Part shown: piece by piece, positions 1-64,000 of the stretch
Position numbering within the stretch: the first letter of the stretch is position 1
Layout: the number at the start of each line of letters is the position of its first letter
Notes under the pieces: generated by a model
Database searches by the model: none
Seen by the model: only the letters and a program-made list of their open reading frames with translations
Told to the model about the DNA's origin: nothing
NCBI GenBank assembly: GCA_021904315.1
Contig: CM038920.1
Span: forward strand, 18,290,001 to 18,354,000
DNA length: 64,000 nucleotides
Direction: 5' to 3'
Source of the DNA: Sphagnum magellanicum
Taxonomy: Eukaryota; Streptophyta; Sphagnopsida; Sphagnales; Sphagnaceae
Position numbers and translations under genes: made by a program

Positions 1-406
1 TCTTACAAAGAAACACAAAGTTATCATTACCCATCCATGTAGGCAACAACAGAAGAATGCTGGAATCTTTTTAAATGCTTGCAATCAACACAAGAGAAGG
101 GAAGAGGAAACATTGAGGTGGCTAAAGGGCCAAGCTTGAAACTTGAATTCGACAAAATCCTAGTGATGACATTCTTCATTTTGCACATTAAAATTCTTTA
201 AAATTCTTCATTTAGCACCTTGTCATAACATTCTTTACCCGCGAATGTTTACCAAATTACACTGGTTGATCTATAAAATTCTTTAAAATTCTTGCTTCTT
301 TGGGCTTCCATAACATTCTCGCACCAAGAATGTCATAACTATGGACAAAATCAATGGCATTTTTATTTCCATTCAGAGGACCTCTTTTTTCTGAAGAACA
401 TAGCAA
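1..406. other. 3' flank of the epoxide hydrolase gene
   Basis: No reading frame of interest is visible. The stretch follows the stop codon of the minus-strand hydrolase and probably holds its 3' untranslated region. The motif AAAATTCTTTAAAATTCTT or close variants occurs around 190-290. The sequence beyond about 370 is not matched in the inverted copy at 32.6-33.3 kb. Confidence 0.5.
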
Positions 407-3331
407 TCACCTGTTATCTGCTGTGCCAATAGTGCAATCCCTATCATTGGTGTCACTGCTCAATTGTGACAAGAGAAGCTGATTAAAGTGATCTGGTTCA
501 TCCCACATAGGCCAATGTGAACACTGCCACAACAATGTAACAAATCAAATGTCATTAATACCATATTATTTGTCAAGAGCTCTTTCTATGAATCTGAAGC
601 TTCAGGAAATACCCAAGACTGATAATCTCTAGTACCTTCTGACTACAACTAAAGCAGGCTGTCTCTAACTCCATACTTTTAGAAGCTAGGTGTTTTATTA
701 AAATGACACAGGTTGTTGCTCATTCCAGGATTCATATCAATGAATTCCTTGGATCTGATAGATAAGAAACAAAAAAGAAAGTCAGAGCCAGGACACATCT
801 TCAAAGGATTGGTACAGCAAACTCACTTTTGGGAGGAACATTATGGACATATCTGTTGCAAGAGCTTCAGGGGGCTCTGCCAGTTCATTTATCAAGTATT
901 GATCAGCCTCACCCCAAATGATACCAACAGGCAATTGAGTGCCTGGTTTGGTCCCTGGCTTTTGACCCCACAGCCCCTGATAACCTGCACGATAGTAGTT
1001 GATACTTGCCCGTACTGCACCTTTTTCTGAGAATGCCATCACATGCCTGCCCATTGCAAATACCATACCTAATTTGGTGAGTAGTATTTACTAAAAGACT
1101 TCCACAATAAAACCAGGGTAGACAGAAAAAAGGGGAGGAGGGATCAATGGTCCAAGGAATCTCACCGTTCCACATCAATTGCAGGTTGGGGTTGACAGGG
1201 TCCAAGTTCTAGCACTCTCCTTAAGGTCCTATACCTGCAGCAACCCAAGCTCACTTTCTGCAGTGATAAACAACTCTCTAACTACTCAGGTTCAAAAGGA
1301 GTGAAGCCATTGAAATTGTAGTACCTGCGGCAACTCATAACAAATTCTGGCAGCCAACTCAGCTGGAAAAATACTGCATAAATACAACCCCGAGCTCATC
1401 AAAACAGCATCAATACAACCCATAACTGACCATGTTTGTGGTAGAGACATAGACAGAAGACCTGCTAACCTCAAAGACATTAACTCTTTTGGTTCCCTAG
1501 CCCTTCAAGAACTCAAGAAAATGATGGGAAATCAATCAAGGTCACAAGTTTTCCATTTTGAAAGATTACGTTTCCTATGGCCCACTTTGATATTCCAGAG
1601 CAAAAATTGTGACATTCTGACATGATTACTAGTCATAGAGAAGCTAACATCTTCATTCTCTGGTTTTAAAGTACACTAGACAGCCGAAAAACCAATTAAT
1701 TATGCCTCTTCATCTCATTCTCTGCCTATCTGGTCCTGACCTGTTGCATCTAGTCTCTCAGCCTCACACCCTGGAAAGGGTACCATCTCTGAAATGAGGC
1801 AGCATCTTCTGATGGAAGGGCAGAGATGGATGTCCTCTGCGCCAAGGAATGAACTTGCAAGTGCAATAGACACAAAGTGGGTGAGGAAACTCACAGATAT
1901 ACCAGGTGCGCCACAGTTGCTGAAAATTTGTCCGCATAAGCTGGCCCAACACAGACAAGTGTGCTGAATTGACCACCACTATCTTCGTCAACTTGCTTGG
2001 ATAGTCTTCTGCAAGAGCCCATGCGACTGCCCCACCCCAATCATGCCCTACCTGCACACTACAAACTTCCGCTGATTGAAGTGGCTATAATACTCTTAAA
2101 GCGAGATGCAGAAAATACATCAAAATACTAAAAAACAGTGCTTAACTGGAGAGTAATGTAACAAGAAAAGGAAGAAAGCAAGATGAACAGAAGGTAAGAC
2201 TCCCGCAAACCTTGGAACCCTATGAAAAGAGATCAAATGGACAAATAGAAGCTACACTGACCACTATTGCTCTCTTGCCAGCTCCAAAGTGGTCAATGAT
2301 GCACACAACATCTGACAGCACCGGTTGGCGGCCATAACTTGCCACACCTGTGGGCTTGGAGGAGGTATTGTAGCCTCGCATATCAGGGGCAATTACATGG
2401 AACCCTGCTTCAGCTAATGGTTGAAACTGGTTCTTCCAGACATACCAGAAGTTTGGGAATCCATGTAGCAGTAACACCTGCAAGGAAAACAACAAACAAA
2501 AGAAACCCATTGGGTGAGCTTATGAAATCATTCTTATGGGCTCAGCTGCATGGATGCATTGCTGCTGGTTCTTTCATGGAACAGCATTATGATAGAGAGC
2601 TCCAAGTTTAGGTCATTTCCTGGGTCTTCAGGGGTATCATTTTTCAGCCAACAAATTCAGATACCTACCTTCAAAAAGAAGAAAGGCAGAAGGGTGAAGG
2701 GAAAAAAGAAAGAAAGAGAAGCAAATGTATGTGAGCTGTGTATCTGACCAGATCTCCATCTAACTTCCCACACTCCACATAATGAATCTTAATGTCACCA
2801 TTCAGGATCTCTCCATGTTGAAGTTGACACTCTCCTACGACTTCTTCTTGACCTGCTTCAGCTTGGTTCTCTGTAACAAGTTTTGTTTGAAGCTTCATCT
2901 GAGCAGCAGCAGCAGCAGCAGTGTAGGATCTGGAAAGGGCTACAAAAAGACAAAGATCACATTCCACACACAACAATGTTACTCCAGGTTTCCTCCCCCT
3001 CAAGAACCCTTTTTTCTTCAACCCTCAAGGTTTTCTTCAAGGAGACAATGATATGGAAGAAGAAAACAGGAGTGATTCAAGAAAGAAAAATCAGCAGGTA
3101 TCAGCCACTACTCGAGAGCCATTGATTGTGAATAAGGAGGGGAAAAAAAACAGCAAATTGGAAACGAAACACGCACTCACAGGAGGAGGAGAGTGGTCTA
3201 GCAGGACGACGTGCAGCAGATTTGTGAGAGAAGCGAACGAGACAAGAAGGATGGACAGCAGATCTCTTCAGCATCGGAATTGCACTTGAACATACGGTTG
3301 TCATCGCTCTTCCCATGACAAACCACATCAC
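407..3331 (-). CDS. Epoxide hydrolase, alpha/beta-hydrolase fold, organelle-targeted
   Basis: Eight coding exons join in phase: 3331-3181, 2939-2749, 2477-2262, 2051-1895, 1373-1325, 1234-1166, 1046-827 and 523-407. Translation from the inner Met at 3274 gives 370 residues; from 3331 it gives 389. The start (MLKRSAV, then many Arg and Ser, no acidic residues) looks like a mitochondrial or plastid presequence, and an Ala run follows. In the 370-residue numbering the oxyanion motif is HGFP (100-103), the nucleophile is Asp171 in VGHDWGG, the acid is Asp307 in IIWGEAD, and the base is His335 in CSHW. Cap tyrosines lie at Tyr218 (WYI) and Tyr276/277 (NYYRA). Family knowledge: such enzymes open epoxides to vicinal diols by way of an aspartyl ester. 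The first exon and its start are the least certain parts. All catalytic residues are intact. A broken inverted copy of the last two exons lies at 32.6-33.3 kb. Confidence 0.88.
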
Positions 3332-4160
3332 TTCCTGACCGACCTCTTCTGCAGTTCAGGATTTGCAATCTTGTGACGGCAAGTTGCAATCTTTTGAAAG
3401 AATTTTGTACAAGTTGATTGTTGTTGTGATAAAAAAGGGCATTCTGGTGGTGGAGGGCAACTGATTTTTCACGCGAAGTTTCAAAGGCACGGTATGTGTG
3501 TGTTCTTCTTCGCTCTCAAGACTCAAGAAGCGTTTGTTTCGTTCTTTCAGCATTGGAAGAAGAAAAAGACCGTTCTGTGTTATCTTCTTCAGTTGAAAGA
3601 CACTGAACTCTCTGATTGTGGCAAAGATGGAAGTCACCCATCATCCATTATTGTTGTTGCAGCAGCATGGATGGAACCTCCTGGTTTCAAGAGCCTCCAA
3701 CAAAATCTTATTTTCGCTCAAGGGATGCCAGATCTTTTGTCACTGCAGAACCTTTTGCTAAAAACCAAAAGCACCACTTCACTTCTCAGGTACAGGGTTC
3801 TTCAGCAAGCAAGGAAGTGAGGGTGCATGGGTGTAAAAAATGCTGAAGGAGGTAGTCACGAAGCATGAATGCATCTTGAATCTCTCTCTGTTTGGGGCCA
3901 GGATTTGGATTAGGGTTTATCTGATGCTTTGATTTGATTTGGTGCAATTTGATTTTGCAGTGTAGTTTGTGAGTATTTTGCTTGAGGCCATGCAGCAATT
4001 TCATGGAACAAGCTTCCATTATGTCTTTGCAGTTAGGATCTGTGCAGACTTATTTCGCTTTCTGTCAAACCAAACATTGTTTCACAAGATCTTCTTAGGG
4101 TTTGAAGATGCTCTCATGTAATTGAGATTCCAAAAGCACATATGAAAGCATGACTGATAA
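3332..4160. promoter_or_regulatory. Divergent intergenic region between epoxide hydrolase and PAM16
   Basis: About 830 bases separate the two divergent start codons, so both promoters and 5' leaders must lie here or overlap. An open frame of 108 codons at 3494-3820 on the plus strand resembles nothing I know and is more likely leader or chance sequence. A possible upstream leader exon of PAM16 would sit here: the sequence just before its conserved AGRL start looks like a splice acceptor (GGGTGCAG). No TATA box was assigned with confidence. Confidence 0.45.
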
Positions 4161-4982
4161 ATGTGGTCCTGGGTGCAGGCAGGAAGGCTGATTGCAAACC
4201 TAATTGTGCTGGGATCTGGGGTTTTATTCAGGGCTGTTTCACAAGCATATTGGCAAGCATTAGTTAGTGAGTCTCTCTCTCTTTTGTCTGTCACTTTTGC
4301 CTTTCTCCTTCATTTTCTGCAAAAACAGTATCTGGACATTTGCTGTCTGCATGAAACTTATGGAGTCTGCTCACAATTTCGGGGTTCTGTTTTCTCAGCA
4401 CTCAATAAATACTCTGGATTTGTCACACTGTGTTTTGGAGATACATCCTGAAGAAATCTTCAGAATCCAGTGTTTTCTTAGGTCTCATGAATTCTCCTGA
4501 ATCTTTCTGTTCTCTGGTCATATGGGGGATGTTAGGCAGAAACTCTGATGCAGTGGGGTTTCAAAGAGGTGCTAATGCTATTGGTTGTGGAATACAGATG
4601 CAAGTAAATCGGGTGTTGCACAAGAAACAGTCCAAAACTTGGCACATAAAGTCAGCAAGACTCTGACTGAGCATGAGGCTCGCCAGATTTTAGGTGTCTC
4701 TGAGAAAGCCTCCTGGGAGGAAATTATGAAGGTTTGAGTTACTTCTCAAGGCAACACTTTCCTGTTTTCTTAGCTACTGTTGCATTTACAGCTCTTATCA
4801 GATTATCAGTTGCTGACCTAAGACTTGTGTGCTAAGAGACTGTTATCACATGGGTGTGTATGCAGAAGTATGATACTTTGTTTGAGAACAATGCCAAAAC
4901 AGGGACATTTTATCTTCAGTCCAAAGTATTCCGAGCTAAGGAGTGCTTAGAAGCAGCTAAACAGAGAGCAGGTGAAAGGTGA
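4161..4982 (+). CDS. PAM16: Mitochondrial import motor subunit PAM16 (TIM16)
   Basis: Three exons join in phase: 4161-4266, 4598-4731 and 4866-4982, giving 118 residues; the Arabidopsis protein is 116 by memory. The N-terminal hydrophobic segment AGRLIANLIVLGSGVLFRAV is the inner-membrane association region. Exon 2 encodes NASKSGVAQE and then LTEHEARQILGVSEKASWEE, the start of the J-like domain. Exon 3 continues KYDTLFENNAKTG and FYLQSKVFRAKECLEA. The J-like domain has the family's D-x-LF motif (here DTLF) where true J proteins have HPD. Known role: PAM16 pairs with the J protein PAM18 to regulate mtHsp70 at the TIM23 channel on the matrix side. The last exon reads straight to a TGA that overlaps a GTGAGC splice-donor-like site, so a further small exon is possible. 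The start MWSWVQ is not conserved. The true start may be an ATG in an upstream exon spliced to GCAGGAAGG. Confidence 0.9.
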
Positions 4983-7900
4983 GCATGATTGACTGCATCT
5001 GCATTGTTGAGGATTTTCTTGTGAGAGCTTCATAAACTTTTATAGCCATATTAACAGGAGTCTCTTCACTCAGGGCTGGTGATAGGTTCCAACTAACCTA
5101 TAGTGCCTGTTTATACATCTACACTCACTTTGATTTAAGATGGTCCTGCTTAACATGCTAGCTAGTGCTCACTTGTGATTTGGGCTCGGTGATTACTGCT
5201 GCAAGAGAATTTCCTTAGAATTTTTGAGTTTTGTGGAGGATGTGACATGAGAATACCATAAGCCTGGGTCCTTTCAACAATCTTTATATCCATTCAAGTG
5301 GAAAAAATATTCACAAAAATGGGAATTATGGAGATGATGAGGTTCAATTCATGGTGCATAGCTGTAGTGGCTCAATAACATCGAAGATGTCCGGGGCTGC
5401 CTGGGTATGGCTGCAAGTCTGCTCTGGGAAATTTTGATGCAATTAGACATTCCCAATTATTGTTAACAACAAGCCCTGTATACGATTACCACTATGATTG
5501 CAGAGCAGACATAGGCTTGAAGGAACACAATGACTTGTTCAGTCCCAGAATGCTCTGTTGTGGAAGGCTTTGATTTAAGTTTCATGGCACACTGATTGTG
5601 ATCGTCATTCAAAGAATATGTTTGCAAGGGTGAATCATTGCTCCTGTCAAAATAAGACCCTTCAATTGATTGGAATCTGTTAATGACACTTATTTGGTGC
5701 AGACTCAACGTCTATGGTCTATTTTTCAATTGCTGAGTTTCCATAGAGAGGTTGAATGCATTTCACATGACCATGTTGTTGGTACTTTGGTCAAGTGTGT
5801 GGTCAATAGAGAGGACAATTGTAGAGAACTTTCATTTGAATTGTTTGAAGAAGAAACCTGTTTCTTTGTTGGTCAGACACACAGGGCCATGATGTACCAC
5901 AAAAGTATTCATGCACCAACTCCATGTACTCTTTTGTGAATTTTGTACATTACATGTTTGAGGTATTGCCAGATTGGTGGATTTCACTGTTAACCACTCA
6001 TATCAAGACTAGTGTGATTCAGCCAAAGGAAGTTTTGCTAACATTGAGTGATAGAAATGTTGTGGCCATCTTGAATTGATTCAATCTGTTATAGTCAGGC
6101 ACTGTTGTAGTTCATGGAACCCTGTCAAACTTTCTTAGTAAAAGCACCAATCCAGAGAGGAAGCCAAACTACAGAAGGAGATGACCTTAAGTTCAAGTTG
6201 AATTGCTACAAGTCAGATGTTCCATACTAGGGACTGCTGATGGAGATGCTAACTCAACTACCAGCTGCTTGTAACACCCAATTTTCCACACTGTTTTACA
6301 ACCATCTGTAAGATCAAGTTCATCTGGTAGTAAAATTTGTCTATTGGTTCAGAGGCTTTGGATTTCGGATGTGCTAGAAAGTATTTCGCAATATGGATAA
6401 TGTCTTTTCTTGTCTGTACAGTCAAAGTCATTTGGTGGTACAATTTCCCTATTGGGTCAGAGGCTTTGTACTCCTTTATGCTTAGAAAGTACCTTCACAA
6501 TATAGACAATGTCTTTTCTGGTTTTTAAAAATAGCCCAGCTTGTCTACATACACTTCCAGTTTGTCGTTGTAAAGAATGAAGTGACATGATACTTTGAAG
6601 TCATTGTTTACATTGTGTTACCTCGGTCCACACATCTTAGCATCATCTGACATCATTATTCTTGGAATATACTTCGAAATTCCATGCAACGTTGTGAAAC
6701 ATACTTGAAATATCCTAAACAGACATGACATAGAGCTCACTTTTCACATGTGATAACCATGACACATTCACATTGTCACTCTTACTCAATTTGAAAGAAA
6801 GGTTATAGAATATCATGCATTCTTCAACCATGATCATATGGTGAACTATCAACCTTTGAGAACAATGATAATTAAAAAAAAATCCACCCTGCATTTAATC
6901 TACATACATCCGTGGTGGTTGTTTCAAGCAGGCAGTGAAGTGGAGCTGAAAGAACTTGGGGGAAAAAACCAAAACAGCTCTACCCAAATCATTGCAAAAG
7001 TGCATACTCCTATAGAAATCCTCTTTCAAAAAACACTGGTAAGTCTGTTAGGAACTTTGTTAACACTTTAAAACATGTGACTGATACCTTGCATCTAAGT
7101 GAGAATCAAAATGCAACTTACACCCAAAGCATCCAAGGGACCATTCATTGACTTGCCTGCTCACTGGATACTCTGGGAAATTTTGCATATACACTTCTCA
7201 ACAATCACTCATATTAGCATCTACATTGGCTTGAAAGGATGTTACATAATTCTGCAGTCTGCCAACACTAAATGATACTCTGCTATTTTAAGCAATTCAC
7301 CGGTCACGTCTATGAAGGAAAGGAAGAACTCAAATTGTTAAGTCTTATTTCTTTTGTCATTGTGAGGTGTATACTTAACCTAAAATAAAATTCCTTATTG
7401 CCATCTCACTCACCTGTGTGTAAGGCTAACCCCAACAGATTCAAGCCCACACATTTTTCAAGAGCATGAGTACAATCCAAATGGGGCCAGCCCTGTGGTT
7501 CCTTTATGGCTAAAAAAGATAATAGCAAGATTGAAATCATTTTCAACAGGAGGGAAATGATTCATCTGAACATTCTTTCTATATATTGAGAAATACTTGC
7601 ACGAATTCAAAAACTTACAAGACATATGCAGGTCCTTGTAAACTATAAGAGGAAATGGTGCTCTTTCAAGTATTCTGTACAGCTTTTGGCAGTGTGGGTA
7701 GTCTATAGCACAGCACCAGTAAACAATAGGCATGATGAGGAGTTTCAGCCTGAAGGATATTGTGCTGCCCTTAGGAGACATCCTAGGGATTTTGAAGATG
7801 AGAACTGCATGAAAGAAAAACTCTGGAAAGTAATGATGTAGACCAAAATTTCAGAAGAGATGAGAAAGACTCCACCTCAGATGCCTTCCTTGCAGTCCAG

Positions 7901-8884
7901 AAGTCTGATGGTGCTAGACCGCCATTATAGAGGTCATGGATTCCTGGGAACAAAAGGGAAGATGACAGGTTATTGACACTAGCAGATGGGAATACCGCAC
8001 CTTAGAACTCTTTTTACAGTGTACAATGTACTAATCTTCACAAGTGGGCTGAAATTCCATACATGACCAATCCCCCAACATATATACAATTCAACTCTTA
8101 CATGGGCCTCTATATATCAACACAAATCTCATAGCTTGGTACCTTCCAGCAGAAGTTGGAAACTTGTGCAACGTCAGATGCCACTGTCTCGCCCAAACGG
8201 TACCCACATGTGCTGCTCACTCCAGAAATATCAAACACCGCTGATTGAAGATATTACAACTTCAAGAGAAGACAAGCTCTGGCTATGCCCAGAGGCCAAG
8301 CCCATACCCCTGCAACTGCATCCTTGAGCACTTATCTAGAGTTACAATTTCAGATGTGATATAAACCTGACACTGAAGGTGTTAAAACACCACCTGGGCA
8401 CAGGAAGCTCATACTAACAGAGAGCAGCCCAGAGATACATCAGCAAACTACACACATGGAAGTCAACCTGACCCTGGGTGCACATGCCTAGGCTTACCCC
8501 ACACGATGCTTGCATTGTTAAGCTTGCAACTCCTTGCAGCTAAATTACAAAACTAGACACCCCGAGTGTGTTTGAGTGTCTGATCTGCACATCCACCCAA
8601 GAGACACATATCCCAGTTAGTTTTACATGGAAACCCACGGAGACACAGTGAAGACAGAATATTCACAGCTGAAAAAACTAATCTTGCTTCACTTGACAAG
8701 TTTGAAACCTCAGATTGGTGATTCATGGCTCCATGATGGTGCTGAAGATGTTTGCAACACACCTCAAATACTTAAATTGAGACCAATCATCTCCTTCCAA
8801 GTAAGATGATACTTAGCAAAAGTTCACAGGAACATGAATGAAAATAAGCTCCCAAGTGAGTTGCAAGTCATGGAGAACATACCG
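4983..8884. other. Intergenic region between convergent PAM16 and PIF genes
   Basis: No open frame here is supported by a recognised domain. The ends must contain the 3' untranslated regions of PAM16 (plus) and of the PIF gene (minus). An 89-codon open frame at 5670-5939 has no recognisable motif and is probably chance. The one clear structure is the tandem duplication at about 6318-6525, listed separately. Confidence 0.5.
6318..6525. repeat. Two-copy diverged tandem duplication, period about 107 bp
   Basis: Two adjacent segments share the order TTGGTTCAGAGGCTTTG, then GCTAGAAAGTA, then ACAATGTCTTTTCT or a close variant. The first starts near 6320 and the second near 6427. They differ by scattered substitutions. 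No coding meaning is seen. Confidence 0.75.
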
Positions 8885-11800
8885 TTATTGAGGTGGCCCA
8901 CCACCCATATTAGATGACTGATAGTGGTGATGTTGCTGTTGTTGATTCTGATGTTGTTGCAACATATATGCATTGTACATGTCCATGTTCATAGGCTGAA
9001 GACATGGACCAATCCACATGCATGCACATGAGGAAAAAACAAATAAAACTCCCAATGTGTCATGTCAAGGGAAATCATCCCTATAATCATGGAAGTAAGC
9101 TAACACAAATAGAGAGGAGGCTCTCATCAAGTGTGGCAGTCCTTCCGATATAACTACCTATTGAACAAATTACTTCCAAAATGAGAAAGCTGTCTACAAA
9201 TTCAACTGATTTCCAGATGATTCTGGTCAAATGTAATGACCATCATCACACTGTACTGTATGTACTCTATCCAGAGAGCAAAAAAATCAGTTGAGCTCAA
9301 TGGTACCTGAGGAATTTGCAGTGGCTGCTGCTGATATGCCTGGGAAGCTTCCATAACATTTGGGTTGTGAAATCTGGGATTGTGCACATCAACTATGTTC
9401 ACAGATGTGACTGGTATGTTAGCACTGTGTGAAGTCCCAGCATGAGATGGCAAGGGCATACCACCTTGCCCTGAACCAGATGCAGCCATGTCCATCATAC
9501 GCATGCCCATGCCCATCCCCATGCCCATGCCCATGCCCATTCCCATCCCCAGGGGAGGTATGCCTGCCATCTGTGGTATCTGCAGATGTTGCATACCAGA
9601 AGGCATACCCATTGCTGATATGCTCATCCCAGTTCTCATGGACATCATCTGTCAAACCATAACCAAGAGCAGGAGAACTCCATTAAGTCTAAATGCCTTT
9701 ATATAAGCGGAGAAGAAACAGAGTCAATTTACAGTTTTAAAATGTTTTCTTCTCAAATCACATACCTGAAGCTGTAGCTGAAGCATCTTGAGGTACTCAA
9801 TCGCCTCATCCAGCATTGAAGCTTTGTCTGTCTGAAATGCAAAATCATAATTTACAACCTTCCTTCAGACTGCTGGTAAGAAACTTCACAAGATCATAGT
9901 GCATATGGAGCACCAGTACAAACACAATATGAATTTGATATGTCAAATCCACAAGAATACATGATCTCAAGTTGTGCCTGCAAGATACAAAGATACAGTT
10001 TATTGAATCCATCCAAAACAAACCACTAAAGTCACTGAGGTCCAACCACAGATAAAATGTCTCACCTAGTGTACAGACTCGTCCTCTGTACAAAGTCTCA
10101 TGAAAACAAAACAAAGCACATGTGCTTTGACATAATTGCATGGCAAAAGGACAACCTCTGAAGACACAAACTATTCACAGAGATACATACTTTGTTTGAG
10201 TTTGGTATAAGCTCCTGCAGGGCCTTCATCTTCTCATTGATCCGGTCTCTCCGACGCTAAAGTTAAAATGCACATGCATGGAACAACTGTCAATTGCAGA
10301 CAAAATGAAAGGTAATACTTACCTTGCAAATCAAAAGAATGATTGCAACTTGAAAGACAAGTTTGAAACTCACACAAGTCTTGACTGTTCTGAACACAGG
10401 TGCATACAAAACAAGAGGTTAAGACCTACTCGCTCAGAGAGATTGTGGACTTCAGCAGCCCTAGTTCTCTTGGTTGTGCTTGTACGCCCTTCTGGACGCT
10501 TCTTCAAGTCAGCTGATTCATCCTCTCCATCCTGAAAAGCATCAGTGATCACCTTAGAGCTACAACTCTATCTGGGAAGGAGATGGAGCTACTACTACAG
10601 CTAAGAGTAGTAGCTCTCAATTTCTACACGCTTGATTTTTCACAGGCTTCTTTCCTAGGACAATCATACCAGTCACAGACTGATCAAGAATGGTTCACAT
10701 AGGACACTACAGACTTGTATGGAAAGCAACCACCATAAGACAGGACCTGCCAAACTGTGCAGGGAGAATTGTACATAAGTAGTTCAACTTGAGTGCATTT
10801 GCGAACTGAAACTCCAACCTTCTGTGCTAGTTAAAACACAGAGAAGGCTTGTCTACCAAAAGCCAGACCCTATACAACAATGAACTTTGCAGTTCATTTA
10901 TGATTTCACTAAACCTTGTTCTGTTGGACTCAGACCACAAACAAACATGAAGGAGCATGTATGTATCCACCATATCACAAAGTAAATATACTCACTTCAC
11001 TCTGATATTCAGTCTCTTCTGTCACCACAGCTTTTCTTTTATTGCTTGTTGAAGCTTCTTTCACCCTCTCTGCACTTCCAGATCCTCCTGATGGGGAGGT
11101 TATGGCAGGTTCCTGAGCATCTGGAAGTTTTTTCCCCTGAGACAGCCCTTTGTCTGCAGACTCTAAAACATCAATACATGTTACACTTGACAATCGAAAT
11201 GTATCCTCTTCAGCAGGCTTAGTCTTACACAGCACAGCTTCACCTTCCAACAATGGTGGTTCCACCTCCTTTCTAGTGACAGTGACAGGGATGGGCACTA
11301 CCCTCCCAGCATCTACACCTGGCTCTTGCTGCTGGCTACCAGAGCCTTGAAGATGAATCTCAGTGTCTTTCTGAGACCCTATTCCACTCCTCCCCATTGT
11401 TGTGGACTCAGCAATCAAGGAACCAGTTGAGGTGCTAGCATCAATATTTGCTTTCACTATTTTTTGTTTATCAAGCATGTTGGATGGGGTGTCAGATAAC
11501 ACTCCTACATCCTGACATTTCTTCATTATTGTAGCTGACCTTGAGAAATGTGAGAAGTTAACAGGGGCCGGGGCCAGCTTTCTCGCAGATTCAGCTTGCA
11601 GGTTGTGAGTCCCTGGCCTTGGCTGAGGTTTCAGAGGTGCCCTTGGAGCTGGGAGTGGTCTTGAAGCATTTGGTGAGGCTCCCAAAAGACCCTGGCTTGC
11701 TGATGGATACACACAAAAGCCCTTGGAAGAATTGGGAGTAAGGCTGAAAGGTTGCCATTTTGAGGTTAATGGCTGCAATGTCCGCACTTTGTTGAAGGCC

Positions 11801-12617
11801 TCTGCACCTGTCTGAGGTATTACACCTGCTGCACGGCCTGCACCTAGTGTCATCGCCACATTAGCAGTCTTGTTTACAACAGAATCAGTGCCCATGTTGC
11901 TTGCTACTGGCAGATGTTGCAAACGGCCTGCTCCTTGTCTCACATATGACTCTTTTACCACTTGCATGTTGGAACTTGGCAGCTCTCCAAAAAAATCAGA
12001 GCAGTAGTTCCTCTCCAAGGAATCATCCAATGGATACTGTAACCATGAGACCATCTCATCATCATGGTAGTCAATGTTTGGCGCCACTGGAGTCTCAGCA
12101 GCTGTCTCACTCACTACTGCTACCACTGTACCATCCTTGTTGACAGATGAAGCAGATGGCCTTGACAGTGTCACCCCATCCTCAGCTACTTGTCCATTGT
12201 TCCACTGAGGTTCATAATGAGGTGGCCATTGTGTCTTACTTCCATTGCTAGCTTCACCCTGCATTTCTACATGCCCATCCTCAGTCCAAACCAGTTCCAC
12301 AGTGTCCTGATCAGGTCTGCAAAAGTCCACATGAGCAACAGTGGATCAGCTTTCATGACATACATCATCACCTACACCTATTCAATCCCTCTCAAAAAAA
12401 ATTCAAAGCCTCTTCAATAACTTGAATTTACAACAAATTCACTTGCACAAGGTGAGTACCCACATGGGACTCACACAGAGTCCAAATGGCAAAGGTAACC
12501 TCTTTCTTGCTGAACAGATGCTCCTTTTCCTTTCAATAGTAGATGATGGTCGTATGCAGGCACAATAGTATGTAGCATTCTGCCACCCTTATCCCGCTCT
12601 AGAGCACAGAGACACAT
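8885..12617 (-). CDS. PIF-like bHLH transcription factor (phytochrome-interacting factor)
   Basis: Seven coding exons join in phase: 12617-12475, 12316-10996, 10531-10430, 10256-10191, 9831-9766, 9648-9307 and 8995-8885, giving 716 residues. The basic region is split by an intron: AAEVHNLSER ends one exon and RRRDRINEKMKALQELIPNS begins the next. Helix 2 follows (TDKASMLDEAIEYLKMLQLQ, 545-564). H, E and R of the HNLSERRRR box are present, so binding to G-boxes or E-boxes is expected. A block typical of PIFs, DDEMVSWLQYPLDD ending in CSDFFGE, spans about 133-159. The phytochrome-B motif near residue 55 reads ELVWTEDGH instead of ELxxxxGQ. The C-terminal part carries a Gly-Met repeat and a Gln/His-rich end, also PIF-like. 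Known role: PIFs act in the nucleus as light-regulated repressors of photomorphogenesis that bind phytochromes. The first short exon has no strong family match and is the least certain. Confidence 0.88.
9501..9552 (-). repeat. Hexanucleotide repeat (CATGCC)n in a PIF coding exon
   Basis: About eight units of CATGCC or CATCCC on the plus strand encode a Gly-Met repeat on the coding strand. Length change in multiples of six keeps the reading frame, so the tract can vary without breaking the protein. Gly-Met runs after the bHLH occur in other plant PIFs. Confidence 0.85.
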
Positions 12618-15010
12618 ACTCTGCAACAAGCCAAAACACAATTTAGTGACCACCCTGCTCTCAATATATGTTCAAATTGTACTCTTTAACTATGTACACA
12701 TTACTGCAAATGTATCCATAAGATTGCAGAGAAAACTCCACAAAACTATTTTGAAGGTAACTGTTGTTTCAGATCCAAGAACAAGAAAACAAACACACAA
12801 CAAGAATGAGTATGGCTATAACCTTGAGATTGTCACTCAAAAAAGCATCAGAGCATCACTTTCATCATGAATGGCAGTGACTAGCTGCCCTAAATTCCCA
12901 CTGACTTCATCAGATTCCAAGTGAAGGTTTAGATTACTACAAAATGATCTGCGCAAAACTTAGGGCAAACATCTATATAAAAAATCTGCTTCTTGAGTTT
13001 CTGTTACATTTCAGGATGCAATGGTCAGCACTCTAGAGGCATAGCTAATGAAGTTACTGCACACAGAAATCCACTGGCTTACAGCTAAATGACATAACCA
13101 ATAAAGTGCATCATTGAAACATCAAATCATGGCCCTATCAACATTGCATCCTACACAACCACGCATTTCAATCATGACCTGGAACATGCAATAGTGACCA
13201 GGGGGGTGAAACAGACTGTCTCTGCATAGAACATATTCCACTGCTTCTGTATCAGCACATAGTAAATGCATGATAACAGTCTAAGGTATGGCAGTACCAG
13301 TTAATATCATTAGAGCACCAAACCAGGTACACACATCAGCTTAAAAGATGTGACTTTGGAAGGCATATCTTTTCTACTGAGAGCTTCCCCCAAATACCAC
13401 CTGTAATAAAGTAAAAACCCTGCCACCACCAAAGTTCCCTGAAAATGACTGCAGCTAGCAAATGTCTGCAAAAGAACCTCTACCTAAAGACAGCCTCAAA
13501 GCATGTGCTAACCAGTGTGTTTTTTTCATGTGCTAATCTGGTGCAAACCACAACAGGAGTCCACAGCTCCAATTCACCACTTCTGCTCTGACATGAGGTG
13601 TAGGGTGCCAGGTTGCATACAAAGGAAGTTGCACCAGATTTCTACTGTCCAGGGCAGTTTTTCTGCTAGTTTCCTACTGCTTTGACAGTTTTCTCAGAAC
13701 TTGTCACCATTAAAGCTAAATCCTTTGTGGGATCATCACTACTCATGCTAAATCTCTTGTGGGATCATCACCACCCATGCTACATCACAAAACTGAAAAA
13801 AAACACGGGTGCTAACTACCTGTGAATACCAAAAACAACGACATTTGGTAGGATAGGCCGAGAACATCCATGAACTTCCCTAACACTCTCTCACTGCTGA
13901 TATGCTAAGTTTCAAATCCAGCAAGGGTGCAAAGGTCATGCAAATGGCATGGACTTTACACTCAGTAGAGATATGAAGGTGTCTCCTTCAAGACTCCCTT
14001 CCCTGTGATGGCAACTTCCAGCCTGATGCTACACAGACTCTGACAAAAGAAAGGCACATATACCCACTCATGAAGCTAAAGGCTGAGGCTACTGGAACCT
14101 TCTTCCAAGGGCCAGAGATTCACTGCTTGGACAAGTATTCGGTCCCAGCTCCCCTAGAATCTGATTGATGCACAAAACACTTCCATTCATACAAGGATGA
14201 TGCTCTATATTGCAAGAAGTGTCATCAGCTCCCAATCCTCCGAGAAAAGGATGGCACCATCGCCCTTCCATACCAATCTGCGGCGTCTTGGATTCAAGCT
14301 TGAAGAAACCTCCTCTTCACCAAATTGTAATCAGGCGAAAGGGCAAGACGATATTCTACCTTATATCTACCTCAATCGCAGAGCCGATTCTCCGAGCCAA
14401 ATGCAGAGCCCTCACTCACTTCATCTCACAGCAAGATGGAGCAAAAAAATATGTCCTCTTTCCGGTGGATCACAACAGCACAAGGCACCCTAATCATGGA
14501 CACGAGAAACGTTCACAAGGCCATCCAAACACACGCTATCTTCCGCCCGCCCTGTCTGCCGCTGATACGCGTCACTTCGTATAGTAAAAAATCCACATGA
14601 CACTTCCAAAAACCCACACAATCCTTCCCTTACAATTTCGCCACTCCACAATTCCGCACCTCGCATCACCGCAAGCCGGAAACAACAGCTTTGGTGGAAA
14701 AAAACACAAAAGAAAAAAGAACTTCCGAAAAGCTCAAAAATTGAATTCCTCAAGACTAATCCTCAAACCAAAAACAAAGAGAAAACAGAAAAAATAAAAA
14801 ACACGATGAAGAAACTTCCATCATCTCTCCATCTCCATGACCATCTCCACTCATCGCCTAAATCCCGACGGAACTCGCCATCTTTGCCTGCATCCAAAGC
14901 TCTGAATTCCAAAGCGTCGCGAAGACGACGACGGCAGCCTCATCCTCCTCCTCCTAGGCTCTCTAGATTAGGGCAACCGGTGAAAACAGCAGGGGCGTAG
15001 AGGGTAGCGT
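12618..15010 (-). promoter_or_regulatory. Probable PIF leader, leader intron(s) and promoter
   Basis: The first coding exon begins right after a splice acceptor (TTGTTGCAG at about 12629-12621), so at least one untranslated exon must lie upstream. The best place for it is about 14.0-15.0 kb, where the sequence becomes richer in GC and CpG and is rich in GA on the coding strand. At about 15.1 kb the composition drops sharply to AT-rich repeat DNA. Small open frames in 14.2-15.0 kb show no domain. The exact transcription start cannot be read. Confidence 0.5.
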
Positions 15011-17779
15011 CCGACTGGTCTGACACCTACAAGTAGGCTGTTGACCCCCTAAGGGAAGTAGGCTGTCTGCAGTCTGAACCCCGCATGAGCGTTTCTGACA
15101 TTGATAACTTTTATTTACCCCTGCCCGGAATAATGTTGGGGTCTCTGATGATAATTACTCAAAATTCAATATCTCCCCCCCCCCACCTTAGGTCTAAAAA
15201 CTATGAAATTTGCCTTTGAGAAATCTCAAACATCAAGGGCTTTTTAATAATATCAGGATCTTGCCCGAGTTTCTCTAAAAAAAAAATTTGTTTTGATTTT
15301 ATTGAATTTTTTTTTTAAAAAATCCCATATTCAACATCTAGTAAATCATAAGTCTAAACATTATCAAATCATCTTAATGCGTCCTTATTCATCAAATAAG
15401 AGCTTTCCAATAATACAAAGTGCAAAGGCCACCGTGGTTTGAAAAATCTTTACATAACAAACAAACAAAACAAACAAATAAACCAACTTCTTTAATAAGT
15501 TTATAATGTTGGGGCATTTTTCACTACCTTAGGTCTCTTTTTATTGGCTCTATTATAAAGTTTAAAGGGGGGAACTTGGGAACTATTCACTTGTAGTTTT
15601 CATTTAGTTTTTCATGTAATTTGGTTCAACATTTGATAAAGGTCATCAAGTGTCACTTTGAACTAGGTTAACAATGCCCATGACCACATGCTTGAATAGT
15701 TCATAGATAGTCAATCAAATGGCCAAACATACCATTTCAAAACACACCCTATGAACAAAAATGCATAGTGGGAAAAAAATTGTCTTTGGTTTTTTTCAAA
15801 GTTTCAACTAGTGATATTGTAATTTTTTAAAAACATGGGCATGACATAAAATATTTTTCTAAAATAATTGTACATTTATCCAAAGAAAGTGTTTGGTGAT
15901 ATCGTACTACCTTTTCAAGTTTGCCAAAAAAATTATTTTATTTTTAAATGTCAAAACTTTAGAGAATTAAGGTCTATTCTTACTAAATTTTTTAAAACTA
16001 TTGTTTATTGATGTTGAAATTTCATAGGATAGTTTTAGGGTTTTAGTATGTATATTATTGCACGTACTTTAAGTGATTTCAGGTCATTGTCAAAAAAATT
16101 TAATTTAAATAAATTTTTTTCAAAAATTCAAAAAATATTTTTTTTGTGTCAAAATCAAATTTTCAAAATAAAATAATTATTCAACAATGAGATGCCAAAG
16201 TTGAAAAGGTACTATGGTAGTCTTGGAGTTGTCATATTCCAATACACACGAATTTTGAATTATCCCAATGCATGGGACTTCAAATGTGTTTGGTAAAATG
16301 TGTGATTTAAAGTAAAATTATATATTCTGCTCATTATGTGATTGGAGCAATGTTTAATGATGAGCTTATAATTGTCATAATCCAATACACACAAAAAAAT
16401 ACAAATCTACAAAAAATTGTATTCATGTGATTTTAAATGTTTGGTTAAGAGTATAATTTGAAACAAATCTTATATAGATTCTACAATTCATAATGTGATC
16501 TAAATTGTTTAATTGATATATGGAAGTGATTTATTACATTGACAATGATATAACAACATTATAAAAGGTTAAAAACTTAATTAATTTACTATGCAAAATC
16601 AAATTTGGGATGTGAATGCACTTTGTAACAATCCAATCTAAAAATCAAAAGACACAATAAATAACTTGGGATATTATAATTTGAAATTGATGAGGAACCT
16701 AAAGATCACATAAGAAATCCTTACGCCTAAGTCTTCATACATTTCCTAACAAAATAAAGATCACCACAATTTCAATTTCATAATTCATTAATCCAATTAT
16801 TCATAAAGTTTAATCCTTTCAACTATGAAAAAACATGTCCAACCTAGCAAATTTTGTGTTAGATGAGTTCAAAGTTTCAAAAATATTTTAGTAGATTCTA
16901 ATGCAAAAGTGTTAAAACCTTAAGCAATAAAGGAAAGCATAAATGTGAAAGTAAAAGACTAATCAAATGAATACAAAATTTCATCCATAGATAATTTACA
17001 AGGAAAACAACCAAATCATTTTTTTGGGCCCTTTATTTTAAATATTCTCACAACTATTTATATATATTTCTCATGTTTATCAATTGCATGCACTAATATA
17101 TGGCTTGAAGTTTATTTTGAAATTAAAAAATAGAAATTGTTAAAAATTTGTATTCCTAATAAAAATTGCCCCTTTAGAATTTGATGGCTTTAACTTTGAA
17201 AATTCATAACTAAATTAACCTATTCAATTAATTACCTAATAAAAACTTTAAAATTGAATGACTTCCAAATTACCTTAAGAAAAAAATTCACAAGAAAAAT
17301 TCTCAAATCATGTTTCAAATTTGTGTTCCTAATCAAAAAAATTCAAGAAAATAAAACAATGTTACATTCTTGAAACTTTTTCTAAATGCAATGATTAGGA
17401 ACTCAAAATACACAATGTTCTTAATATTATTGAAATCTAAAAAATTATGGAACCTAATAAATGTATTTATTAGAAAAATTTATGAAAATATTTTAAAATA
17501 ATGTTTCCTATGATTTTTCAAAGTTTGATGGGTTCATGATAATTAAGGTGTGGTGTTCCTACTGGTACCACCCAAGGATGCACTTGCCCTATCCAAAAAA
17601 ATAATGAAATCCAAGAGTAGAACCATTGTTTCTTTAAACTAATGACGACAATTAGAATACACGATGGGATTATGGCAAAGGAAAGTAACAAAAGAAGAAA
17701 CTCAAGTTTCCTTTTGTGCCTAAGATGATTTGGATCTCATTTTGTCTCTTGTGTTTTACTTGCATCTACATGTTTACCT
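15011..17779. other. AT-rich intergenic DNA, no gene seen
   Basis: Long A and T runs and very short open frames on both strands. A two-copy tandem repeat of about 143 bases lies near 16,228-16,515. It is marked by CCAATACACAC at the start of both copies and by TAATGTGAT or TTATGTGAT near the end. Nothing else recognisable. Confidence 0.6.
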
Positions 17780-18640
17780 AAGGGCCCATTTTTGTATGGG
17801 ATGGGGACTTAGGGGACTACACAAACTTAATTGAGAGGTTAATTAGGGATTTTTAAAGTCAATGGATACCTGGTTATTTAGAAAGTTATTTAGTCCTATC
17901 TAAAGAGACACCTAAGGGTCTACGTAGGTTATGAAAAACCTAAAGATTATTTAGGTGAATGCTTAAACCTTATTTAAGGAATCCAAGGAATCGCTTAAAG
18001 ACCTATTTAGGTTATGGGATACTTAAGGGCTATTTAAAGGGTTACATAAAACTTACCTAGGGGCTATTTAGGGGTATCAAAAGCCTACATAGGGGGCTAC
18101 ACAAAGGCCTACCTAGAGGACTACCTCGGGAAACATTTAAAGGCCTACCCAAGTTATGGTATACCTAAAGGTTATTTAGGGGATTCTTTTAGGCCTAATT
18201 AATGGGCTATGTAAGGAGGCACCTAAGGGCTTAATTAGGTTATCATGGGATAGCTAAAAGTTATTTAAAAAATAATATAAAACCTACTTGTGGGGTTAAT
18301 TAGGGACTTTTTAGGTTATAAGATACTTAGTGGTTATGTAGGGGGTTATCTAATGTTAACTTTTCATGCAAAAGGGGGCTACATAAGGGGCTACCTAGGG
18401 TTGATTCATAACCCATATGTAAACCTCATATAGTTGTTTAAGTTGCCGTTTAAATAACCCTTAAGTACCCCTTAACTTATGTAGGTCCCATGTAGCCGTT
18501 ATGTAACACCTTACATAACACCTTAAATAACCCCTATGTAAACTTTTGATAGCCCTTACATTAGATAGCCCATAACCTTTAAATATGTCCTTCAATAACC
18601 CCTAGGGTTGAAAACACATTAAGGTATAACACTTTTAGGC
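17780..18640. repeat. Degenerate roughly 10-bp-periodic CCTA/TAGG repeat with a strand switch
   Basis: Words such as GGGCTATTTA, GGGGGCTAC, ACCTAGAGGA and CCTAAGGGCT recur at about 10- or 20-base steps. Up to about 18,415 the G-rich form (AAGGGCTAC) lies on the plus strand. After about 18,440 the reverse complement (GTAGCC, AACCCCTA) is on the plus strand, so the tract forms a large imperfect inverted array. A related GGTAGG-rich patch follows at about 19,310-19,400. Confidence 0.7.
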
Positions 18641-20140
18641 ACATGTGAAAATCCATAAATTTTGCTTCAATTACCATTGTGAAGGTAGTGTGAAGGCATG
18701 ATGCCTTGAATTACACAAGTCATTTTACAAGTTATCATTAAAATTTTATTTTAAGAAAAATTTCAACCTTAATTTATTTTATGGAAAACTTAAATTTGAA
18801 AAATGAACTTCTAAACTATTACTTCATTAAATAAAAGATTTAATAAGAAAAAAACATATTTCAAAGTACATAAAACTTTTAGTTATCAAAATCTTTCAAA
18901 GTCTTCCTTGGTATCAATGTTATCACATCAAATTACCATTGAGTCCTTTACTCACTAATAAACATTATATGAAGGTGAATGGAGCCCATATTCATTGATT
19001 ATGAATTGTTACATGTTTTTGGTTATCCATTTGAAAATCAGTTATGTTATGGCTATTCAAAAAATATCCATAATTTTTTTACAATGTGATTATATTATAT
19101 ATAACATTCTAGTGTTGAATCTTTTTTCATTTTAGGCAATTATGTTTAATCACATGGCCAATTACAAATCCCAAAATGTTGCAAAAATTGTTTTATGACA
19201 ACATTTTATGGACAATGTAATGTGCTTTCATCTTTAAGTTGTTTTTAAGTAAACCCTTAAGCAAGTCCTATGTAGCCTTCCATGTATACTTTCCATTGTC
19301 CTTATCCTACTATATAAATAGGTGGATAATAGGTAGGGTTTACCCCTGAATAGGTAGGTAGGTAAGTAACCCATGGTAGGTAGGGAATTAGGTAGGCCTT
19401 AACATGGTTAGCCTTATTTGGTAGTCTCTTAACCTATGTGGTAATAACCTAAATAAATCATAATATAATTTTAAAAATAAAACCTATGATGATCATTTTT
19501 GAGAACTTTTGAAATAGTTTGTATAAAAACTATGATAATTTTTTTGGATAAATAAAAAAGGAAAATGAATGAGTACAATGAAGATTGGAATCAAACGCAA
19601 AATAAGGATTATTTTAAGATTAAACAATACTTCATGTCCTCTTTGGGATCTAAAATTAACAACCCATTTTCTAGAAAGATTTGAAATTATGTTGAGCATA
19701 ATTAAGTTTGATTAGCAAGTCTTATAAATTCATTGATTTTTATCAATTTCATGGAACATTAGTGGGCCTTTGTGATTTTTTGGCTTAAATATATTAAACT
19801 TCATGCAAGGTCACCCACCTTAATGCTGTTATGATCAAAATGGGCATGGGTTCAACTTCAAAATTCTTGTGAATTTTTTTTTGTTATTGTTATTTCCTCA
19901 ACCAAACAACATTCTAAATTCAATAATTTTTAATTTGTTGATCCAAAATTTGTGAAACAATAACAATGGACATCACCTTGTTTTGTGTTCTTTAACATGT
20001 TAAAAATGTGGTGAAAGTCACATCTCAACAAAAAAACACTTTTCTTAATTTAAAAATTTCATATAATTATTTAAGGGTTAACATTGGTATGATAATTATG
20101 TAATTACTTAAGGGTTAACATTGGTAATTTATTAAATGGT
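18641..20140. other. AT-rich intergenic DNA
   Basis: No gene seen. A duplicated segment with AAGGGTTAACATTGGTA lies at about 20,070 and 20,105, just before the 52-bp minisatellite. Confidence 0.5.
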
Positions 20141-20149
20141 GGTGTTTAA

Positions 20150-20630
20150 TAATTTCATAATGGTTTGGTGAGTCATTACCAATTAATCATGGTTTTAATT
20201 AATGTGCATGACTTAAACATGATAATTCATTAGGAAAGTTTTTGCACATGGTAATATGCATGGCTTAAGTATGGTGATTCATTAAAAAAATCATGACATA
20301 AATTAATGTGTATGACTCAAACATGATAATTCATCAACAAAATCATTACACACATTAATATTAATGGTTCAAATATGATGATTCACTAAGAAAGTCTTTT
20401 CACACATTAATGTTCACGATTTAAAAATGTTGATTCATTCAAAAAACATTTTCACAAATTGATGTGCATGGCTTCTAATAATTCATTACGAAAGTCTTTG
20501 CACAAATTAATGTGAATGACTCAAATATGGTGTTTTGTTAGAAAAGTCTTTACAAAAATTAATGTGTATGATTCAAAGACAGTCACACATTAGGAAAGTC
20601 TTTGTAAGAATTAATGTGCATGTTGAATCA
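20150..20630. repeat. 52-bp minisatellite, about nine units
   Basis: The anchor AATGTGCATGACTCAAA or a variant recurs at about 20,201, 20,253, 20,305, 20,357, 20,409, 20,461, 20,509, 20,561 and 20,613. That is a 52-base step with one 48-base step. Each unit also contains TGATTCATTAGGAAAGTC or a variant. Units are diverged, so the array is old. No frame stays open across units. Confidence 0.88.
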
Positions 20631-20639
20631 TATGGTGAA

Positions 20640-23600
20640 CCATGTGATATGTAAAATTTTAAGAATTTTCTTGTTTAGTTTTTTTGTTTAATATATAAAT
20701 GGGTGTTTGGGACCTTTGGAAACACTTTCATTTGAGGACAACAACTTGTGAAAAATTAAAAGTTTTATAGAATAAACTTGTGAAGGGAATTGAAATATTG
20801 ATTTTCAAATGTTTTGGCATAGTTTGTGAGTTGTAGAATCCATGGTAAGAGGGATGGTTGTCATAAGAATTACACATAAAAATAAATATGTAAGTAAATA
20901 TTTATGTAAACAAGAACATAAATTTTCATAACTATGTAATAAAAATACATAGTTTTGATCTTCTATTTATTTGTCTTCCACATAATCACATAACTAACAT
21001 TTTTTAGTTATAGAGGATGCCACCTTGGTCATAAAATTCAACATATTTATGGTAGGGGTGAGGGCTTTAGAATTAGTAAACTCTTTTTAGGTAATCAAAT
21101 AGATGTTTAATAGTTGTTAGCTTTTCTTTTTGTGTGTAAAATTTTGCATTCTTGCAAAAAAATTGAAAGTTTGTCACAAATTTAATGATTTTTTTGGGAA
21201 GAAACAACACATTTTGAAAAAATATCAATTCTTTTTTGAAAAAATAAATTTCTATACATGGTTCAATTAGGTAGCCAAGAATATACGATGAATTGTTTTA
21301 TCTTTGATATTTTTGTTAAAAATCAAATTTGGCTAAAATCGATTATGGATGATTGTTACTTCAGCTACATCACAAAATTGAAAATCAAATCATGGGTGGT
21401 GGGTGGTGTATGCAACAAGGAAATTGGCAAATCAATGTTATAATTTATAATTGTCTACAATTTTTTGGGGAAATGATGCCTCCACAAGTCCAAGATTTTT
21501 GAAAGAGCTTATTTAGTTTTAAACAACAACAAAATTTCATGATAACTTATTACAAACTCATTAAGGATCATACCCAACCAAGTCATTGAGAAAAGTTCAC
21601 AAAAAAATCACCCCATTCCATTGTGGAATTGCTCATCATATCCATCGTTAGATATTATTATTGGAAATTTCTCTTGTTAGAAATGATGATTTTTGCCCTA
21701 ATATTTTATCTTCTAAATGGACATATTTTAAAGTATTGCAATGCACAGGGTTGCCCAATTCTTTTCCAAGAAATACAAAGGTTCCCACAATTGTCAATTA
21801 TTAATTTACCTTTAGTGCTTATAACAATTGCTTATTATGGAACATCAACCCTGTCTAAACAATGCACATAAAACATTCTAAAAAAATTGGTATAGTATTT
21901 GGGGAGCACCTTAAATTTGTAAAGCACTCAAAGAAATTTTGTAATGTACTTGGAGGGTACCTTCTATTTGTGAACATCATTTAAAAAAACAAGATGGTTT
22001 TTCTACCCACTCCTTAAAAGTGGAAGGGACCTTAAGCTTAAATGGATCTTACACCTCCTTGTAAGTCTAACATCCCTACTACTTTCAAGGAGTACATGTA
22101 AGAACCTTCTCACTCCAACACTTCATGATCTACATATGTTTAGTTTCACAAGAACTAGTGTAACTTGTGTCATTGGCCCATTTAAAAGAATTTTTGAAAT
22201 GAGAAATGGTGCACCTTCTTCAAGGTTCAACCTAAGTCTGAGATTGCTAGTTCAAAATTCAATAACTCGTGCATTGTAGGCCTACACATTAAAAAATTAT
22301 CTCATTGTAGCCTCATATGGGCCTTCCAACGATACCAAGTGTGTGATGAGGGGCATCATGGTTTGGGAGATCTCAATGTGATAAACAAAAAAACAAGCTA
22401 CTTTTTTTAATCGAAAGACTAGTGTGAATATGTGTCATTGGCCCAAGTGTGAACTCATTACTCAACTAATTTCTCTTTTTAAAATCAAATTTTGTAAGTT
22501 TAATTTTTAGTAATAAAAATTTCTTGAAATTCAATAATTTTGACATTATAGATCTAAAACTTAAAAAATCACCTTCAAGAAATCCCAATCATTGAAGGCT
22601 TCCCAATAATATAACGATGCACCCAATTTCCTTTAAAAATTTAGTTTTAAAAAAAAAAATTGAATTTTCTTGATATAATTATGCGATATTCAATAAATTG
22701 GGCCATAGCTTTAAACAATAAGTTGAACATCTCAATGCATTGCACTCATCAAGGGATTTTCAACTATATCAAATGCACAAGGGGACACACCATGGTTTGG
22801 AAAATGCAAAATGAAAATGAACTTGTAACCAAAATAATAATAATGTAAACCCATCAAAATATTCCACTACATATGACAAAAAATTGTAAAATATTATGAA
22901 AAATCATTACTTATTAAAAATGTTCAGATAACCACATAACATTGATAAAAACATTAACAACATTTGGGTTACTTTCAAGCATGATAAATATCCAATCCTT
23001 AGACTAAATCAAGATTTTTGAGTTCAAATTTATCATTTTTTGAGTAGAATATAGACTTTAAGATGTCTCTCAAACAAAGGTGAAAGTACCAATCTAGATG
23101 TTGGTTCACCTAACCTCTCCACATTGAGTGCTAAAAAATTCCAAAAATTTTACATTGAAAAATAATTAAAGGTCGAGGTTTCCAGAATAAAAAGGATTGA
23201 TTTTTCCTAATTCACAACTTATTAATAACTTATTAGAAAAATGTTATCATACCCTCATTTAGGCCTTGGGTGAACCAGTTAGCAACACCTACAACAATAC
23301 CATGATAAAAACCAAAATAAAAAATAAAATTAAAAAAAATTCTTGAGTTTCTTCTAAACATTGTAAACATTCAACCATTAGACTAAATCAAGATATAATT
23401 CTAACATTTCCCAAGTTGATGTATGCCCTAATTTTGAAGAGGCCTCACTCAAGAAGTTTGAGGTATTAACCAAACAATGTAGGCGATGGTTCAGTTTAAC
23501 CCCTCATTCTGTGATAGGTGTACTTCTTTGTTATTATTTTTTAATGGCAGGCTATTTTTTAGTTTGCTTTTCCATGTGAGAAGCACTTTTTTCTCACTAA

Positions 23601-26600
23601 ATTTCTTTTGACAGGTTGCCATTTTTGCCATTTTTTTGCCTTTCAAATTGCTTGTGATGGGTGTAAAGAGAAGAAGCCTTGATCATTTATCTCCTGAGTC
23701 CTGACTCTTGAGTCTGACCCTCACTCTGAAGGTATAACCTATATCCTATATATCAGAACCCTGCCAATTCCACAGCCCCCAAGTTTTAGGAATGGTATTA
23801 TTGACTCTTGTGAGGTCAGGGTGCAATATGAGCCTGTCAGAGGAATAAGAAGAATTCACAAAGTCTTAAGAGCTCCAAGAAGTTTGGTCACTCAGCCTCT
23901 AGAGTTCAATCCCTTTTCCACCCCCAATTTGAGTGTAGCCAGAAAGTGAGCCAAATCACGCATCATTTAATGAAACTGAATATTGGTTTAAAAGATCTCC
24001 AGAGAGTTATCCCTAAAGTCATCCTGTCTTCACCCTGTCTTTGGGCCTGCTTTCACCCCTATCCCCTCTTTCAGTGGTATCTGCGAAGTACGGAAATTTT
24101 ATTAAATCTCAATATGAAATGCTGAAACTCAGCATTTAATGCACAAGGTTCCCGAGTAATTATATCAGTTGTACACGTAGGAGCAGTGAAAATATATGTA
24201 GTAGCAGTGGAGGCGCTCAAGAAAAAGAAAGACAGGATGAAACTCAGATTACCACCAAAATTGCTGTAAAAACTAGTCTGGGTCCCAGTTATTTCGTGTT
24301 GTAAAATTTTCATTCCATGTTCCGCGGTTGATGCCCCCTATTCGCTGGACTTTACCGATAACTCTACTCTGACAAAACTTTGGTTTATGAGCTTAGGAAA
24401 GGCAAATCCAAAACCAATTCATGTGAGAAAAGCAGTTGGATCCCCCTTCTGTAGATGCCCGTTCTCTTTTTCCTTTTCACATGGGTTCCTGTGTTCTGTT
24501 TTCATTTTGACACTTGATCTCATCCCCAGTTTCAGCAAAAGTGGGGCCCAGTAGCCTCAGTTTGGGCTCCTTTTCGGATAACTTTGCCATGTGTAGAAAT
24601 TTGTCCAGTCCATAGTTGGAGAGTGGGATCTATTTTCAGACATCTGCTTGCAGTTATCTCATGGTACAACGTTTTCTAGTTGAAGAACTCCAACCCCAGT
24701 CCCTGTCCCTTTTCCCCTTTCTTTTGCACAAACCCAACAACCTAAACCTAAACCCAACAGACCAATGTTGCAAGTGGCCCCCCATGTTGCCCTGTGCATT
24801 AGCTATCTCTCACACTTTTGCCCGAGTATTAACCCTTCACCATTGCTCCCCTTTGTCATCAGCTCTCATGCCCGTCGCAAGATTATAAAAATAATTATCC
24901 CTCAATTGCTTATCTCGGCAATTCCCCATCCATAACCCTCGTTATTCCACATACTAATGGATGATAATATACATTACCCTTGATTGACTACAAACGTTAA
25001 TCTTCCAAATCATTAAACAACTTCAACCCTACAAGTGATATATGCAATGTTAGGATGTAATAAATAATCAATTGTGTACAAATGGGAGAAATAACAATTT
25101 TATGAAGAATTAATCGTGAGAAAATTTTAAACCCTAAATAAAACAAAGAGGAAGAAGTAGTACTCTTCCATTTTATACTAAGAATTGTTTGCACTTTCCT
25201 TCAAAAGAGAAAAACTGAATTGAACTTTATTTTGTACATTAATTTTATTTATTATCAAAAGAGTGATTTGCAAAACACATTTAGTGTTACAAAAGTTCTT
25301 TCCAAAACTCTTTTTATTAACTTAAGCTAGGAAAATTAAATATTGTTTACTATCTTCACTTACTCAAAAAATAATAATTTATTATGTGATTGTTGAAAAT
25401 AAATTAATAACATAATAGAGATCAGAAGGTATTGAAATCCTCCCAATGCCCAAAAAATATAATTTAATCATTAAGGAATTGAATACAATTGAACACATCT
25501 TGACACTATTGAGTAATGTATTATGCATTAAATGGGCCAATGTGGAGGCAGACCCCTAGAATTTCTCTTAGTAAAACTAACCATAAGAGCAATATCCACA
25601 TTTGAGGTTTGCTTTATATCTTCATCTAAGTACTAAATATTGCTTCGAAAACAATGAGACATTCTTTGGAATACCTGCATCTGATTTCATTCATTTTTTT
25701 TCATCATGTTCGGTCATCAACATAGGCTCGGTTGGAGTGACAAGCAATCGAGTAGGTGGGGCTAGGTAGGGGGATAGGTTAGTAGTAATTATGTACATAG
25801 ATAGTTTAGTGGGGACATAATAGCTTGACTTGGGTAGGAGGGTAGGCAAGTGGAGGGGAGATAGTACATTATTTTAGGTGAAATTTAAGGATGAGATAAC
25901 TATGATGTAATCTTTTGTTATTAGATTCATTTGCATAGGTAATCTCAATGTTGTTTTCTTTTTCCCAAGTGCTTAAGGTTTTGTCATTATTTGGGTAAGA
26001 CTTGCCTTTTCTAGATTGGTGTATTCTGAATGCTTGATCCTGCTCATCTATCTATCTATGATGGAAGGTAGTTTGTTTTGTTTTGAATTTATGAGATTCA
26101 TTGAACCAGGATACTTCAGATCATGTTCTTTGTGTCTTTTGAAAGCTCTCGATGAGCAGGGGTCCATGGGCTTGGTTCCATGACAATTCGACTTCTGGTG
26201 CAAAAGTTTTTCAACATTGAACAATTTTTTCACTGCAAATTAAATTAAATTGTAGCGAAATTTTTTGGAGGAATTGAAATGTGCCTTTCATGTTGTTGGA
26301 AAGATCTTGATGAGCAAGATTTAATGGAATTTATTTGGTAAGATTTGGATTCAGAATGTGGGAGATATTAAATTTTAAGTGATTTCTGCTGCTGAAAATT
26401 CAAATAAATTCCAAAAAACCAGGTGAAATCAATTCAAGCATGATTTCCTTTCATATTTGGCTGTTCAAAAAATCATTACATACATTGCAAGACAATGTTT
26501 ACATGTTCAGTTTCCCTATTGTGTAATGGGTTCACACTTGGACCAACATCACAGGACACACTAGATGTTTATGAAATGCCTTCATATTTGTAAAGCTTAT

Positions 26601-27840
26601 TCTTTACATTATGTTCATAAAATCCAATGCTGTATTCCATTATCTCTCTGACTATGTACATAGATCCATGAAGTGTTTGAGGCTCTTTTGATGGTGAAAA
26701 ATATCTCTCAGGGGCTTAAGGCTTTTCGGGATTTCAAAAGATACATACCCAAACGAGACCCATCCCACCTACTACCAGGCCTCCTTTAGACTAGGAGTCA
26801 AGGCCAAGAAGGGGAACTTTTGAACATTTTTGGCTTGTTGTTTGGCCTCACATTTCTAATTAAATAATGTTTTTCTTGGGAGGTCAAGGATTTCTTGTGT
26901 AAAGTTGTAAAGGCCAAGAAGTCGGAGCCAAGTTGTCAACATTTGGTATGCTTTCCTTTTTTTTCTCTCTTGTTATCATAAGAGACAAAAATAAACAGAG
27001 GGCAAGATAAAGATGAGACAAAAATGGCGAGAGACAAAACAAGAGGGGTTTACACTTTACACAGTTTCATCGGATTGCAAGGTGTAGATTTCAAGGAATA
27101 GACAATATTTTATTGTTACAACATTGGCCTGCCACAAGCTGTACCAAGGCTAAAGGTAAAGTGCAGCAGGTGTGAAAAGGTTCTATGTCTGGATCTGGGT
27201 TCTAGTGTATCTGCAGAATGATGACGGTGCTAAATGTTTTCAACCGGATAGAAATTGTTGATAGGGCAGACCGGCCCATCATAGATTGCCTGCCTCTGAC
27301 CAAACACTGTGGCAGATCTTTCTCATTCTTCTCCATTTTGAGTGATTTAAAATGTTATAAGAGTGCCTTCTCAAGCTCTAGAAGTCATCTTTCAAGTGCA
27401 AAGCCAAGGGACCGGCCAAAAAAGAGTGGTAAAAAAAATACGTTTTTTCGAATTGCATAACATGTTTTTTTCATTTTGACCCCTCTTACTTTCAAACCTC
27501 ACAACTTTCTTATTTCTTATTTGTTTTAAACGATTTAAAGTGCCATAGGAGCGTCACCTGAATGTCTACCAATCATCTTTGTACTCTCTAATAGCAACAA
27601 AGTAACATACAAGGAATTTTTTGGGTGCTCTAGAACCAGGCTTTGTAGTGTTCAATGGTTTGTTTTTTTAGTTCTTGACCCCTTGTAATTTGAGGGGCTG
27701 TAACTTTCTCATTTCTAATCCCTTTTAGACAATTATTAGTGTGTCAGTTGTCAGGTTCAAGTTTTGTTTGGACAATGGAGCCCTCCCCTTCGATCTGGCC
27801 TGCCCTGAGCACTTAAGTGTTTGGTCACTGGCCGGTCTAC
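20640..27840. other. Intergenic DNA with decayed repeats, no gene seen
   Basis: Mostly AT-rich. Segments with TTCCAACGATACCAAGTG (about 22,330) and GAAAGCTCTCGATGAG or GAAAGATCTTGATGAG (about 26,140 and 26,300) look like fragments of dispersed repeats. A patch of higher GC at about 23.6-24.9 kb has short open frames without recognisable domains. No RNA gene was seen. Confidence 0.5.
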
Positions 27841-27857
27841 TGTACCCCTTATTCTGA

Positions 27858-28420
27858 GAATTGCCCTCCCCCAACGGTTTTATTGTGCATAAAGCACAGC
27901 TACTGAACATTCTAAATCCAAAAAGTTCCACCACTGAGAGGAGGAACTTTTCAGATTTAGGAAAAACTTTAAAAAACTTACTCTCAATATGCCCTCCCCC
28001 CAGGGGCTTTACCAAGTGTAAAGCACAGCTACTGAACATTCAAAATCTGGAAAGTTCCTCCTCTCCGCAGAGGAACTTTCATGGTTATAAGGTGCCCTCT
28101 GAGTACACCATGCAAATGACATCAGTGCTTTATGTTTAGGGTAAAGCCTGAGGGTGGTGCATTCTCAAAATAAGGGGCCTAGGACAAGGCAATAGTGGAG
28201 TCCAGCCCCACATTTTGGGAATGTCCCCCACCCATGGGCTTTCCCCATCCTAAAGCATGAGGCAAAATTTAAAAGAAACCAAACCTATGTAGATCATGAG
28301 GCGTATGAATGGGAGGGTTCTTTACACCCATAAGTGGGCATAATTTCCGTCCCACCCTTGAGGAGTAGTAGGCATAATATCCCTCCCAAATCCTCCACAG
28401 GAAATTCATGGATATAAGGT
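27858..28420. repeat. Repeat family of about 128 bp with internal hairpins
   Basis: Two clear direct copies start at about 27,860 and 27,988 (TGCCCTCCCCC, then TAAAGCACAGCTACTGAACATT). Weaker partial copies start at about 28,222 and 28,325. Each of the first two carries a perfect or near-perfect stem: AAAGTTCCTC with GAGGAACTTT at about 28,051-28,080, and AAAGTTCC with GGAACTTT at about 27,922-27,948. The phrase TGGTTATAAGGTGCC recurs as TGGATATAAGGTGCC at 28,410. Confidence 0.7.
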
Positions 28421-29690
28421 GCCTTCCACATACATTACAAATGTTCTCCAAGTGATTAACTGAAGTGGAAGAATAATCCATAACATCTGGTTACCATTTT
28501 ATATTTGAAAAACAATGAACTGATTGGGCTTAAGAATCTTGATTTGACATTCTTCCAATTGACATTCTTGACATTGAAATTCACTATTTGTTCAAAGTTA
28601 GGATATTTAGTGTATGGATAAAATCATTTGCCACGTATCAAATACTTACTACAGGCGACCACTTGTCTCCCTCTCTGTAAGAAATGTCACCTACTGCCCA
28701 TACTGTGTTTGCCAAGACTTTAATTGCACTTGGCTATATGACTCACATTGCACATATCTTATCAAATATTTACAATCGTTTCCATGTGTGGAGAGTTCAA
28801 ACTTCTTATCTTCCCATCAAGTTAGGGTAGAGAGGCCGGTGTCCAGACACTTAGTGTCTCAGTAGAATCCATTACCACCTGATAGATCAGCATCCCACCC
28901 TACTAGGCTCGACACATTCCAAAGTACAACAGAGGTAACAATTAGTTTCATCAATAGATCAATGACACAAAAGAAAATCATCCTTTTCATCCCATGTTAA
29001 CAAGCTGGAAAAGGGCTGATTCTAGAAAGAAATGTCACATCACAGACATTTTATCAGCCTCTAATCATCAAGTTGCATTTCAAGGTTGAAAATATAACAT
29101 ACATCTAAATGGTTTGGAGAAACCTTCATTTCTAATCAGAACACCAAAATGCCAAGATTACCCTTGGTTTGAAACTCCAATTGAAGCGAATAAGGATGAT
29201 TCACTATTGTGTAGATGATGACACATGACCACACTATCTTTTGCCGTATTCATCTTAGTTATCTGAATATAAATTTATTTTTTCCTTATGATACATATTA
29301 TCCATATCACATCTAGTTTTTAATTTTTTCATTGTATTATCATCTAGATATTTTAAATAGAAACAACATTAACGAAATTTACAAATTAACATACATTCAA
29401 ATAATTTAAAAACATATCATCCAAGTTACAAAAAGCTTTGGATGGGGTCACATGAAACAAATCCAAACAGGGCTTCTAAGAGGACCTAGACCCATCCACT
29501 CATGTAACATGACACCTTCCCATCTTCCCATCATTTCTGTCATTGTTGTGATCTGCACATCCTTCCTATAATTGATGTGAGTTTTTGTTGATTGATTGCC
29601 CAGTTCTGTTTCCCAATCTAAGCTCAAGAAATTGAGTATTGATTTTTACCTTGCAAACAGTTACATTCCATGTTATTATCCATCAGTATG
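28421..29690. other. Intergenic DNA, no gene seen
   Basis: No open frame with a recognisable domain on either strand. Confidence 0.4.
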
Positions 29691-29695
29691 GGATG

Positions 29696-30030
29696 CAGTC
29701 ACAGTGCAAGTTTCATGTGTTTCACAACATGTTCACGGACTTCAACTCCTTGGCACTGCACTGGGGTGTCTTCTACTCTGCAGCCTTATGAAACAATGTA
29801 TAAACTGATGTTGAAGGGTATTCTCTGGTGCAATGAACTTTAGTGTTCTGCATGGAATTAATTTAGTTCCATAGTTTTTGTCTTTGTTAGTTCACAGGGT
29901 TTTCATCCTTTTTCTGGTTTACAGAAGGCAGGAGGACAGCAGACAAGTGATATAATCAAGTTCTACAATGAAATTTTTGTGCACTCCACCAACTGTGTGT
30001 TCTTGCTGCACATTGGCACAAAAATGGTGA
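29696..30030 (+). pseudogene. Possible relic of a retinoblastoma-related (RBR) pocket-protein gene
   Basis: After a good acceptor (GGTTTACAG at about 29,924) the plus strand reads KAGGQQTSDIIKFYNEIFV. This closely fits the end of the RBR pocket B domain, where plant proteins have a DII-x-FYNE-x-F segment. The next residues (HSTNCVFLLHIGTKM) have drifted from the usual PAVKPLL-type sequence. About 150 bases upstream LLLCSL recalls the B-box phrase ILCSLYG, but frameshifts break it. No other RBR exons are recognisable nearby, so a truncated, decayed copy is the likeliest reading. The match rests on a short stretch and is tentative. Confidence 0.35.
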
Positions 30031-32590
30031 GCTACACCTACTTCAAGCAACACTCATGGTTCAAATGAAGCAAATGATCCTAACAGTACAAGTGAACTTT
30101 GGCCTTTCTGATGGTTTTGAGGGATTGTTCATATGATGCAATAGGCATAAACTGTCAGTGTCTACTTGTTATGCACAGAATGGAGTAAGACCAGTCTGTG
30201 CTTTGGACCTGCATGCTTTCCTATGAATGTTCATTAATCTGCTCTGCTGATGTCATTGGATTGATACAGACTAAAGCATGGGAGATTGTAACTTCTGCAT
30301 GTGCTCTTGAGCAAAACTTGGTGAACTCGGCAAGGTCAGTATGAATCTAGTAGAATGGAATCATTGTAGCCAAGTGAGCCATTTGGAAACAGGATGTGCT
30401 GAAGCATTATTGAAACCAATTGCAGACTTGGTATCCTTTTCAGAGGGTGAAATTGTGGATAATAAAAACTACACCTTTTATGCAAGAAATGAGCTCAGGA
30501 ACATAAGTCCATGGTGTTCTTTTGCATAATCTCTTTTAACTTTCAATTTTCAAAACAGAAGTGACTTTATGTGTTTTTGGCTCTTGTTGTCTTCCTGTCT
30601 TAGCCAGTCTGTTTTTCCAGATATCTTGGGGCAATTGGAAGTAGTTTAAATGTGATTGTCACTGAAATTGCAATGCAATTCTAGATCATTTAAACAGAAT
30701 GAATTCCAAACATAAGAAGATTTGGCAATTTCCTTGAGTTTCAAGCAAGTACTGCACTGCATTGAACATGAAATGGATGTCCTCACAACCTTGTTTGTTT
30801 GCCTGTTGATCTCAATGCCAAAACAAGGTCCTGTTGTGTTAGAGTTTGTTAATCTGCCCTAAGTACTCCATGTCTACCAAGGAGGTGATTCATCTTTGAG
30901 TTATGGCACTTATGTTCCTCTAACCTCTAGCTTTGGATCAAGTGTAGATGGCTGAGTCATATCCAAAAGCAATTTCATGTGCTGCTGTTGGAGCTGTTGA
31001 TGCAAAGCAGCATGCCCAATTGCAGTTCTTTCAGTTGTATCAGGTTTCAATGAAACCCATAATGTTCTACATTCATTGTGTTCCATCATCTTTCACTCTA
31101 TTTGATGGTCTTGACAATGAGGCAATAGTCTACATAGCAGTAACATTCAATTAAAATGCATCTTGATGTCACAATATTCCTAAAGGCTAAATTTGCATTT
31201 TGGAAGAATTGGACATGGCATACTGACCTATTGCCCTGCCTTGCCTGCTCTGAGTTATTGGATCATGATGTTGGTTGTTATGAAATAGTCACTGGACTAG
31301 CATTTCAACTGCTCCTGTTTCAACAACACAATTGATGCTCTTTGGCAATCTTGACAAAAAATAACCTTGATTTGCATTCCTGAGCTCCTTAAATCTCCAA
31401 CCGCTCATAGGAAGTTCATCATTGTTCCTAAGATGAGAGTAGAGTTTGCAGCATGTGTTTGAGCAAGAGGATGATTTGGAGTCCCTTCAAAGCCCTGTTG
31501 TCATTTCTTCTGAAAATGTTAATGAACCACACATCTTCAGAAGGACTCCTGTTGCCACTTTGGATGTGGAAGAACTAGTAGTTAACTGTTTACCCATTGT
31601 TGTGGGTTCTGTTGTTTTGGATTTGGCAAGCATCCATGGTACATTTGGTTTGTGGAGGGCTTGCTTGTGTACTGCTAGTCACACAATGTCATTGATCGAT
31701 TTTGGTGTTTGAATCAGAGGTTCTTGCTGCCCTTATGGTGTTTGCTGTGCTTGATTGGGATGAAAGCTTGAAGGAAGTTTGAACTGATCACACTCTTGAA
31801 ATCAATTTGAAAATAATCATGTATTATGTCAAGCAATTTTGGATGTGTGTATTGTAATACTTGTGCAGAACTTGAAAACTGGAAATACATTAGTTGAAAT
31901 TATTGTAAGTATAACATGATCTAATGTGATTCCAAAGGCTGGCATCAAAATCTTACCAATATGCTCATATGATCACAGTGCAAGTTGTTTCCACTCCATA
32001 GATGAACATTAGAGTATGTTTGGGGGATTTGTTGGTTAGAGCAGGAAGAAGCATTTGACACTATGCATTGGACTATTATATGTTTTTCATGGCTTTGCAG
32101 AGTTCTGTGATCATGGAAGAGCATGCTTTTGTTGGTTGGAGTGGAATTATTGGTCATCAATCTCTGACATCATTTCAAGAGGGATTCTGAGACTGTATAT
32201 ACTATTCAATGGGACTGATCCTTTTTGGGGTTCTGGTCGTCATAGTCTGGTCCAGTGGTGGTTGCTAGCTTGTGGAGAGAGATGTAGCGTGGCATGGCTC
32301 TGGGCTGGGATAGCCTGAGCCTAAACAACAGTCATTCAAGCCAAACTATGGGCAGCACAACCTTGTGTGTTGCATCTGTACCTGCTTGAGTAGCAGGGAC
32401 CAAAATTCAATTCAGCATGAAATATTTTGGGAGTCAATCCTTTCTAGTTCCAAAAAGATTCTCTCTAAAATTGACCCCTCAAACATGTAGGCAATGCAAC
32501 ATTCATGAGTTTCTTCATTGGATGAATCGGTTTCTTGCTAGACAATGTAGATTTCTCTCTGTCTGTTGACTCAGCATCCAATGTAGATGG
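30031..32590. other. Unique-looking intergenic DNA, no gene resolved
   Basis: The base composition resembles the gene-bearing left end more than the AT-rich repeat DNA. Open frames of 62-88 codons at 30,341, 30,948, 31,446 and 32,055 show no domain and no consistent exon structure. It may belong to the same decayed segment as the RBR-like exon and the hydrolase copy that flank it. Confidence 0.35.
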
Positions 32591-32597
32591 GGCTTAT

Positions 32598-33310
32598 ATA
32601 CTACTCACCATCACTTATGTTAAGTATGATGGGCAGTCATGTGATGGCATTCTCAGAAAAAGGTACAGTACAGGCTCATGTATCAACTACATGGAGGTTA
32701 ACAGGAGCTGTGGGGCCAAAAGTTAGGAAGTGAATTGGGCAGTCAATTGCCTGTTGGTATCATTCGCCTGGTGAGGCCGATCAATACTGAGCAAAAGAAC
32801 TGGTAGAGCCCTCTGAAGCTCTTGTAACAAAGGTTTCCATAATGTTCTTCCCAAAAAAGTGAGTTTGCTGTACCAATCCTTTGAAGATGTCCTGGCTCTT
32901 GCTTTGGTGTTTGTTTATTATCTATCACATCCATGGAATTCATTGATATGAATCATGGAATCAGCAACCACCTGTGTCATTTTAATAAAAAAATAACTTC
33001 TAAAAATGTGGACTTTAATATAACCCGGTGATATTGTTGTGGTTAGAAGGTACCAGAGATCAATCTTGGGTAAGTCCTGAAGGTTCAAATTCATAGAAGA
33101 GTACTTGACAAATAATACAGTATCAACAACATTTGATGATTTTGTTGTAATGTTGTGGCAATGTTCACATTGGCCAATGTGGGATGAACCAGGTCATTTT
33201 AATCAGCTTCTCTTGTCACAGTTGATCACTGACACCAATGATGGGGGTTGCACTATTGGCACAGCAGAAAACAGATGATTACAACGTTCTTCAGAAAAAA
33301 GAGATCCTCA
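32598..33310 (+). pseudogene. Inverted, truncated copy of the epoxide hydrolase 3' end
   Basis: This plus-strand stretch matches the minus strand of about 370-1080: the end of intron 6, exon 7, the last intron and exon 8 (counting the presequence exon as 1). The exon 7 copy (32,637-32,858) is two bases longer than the original, carries stops and has lost the acid Asp. The last acceptor has changed from GGCAG to GGCAA. The final-exon copy (33,162-33,278) still reads open from CSHWPMWDEP to a conserved TGA, with ten differences in 117 bases by my count. No earlier exons are present, so it cannot make a hydrolase. Confidence 0.92.
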
Positions 33311-34829
33311 GGGTGCATGGAATTTTGAGTGATTGGAAATGATGAAGTCCAAAAGTTTGTCAAGTTGACTTCAAGGACTCCAGTACAGCCTTTTTTTTGG
33401 GGCGAAAAATTGCCAAAAGGCGACACTGTCCAAATTTTCTGACGAAAATCCCCTTTTTTCTTAAAATCGATTCGCCAGAGTGCGCTCCTTTTTAAAGAGC
33501 GAGTTGCCACAAGTATGCCTACTGACTACACTTTTAATGCTCCTGAAGAAAAGTATCGCCAGTTGGGCGTGTGGGGATACTCGCCAGTACTACGACACTT
33601 AAAAAGTGAAAAAAAAAAGAGTTGCCTAGTATGACAGAAAGACTAGGTTTGTCTAGTACAATAATGCTTGGACCCATCTCCAATGCATCTCCAATACATT
33701 CGATTTGTCCCAAATCACTAAGATGACCTTTTTCAGTTGAATGGGAAAATGATCAATATCGGATTGAGGATATTAGGTTTGTGCAAACTATAACCATGGA
33801 GGGAGGTAATTAAATCAATACATCCCAGAATTGACCAGTTCAGGCTATCACATAATTTATGAAAAAAAATCTGGCCAGTTCAGGGCAAAAAACCTTCTCC
33901 TGGGGAAATCCCTAGACTCCCCAAATAAATATTGTTACTTTTGGCTTGTAAAATTTCCAAATGCCAGCTAAGGTCATATAAAATTGCCATGTTATTTGTT
34001 CATGGGTATATCAGGGTACAAGACTTACCCGCCTAACGTTGCAGTATACCCGAGGTCCAGAAAAAGAAGCCCATTCTTGGAAAAATGGCCTGATCAGGTT
34101 ATACCTCTGATTATGGCTAGCGACATTAATGAAGCTCCTCTGACGTACGTCCACGGCAGGATGGCATAGGTCATTTCTGGAAGTTCATTTTGCTATGTTC
34201 ACAATTTAGGCGATAATACGAAATCAAAAGCTTGACGCAGGCACAATCAACTAAGAATTTGAATGTGTAACATGCAATCATCATCTCATAATGTGTAGAA
34301 TCTAACAAAGGATTGATGCTAGCTAAAACAGTTAATTGAACGTCGAGGAGAAGGACACGGAGTCATAAAATACATTATGGCTAAAGGTTTAGGGTTAAAG
34401 TTTTAAGGTTTAGGGTACTTTAGATGAAGGCAAGCTGGTTGCTTCATAGGAGCTTCACGAATATGCTCTTTAGGATGCTTAACATTATTGGCATTGACAA
34501 CAAGCTCAGGTCCAGTTCGCATTGTTAGCGAGTTAGAACTATGAGCAACACTCATGGTTGGGTGCATTCTCGACCCATTCTCGAAATGCGAAACGCGGGT
34601 TAGTTCTCTTAAACTTGTCGTATGCCGCCGCTTATTACGGGAATTATTGAAAATTGCCCCCACGTCCCAGGGCCAATATCCTAGACACTGAATTTTCTTT
34701 ATCACGAAACAAAAGGTCTGAGAGGTCAAGCACTATCCGACATGAATCCCTATGTTTGCGTGTTTCCGATGTGGTTTGGTTTTGGCAAGAGATCTGAAGC
34801 ACAAAACGTCATATTCCAAAGTACTAAAG
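33311..34829. other. Intergenic DNA, no gene seen
   Basis: Two short telomere-like phrases (GGTTTAGGG) occur at about 34,385-34,415. The 108-codon frame at 34,403-34,729 on the minus strand has no recognised domain and no clear start context. Confidence 0.4.
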
Positions 34830-34834
34830 TTATA

Positions 34835-35158
34835 AACAAAGCCAAAAATGAGGAGGACAAAGATCTTTTGATATTTTCTCATCTTTTGATACCATTGGAT
34901 TTTGGTGTGAATGCAACCTTCTACTTCCTCTAAATTTTATGAGAAAAGTCCAAAAGAAAAAGGAGGAAAAAGATCTTTTAATACTTTCTGATCTTTTCCA
35001 TGGGATTTTTGGGTGAATGCACCCACCTAGTTCCTGCTAAATTTGATGAAAAAAGTCCAAAAGGAAAAAGAGCTCGGAGGAAGATCTTTTGATTCTTTCT
35101 GATCTTTTTCTTGGGATTTGGCGTGAATACAACCACCTCATTCCTGCTACACTGTTGG
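34835..35158. repeat. Three-copy tandem repeat, period about 110 bp
   Basis: AAGATCTTTTGAT or variants occur at about 34,860, 34,970 and 35,081. Each is followed by TTTCTGATCTTTT, a GGATTTTGGTGTGAATGCAA-type phrase and TTCCTGCTA. The copies are diverged and no frame spans them. Confidence 0.8.
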
Positions 35159-38100
35159 GGTTATACAGTAGACTTCAGTGTCTATGCTCTTATGTCCCTT
35201 TGCTCTTGTGTTGCAACTTAGCATACTATGATTTGAAGTAGGTAGGGATGCAAGTGGTGGTCCAAAAGCCTATTTAAGCGCTTGTCAACTAGCAAACAAT
35301 GGATTGGAATTGAGAATTATTTGGTCGAAAGTTGGCTCTAGTGCTGATGAGGTGGTTCACTCCCTTGTCTTTTATGGAGGGCATGGAATATCCATGCATG
35401 TGGACATGATGAAATGGCTCTGCACATAGACAGGCAGAATATATTGAAGTTGACTATATCATGATACTCAGAAAACACGAGTGCTTACATTTACATATAT
35501 ATACACACACGCTCTTGCTGAGTAAGTGTTATATAACTATTTAATATAACTCAATCAAACGCTCTCACTGATCTTCCTGGATGTATATGTATGCATCATG
35601 ACACAGCTGAAAAGGACGTCATGATACAAAACCGACCATTTGGGTTAGGTGCAAACATCGGTTGAAATTTCCAAACAACGCAACGCACTCACAAAATTTC
35701 TTAGTGTCTTTTGGAGGGCATCTAATTATGTCCTAGAAGTGCTAATCAGTATTAATGTGCTCATACCAATTTATGCATCAGATGTTGCATCGATGCGACT
35801 TTCGTGCAATTAATCATTAGTGACTGTAGTAATCCTGCCCATGCTGCTGATCACGTGGAGCTGGAGGATGAGATTCGAGAGTAGCTTCTAGTGATGGCAT
35901 TTTCCTTTAGAGAAAAGCCCGAGGGCAAAAGCATTACCCGGCGTAAAGACAACGGCAGAAATTTTCTTTTCCAATCTTCATTTTTGCTGTTTGTTTAGGC
36001 ATCTTTGATCGTGGTTAGTTTATGTTTTTGCCCTGGGCGCTTGATCATCTCTTGCGACGATCTCTGAACCGATCATAGAGAAAAAACTAAATGCCGATGA
36101 GAGACTTCAAGCTGCAGTTGCAACAAATGACCGCAGATTATTACTAGAAAAACAAGGAAGGAACATAAACTCTCATACACTAGGGAGCTGATCCGAACGA
36201 CTGTCGCATACACAATCACTGGAACGCAGCAAGAAGTTTAAGCAGCAAGTCAGTGAGTCCGTTCACTGTTCGGGTTTTCGCTGACGTCCGTAAAAAAACA
36301 CACACAACCAAAAAGAATTTTGTGAACAACCACCATGCCCCTGCTTGCAACAATTTTACTCCCAGCTTCCGCAGATATGCTCTCTATATGACAAGAATCG
36401 CAAGAAGAAGAAGATTATCTAGCTAAAACCCAGATTGCAGCGATCGAAACAACTACAAGAACGACGAAAAAACACTCAAAGATAGAACAAAAATGAGTAC
36501 ATGACAGAGCGAATTTAAGAAACTCTTGTTCTTCTCCATTGGATAGAAGGAAACAGAAGACGCCTTAAAAGAAGAAGCATAAAAACAGCACACTTACTAC
36601 ACAGTCAGCTAGCAACGCGCAGTTTTTGAATCACAGCTACAGCTAAGGATAGGAACTTTCCGAAACAAAATTGTCCGCCCAGAAAATGAAAAGTGCCTCG
36701 TCTAAGAGGCGGAAAATTGCGCTTTGTAACGTGCCTTCTAAATACATTGGAAATTTGATATATGCCCGGTCTTTACTAGGAACTGGGAAATGAGCTGAGT
36801 GCTCTGATCTAGTCACGAAACATAGCGAAATTTTCAGGAGCAACTTTGCGTGCCAGTTTTTTACACTCACGATTAAAGGAAGTTTTCGTGTGTAGAAGGT
36901 TGTAATCCACCTTTGTGATCTGAAGCACGGAAGCCACCGTGCGTATTTATAGTCGTCGTGCAAAGAACATCGATCCTTGCAGACGTGTGCCTCCGTGACA
37001 CTAATCCACTTCGTCCTCACGTTCTCAAATAGCGGGCGACGACGTGGCCTCTTCTCCAGTGTAAGATCGAAACACTTCGAATGAACTTGATGGGCGTGAC
37101 CTTTTTCTCCTGCAAGCTCGAAGGCCTAGAGGGAAAGTAAGTACTCGAGCGACGTGGCCTCTTCTCGTGGCAGAAATTAGTGACACCGGCCGCGTTCACA
37201 AAACTATAAAAAGGAAACATATGTCTCATCAGTACTGTTGCTGGGGATGCACACGGAGAAAGCAGCTCAACTTTAGTTGCGGCACCATGCTTCACAATTT
37301 CAAGCTTGCCCTTGTCAGGCGATTTAGAGATTACAACAGGAAAAAACTAACTGTGTTGACACCTGATTGCAATATGGCATGACCCTCAAATGCCACCTTA
37401 TAATGTTGGACTGAGTACCGTATCATCTGCAACCATTTGCAGAACCTGTCTCATCACCGGAGTTATACTAGGCTATCAAGCTCCTTTATAGCAATATCTT
37501 ACTTTTGTGGAAAATTATGTAGTCGTATCTTTGCATCTTAGCCGATGGAGACCGTGTGATCCGTACTCAACGGAACTTTGAATGGTCATGCACCCACCAT
37601 CCAAGATGGAACGGGACTCTCTTGAACACGAGCGAGAGGAAGGAGCGAACCCAGAAGAGATGACTTCTGAGGAGGTGGAGATGCTTCATGATGCTCTTTC
37701 AAATGTTCCCACAGTCCAGCAAGCATCTTATAAGTACAGGTTCATCATCCACTGCCAATATCTCAAAGCACATCGTTATTTTACAGTGTACCGCGCGCGC
37801 GAGTCTCCAAGGCGCCCATGAAGATCTTGGTAAGTGCTGCAAATTTCAAATCTACGAAATGTGCAGTAGTTCGAGCGGCGACTCTCTGCTGTGTTATGGT
37901 CATGGACCAACGCACCATAAGATGTCAACAAAATTGCACACGAGAATGAAGAAAAATCACACATACCAGAACAAAAAGGATGATACAATGATAGTGGCAG
38001 AGTCAAAAGTGAGTACCTACCGCTTAGTTCCCAGATTGAGACATGACTCAAATCAATGAAGGAGTGTGATGAAACAGCATTTGAAGCTCATCAACGCCGT

Positions 38101-41100
38101 AAATAACTGAGACACCGCCAGATCTCAAGAGAGAGACAGTGCCAACAGACTTAAAAAGACAGCAGATGTTTCTTGCGCTCCCGCAGAGGCTTCTAACACA
38201 TTGTGAATCAACACATGACGTGATAGAAGCCACTGAGGGAGCGGAACAAACTTCTACATCGAAATCGCGGGTTCGCTATCACATGGCCGATACAGAATAC
38301 ATATAAATATATATAATCCCAAAGAGGCAAAATTAACTTATTGAAAAGAAAAAAAGAAAGCCGACTGCATGCTACTCAACAAGTTCTGCTCCGGAATTAC
38401 CCCTTTGTTACAATATATATTGCTGTGACCGAGATGCAGATCTCGACAACTTGATTCCACGTGAGTTCAGAAGGCGTGTGATCACCATAGCTAGTGCTCA
38501 CGTTAAAATATCTTAGATGGATAGCCTCCGCAAGGTTGTAGTGCAGGCGGTTCGGAAATGAACTGCATTAAAGAATGTGGGGGTAGCAGGAGATTTTAAG
38601 GCCGAGAGTGAAGACTGGGTTGGAGCAGATGGGTGGAGTTGCAAGAGATACCGGAAGATGCTGCAGCTAGTGATCTAGGCCGGCGGGTTGTATAACTTGC
38701 AACTTGGATGATCAGCTGGAAATGAGACAAAAACATGCAGAGTGTGCCGATGCAGATCGTTATTATTACTACGAACTTACAACTCAGTTATAAATAGCTA
38801 GAAAATTGTCAAATCCAGCCTGTTCATGGTATTTTTATTAGCCTAGTCTGCAGGTACTGGCAGTGACTAGTGCAGATGATGGACACCACTTTCTCCATAA
38901 ACAGACGTTCTCCCGGGGACCACTTCAAAGTTCAAACCTGTCCCTGGTCCAGATCATGGTTTGTCAATGTCCCAGACAGGGGAGGAGATCAGATCCCTCG
39001 ACACTCCCGCGTGCTGCTCCCTGGAACCACTTTTTTGTTCTCAATTGCACATGTTGCTGCATGGACCCATTATTTGCACTGCTTTTTTCCTGTATGCATG
39101 TTGCCCCTTTTTGCAGCCATCCTACCTCTAGCTAGCAAAACGTTGTGATGGCATCAATTATTCAATATGACATTATTGTACACACATATCCTCTAGATCT
39201 ATCCATGGTTTATATGGCTTCATGCTATTCATGTTCTCTTCTGCTCCTAGTACTGAATCTTCCAAGCCTAAGTACTGTACCTCACTTCCTTCATACATGG
39301 ATATGAAAAGACACATTAACTTTTTTTTTTACCATTATTTTTACATGTGCAACCGTTTAGTCAATACGCTTCTAAAACCTTCACCTCTTTTATCATTATC
39401 TTTACTTTTTTCTTATATACATGTCGACTCCTAAATGTGCATTCATGGCCACAGGAGCAACCTAACATAAACCTTAGATTCTTTAGTTGAAAATTTGGCA
39501 AATCATTTTCTAAGAAAACAAGGAGGATGTAATCTCAATCAAAGAAGCCACCCCAATGAGTAGACATTGCTTAAAATTACATTTCCATAACTTTGACCAA
39601 GCATCAAATGTTGGAACACAATAATTTGGATTGTTCATCTATTTTTTGCAATAAATTGAAGGTTTCATTATTTGCAAAGTTTCAATTAATTACAAAAATT
39701 CCATGCAAATGAATAATCCTTTTCTTTGTGAAAAAGACTCAGAACATTGAAATGAACATTGCTTTTCAATTAGAAAAGTCCTCTTGGGTGAAGGCACGTT
39801 ATGTCCTTTCAAAGTTGTAGTCACACCTATAATTTTTCTGCAATTAAATTATTTGTTAATATATAGACATCACATCTTGAATTATTTTTGCTTTTTTTTA
39901 GTATATTTGATTAGCTTTAGACTTCATCTAATAAATTATTTTAAAAAATTCAACAAACATTGAAAATTTTGAACATATGAAATATATTCATGACAAAATA
40001 ATATTCATCACAAAGTTTGAAAATTTGAATATATACTTCAAAACTAGGGTTGTGAATGAAATTTTTGGGTGAATTTTTTTATGGTGCATAATATTGATGT
40101 ACATCAATTAAATGTAGAAAAATTTAGAAATTTAAAGTTTTTGGATGAAATTTAATTCAAAAAATGTGTTTTTTCGCATTTTTTTAACATGCATAATAAC
40201 ATTTTTTTTAGGGAAAAACCACTACCACATGAAAAAGGTGGAGATTTTGTAAATGGGCATTGCACTATGTTTTTAATTTTCTTTTGATTGGTAATGTTTC
40301 ATGAATCATAAACATGAGGCCCTATGGACGATGAAAAACTATAAGTTATATATTTTATGTACATTGATTTTATTCAATCCCCCTCATTTAACCATCAATA
40401 TCAATTTTGACTCAAAATGAACTTTGAATTCAAAAATATTGTGCAAATTTTAAATTTTTTTATTGACAATGTGTTTAGAATAATCAAAGGATGCCATCAA
40501 ATTTAATTTATTGCGTATTATAATACTTGTTAGACATCACCTTTTTTGAACAAAAGTGGTTCACCCTTAATGTATTTTCACATTTTTTGCATATCAAATG
40601 TGGGTCATTCATTTTCAAAATTATGCACATTTTTATGTGTTGAAATGTTTTTAAAAGCAAGAAGGGTTGAAATGTTGAATTTTTTATTTGTAAAGAATAT
40701 TCGCACATTAGGCTCAAATGTGCTTTTGGGGCTATAAAATATGAAATTTGAATATACAAATCCTTCAACAAAAATGTAATAAAAGGCATATGGATGCATT
40801 GTATTTATGGTATATGATAAAAATTTACAATCATTTGTATTGATAATTAACAAGTTTGCATGATATGAATCAACTTACATTTAATGAAGTCATGATATAT
40901 ATATATATATATATATATAGATTTCAGAGGTTTTATGTGAGTATAATTATTTGAAAAAATCATGTGAAAAAAAAGATACAGCCTTGGAATATATGCTTCA
41001 TGTTAAAAATGTACACAAAAGTTTTGTATTTATGTCAAATCTAGTCATAAATGTATTCTAATCAAGCTTGTTGAATGTTTATGAATAAACAAAGTTAGAG

Positions 41101-41400
41101 AATACATTATTACAAATTTAAAATGTGTTTTACATTATCTTTTATTATTAGATTTTAATCAAAATAAACACCTGAATAGTTTAACTTTATAATAAAAGAG
41201 CAATTAACCATCACTATGACAAATTGTGACCATGTAAATCACACTACCCTACAACTAAAGCTCAAAAATCATTCAAGTATAATTACATATTGCAAATACA
41301 TCCTTCAAAATATAAATCCTATGCAATTACATTTTATAAATACAATGATTTAATAAATAAATTTTAATGTAAGAAAATAAACCAGAATGTAGATATCCTA
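35159..41400. other. Intergenic DNA, no gene resolved
   Basis: From 35.2 to about 39.4 kb the GC and CpG content is moderate and a few open frames reach 90-125 codons (for example 36,643-37,020 minus), but none shows a domain. A phrase CGACGTGGCCTCTTCTC recurs at about 37,039 and 37,151. Beyond 39.4 kb the DNA is AT-rich repeat sequence. Confidence 0.4.
40894..40919. repeat. TA dinucleotide microsatellite
   Basis: About 13 uninterrupted AT units. A similar shorter tract lies at about 62,070-62,088. Confidence 0.95.
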
Positions 41401-41770
41401 CTTTTGCTAATTTTAACTTAAATATCCTACTTTTGTCAAGTTTAGCCCATTTTAGCCAAATATAATTTAATATAGCCTAATTTAAGCTTATATAATTTAA
41501 TTTAACCAAGTATAATTTAATATAACCAAGTTTAACCAAATATAATTTAATATTATCGTGTTTAGCCTAATATACCTTAATTTAACTTAGGTTAAATTTA
41601 AATAACCTAATTTAATTAAAATAACCCCAAGGTATATTAGGTTGCCTAGGTTTAGTTTAAGAAGACCTAAATTTGCTTAAAATAGCCTATGGAAGCCTAG
41701 GTTAGATTGTTGGGTGGCTTAAATTAACCTAAATCAACCTAGTTCAGCCTAAGGAAAAATAGGTTAATTT
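41401..41770. repeat. 10-bp-phased repeat array (TATAATTTAA / TTTAACCAAG type)
   Basis: Successive ten-base words stay in register for over 200 bases from 41,441: TTTAGCCCAT, TTTAGCCAAA, TATAATTTAA, TATAGCCTAA, then TATAATTTAA again at 41,491, 41,511 and 41,541. They grade into CCTAGGTTTA and AACCTAAATC words to about 41,750. The step equals roughly one helical turn, so AT and CC steps face one side of the helix. No reading frame or known family is apparent. Confidence 0.85.
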
Positions 41771-41848
41771 AATTTTTAAAATGTATTTTTTATATCTTTG
41801 TGATACCTTCACTTGCTACATAAAAAATGTGGTGGTGTAATGGCAAAA

Positions 41849-43640
41849 GTGTCACAACTTTAGCCTTCGGCTCACAACCAAAGCAAGGGCTTATAAAGGT
41901 GCGGGCCAAATGTGAAGCCCAAGAGTCACATTTCATGCTCCCAAGAGTGCAAGAGAGTGTGAAGGAATGAACCCTCACATTCCCAAGTGAGCTCCCACTT
42001 TGGGAGTTGAAGTTTCAGTGAACTCCCGAATCTTCAAAGAGCAATTGTAAGGGTCAAAACCCATTGGATTCAAGATTTTTTTATATCATTGGAAAGTTCT
42101 TGGAACATACATGTTTAAAATGGGCTCGCATAACCCATTTGAACACTTGAAACATAAGTTATGGCCAAAAGAAAGGCTTGGAGTCAAATTGACAATTTGA
42201 CTCCCGACCACTAAAAGTCAAGAATCTCCCTGATTTCCATGCGTGCAGGAGACGTGCGACATACCATTGAAAAGCTTTCAATGAAAACTACAAAAAAAAA
42301 AATTTTACTTCATTCAATTAAAGGTCTACATGCAAAGTTATGGGGCTCCAAAGTCGCAAGAGTTTTAGTTGTGAAAATTTTGGGACCCCCACTTGGGAAT
42401 CTTAGGACAAAATGACATTTGAGTGCTAGCCCCATGGTTAGACACAAAGTATACTATAAGGGGGAAGGTGGTGGCTTCCCCCAAGTCCAGGCCATGGTGA
42501 ATCTTGTGAGTCCGTGTGACACATTCCCAACTCCTTAAAGGACTCAATGTGAGTCCAAGTAAAAAACAACGGAAGAAGGAAGAATCGGAGCACACTCCCT
42601 AGCTCACAACACTTTGAGGGGTAGAGGGGCGTGTTAGAGCTCTAGGACGGGACTAAGAAGAGTTGACAAGCTTCACTCACTCACACGAGCCTGCACACAA
42701 CCCACAGAAAGTGGTTAGTGCATAGTTGGAGCACCCTTGGTGCTAGGACGAGCCACGGGCAACACGGACACACAAGACTCACCACGGCCCGGACTTGGGG
42801 GAAGCCACCACCTTCCCCCTTATAGTATACTCTGCAACTCTCCACGGAGGCTACATCCAAATGGCTATTTTTCCCGGGACTCTTGAGTGGGAATCCCAAA
42901 ATCGCGCCAAATGGGACTCCCGTGACTTTGGAGCCCCGTAACTTTGCGAGTAAACCTCGGATCACAATGCGGTCTAAAGCAAAGTTATAGCTCTTGTCGA
43001 GAGCTTTCCAACGATATGTGGCACGCCCCCTGCAGCTAAGTAAATCTGGTCGATTCCCGACCTTTTGTGGTCGGGAGTCAAACTGGCAATTCGACTCCCG
43101 GCCCTTCTTTTGGCCATAACTTATGTTTCAGATATCCAAATGAGCAATGCGAGCCCATTTTAGACATCTATGCTTCAAGAGCTTTCCAATGATATAAATA
43201 ACGCCACAAAACATTGAGGTTTGACCCCTACAATCGATTTCTGAAGTTTTGGGAGTCCACCGGGACTCCATTTCCCAAGTGGGAGTTGCCTTGGGAGTGT
43301 GAGGGTTCACTCCCTCATACTCTCTCACACTTTCTAACACTCCCAGGAGTTTGTGATGTGACTCCCGGGCTTCTTCTTCTTGGCCCGCAACCTTGCAACC
43401 CCTTAGCCTTGGTCGCAAGCCCAAAGCTAAGGTTGCGACACCGTGTTTACTCGTGATTCGTCCGTGCACCAAAATGCTTCAACTACGCACTAATCAACTT
43501 ATTGTTTTGTTTGTGCAAGTCCATGTGAATAAGTGAATTACTTGTCATTCTTCTTAGTCCCATCTCGGAATTCCAACACACCCCTCTACCCCCAAAGTGC
43601 TATAAGCCAAAGAGCATGCCCCAACTCCTTTTCCTTCTGC
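41849..43640. repeat. Large imperfect inverted repeat of a dispersed element
   Basis: The left arm (about 41,849-42,520) and the right arm (about 42,761-43,442) are reverse complements over roughly 670 bases. Shared landmarks include a CTTCCCCCAAGTCC block beside CCCCCTTATAGTATAC (near 42,470 and 42,800), TTTTGGCCATAACTTATGTTTCA (one strand per arm), and GTGTCACAACTTTAGCC against GGTTGCGACACC. Part of the spacer (about 42,583-42,745) is in turn the reverse complement of 43,455-43,625, including CCCCTCTACCCC. The unit therefore runs about 880 bases rightwards from 42,761, and a permuted, shorter copy runs leftwards. No coding frame is convincing. It looks like two opposed copies of a non-autonomous or LTR-type repeat. 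Confidence 0.85.
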
Positions 43641-45400
43641 TATCTTCACCTTTGGATTCGTAGTTGAGTCCATTAAAGAGCTTCAAGGTGTGTCAAAAAG
43701 ACTTTGCCCCTCAAAGTGGAGGTGAGGGGTTCAAATCCTCTTACTTTCATCTTATGTGCTTCCTAGGTTTTTAGGGGAGTATTAATGGGGTAACCTTCTT
43801 AGGAAGAAGGTTAAATGGTTAGCATATAACCTAGGTTGTTTTTTAACCTAAATTAGGTCACCTAGCCTAGCCTAAAATGTCTAACATAGGGCTCTTAACC
43901 TAGTAGGTGGCCTAGGCTAAGTCCCAAGCATCATGATTTGACTAAAAGTTGATTATCACATGACATCATACAATTGGGTAGGAAAAATAATTTCATTATT
44001 TTAGATTGCCACATGTCCACTCATAAATCGTTAATAAATTTTTGAATTCATTTTAAGTTACCATGTGGTAGCAAGACAATACTAAAATAAATTGTAATTA
44101 TATTTTTAAATTGAATTTTGGCTATTGAAAATGTCTTGCAATCTTGGAAAACATAATCACAAATGGCATTTATGGTTATGCCATTTTTTACAACTAATGG
44201 TAAATGCCATGGGGTCATATGGACTAGTAATTATGTAGTCATGGCTAGTCATATATGTGGTTTAAGACTATAATGTTAATCGCTTATGTAATTATATTTT
44301 CCATGTTTTGGTGCAGTGATTGCACACGCTTACGTACATAACATTTGGTTTGTCTACCGGAAAATGCAAGATAATCTTGTCCTTGAACAAATCATTGTGC
44401 AAAATTCCACAATGATGTACTGCATTCATAATGTTTATGAGTGCCCATGCCAATTTCACATGATTTCGCCTAAAGGTAACAAGTTGTGTTTACCCTTCCA
44501 TATTTAGCCCCCTTGTCACAATAAGGTACAATTATCAATAATGGAGGGTACTTCATGTTATAATCCAACACTTCTTTAAAAGTTCCCCCATATTACCATA
44601 ATGTGTATGCCTCCATGGTCTATATGTGGATGGTAAGGAATTTGATGACATTCAGTTGTTTGCACAAACATGCCAAGGCTTCCATTAATCGTTGCTTACA
44701 TGTTTTTCACTTGTCATATGTTTTCAGTGTCTTCCCCGCCAACTCAATTGTGTTTGGGATGCGATCAAATCTTTCAATTCACACCTTACGCAACACACAA
44801 TAACCACCTTGATTATCTCCACCTGACAATGGGAGCACATTTGCTATGCTTAGAATCCATAACACACCACAACTTCCAATTTGGGCTTTAAGGTTTCAAG
44901 CACATTTTTTCCATCCATGGTGCAAGCCTCGCCTTTTTCTTCAACCAATTCTTCAAAAATTTGGCCCATCGATGAAGACATCTATGACAAGATTAAAAAT
45001 TTGGACCCTAATGGTGACTAAAACCTTTTTAGTCACCATCTTGTGTGATCGTCTCATAAAAAAATGGGGTTACTAATAGGAATCCATTGGGAACTTGAAT
45101 GGAACATGTTGGAAACAAATGGAAAAATAAAAAACAATCCTTCCTTGTTGGGAGTGAAATTTGATGCAATTTTGTAACACAATTAAATAATTACAATTAT
45201 ATGTTTTCCATTCATTCCAATCACATTGTCATCAATGAAGTTCAATATTCAAAAATTATGGGCCATATCTAGTCATTCAATTCATTTTTCAATTGTAAAA
45301 TTTTACATACAATTGTAATTAACTAAGTTTACATTAATTGTGACAAACTTTTAAAGGAAACAACTTGTTTACCCATATAGCTATATAAATATCTATTTTG
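43641..45400. other. Intergenic repeat DNA with a tRNA-like fragment
   Basis: At about 43,706-43,744 a 5-bp stem with a 7-base loop (ACTTT...AAAGT) is followed by a T-arm-like GAGGGGTTCAAATCCTC with a good B box. No D arm or acceptor stem pairs, so it is at most a SINE-type tRNA relic. Otherwise AT-rich, no gene seen. Confidence 0.4.
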
Positions 45401-45413
45401 TACAATATTGAGG

Positions 45414-47460
45414 CTATTCTACAATGTACAATATTGAAGCTATTTTACAATGTACATATGTTGCATCTAATGGCAAATTCCACCTCACCTTATTGCTACG
45501 ATCATTTATGGTGAACACCCGCCTAATCTCCTCTTTCATTATGTTGTACCAAACACATTCCAGATTGAAACTATATTCAAACTTGTTAGTTTTTGGGTTA
45601 TTCCACCCCCGAAACATTTAAGGAAACCAACGGTGTCATGTATCGATCGCTGACAAGTACAACAATTCACATGCCTTTTGAATCATGGATTCATCATATT
45701 ACCATTTGTCATATTAACTCCCCCATGTAATAATAGACATGCTCACATTCCAAATCCATTTCATGTCTACACTCCATGTTTGTGGCCTACTAGGTGTGTT
45801 AAAGCCCAATGTTATACTCCCAATGTTGTGGCATGGTCGTTCAAAAACTAAATTGTTCATATAAACATCAATGAAATGGGGCCCTACATTGTGGACATCT
45901 CCTCCTTGCCACCATCAAAGTGATTAAGCATTGCGAATGGTACATGTGTTTAGCAAGTGCCCAAAATCCATGCACCTTCTGGTCCAAATGGGGAGTAACA
46001 AATAAAGCATAAGTCCCCATTTTGCATGAAGTGTTGAGGTGTGGGCCACAGGAGTTCCCCTATTTTTTCTAACATGGTGATGACATATTCCCAATCAAAT
46101 TGGAGATGCGTCACCCAATTTATGCTTACATCCTCCACCATCTTGGGTAAATTGTCAAGAAACATTTCAAATATCCTAGGCCATGATGTCAAACCGTGTG
46201 ATTGGAACCTCCCATTTTCACGATATTCAGCTTACATTTTTATGAACTCCACTTCCACTTGTGTAACTCAAAATGCTCTTAAATACATGCAAGATGCATG
46301 TGGTTCAAATTATGTTTGGTCACCTTCACAAATGTTTCAACATCTTTTCGATATTGTTCTTTCATATCAATCAACATTTGATGGTAGCATTCAATGTCTT
46401 CCACGGAATTCAAACGTTCTTTTTTCGCCTTAGTGGTCCTTGTGAGTGCTTCTTACAATGCTTATTGTTGAATGGCAACATCTTATTCTAGCCCAAAACA
46501 CTTTGCTTGGCATGTAACCAATTGTTCACATAGTACATCACATTCCGATGTCACCTTTTTAAGTTACATCTACATTACGCCCATTTCCACTCACAACACC
46601 TCAAAACATGTTCTACAATGTTGGCTTATCTTACAAAGGACAATATGTTAACATCTTGTGCCAACCACCCTTGATCATCTATCATGTTAAATGGCCAATA
46701 AGATGTCATCTAAACCACAACATCCAACTATGTTGTATCCATGGGGTTGTCCGTGTTCAACAATGATTGAAGGGGACTTTGTTCCCAAGGGCGCTAAACA
46801 ATTTGGTCATTCATCACAAGATCTAGATTGTGAGTATGTAAAAAGTACTTGGTGCTATTATTTTAGGAATAACCTATATTGGTGGTACCAGTTGAAAAGA
46901 AAAAGGAGAAGTGACAAGGGCAGATCGGGGATGAACCTAGGGTCTTCTTCTTAGAAGAACTATTATAGGAGGCGAATGAGTTTTTAAAGAAGCTAATGAA
47001 TTTGCCCTTACAAATCTATCTGGTTGGTATAGAAACACATTGCTAGCTCGATTTCCTGGAATGGCCTTCTAATCATTTTGAACCCTAAGCACCACCTTTG
47101 CATAAACCATCCATGTCACAATTAAAGGCACCTAGTTTTTGGGGGAACAATGGTTCCCTGTCATGACCATGTAAACCTCCAACATGCATGCCTTCATATG
47201 TTCATCCAAGCAACTTGTATACTTGGCGAAATTATTTTTCCTATGGGTTTCATGCCTAGAAAATGGCCATTTTTTGTGAATGTGGCCCCACCACACATAA
47301 GAAGAACATAATGTGTATGACCAAGGCTAGGGAAGGTTTTGCCATCTAGCATTTGCTATCATGGTTGGGTCTTCAACTGTTTCAAACTTTGCCTTGTGTT
47401 GTCTTCCTTTCGCACCATGGCCCTTGATCACTCTCCTTTGGTTTGCATTGTCTACCATCA
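45414..47460 (-). pseudogene. Decayed reading frame of unknown family
   Basis: Several minus-strand fragments read like real but broken protein. One includes WEYVITMLEKIGELLWPTP and then NGDLCFICYSPFGPEG (45,950-46,192). Another includes FRGWNNPKTNKFEYSFNLE (45,414-45,617). At about 47.2-47.4 kb MAKPSLALVIHIMFFLCVVG is followed by HETHRKNNFAKYTSCL. Stops and frameshifts separate them. The setting among repeats suggests a transposon-borne or captured gene, but I do not recognise the family. Confidence 0.35.
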
Positions 47461-49349
47461 TACCCACTATCCATTAATAAACAAGTAAATGTAAAATATA
47501 GTTAAGGAATGTGCCCTTCTTTTTTAATCCGATCATTGATCAAAGTTAATTTTGATTTAAAATGAACTTTGAATTATAAAAAGTTGTTGTGCACATTCCA
47601 AAATCTTTTCACTAAAATTTAAGATTGTCAAAAAATTATCACTAAAGTAAAGCTCATTGTACACTATCATAGTTGTTATGCATCACCATTTTTTGTCTAA
47701 AATAGTTCATCTCTAGTATGCTTTCATCCTAGGACAGGGTATCAATTTTATTTTTATTTTTTTTAGATTAATTCCCAAAGTGATACTCAACAAGTTTCTT
47801 TTCAATACCCGCCAAACACTGGTAATGATGACCTTTCTGGACAAAAATATTTGTTAAAGTTGAAGTGAATGTGATTGAAGCTAGCTGGGATCTTGAGAAC
47901 AAAACCATATGTGAATTATTTGAATAGTATTTTCTTGCTAAAGATTGCAACAACATTAATTAATCAAATCCTAACAATGTTTAAGACAAAAAGATGCATA
48001 AGTCCAAAGGCATGTAGTATTACAACACAATGGTTTACATTTCACAATTTCTAACAACCAATGGTACAAGAAGGCCACTTGCCAACAATTTTGTAAAATG
48101 TATATTAGTGCTTTACCTAATGTTTGTTCGGTTGTAGTTACATGCAAACCCAAAAGATGATATGGCTAATAGATTGTTGGAACATCTATCAATCTAAGTA
48201 CTTCAAGGCTTACATGCAAAATAATCATCATTACATTCATCTTGTTCATCCTTGCTAATTGCAGATGGAAGTTTACAACATTTTGATGTTATATTACAAA
48301 GGCCTCTCAATTTTCTCAGGTTTAGGCATTAACACCTGACAAAAAACATATATTTATTAGGCACTTGATTTCTGATTAATTATCTCCTAATACATTAATC
48401 AAGTATGGTAAAATACAGCACAAATGCCAAATGCCAATAATGTCCAAAATATAGAATTTTCATCTTGCTAAATTAAAATGAAATCAGTGTTTTTTTAAGA
48501 ACTTTTGCTTGTAGCTGAAGTGATTTTCATCCATAGGAAGATGTAGAAAAAGTGGCAATTGTGCATTAGAAAGATTTAGCCAAATCTGACAACAAACCAA
48601 ATATGAAATACAAATCTTTAATGATCCTTCTATATTTTGGCTTCACACTGAAAACCAATTATAGAAATCTGGAGATTTTTACTTTTTTTCTGACTTCTGG
48701 CAATTGAAAATATATAAAATCACTTTTTTTTCATTTTTCATTTCACTTTTTGGTGAAATTTCACCAATAAAAAAGGCCATTGCTAATCAATTGATACAGC
48801 CAATGACCTTTCAAGCCAAATTAATAATTTACATCCTCTCCTAGATTACTACAGTCCATGTACACTGAAGCTGAGGAGCCCAATAGTCTTCATAAATCGC
48901 CTATAACTGATGCAAAAGAGCTTGTGAATGTTCTGATCTAGAAAAATACAATGGTAATATGCACATACCCCATATGTAGGGCTTCCTATCAGAGGAGGCC
49001 AGGACCCAGTGTCCTGATTGGTAAATAGATTAGTATCATAGTATGAAGGCAGAGCAAGATGACATGGTACAAAAATCAGCATACCAATGCTAACACCAAA
49101 AAAAAAACCTATACCTGAAATGGAAAAATCATAAACCTGAACTTGAATTCCAAATGTAGGTACCTATTTTAGGGTTTAGGGTGAACAGAAGGCATGGAAT
49201 TTGACCTGCCCATGTTCACACAAAGCCCTCCCAAAGTTGTATTATATGCATTTCAAGCCTTATAGCATTACAATGCATGAAGAAGAAATTGACCCATGTT
49301 TTCTAAAGTTACACAACTCAAGCAACTCCCTACTAAATTTTACTCTGTA
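47461..49349. other. Intergenic DNA and 3' flank of the RSL-like gene
   Basis: No supported open frame. The right end must hold the 3' untranslated region of the minus-strand bHLH gene. Confidence 0.4.
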
Positions 49350-52300
49350 CTATGAATGGGAGCTGGATGGGTTTGCACGATCTTTCTCCACCAATTCCAT
49401 GCTTACTTTTGGTTCAGATTCCACAATGTCAGACTTACATTGCCCTTGCCCTGCAATTTCTGGTCCAGCAAGCTCCTGCAACTCCTGGAGTGTATTTGGC
49501 AATGCTCCAAGGGCTTTTGGCCAAAGTGAATCATCCTTGAGCATCTGTAGGTACAGAGACAAAAGAATCATCAAACTCTGTGTTGTTGTGAAAGAAAATT
49601 GCACTCAGTTTTTTGCAAACTGGAGTCACTCTCTTAGCTTTCAAAAAGCCACTGGTCATTTGATTTTGCAGTTGGCCACAATTGTCAATTCCAGAACTAG
49701 AGATGTATATGTAAGCAAGAGACAGAGTGGATTGATTTGCAAGTCGTAGTTTGAGTGTTACCCGAATCTGAAGTTCAAGACACTGGACATAGTTGATTGC
49801 CTTCTCAAGCATTGTCACCATATCAACCTGTAAGAAATGCAGGCCCAATTTTACACATTACAATCCTCTACCAGCTTGGTAGCCAAAGTGATGCACTTTT
49901 GTGTCGTAACCAGGGTTATCAACTTTTGAACATACCAGCCTGGTCCTAGTACTGCATACTTTTTAGAATTTTCATACCAGCCCAGTCCTGGTATTGGAAC
50001 CAAGCCTGGTCCTGGTAGTGGGACCAAGACTGATTTTTGGCTGGTATGAGGCAGGTATATACTTGGTATTGAAATTGGAACAAGGCTGGTATTACCTCAG
50101 GTACCTACCAGGCTGATACTGCTACAAGGCCGGTATTGCCTCAGGTCATACCAGACCAGTAGGGTCTGTGATGCCATTGTTGATACCAGACACAGGCCTA
50201 TATACCAGACCAACATTGGTCCTAACCACCTCCTGAACAATAGCAGCTTAATTGGCAAAACAGGCTGAGCATCTGTCTCATGGGTGTTCTATCATTCACA
50301 ATAATCTACTGAGTTTAATGTTGGAACACTTTCAACAGGCTTTTGAGAAGTTCTTCAATGCCAATGGCAGCTACTTGTGTGAAGCTCTTATATTGTCAAT
50401 TCTCTAACCAGATAAATAGGTTCTAGTTCATTATTGCTTTATAGCATTCAACTTCCATCAAGCAGATGTGATGGACAAGAGACAAGAGACAATGCCTAAC
50501 CTTATCCCCATTAGGAATCAAGTTTTGAAGGTACTTGAGTCGCTCAGTTATCCGCTCCCTCCGCACCTGTTACAAATAAAGAAAGCAAATAGTAAAAAAA
50601 CAATCTTTAGATCCTTGGGATAATGACCCTTTCCAAATCTTCAAACTCTTACAGAAAAAGCAATCATAATGAAAGCCTGAAACGCATATATGGAAATATC
50701 AAAGCTGAAACTTCCATGAGTTTAAGTGCCTCTTCCCATCCAAAGGAAAATCCTCCCTGGAACATGCACCTGGCATACTGTGCTAATATGAAGGTGGAAT
50801 CAGGAGTCTGGAAGTTTTACAATTGAGCTCATAAACTTCATAAAAAGTTTCAGGGAGATCTTTACCCGAGCAGCAACGCTTTGTGGATCATTGGCACTGC
50901 CTTGACGTGCCCGAGGTTTCAAATTGGTGTTCAAAGCAGGGCCAAGAGCTCTGCTGCTGCTCCCACTTGCTGTGCTCCGTGAAACTTGCTTGTGTGCTGC
51001 TGTGCTAAGGTACTCAAACCGGCTGCAAGAATCCTGACCACCACCTGACCATGGCATACCTCCAGCTGCTGCTGGCTCCTTTCCTGCATTCTGAAATAGA
51101 ACTTTATGCAGTTTTATTTCAGCAACAGGACAGCTTTCAAGCAGGCCTTGATGAGAATGTAAACTGAGCTTAATAAACTACATTACATCAAGGAAGAAGA
51201 TCTCTACCTGAGCAGCAATAGTTTGCAGATCATTGTTAGCACTGCCTTGATGTGCCAAAGGCTTCATATCAGTGTTAAGAGCAGGGCCAAGAGCCCTGCT
51301 GCTCCCACTTGCTGTGCTCTGTGAAACTTGCTTGTGTGCTATTGTGCTAAGGTATTCGAACCGGCTGCAAGCACCCTGACCTGACCATGGCATACCTCCA
51401 GCTGCTGGCTTCTTTCCTGCATTCTGAAAGCTTCCTTGAAATGCAGCATCCCCTTGCTGAAATAAAACCCCACAACATCCCCCAAAAAAATATTCCTTAG
51501 TCTCTCTTCATGCTTGTCACTGGACAAGAGAGGAAGGGTTTCAATAAAGAAGAGAGTACTGATTCAAGAGAGGAATCTGACCGAGGAGATTGGCCGTTTG
51601 TGTGAATCAATGAAGATGGTGTTCCCAGAGGCAGCAGGAGGACATCTTGGCAGCAGGGCACCCTTCAAAGCAGGTAAGTCTTCTTCTGACTGCATAACAA
51701 TGCTTGTTTTCCCATCCATTCCCCCTCGCAGCCCTGTGTGACCACTGAGCACAGGAGAAACTGGCAATGCAGTGGCAGGCAAGGCAGCAGGGATGCTAGA
51801 CACCCTGGAAGGCCACTTGATCCCTGATGATGCAAGTGCACCTGATTGCTGCTGTAATCCAGCAACATGCTGCTGTCTAGAAGATCCACCCAGTTGATGT
51901 GTAACATCAAAACCCACAGGCACAGCAGTATTGCTCTTGTTTTCAATCCATGCTCTACTACACCCTGCTAAGGCAACATCCTGCTCCTCACCAACAGCAG
52001 CAGCACTACTGACGTAGGGGCCTGGGTTGAAGCTCTTCATCCCTGCGACAATGCTCATCTGTTGCTGCTGCATCTCCCAGCACATGTTGGTCACAGCAGG
52101 TTCATTGCCATTGGGACTGAACCCTAACCCTGTTTCAAAGCTCTTCATGCTGTTCTGTTGCTGCATCTCCCACACATTGCTCACAGCAGCTTTGTTGCCA
52201 CTGGGACTGAACCCTAACCCTGTGTTCAACAACCCTTGAGTCTCAATTGCTCCCACAATGTCAGGAACAACTGGAAGCTGAATCTGCTGCTGTGGTGGAT

Positions 52301-52997
52301 GTTGTTGTAGGTGCAAAAGTCCCTGGATGCCACAATCCTGCGCAGAGTCATCAATTGCATGCATTCCCAGCACACCAGTGGGTTCAACAAACTGGCTACT
52401 GCCCTGGAGAGCTCCAGCTCCAGCAGATGAAGCTTGGAGCAAGAGCTTGTCACACATGATGGAAGCTCCATATGCTGCAGCAGCAGCAGCTATTCCCTTG
52501 CCTGCTGCTTTAGGGAAAGGATTGTTGTATCCCAATTGCAAGGAATTGGAAACCCTGGACATCGATCCTGGTATGTTGTGGTTCGAGTATTGTTCCAAGT
52601 TTTGCATCACCAACTTCTTGTGCATTCGGGAAGCAACTGGAGAGCTGCCATCCGGCCTCTTCCACAAGCCGCCATCGTCAGATGCTCCGCGCACACCGTG
52701 TTGAAGAAGCTCCGAAGAAGAGGGATGGGTGAAATGGATCATACTAGGCTCCTGTTGCCGCTGGAAAGTGCCCGTGTCGACAACAAGAGACGGCGGGGAG
52801 ATGGCATGGATTTCCTCAGCTCTCTGACTCGCATGTAACCAGAACTTGTCGTTCCAGCACGGAAGGAAAGGCGAGGAGGGATCCGCAATGCTCGCATGGT
52901 AGTTATCAGGCACGTTGTTGTACATGAGCGCTTGCTGTAAAGACGATGCTTGTGCCTCCTCATCCGTAACCCCTCGCCAGGACTCCGCATCTTTCAT
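49350..52997 (-). CDS. RSL-like class VIIIc bHLH transcription factor
   Basis: Six coding exons join in phase: 52997-51582, 51456-51208, 51090-50866, 50566-50501, 49827-49762 and 49544-49350, giving 738 residues if all are used. The ATG at 52,997 is the first Met of the long first exon. The basic region is assembled across an intron as DPQSVAARVRRERITERLK. Helix 2 follows as VDMVTMLEKAINYVQCLELQ (653-672), then MLKDDSLWPKALG and a Leu-rich tail. DPQS, RRERI and the LQNLIPNGDKVDM junction are hallmarks of the RHD6/RSL group, whose members drive root-hair and rhizoid growth as nuclear DNA-binding dimers. The first exon is long, low-complexity (Gln, Ala, Ser) and carries an internal duplication. 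Exons 2 and 3 are tandem duplicates, both 3n long and phase 0. The first exon's donor (TCG then GTCAGA at 51,582) is the least certain junction. The Ser/Gln-rich part is likely regulatory, which I infer. Confidence 0.85.
49905..50225. repeat. TACCAG/CTGGTA-rich repeat inside an intron of the RSL-like gene
   Basis: The words ACCAGCCTGGTCCTGGTA, GGCTGGTATTACCTCAGGT and ACCAGACCAGT recur in both orientations over about 320 bases of the intron between the exons ending at 50,501 and starting at 49,827. Many are short palindromes, so the tract could fold locally. It looks like an inserted low-complexity repeat. Confidence 0.75.
50866..51456 (-). repeat. Tandem exon duplication in the RSL-like gene
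   Basis: Exon 2 (51,456-51,208) and exon 3 (51,090-50,866) share the order NAGK, AAGGMPWSG, CSRFEYLST, AHKQVS, STASGS, RALGPALNT, QGSAN. The flanking donors also match (GTAGAGATCT against GTAAAGATCT). Exon 3 ends DPQSVAAR, a proper start to the basic region. Exon 2 ends NDLQTIAAQ, which has lost the Pro and the Arg. Exon 2 also carries ten extra residues at its start (QGDAAFQGSF). The acceptor of exon 3 seems to derive from the sequence CTTTCAGAATGC inside exon 2. Confidence 0.92.
52027..52229 (-). repeat. Internal two-copy duplication in exon 1 of the RSL-like gene
   Basis: TGLGFSPSGNKAAVSNVWEM and TGLGFSPNGNEPAV, followed by a WEMQQQ block and MKSF, are repeated in frame about 100 bases apart. 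Both copies keep the frame open, so the repeat lengthens the disordered region without breaking it. Confidence 0.85.
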
Positions 52998-54050
52998 GAT
53001 CCTCTGTTGTTGTTGCAAGGTTCAAGATTCGAGCTCCCTTTACACCAAAGGTGCGAATCCACCAGAAATTCCCAAACTCGACAAAGTTCCTGCCAGAGCT
53101 TGTCGAGGTTTGTAGCCTGGAGGCCGAAAGAGAAATCAGATACCACACAACTTGAGTGTCGTTTTCTCCATCTTCTTCACCAAAGCCATGTTATGGGATG
53201 GATTTGCGACAGCACAAAAACAAAAAACTCTTGTTGGGAGTTCTTCTTCAGTAGCGTCTGACACACATACTGCTCATCATTCAACCAGTTCGCATCTTGA
53301 AAGCTCTGGCGACGTAATTACCAAACCACAGATTCCCGAACTTCAATGCGAGCGCCATTGACAACCCCCAAAACATACACACTGTTCTTTTCTACAAACC
53401 GCGGGCCCCGAAAAAAGGGAAGCTGCTTTCCCTCCAGGTGAGCTCTCCTCCTCTCTCTTGGTGTGGAAGATTTCCCTCAAGTTGAGCTCTCCTCCTCTTC
53501 CTCCTCCTCCTCCTCCTCCTCTTCTTGGTGTGGAAGCTTTCCCTCAAGTTGAACTCTCCTCCTCCTCCTCTTGCTGTCGACCGACGAAGCTTTTCCCCAA
53601 GTAGACCTCTCCTCCTCTCTCTCTCTCTCTCGCTGGGTGCCGAAGAAGCTTTCCCTCAAGGTTGACGTTTCCTCTTCCTCTTGGTGTCTAAGAAACTTGA
53701 GCTCTCCTCCTCTTGGTGCGGAAGCTGCTTGCTTTCCCTCAAGTTGAGACAGAAGAAAGAAAGAGTGCAAATTGTTGGACAAGGAAAAACCAAAAAACTC
53801 CTCCACACCAACAACTCCCTGACCTCCTCCTCCACTAAAACATCCTTCCTTGTCTCCTCCTCCTCTTCCACCTCCGTCGTGTGCAAGTCACAAACAAATA
53901 TGTCGATTCTCTCAGAAAACACACAAGTAGTTTTAAGGAAGAATATAACAAGTGGATCAGTTGCAGACACTTTACAGTACAAAAAACCACACGTACACAC
54001 ACGAAAAGTTAAGCTGCAGGCCTGCAACAGCAGAGGAGCAGCAAGGTTGT
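52998..54050 (-). promoter_or_regulatory. Probable leader and promoter of the RSL-like gene with long GA tracts
   Basis: On the coding strand about 53,440-53,890 is rich in GAGGAGGAGG and holds a (GA)n run at about 53,613-53,630. Such tracts are common in plant 5' leaders and are known binding sites of BPC/GAGA factors. A phrase CTTTCCCTCAAGTTGAGCTCTCCTC recurs several times between 53,420 and 53,760 with drifting spacers. No TATA box was assigned. Confidence 0.5.
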
Positions 54051-55200
54051 TATGAAAACAGAGGATTTCATACAAAATTCTCTCATAACTTCACCAAACA
54101 GAAAGAACATCCTCTAAAATTAATTATTTTAATGATGAGAGATAATTTGTGCGTTTTTGTCACTAATGCAGAAATTTTGCACATGCAAGATTTTGTTTTA
54201 TTTTATTTTTAAGATTGTGGGTAGGAGGGGTAACTTAGCTTAAGTTAGGGTAGAACCGCCCATCATCAAACACATATTTATCATCAAACACTTTCCAATA
54301 CTTCTTTTCTCATTCCTTGACCAAATTGAGTGACTTTTGTGTTTTGGATGCGCAAACCGGAGGAGGGTTGGAAATGTTCTTTGAATGTCAGAAGTAAAGG
54401 AGCAACGGAGAAATACAAGACACAAGGAAAAGGATGAATGATTGTTTGCTTCAATTTATTTTTTAAATAGCTCTATATCTCTGTATAGTTCTAGCTTCAT
54501 ATTTTCCTCTTTTTTAGTCTGTTTTGTTTTGAGTGATTTAAAATCTAATGGATGTGTCAACAAGGGCTTTATAAAACTTCTTTGTATTTCAGAGACAAAG
54601 ATACAACAATCAAAGATTTTAAGCTCAAAATTCTAATTTGTTTTAATTCACTTGTCATTGAACCCCTTACACCAAACACTCCATATCTTCCTCATTCCTG
54701 GATGGAATTGAGCAATTTTGGCAGTGTTTAATGCACTAGGTGGAGAGCTAAAAATGTTCTTTCTCCTTAGGAAGCAAAGGAAAAATGTGTGAGGATTCAA
54801 CCTCCTTTGACTTCTTAAGTGTTCGCTCACATGCATACCTAGGAAGAAGAGAAATTGTTCTGCTTACATCAACCCAACAAAAAAAATCCTTTTGTAATAG
54901 GAAGTACAAAAGTTAGTAGTAGTAACTTTGATACCTAGTAGTCTAATAGGAGACATTTTCAAAAAAAATCTCTCATAACTTCAACCCCTAGGGGAAAATA
55001 AAATAAAAAAATCAATCAAAACAAACAACTTATTGCATAATGGTTCTGCCCAATGTTATATGACCATGATCAATATTTTATTCCAAAGACCAACTCCTTG
55101 TGAAGGAAAGTAAAGAAGTTTAAGAGTATTTTATTTTTAGAATTTAAATATTCAAAATTAATTAATTGTTTGGGAGGCATGTGCCAAACCTGCCAAGGTA
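54051..55200. other. Intergenic DNA, no gene seen
   Basis: AT-rich with short open frames only. Confidence 0.45.
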
Positions 55201-55207
55201 CTACAAT

Positions 55208-55670
55208 ATATGGAATGTTTGGAATCTAAAATTTTGAAAACTGAAATATTTGAATTCTAATGTATGAATATCAAAAGCTGAAATCAAAAATTTGAAATTT
55301 GTATGTGAAATGTTTGAAATCTGAAATTTTGAAAACTAAAATGTTCGAATTGGGTTGTGTGAATACTTAAAGCTAAAAAATGAAATTTGAAATTTGAAAT
55401 CTCTATGTGAAACGTCTAAAATTTGAAATTTTGAAAACTAAAATTTCTGAATTTGGGTGTGTGAATACTAAAAGTTGAAAATTGAAAACTGAAATTTGAA
55501 ATCTCTTTGTGAAATGTTTGAAAAAAATCTAAAATTTTGAAAATTGAAATATTTGAATACTAAAAACTAAATACTGAAAACTAAAATGTCTAAATAATGA
55601 AACTGAAAAGTGAAATGTTTGAATACTGAAAACTAAAAATTGAAATGTCTAAATATCGAAAACTGACAAT
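55208..55670. repeat. Four-copy tandem repeat, period about 100 bp, built of GAAATTTGAAAT words
   Basis: GTGAAATGTTTGAAAT or variants start units at about 55,210, 55,305, 55,407 and 55,509. Each unit continues with AATTTTGAAAACTAAAAT and a GTGTGAATACTAAAAG phrase. A smaller period of 7-9 bases (TTTGAAA, ACTGAAA) runs inside the units. Confidence 0.8.
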
Positions 55671-56690
55671 TGAAAAGCCATTGCCATTCAAAACAATAAT
55701 GGTCAAGTTGATATTTGAACGCACTTTTGTGTCCATCTCTTGCAAAAACCATCAAAACTTTCAATAAACTTCTAGGTTACACATTGTAATGCCCCTACTA
55801 GCTCCTAGCAAAATTCCTTTTTTGCTTAATCTTTCAAACTTTTGCAACAAGTCTATAGCTCATTCTCATTCCAAAAGTTCAACAATGGGACAAAAGGGAA
55901 AGTAGAGAATTATTTAAGCTATAAATATTTCCAATGCCCACTTCTTAACTTTAAGACCCAATCAGAAGAAAGACTAGTTTCATGCCTAAGAATTTAATAT
56001 GAAGCCTCCATCACCACAAACATCCACATTGTACCAATGTTAATGCCAAAAAAATGGTTAGTAACATTGATTGCAAGTTGCTAAAACCTTCAACTGCTAA
56101 TGAGGTTACATTTCCAGGGATGATATTAGAAGCAAAAATGAACAACAATCAATCCTTTTACAAAATTTTATAGGAACCGAGTACAAATTAAAAAACAAAG
56201 GTGTGGGTGTGCCATCATCATATTTGAACAATTGCATAAGGCCTAAAGTTGTTGCCTTACTTTCTTAGCCTTCTACATCTTCCAAAATTACAATAACTTA
56301 CAATAGTAACAAAAGGACTTTGTCCACTCTTGAATCATTAAAACATCCAACCTCTAACAATGGCAAGTGAGGCAGAAGTTACAATTGGACAACTGCAGAT
56401 GCTGCATCCAATAAAAATGAGCCATTTGGCAAGCCATCCAAACCTTGAACATTAGCCACATTTCTATTTTTTCTTAGCTGCAACACTTAATGCTGCTAAT
56501 TGGACAAAATTGTCCAACAATTCTTACACTATGACCTGTTTTCATAGCTAGACATTTTAATAGCTTCAAATATTGATAAAACTTGACCCCATAAAAGATG
56601 TTTTAAGGAAAAACATGTCTAGAATTAGGTTTTAAACAGTCACCAAAATCCCAACCCATAACCAAACATCTTCCCAAAACCAAGTTTGAA
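55671..56690. other. Intergenic DNA, no gene seen
   Basis: No supported frame on either strand. Confidence 0.4.
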
Positions 56691-56699
56691 AAAAAAATT

Positions 56700-57140
56700 A
56701 TCCTTTTTACACCAAAATGTTTCCTTCAACTTCCAGTTCTTTCATTTTGCTCTCAAAGGTTTTCAATTCGGCCTCAAGAGCATCCCACTATTTTTCAAGT
56801 GCTTTTTAATGAAACTGTCATCAATTTTCACACTCAACTTCAAGCTTCTCTACTTTGCCCTTGTAATCTACTAGAGATTCTATGGATGAAAACTTCTCCA
56901 TATTTGCATTCCCATGATTAGTTTCAAGCTTCTCAACCTTGTTCTTGATTGTGTCAACAGATTCCTTTAGTGGCACATTTTCAAATGTTAGTTTAATTTT
57001 CAACTTTCATAGTTTGGTTTTGTCCTAAATCATGTTTGAAAACTCTACTTCTTGCTTTTGTGATGTTTCTTTCATTCTTGTGACATCTAGTTTTGTTATT
57101 TTCAACTTTTCCTTGAATTTCATCCTCTCTTTTTATATCA
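56700..57140 (-). pseudogene. Relic of a coiled-coil protein gene
   Basis: One minus-strand frame reads heptad-rich sequence: VDTIKNKVEKLETNHGN, YKGKVEKLEVECEN and then, past several stops, ALEAELKTFESKMKELEVEG. Upstream the same style continues (VENNKT, KETSQKQEVEFSN). The stops show it is dead. The family is not recognised. Confidence 0.5.
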
Positions 57141-57654
57141 CCTACAATGGTTTGTTTAGAATAGCGCTACAAAATAGGAGCTTACTTGTATAATTTCTGA
57201 AAAACTCTCTCAAGCCTCTACAAAAGATGGATATGTTCTTAGTCTTTGGAAAAAGGCTAGAGTGAGGTATGATTGGATACTTCCTTTTTCAAGGTTGTCA
57301 TCAACTAGAGAGACATTTCTAATCTATCAAACTTGACAACAACATAGTCAAGTTTTAATGCAAGAATGGACAAATGGTCTAAGCATAGATTTCCAAGCAT
57401 CTTTGCAATCCTAAACTATTATGTATCACTATATCTGGGACTCATTCAATGAGATTGATTAGTTTGTACTTAATGTTTCTCAATCATCTTTTCATACTTT
57501 GATTCCAAACGTTGCAAGTTTAACGCAAATCTTATGCAAGTTCATCCTAGAATTCAACAAATTGGTAACAAACTACACAAAATTCAAACTCATTCATCCC
57601 AACATCCAACCACTATTTTACAAACAATGATGAAGAGAGAGAAATGTGTACATT

Positions 57655-57820
57655 GAAATAAAATGCGTAGAAAGAAGCCATAGCTCCTCCCATGGAATGG
57701 CCTATCACCAATATTCTCAATTCATTATTCTACTGTAATATAGTTTGAATTGTAGTAACAATAGATTCTAACATTAATGTGTTATGATATGCTACATAGA
57801 AGCCTGTGTGTACCTATCAC
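57655..57820 (-). pseudogene. Relic exon of a class 3 lipase
   Basis: The minus strand reads VHTGFYVAYHNTLMLESIVT and, after an in-frame TAG, ELRILVIGHSMGGAMASFYA. GHSMGGA is the nucleophile elbow of fungal-type (class 3) lipases, and the preceding H-x-GFY-x-AY is the block that precedes it in that family. No Asp or His exon is recognisable downstream; KLATFG at about 57,515-57,535 weakly recalls the next block. The TAG makes this a pseudogene. Confidence 0.7.
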
Positions 57821-60800
57821 AATAGATGTTATGAGTTCCTTGAAAGAAAGATAACATTTATATTCCACAAAATGTACTAATCAAAAAAGATGTGTCTCAT
57901 AATTGGTTCTGAAATGAAAGTCAGATCAAGTCAAATGGTGAGTAGCAGAAGATGCATGGTCAACCTTCTTAACAACATAAACCTTGATATGTCACTGGAT
58001 ACGAGCAAACAATTAGATGTGAGGAACAAATCATCCCTAAATTGATTCCTTGACAATGTCAACTCAATAGTATTACAATGAACAATGAAAAGACTACAAT
58101 CCACCATGAAAATCTATTTATCAAATTCAAATTAATGACACAAACAAATGACCATAGGAATTACAATGACTAACAGAAAACTAATTGCACATAATAATAG
58201 TTTGTGGAATTACACAAATTCACATACTTTGAAGCATCAAATTTTGGTAGAAACTAATTTCATCACCCTTTAGCAAATCAAGAATTGGAACCAATGGGAC
58301 ATGAAGTATCACTATAGTACTTGATCCTACTTGCTACAATAGGATGACCTAGGTTATAATAGATCTTTTATGAGTCTAGGCTATCTTAAAGCTAAAAGCA
58401 TAGAGTTTGCAAGCACAATATCTAAATATTGACAAACGAAAATTTGTACCATTGCATTGGAAACACTTGGATAGTTGAGATCAAGCTACTTGAAGTACAA
58501 ATCCTCTACCCAATTTTACATTCTACGAATTTCCAAATCCAATTAATGAAGCACATGTTGAAGTTTTGATCAAACAAGTTCCCCAAACACTTCATGATTG
58601 CAACATGTTCCATTCCCATGGGTGTAATCATTCACCCAATACAAAGCTACATGGGCATAAGATCTTACCTCACAACAATTTTGATAGCAAGCTTCACATG
58701 AATCATCTAAACAAGTCAATTACAAAGCCCTAAGTTCTCAATGTTTCAATTGCTACTAACCACAATGCCAACTTGGCATGCTTTGCAGTCACTTGGAAAG
58801 GAGCGATAAAGGAATGCCAAGCTATTTCATAGCTAAAGATGGATAACACATCAACCACCAATGACTTCAATAGAATCATGTTTGTATAGCATAAAGTGTT
58901 AGCAAACAATGAACCCCATCAAACTTTCTCACGAAAGGTCCATGACAGTGAAATTGACCTGGTTTTCTGAGTGCCACGAAATGCAATCACAATGGCATGT
59001 AAATTCTCAACCACCACAACAAATGCATGTGCATTGCCCACCATCATACAATATTGAAATCATTTCTCTTTTCGTGGACCACAATTAGACTGGTCAAATG
59101 CACTTCAAACAGCCCTTATGAAAACAATGCCCACATAGGTGAGATTTTGCTTGATAATTTGAACATCTTCTTGTTCAGTCCCCTATTTAGCACCACCTCT
59201 TATCTATCTTTGTTGACCTAACTAAAGGTGTAAATTTTTTAAGGTGAACTAAAATCTTGTCATAGCGTCACCTTTTTTTGTCTTTTATACCTAGTCCTTA
59301 TTTACCATCTAGAAACACATTTATGGATTATTATGATGGAATCTAGAATTGTAATAGTTCAAAATATAATCCTTCTAAAAATTTTGACAACTTTTGATTC
59401 ATTATTTTTTATGGGGATCAAATTATAAGGTAAAAAAGGACTATAATAAGGACTAGGCCCTTTTCGTCCCATGTGATACACCTTAAAGGATTTTCACCCA
59501 CTAGTGTACTTTTAGGGCCTTGATTGATCACAAAGCTACATCGGGTGATTCATCATATGTACCAAAAAAACCATCTTGCCTCCAATATGAGAAAATAATG
59601 GCAAGGCTCAATACTTGGAGGCAATGTTGAACATCAACAAGTGTGTGAATCTTGAGTCACATACACTTATAAACAATTTGGAAGCATAAGCAGTTAGTGC
59701 CAAACATTTTGGCATCGCATTCCTCAAGAACTTGAACCAAAACATATCTTTTTCAACAAATTCCTCATCATGCGTAGGGCAGAATGACCCTGGACACTAC
59801 TAAACACACCACATGCAACTATTGCCTTGTCAACTATGGCCTTTGTTTCAACGTTGTCATGAAATTCACAAGCCAACACCAAACTCTCACATGCTTTAAA
59901 AAATCTCTACCTTGCAAATGTAATAAAATGCATAGTGGAACCCCACAAAAAAATCCATCAATACTATAGTATACAATCTTAATTTATTTAGGGTTACATC
60001 CACCCAAACATGAAAAATTACATCCATTTGAAAATTTTCATTCTATGAACACTTTTCATCTTCACGTTGGCTAATGAGTAAACCAAAATTTTATCCCCAA
60101 GTCCAAATCTTGCACAAATGCGTGGTCTCTTCCCTATGGGCAAAGCCAATAAATGATGATAATTATGGGTTTGAAATGCAAGAATTTTTTTTCAGTGAAT
60201 AGTGAGTTAGTAAATTACTAGTAATAGTTTCCGTAACAATAGAAATTTCATAGGAATTCTCTAATGAGCCATAAATTATATAACTTCTTCCTCACCAAAA
60301 AACATTAACCAAAAGGAAGACTTTTATGTGGGTTCAAGAATCCAATTGCATGAATTTGTAATGAATACTTGGTGAATTAGTAAGTTAATAGCAATAGATT
60401 TGGTAATAACAAAGATTTCCATAAGAATCATTTTGTGACTTCACCAACAAGAATAAACATTAACCAAAATGAAGATTATAATGTGTGGGTTCTTGGCACT
60501 TTTTGTTATATTGGCTATATATAGCCTAATTGCTAAAGAAAAAATAGTCGAACTAAATGCATGTATTAAAAGAATGTTGGAAAAATAAAAGTGCAATTGC
60601 CCATGTCATGTTGATAGTGATAACCGCATTGCAACACAAACAATTTATCATCACCAATAGCTATTAACAATGCAATCGATTGTGCTAAACAGTTACATTT
60701 CAAATGCAAATCTTAGGTCTTGCAACCACCAAGTTCCATTTTCACTCTCCTTTCTAGTCAACAAGATTGCAAAATTGCACTATTTCATTGTTAAACTCTT

Positions 60801-61570
60801 AAATGTCATATACATCTATTTTGATGCACACTCTATAATCAAAGTTTAGATTTAAATAGTTCAATTTTATAAACACTTGACTAGTAATCTTTGAGCACAT
60901 GTAGCAAAGTAGGGCATCCTTTTAAATAATTTTTTTAGAGAAATAGTCCTAATGTGCAATCACATTAGCCTTTCATTCAAAATATCAATACCTCCACGCA
61001 CAAAATCTTGTTCCAGGGCAAGAATTTTACATTGAAAGAATGAGTTTGTAAGTGACTAAAAATATAGCTTTGGTAGTAACCAATGTTGCGCAAGTATCAC
61101 AAATCCCCTCGGGCATCAACCAAGCATCAAAATCTAAACCCTTCAAGGTATCACACTGAGTGATACCCCGCTTGAAAACCAGATCACCAATTCTCATTTG
61201 TGTGAGAACCAAATAGTGAAAATCGGTTAAATTTTCAAAAAATAAAAATAATGAGACTCGGTTAAGGTTTAACCCATTACCTCGATAAGGATCCCAAGAA
61301 AATTTTATGGAGGTGTTGCATTCCAATGGCCACTTCCAAAAAACCCTAATTTTTAAAATAAAATACATTTTTTTCTCCTTGTTTTTCTTCTTATATTTTT
61401 TTCGCTTGTGTTCACAAAGGTTGGGTGTTGTGCATGTTGTGTTTTCTAATGTTTTTGTGTTGTTTAGATTCTAGAATTTGGATCATAAAGTTAATTTTAT
61501 TCCCTTTCTTTTTATTTTTTTCTTCACCTTTCCTCACTTTCATTTTTTCTTTTTTTTTCCCCTTCTACTT
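57821..61570. other. Intergenic DNA, no gene seen
   Basis: AT-rich with many stops in all frames. A 113-codon minus-strand frame at 61,027-61,368 has no recognised domain. Confidence 0.4.
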
Positions 61571-61574
61571 CTTT

Positions 61575-61890
61575 CCTTTGAGCCTCTTGTCTTGTTGCCT
61601 TGCCTCACTACCTCGCTTTACTCCCTCAGCGCCTTGTCTTGTTGCTTTGCCGCCTTGTTGTGCCTTGTGCTACCTCAAGCTAATGCCTCATCACCTCGTC
61701 CTACTACCTTGTCACCTTCTTGTGCCACATGCTACCTCGAACTACCTTCCTACCTTGCGCTACCTCACTACTTGGCTTCCATTGCATCTCAGGTACCTCA
61801 TGACCCCCCCATTTGTGGTTTCGCTACCTTGTTGCTTTGCGTTTAGCTACTTCACTGCCTTGTGTTGGTTGGTACTTCCTTCTTCCCTCC
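61575..61890. repeat. Degenerate CTACCTCG/CTTGTTGC minisatellite
   Basis: Words such as CTTGTTGCCTTGCCTCACTACCTC, CTTGTGCTACCTC and CACTACCTCG recur at irregular steps of roughly 12-25 bases. It opens two long overlapping plus-strand frames by composition alone (few A, hence few stops), so those frames are not taken as genes. Confidence 0.65.
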
Positions 61891-62384
61891 TCTTTTATAA
61901 GGAGGAGCTTGGAGGTTGGAGAAGCAAACTTTCTAACAACTAAAGAAGGTTAGGCTTTTTCTTTTTTTGGTGCTTAGTTTTCTTTTGTTTCTTTTTTGTT
62001 GTTAAGTGATTTTTTGTTTTATTTTGGTCTTATTTTTTTTATTGTTATAATTTATTTTTTAAATGTATAAATATATATATATATATATGCAGGATATCCA
62101 TAAACCCAAAAAACATTTCTAAAAAAAATTACCATTATATAATTTTGTAATCTTAATGAAAGAAAAATGAATGATTTTTTTTCCCTAACCTTCAACCCCA
62201 TTGTTTGTAAATGTGTTTTTCAAAATTCAAAACCTTTAAACCCATTTTTTGTAAATTTATTTTTTAAAACTCTAAACCTTTGTGAATATTTGATTTTTAC
62301 TTTTTTTTTTGTTTGTGAAAAAATTGGGAATCATCTATTAATAAAATTTTCTTGAAAATCTTGTGCCTTAACTCTAGAAATTAG

Positions 62385-64000
62385 TTGAGAAGACAAGTCA
62401 ACAATATGTTCTTCCAACATTGGCAAATTGTTTTTCTACAACAACTAGCTTTGATCTTTGGATGTTTAAAGGAGCTTATGATGTTTTTGCATTAGTGATC
62501 AATTTTTTGGGTAGTGATTGACAACCAAAACATGTAACTATTGGTTTATTTAAGGCAACAAAGACTACTAGTTTAGCAATGGTTAGAAGTTTGATAGAGT
62601 TATTGGACAAATATGGTTTAAGGAAAAAGATCATTACTTATGTCAAAGATGAGGGGTCAAGTCTCAATGCAATGACTATTGTATTAAAAGTTATTATAAA
62701 TTGTGAATCTTTTTGTTTATAAGAGAGCTTTCAAGACACTTGCTTTGGGCATGTTTTTTCAAAAGCATGTTAATATGGCACTACAGAGGAAAGGTGTGTA
62801 AAAATCTGAAGTATATTTCTATTAAGTTTGTTCAAGAAGATTTGTAAAAGTGCATCACTTGGCTTAAGAAATCTAGAAAGGGAAGGCAAGAATGGAACAA
62901 GGCTTGTGTTGAGATTGGCATTTGCCCCAAAAAATTGAACATTCTAATGAAAACTAGGTAGTCTTGTTTGTTTCATTATTATTTCAACAGTTTACAATTT
63001 TTGAAGTTCTGAATTATACAAAATAACTAATCTTCTCTCTTATTAGTTATGTTGTAGGTTTGTTAGTAAGGTCATTATGTTTCAAGAGGCCTTACAATTT
63101 TGTTTTACCATTGTGTTATGTTTTAGCAAACAAATTGTTGTGAAAGTCACTAGTCGAATGCCTCCACTTCTAACTTGGCACATTTTTCAAATCATAGTGG
63201 ATTGTCTTTCTCCAATTGTTTCTACTTGTGTTTTTAACCAATCTTGTGGACATTGACTCCTTAGTGATGCTTTACACTTTGTTATTTCCATGAGTTTGAA
63301 ACTAAAGGAAGAAAACTAAATTATTCCTTCATTTGAAAGCCTTATCGAAGATGATTCCATTGTTTTTGATGAGTTATTTTTGCTAGCCTTTAACATTAGA
63401 AGGGAGGTAATCAATGTGCTAGATTCTTTCCTTTCATTCTTGAAGAAATATGAAAACAAGAAAGCTCATAACATGATTTTGTTAATGTTAGACCCTAGGT
63501 TTAAAAGTCTTCATATAATATTTTCATTTGTTGGAAGGGGGCAAGGTGTTGCTCTTGTTGAGGAATATGATAGAAAAACCTTATATCCTATGTTGGTGAA
63601 ATGCCATGAGCATTTGCACCCTTTGGTAAGGTTAAATAGGAATTGTCTTGACCAAGATATTTTTTAGCAGGATTGTAATTTGGGTATTTCACTTCTACAA
63701 ATAGAAGTGAACCAATAGAAGAGCTTATGAAGAGGAAGTTGTTGATTTTTAAGAGATATCAATTGTATGTTAAAGACATCAAATGTCTTTTTCAATGGTG
63801 GCAAAAACATGAAACAATGTTTCCTATAGTTGGATTTTTAGCTCGACAAATTTTGGGTGTTGTTGGATTTCAAATTGAAACATTTTTTTTTTCTTTGGCT
63901 AGAATACTTACTAACTTTAGGAGATGTCATTTGCAAACTGAAAATTTAAAGAAATTGATATTTGTCAACAAAAACCGGCCTAATGATCCTAGAATAGGTT
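62385..64000 (+). mobile_element. Decayed hAT-family transposase, running off the window end
   Basis: A broken plus-strand frame reads FDLWMFKGAYDVFALVIN, then KHVTIGLF, LLDKYGLRKKIITYVKDEGS and FGHVFSKAC. It continues MLDPRFKSLHIIFSFVG and EEYDRKTLYPMLVKCHEHLH, and ends with frameshifted pieces of the C-terminal dimerisation region (for example WVLLDFKL, then KTGLMILE, where relatives read a RIFSLAG-like block). These are hAT transposase landmarks. An intron can still be read from AAAACTAG/GTAGTC (about 62,957) to TGTAG/GTTTG (about 63,057). Stops such as the TGA at about 62,518 show it is inactive. The longest intact piece is 63,380-63,667. Confidence 0.8.

Follow-up and report, generated by a model that had tools for sequence, protein, structure and literature searches.

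Gene layout and the duplicated exon

The window, the whole 64,000-nt stretch of Sphagnum magellanicum DNA that was analysed (contig CM038920.1), carries on its minus strand a gene for a bHLH transcription factor (Table 1). For the HLH domain (PF00010), with a Pfam cut-off of 20.7 bits, the score was 29.3 bits when the protein was read from exon 3 onward, and it was 27.4 bits when exon 2 was joined to exon 4 and what follows. All five introns of the gene have GT-AG borders, and the exon combinations 1-2-3-4, 1-3-4 and 1-2-4 are all in frame, giving 738, 655 and 663 residues, respectively. Beyond the break point of exon 1, similar sequence follows in this gene and in its paralogues L029 and L030 (VRFLS, VRFLSS and VRSS). 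Intron 1 measures 125 nt here, as against about 1.1 kb (L030) and 1.5 kb (L029) separating the corresponding coding parts.

Table 1. Features of the bHLH gene and of its intronic inverted repeat, in window coordinates (a slash marks an exon border)
Feature	Position	Strand	Details
Gene span	ATG 52997, stop 49350	minus	
Exon 1	51582..52997	-	472 codons, ATG to ...HKRPISS, phase 0 end, donor TCG/GTCAGA
Intron 1	51457-51581	-	125 nt, GTCAGA...TTTATTTCAG
Exon 2	51208..51456	-	249 nt, phase 0 both ends; ancestral 5' end (QGD..FQGSFQ)
Intron between exons 2 and 3	51091..51207	-	117 nt, GTAGAG...TCTATTTCAG
Exon 3	50866..51090	-	225 nt, phase 0 both ends; conserved block KPRARQGSANDPQSVAAR
Intron between exons 3 and 4		-	299 nt, GTAAAG...TTTGTAACAG
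Exon 4	50501..50566	-	VRRERITERLKYLQNLIPNGDK, remainder of basic region + helix 1
Exon 5	49762..49827	-	helix 2
Exon 6	49350..49544	-	C-terminal part up to stop
Anti-acceptor arm (inverted acceptor + exon 5' end)	51111..51162	-	reverse alignment, 52 nt
Anti-acceptor core	51111-51125	-	TTGCTGAAATAAAAC
Partner arm: exon 2 acceptor + exon start	51449..51475	-	inverted repeat 27 nt, 81%; MFE fold
Hairpin at exon 3 acceptor	51091..51122	-	inverted repeat, 13-nt arms, 92%

The original prediction held that two neighbouring phase-0 exons of this gene encode versions of the same segment, and our analysis bore this out for the coordinates and lengths of both exons, for the end of exon 1 and for the peptide ends, NDLQTIAAQ in exon 2 and DPQSVAAR in exon 3. 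The two exons are direct repeats far above chance, with stretches of 86 nt (92% identity) and 68 nt (84%) among the matching pieces, which are spaced 333-345 nt apart. Over 71 aligned codons they differ at 25 nt (11.7%; NG86 dN 0.10, dS 0.22), and since the copies differ by about 12%, a doubling of the assembly is unlikely. The gaps in their alignment all have lengths divisible by 3, and exon 2 has 33 nt more than exon 3 at its 5' end. The acceptor of exon 3 may have arisen from an exonic TTTCAG of the ancestral exon, or it may be an intron acceptor brought closer by a 33-nt deletion between TTTCAG repeats, an origin under which 11 of 12 nt match in alignments. As similar neighbouring internal exons of the same phase, the two copies have the form of a mutually exclusive pair. 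A search for a feature that would bar their joint inclusion found none in the reading frame, which is kept, in the length of the intron between them or in the intron borders, so that exclusivity is not forced by frame.

A protein search of the genome (439-Mb assembly, 31 contigs), in which only the best candidates were scored, recovered at least five paralogues with the same exon series (L029-L033). In all five, the duplicated exon is present once and ends in NDPQSIAAR followed by GTA, while in L029 and L030 it begins with QGDSF.G.FQ, nearly the same start as that of exon 2. The ancestral 5' end has therefore been kept by exon 2 and the ancestral 3' end by exon 3, and the altered 3' block of exon 2 is derived. 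Exons 2 and 3 were joined in the exon tree with a support of 0.937. NG86 dS was 0.39 (L029) and 0.33 (L030) for exon 3, 0.62 and 0.38 for exon 2, and 0.41 between L029 and L030 themselves. Because the exon is single in the five paralogues of the same genome, the duplication seems to be confined to this one of the six genes and to be younger than the nearest paralogue splits. A separate observation is that in L033 (contig C18) the frame of the matching exon, at 3176-3499 on the reverse complement, runs on unbroken into the upstream sequence (438 aa); this gene may lack intron 1.

We take the hallmarks of RSL, or class VIIIc, genes to be the block KPRARxGSAxDPQS.xAR and introns at AR/xRRxxI, at PNGxK/VD and after LQxQ[VI][KR]; both names, as applied to this gene, rest on that consensus. 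Block and intron positions are common to the six paralogues and, judged by where their tblastn blocks break, to three more genes with a related block (L048-L050). This block reads GPALNTNGKPRARRGSATDPQSIYAR in L048 and L049 and departs from the consensus in L050 (KPQAQGG). The class VIIIc label of the original prediction is thus plausible, as the preceding block and the tblastn intron positions match three genes that resemble the RSL consensus. In L050 the block lies at 1216-1293 (KPQAQGGSATDPQSIYAR), and this single-copy RSL-like gene lacks two Arg kept by L048 and L049. This arrangement is reported in none of the open-access titles listed for RSL genes and for tandem or exclusive exons in plants.

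Divergence of the exon 2 basic-region block

The ancestral block, GPALNTNLKPRARQGSANDPQSIAAR, is invariant across the five paralogues except at one Leu/Met site. It is conserved in exon 3, with I to V as the sole change, whereas the degenerate block of exon 2, KPLAHQGSANNDLQTIAAQ, has undergone the changes N to D, R to L, R to H, P to L, S to T and R to Q, together with a Leu-to-Met change and an inserted N. It thereby lacks its three Arg and the Pro of DPQ. Only the Pro and the terminal Arg had been predicted to be missing; two further Arg are also gone (KPRAR to KPLAH). The predicted weakening of the basic region at the exon 2 junction agrees with the net charge of the block, which is -1 in exon 2 and +3 in exon 3. 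A profile search matched MYC2 and MITF, and the Q of exon 2 takes the place of an Arg that aligns with the Arg after E in the MYC2 motif 'AERQRRE'. Among the eight PDB matches of a single-protein search were four designed PPR repeats, which we dropped since each repeat contributed only about 2 bits. The two Arg of VRRERI are encoded by exon 4 and are present in every splice form; because this pair remains, the loss of DNA contact in a form made with exon 2 would be partial.

Of the 39 paralogue-invariant sites, 7 are altered in exon 2 and 3 in exon 3 (p 0.31); within the block the counts are 6 and 1 of 25 sites (p 0.098). Moreover, the single-copy L050 has KPQAQ for KPRAR, and losing those two Arg is therefore not peculiar to a duplicated exon. 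Polarised changes comprised 10 nonsynonymous and 5 synonymous ones in exon 2, and 5 nonsynonymous and 0 synonymous ones in exon 3, where one lies in a Leu codon with the residue unchanged; 5 between-copy differences were left unpolarised. The polarised substitutions of exon 2 were not distinguishable from neutral (P 0.25-0.43). Purifying selection on this exon was considered and set aside, as neither these neutrality tests nor the comparison of invariant sites gave it support. Since its changes fit neutrality, exon 2 may be unused. The exon is free of stops, and those gaps that we assign to it are all multiples of 3, which suggests that it is or was translated; a stop-free neutral copy is expected in 0.50-0.61 of simulations, and at least one of the 3-nt gaps falls within an AGC run.

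An inverted acceptor copy and its predicted pairing

The intron between the two exon copies holds, reverse-complemented, GTTTTATTTCAG joined across the splice border to CAACAGGACAGCTTTCAAG, which correspond to the acceptor of exon 2 (acceptor 2) and the ancestral exon start. The core of this anti-acceptor matches acceptor 2 at 15 of 15 nt and the acceptor of exon 3 (acceptor 3) at 11 of 12 nt. Local alignment of the inverted arm scored 38 against acceptor 2, 39 against L029 and 40 against L030, with 0 of 1000 shuffles as good in each case, and blastn of the region gave reverse-orientation matches to the acceptors of L030 (25 nt, 92%) and L029 (39 nt, 79%). The mirror copy contains GGACAGCTTTCAAG, identical to L030 at that place, where exon 2 has GGATGCTGCATTTCAAG instead; because the mirror copy equals L030 and not exon 2, exon 2 probably changed after the inverted copying. 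The duplication event probably left the piece behind as a scar, by fold-back or template switching, so that its origin would not lie in regulation. When 125 nt covering the intron were searched against the genome, the self-match alone was returned, at a sensitivity blind to short or common matches, so that even the paralogue acceptors were missed. Part of the intron also matches 13 nt of intron 1 of L029 (0 of 200 shuffles as good), either by chance or perhaps as a remnant of the L029-type intron.

The segment from acceptor 2 to acceptor 3 (51085-51480) was predicted to fold at -141.3 kcal/mol (z -4.0, 0 of 100 shuffles as stable), with a minimum-free-energy stem that pairs acceptor 2 with the anti-acceptor and places exon 2 in the loop. 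Control folds of paralogues gave z values of +1.64 (L029), -1.13 (L030) and +1.22 (L033), and the stretch beginning at acceptor 3 gave -1.4. When the 52-nt arm alone was shuffled, the excess stability was gone (mean -118, best -127 of 60). The duplex of the arm with acceptor 2 was calculated at -47.6 kcal/mol, compared with a mean of -23.9 and a best value of -44.0 among 1000 shuffles. In short-flank folds acceptor 2 is not difficult to open (rank 7 and 8 of 22), and any effect of the stem therefore depends on long-range pairing alone. A similar layout is known from exons Ab and 3 of U2AF1, which are likewise duplicated exons with inverted repeats that could loop one of them out (PMC5224494). 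There, however, mutation of the repeats upstream of the duplicated exons had no effect on splicing, so that long-range stems need not form during splicing; the stem described here is a predicted one.

The original prediction envisaged alternating use of exons 2 and 3, with one product that binds DNA (1-3-4) and another that dimerises but has weak DNA contact (1-2-4), and the anti-acceptor offers a conceivable means, by competing pairing, for such alternation. Both forms are in frame, and the core can pair with acceptor 2 or with acceptor 3 but never with both together. By sequence, an equally good match to acceptor 3 arose in only 7 of 1000 shuffled introns. By energy, however, the duplex with acceptor 3 (-28.8 kcal/mol) was equalled by 66 of 1000 shuffled arms. 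We folded the competition in six pre-mRNA contexts at two temperatures, and the core paired more strongly with acceptor 2 in 11 of these 12 settings, acceptor 3 winning only in the context 51700-50567 at 22 C. The hairpin at acceptor 3 draws on the same core and hence competes for it; it folds at -10.2 kcal/mol at 37 C and at -15.2 kcal/mol at 20 C and is not an outlier among acceptors, nor is the opening cost of acceptor 3, which ranks 19 of 22 when flanks of 40 nt are included and 15 of 22 when they are 75 nt long. Masking of acceptor 3 by this hairpin was rejected as a candidate on the opening cost and the shuffled-arm energies, notwithstanding the rarer match by sequence; in local folds most of acceptor 3 is paired (near 1.0), but so is much of acceptor 2 and of the L029 acceptor. 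Overall, the predicted structures favour the skipping of exon 2, which is the reverse of what a weak isoform requires. Given in addition that joint inclusion of both exons is in frame, we regard their use in turn as improbable. What stands of the original proposal is the duplication, the frame-neutral alternatives and the weakened junction; a sign that exon 2 replaces exon 3 did not emerge, and little favours such a replacement, as it is exon 2, and not exon 3, that lies in the loop of the most stable RNA structure predicted.

The same stem, lying over the acceptor of exon 2, would also suit a dead exon, sealed by the stem, always skipped and persisting as a fossil of the duplication, and substitutions consistent with neutrality agree with this. 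The open frame, the in-frame gaps and the retained GT donor and AG acceptor speak against it, and we give such a fossil little credence.

Candidate readings of exon use and related systems

The reading that we tentatively place first, although we hold it with somewhat less than even confidence, is that the basic region comes from exon 3, whereas exon 2 serves as an in-frame insert that is optional and whose inclusion is lowered by the stem. It would begin with a young tandem duplication, within one RSL-like gene, of the exon that precedes the intron interrupting the bHLH basic region. In most transcripts, if not all, the basic region would then be encoded by exon 3, with exon 2 included optionally to yield the forms 1-3-4 and 1-2-3-4, while the stem between acceptor 2 and the anti-acceptor would enclose exon 2 and reduce its inclusion. 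Decay of the exon 2 block is expected if exon 3 supplies that function. Against this reading, the commonest form of alternative splicing in plants is described as intron retention, not exon skipping (PMC6581706).

Alternatively, the exons might always be spliced serially (1-2-3-4), in which case about 80 residues of linker would have been gained before an intact basic region, exon 2 would be a neutral spacer and the stem would be irrelevant. The GT-AG borders and phase 0 of both exons accord with this, as do their complementary losses, of the 5' end in exon 3 and of the basic block in exon 2, which fit joint use. In-frame growth, furthermore, seems tolerated in this gene, as exon 1 contains a second in-frame tandem duplication. 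The strong stem predicted over acceptor 2 argues against constant inclusion, and we consider serial splicing unlikely, if still worth keeping in view. The duplication in exon 1 (52051-52229) has a period of 90 nt and 1.9 copies, seen as two GLGFSPxGN...WEMQQQ units; read by eye, this unit is single in the matching parts of L029 and L030.

A more far-reaching idea is that one mutational event, in doubling the exon and folding back an antisense copy of its splice site, created a docker-selector switch between DNA-binding and contact-poor isoforms; of all the readings put forward here, this is the one we would credit least. Docker-selector structures are known from the insect genes Dscam and srp, and Ivanov and Pervouchine derive the arrangement from tandem duplication (PMC6071210), a resemblance that would also favour the use of exons 2 and 3 in turn. 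As in those systems, tandem exon copies are present here and their acceptor regions can compete for one complementary element. The element at this locus differs in being an inverted acceptor copy and in lying between the exons, one of the two pairings is weak, and the arrangement was seen in one gene of one genome.

Among bHLH genes, the nearest likeness is the animal gene E2A/TCF3, in which mutually exclusive exons encode the bHLH region of E12 and E47 (PMC5852603). Both are cases of adjacent alternative exons of a bHLH gene that differ in DNA-contact sequence. In E2A/TCF3 the bHLH itself lies on the alternative exons, and descriptions exist of both proteins, whereas in the present gene the duplication covers just the N-terminal part of the basic region and the use of exon 2 is putative. 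Arabidopsis MAF1/FLM is a plant transcription factor gene in which alternative neighbouring exons join a constitutive exon to form a motif (PMC3266260); it differs in belonging to the MADS family and in having expression evidence, exon use being deduced from sequence in our case. In Arabidopsis, candidate exclusive exons have also been predicted in a survey (PMC3923563).

The unusual feature of the locus is that the anti-acceptor is an inverted copy of the very splice site that it faces. The route from tandem exon duplication to alternative splicing is an open question, for which one proposal (PMC6071210) has the duplication copy a single arm of an RNA stem. The present locus hints at a different route, in which an inverted splice-site copy is left by the duplication itself. 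As the event is young and its paralogues are single-copy, the states before and after duplication can be compared within one plant, and the gene may show how a bHLH exon copy sheds basic residues when a second copy is at hand.

Two repeat-rich stretches lie elsewhere in the gene region. Within the 673-nt intron separating exons 4 and 5, a 24-nt repeat occurs twice (49985-50032) in what appears by eye to be a wider stretch rich in CTGGTA/CCAG. Upstream of the ATG, at 53400-53650, there is a GA-rich low-complexity stretch, perhaps part of the promoter or the 5' UTR.
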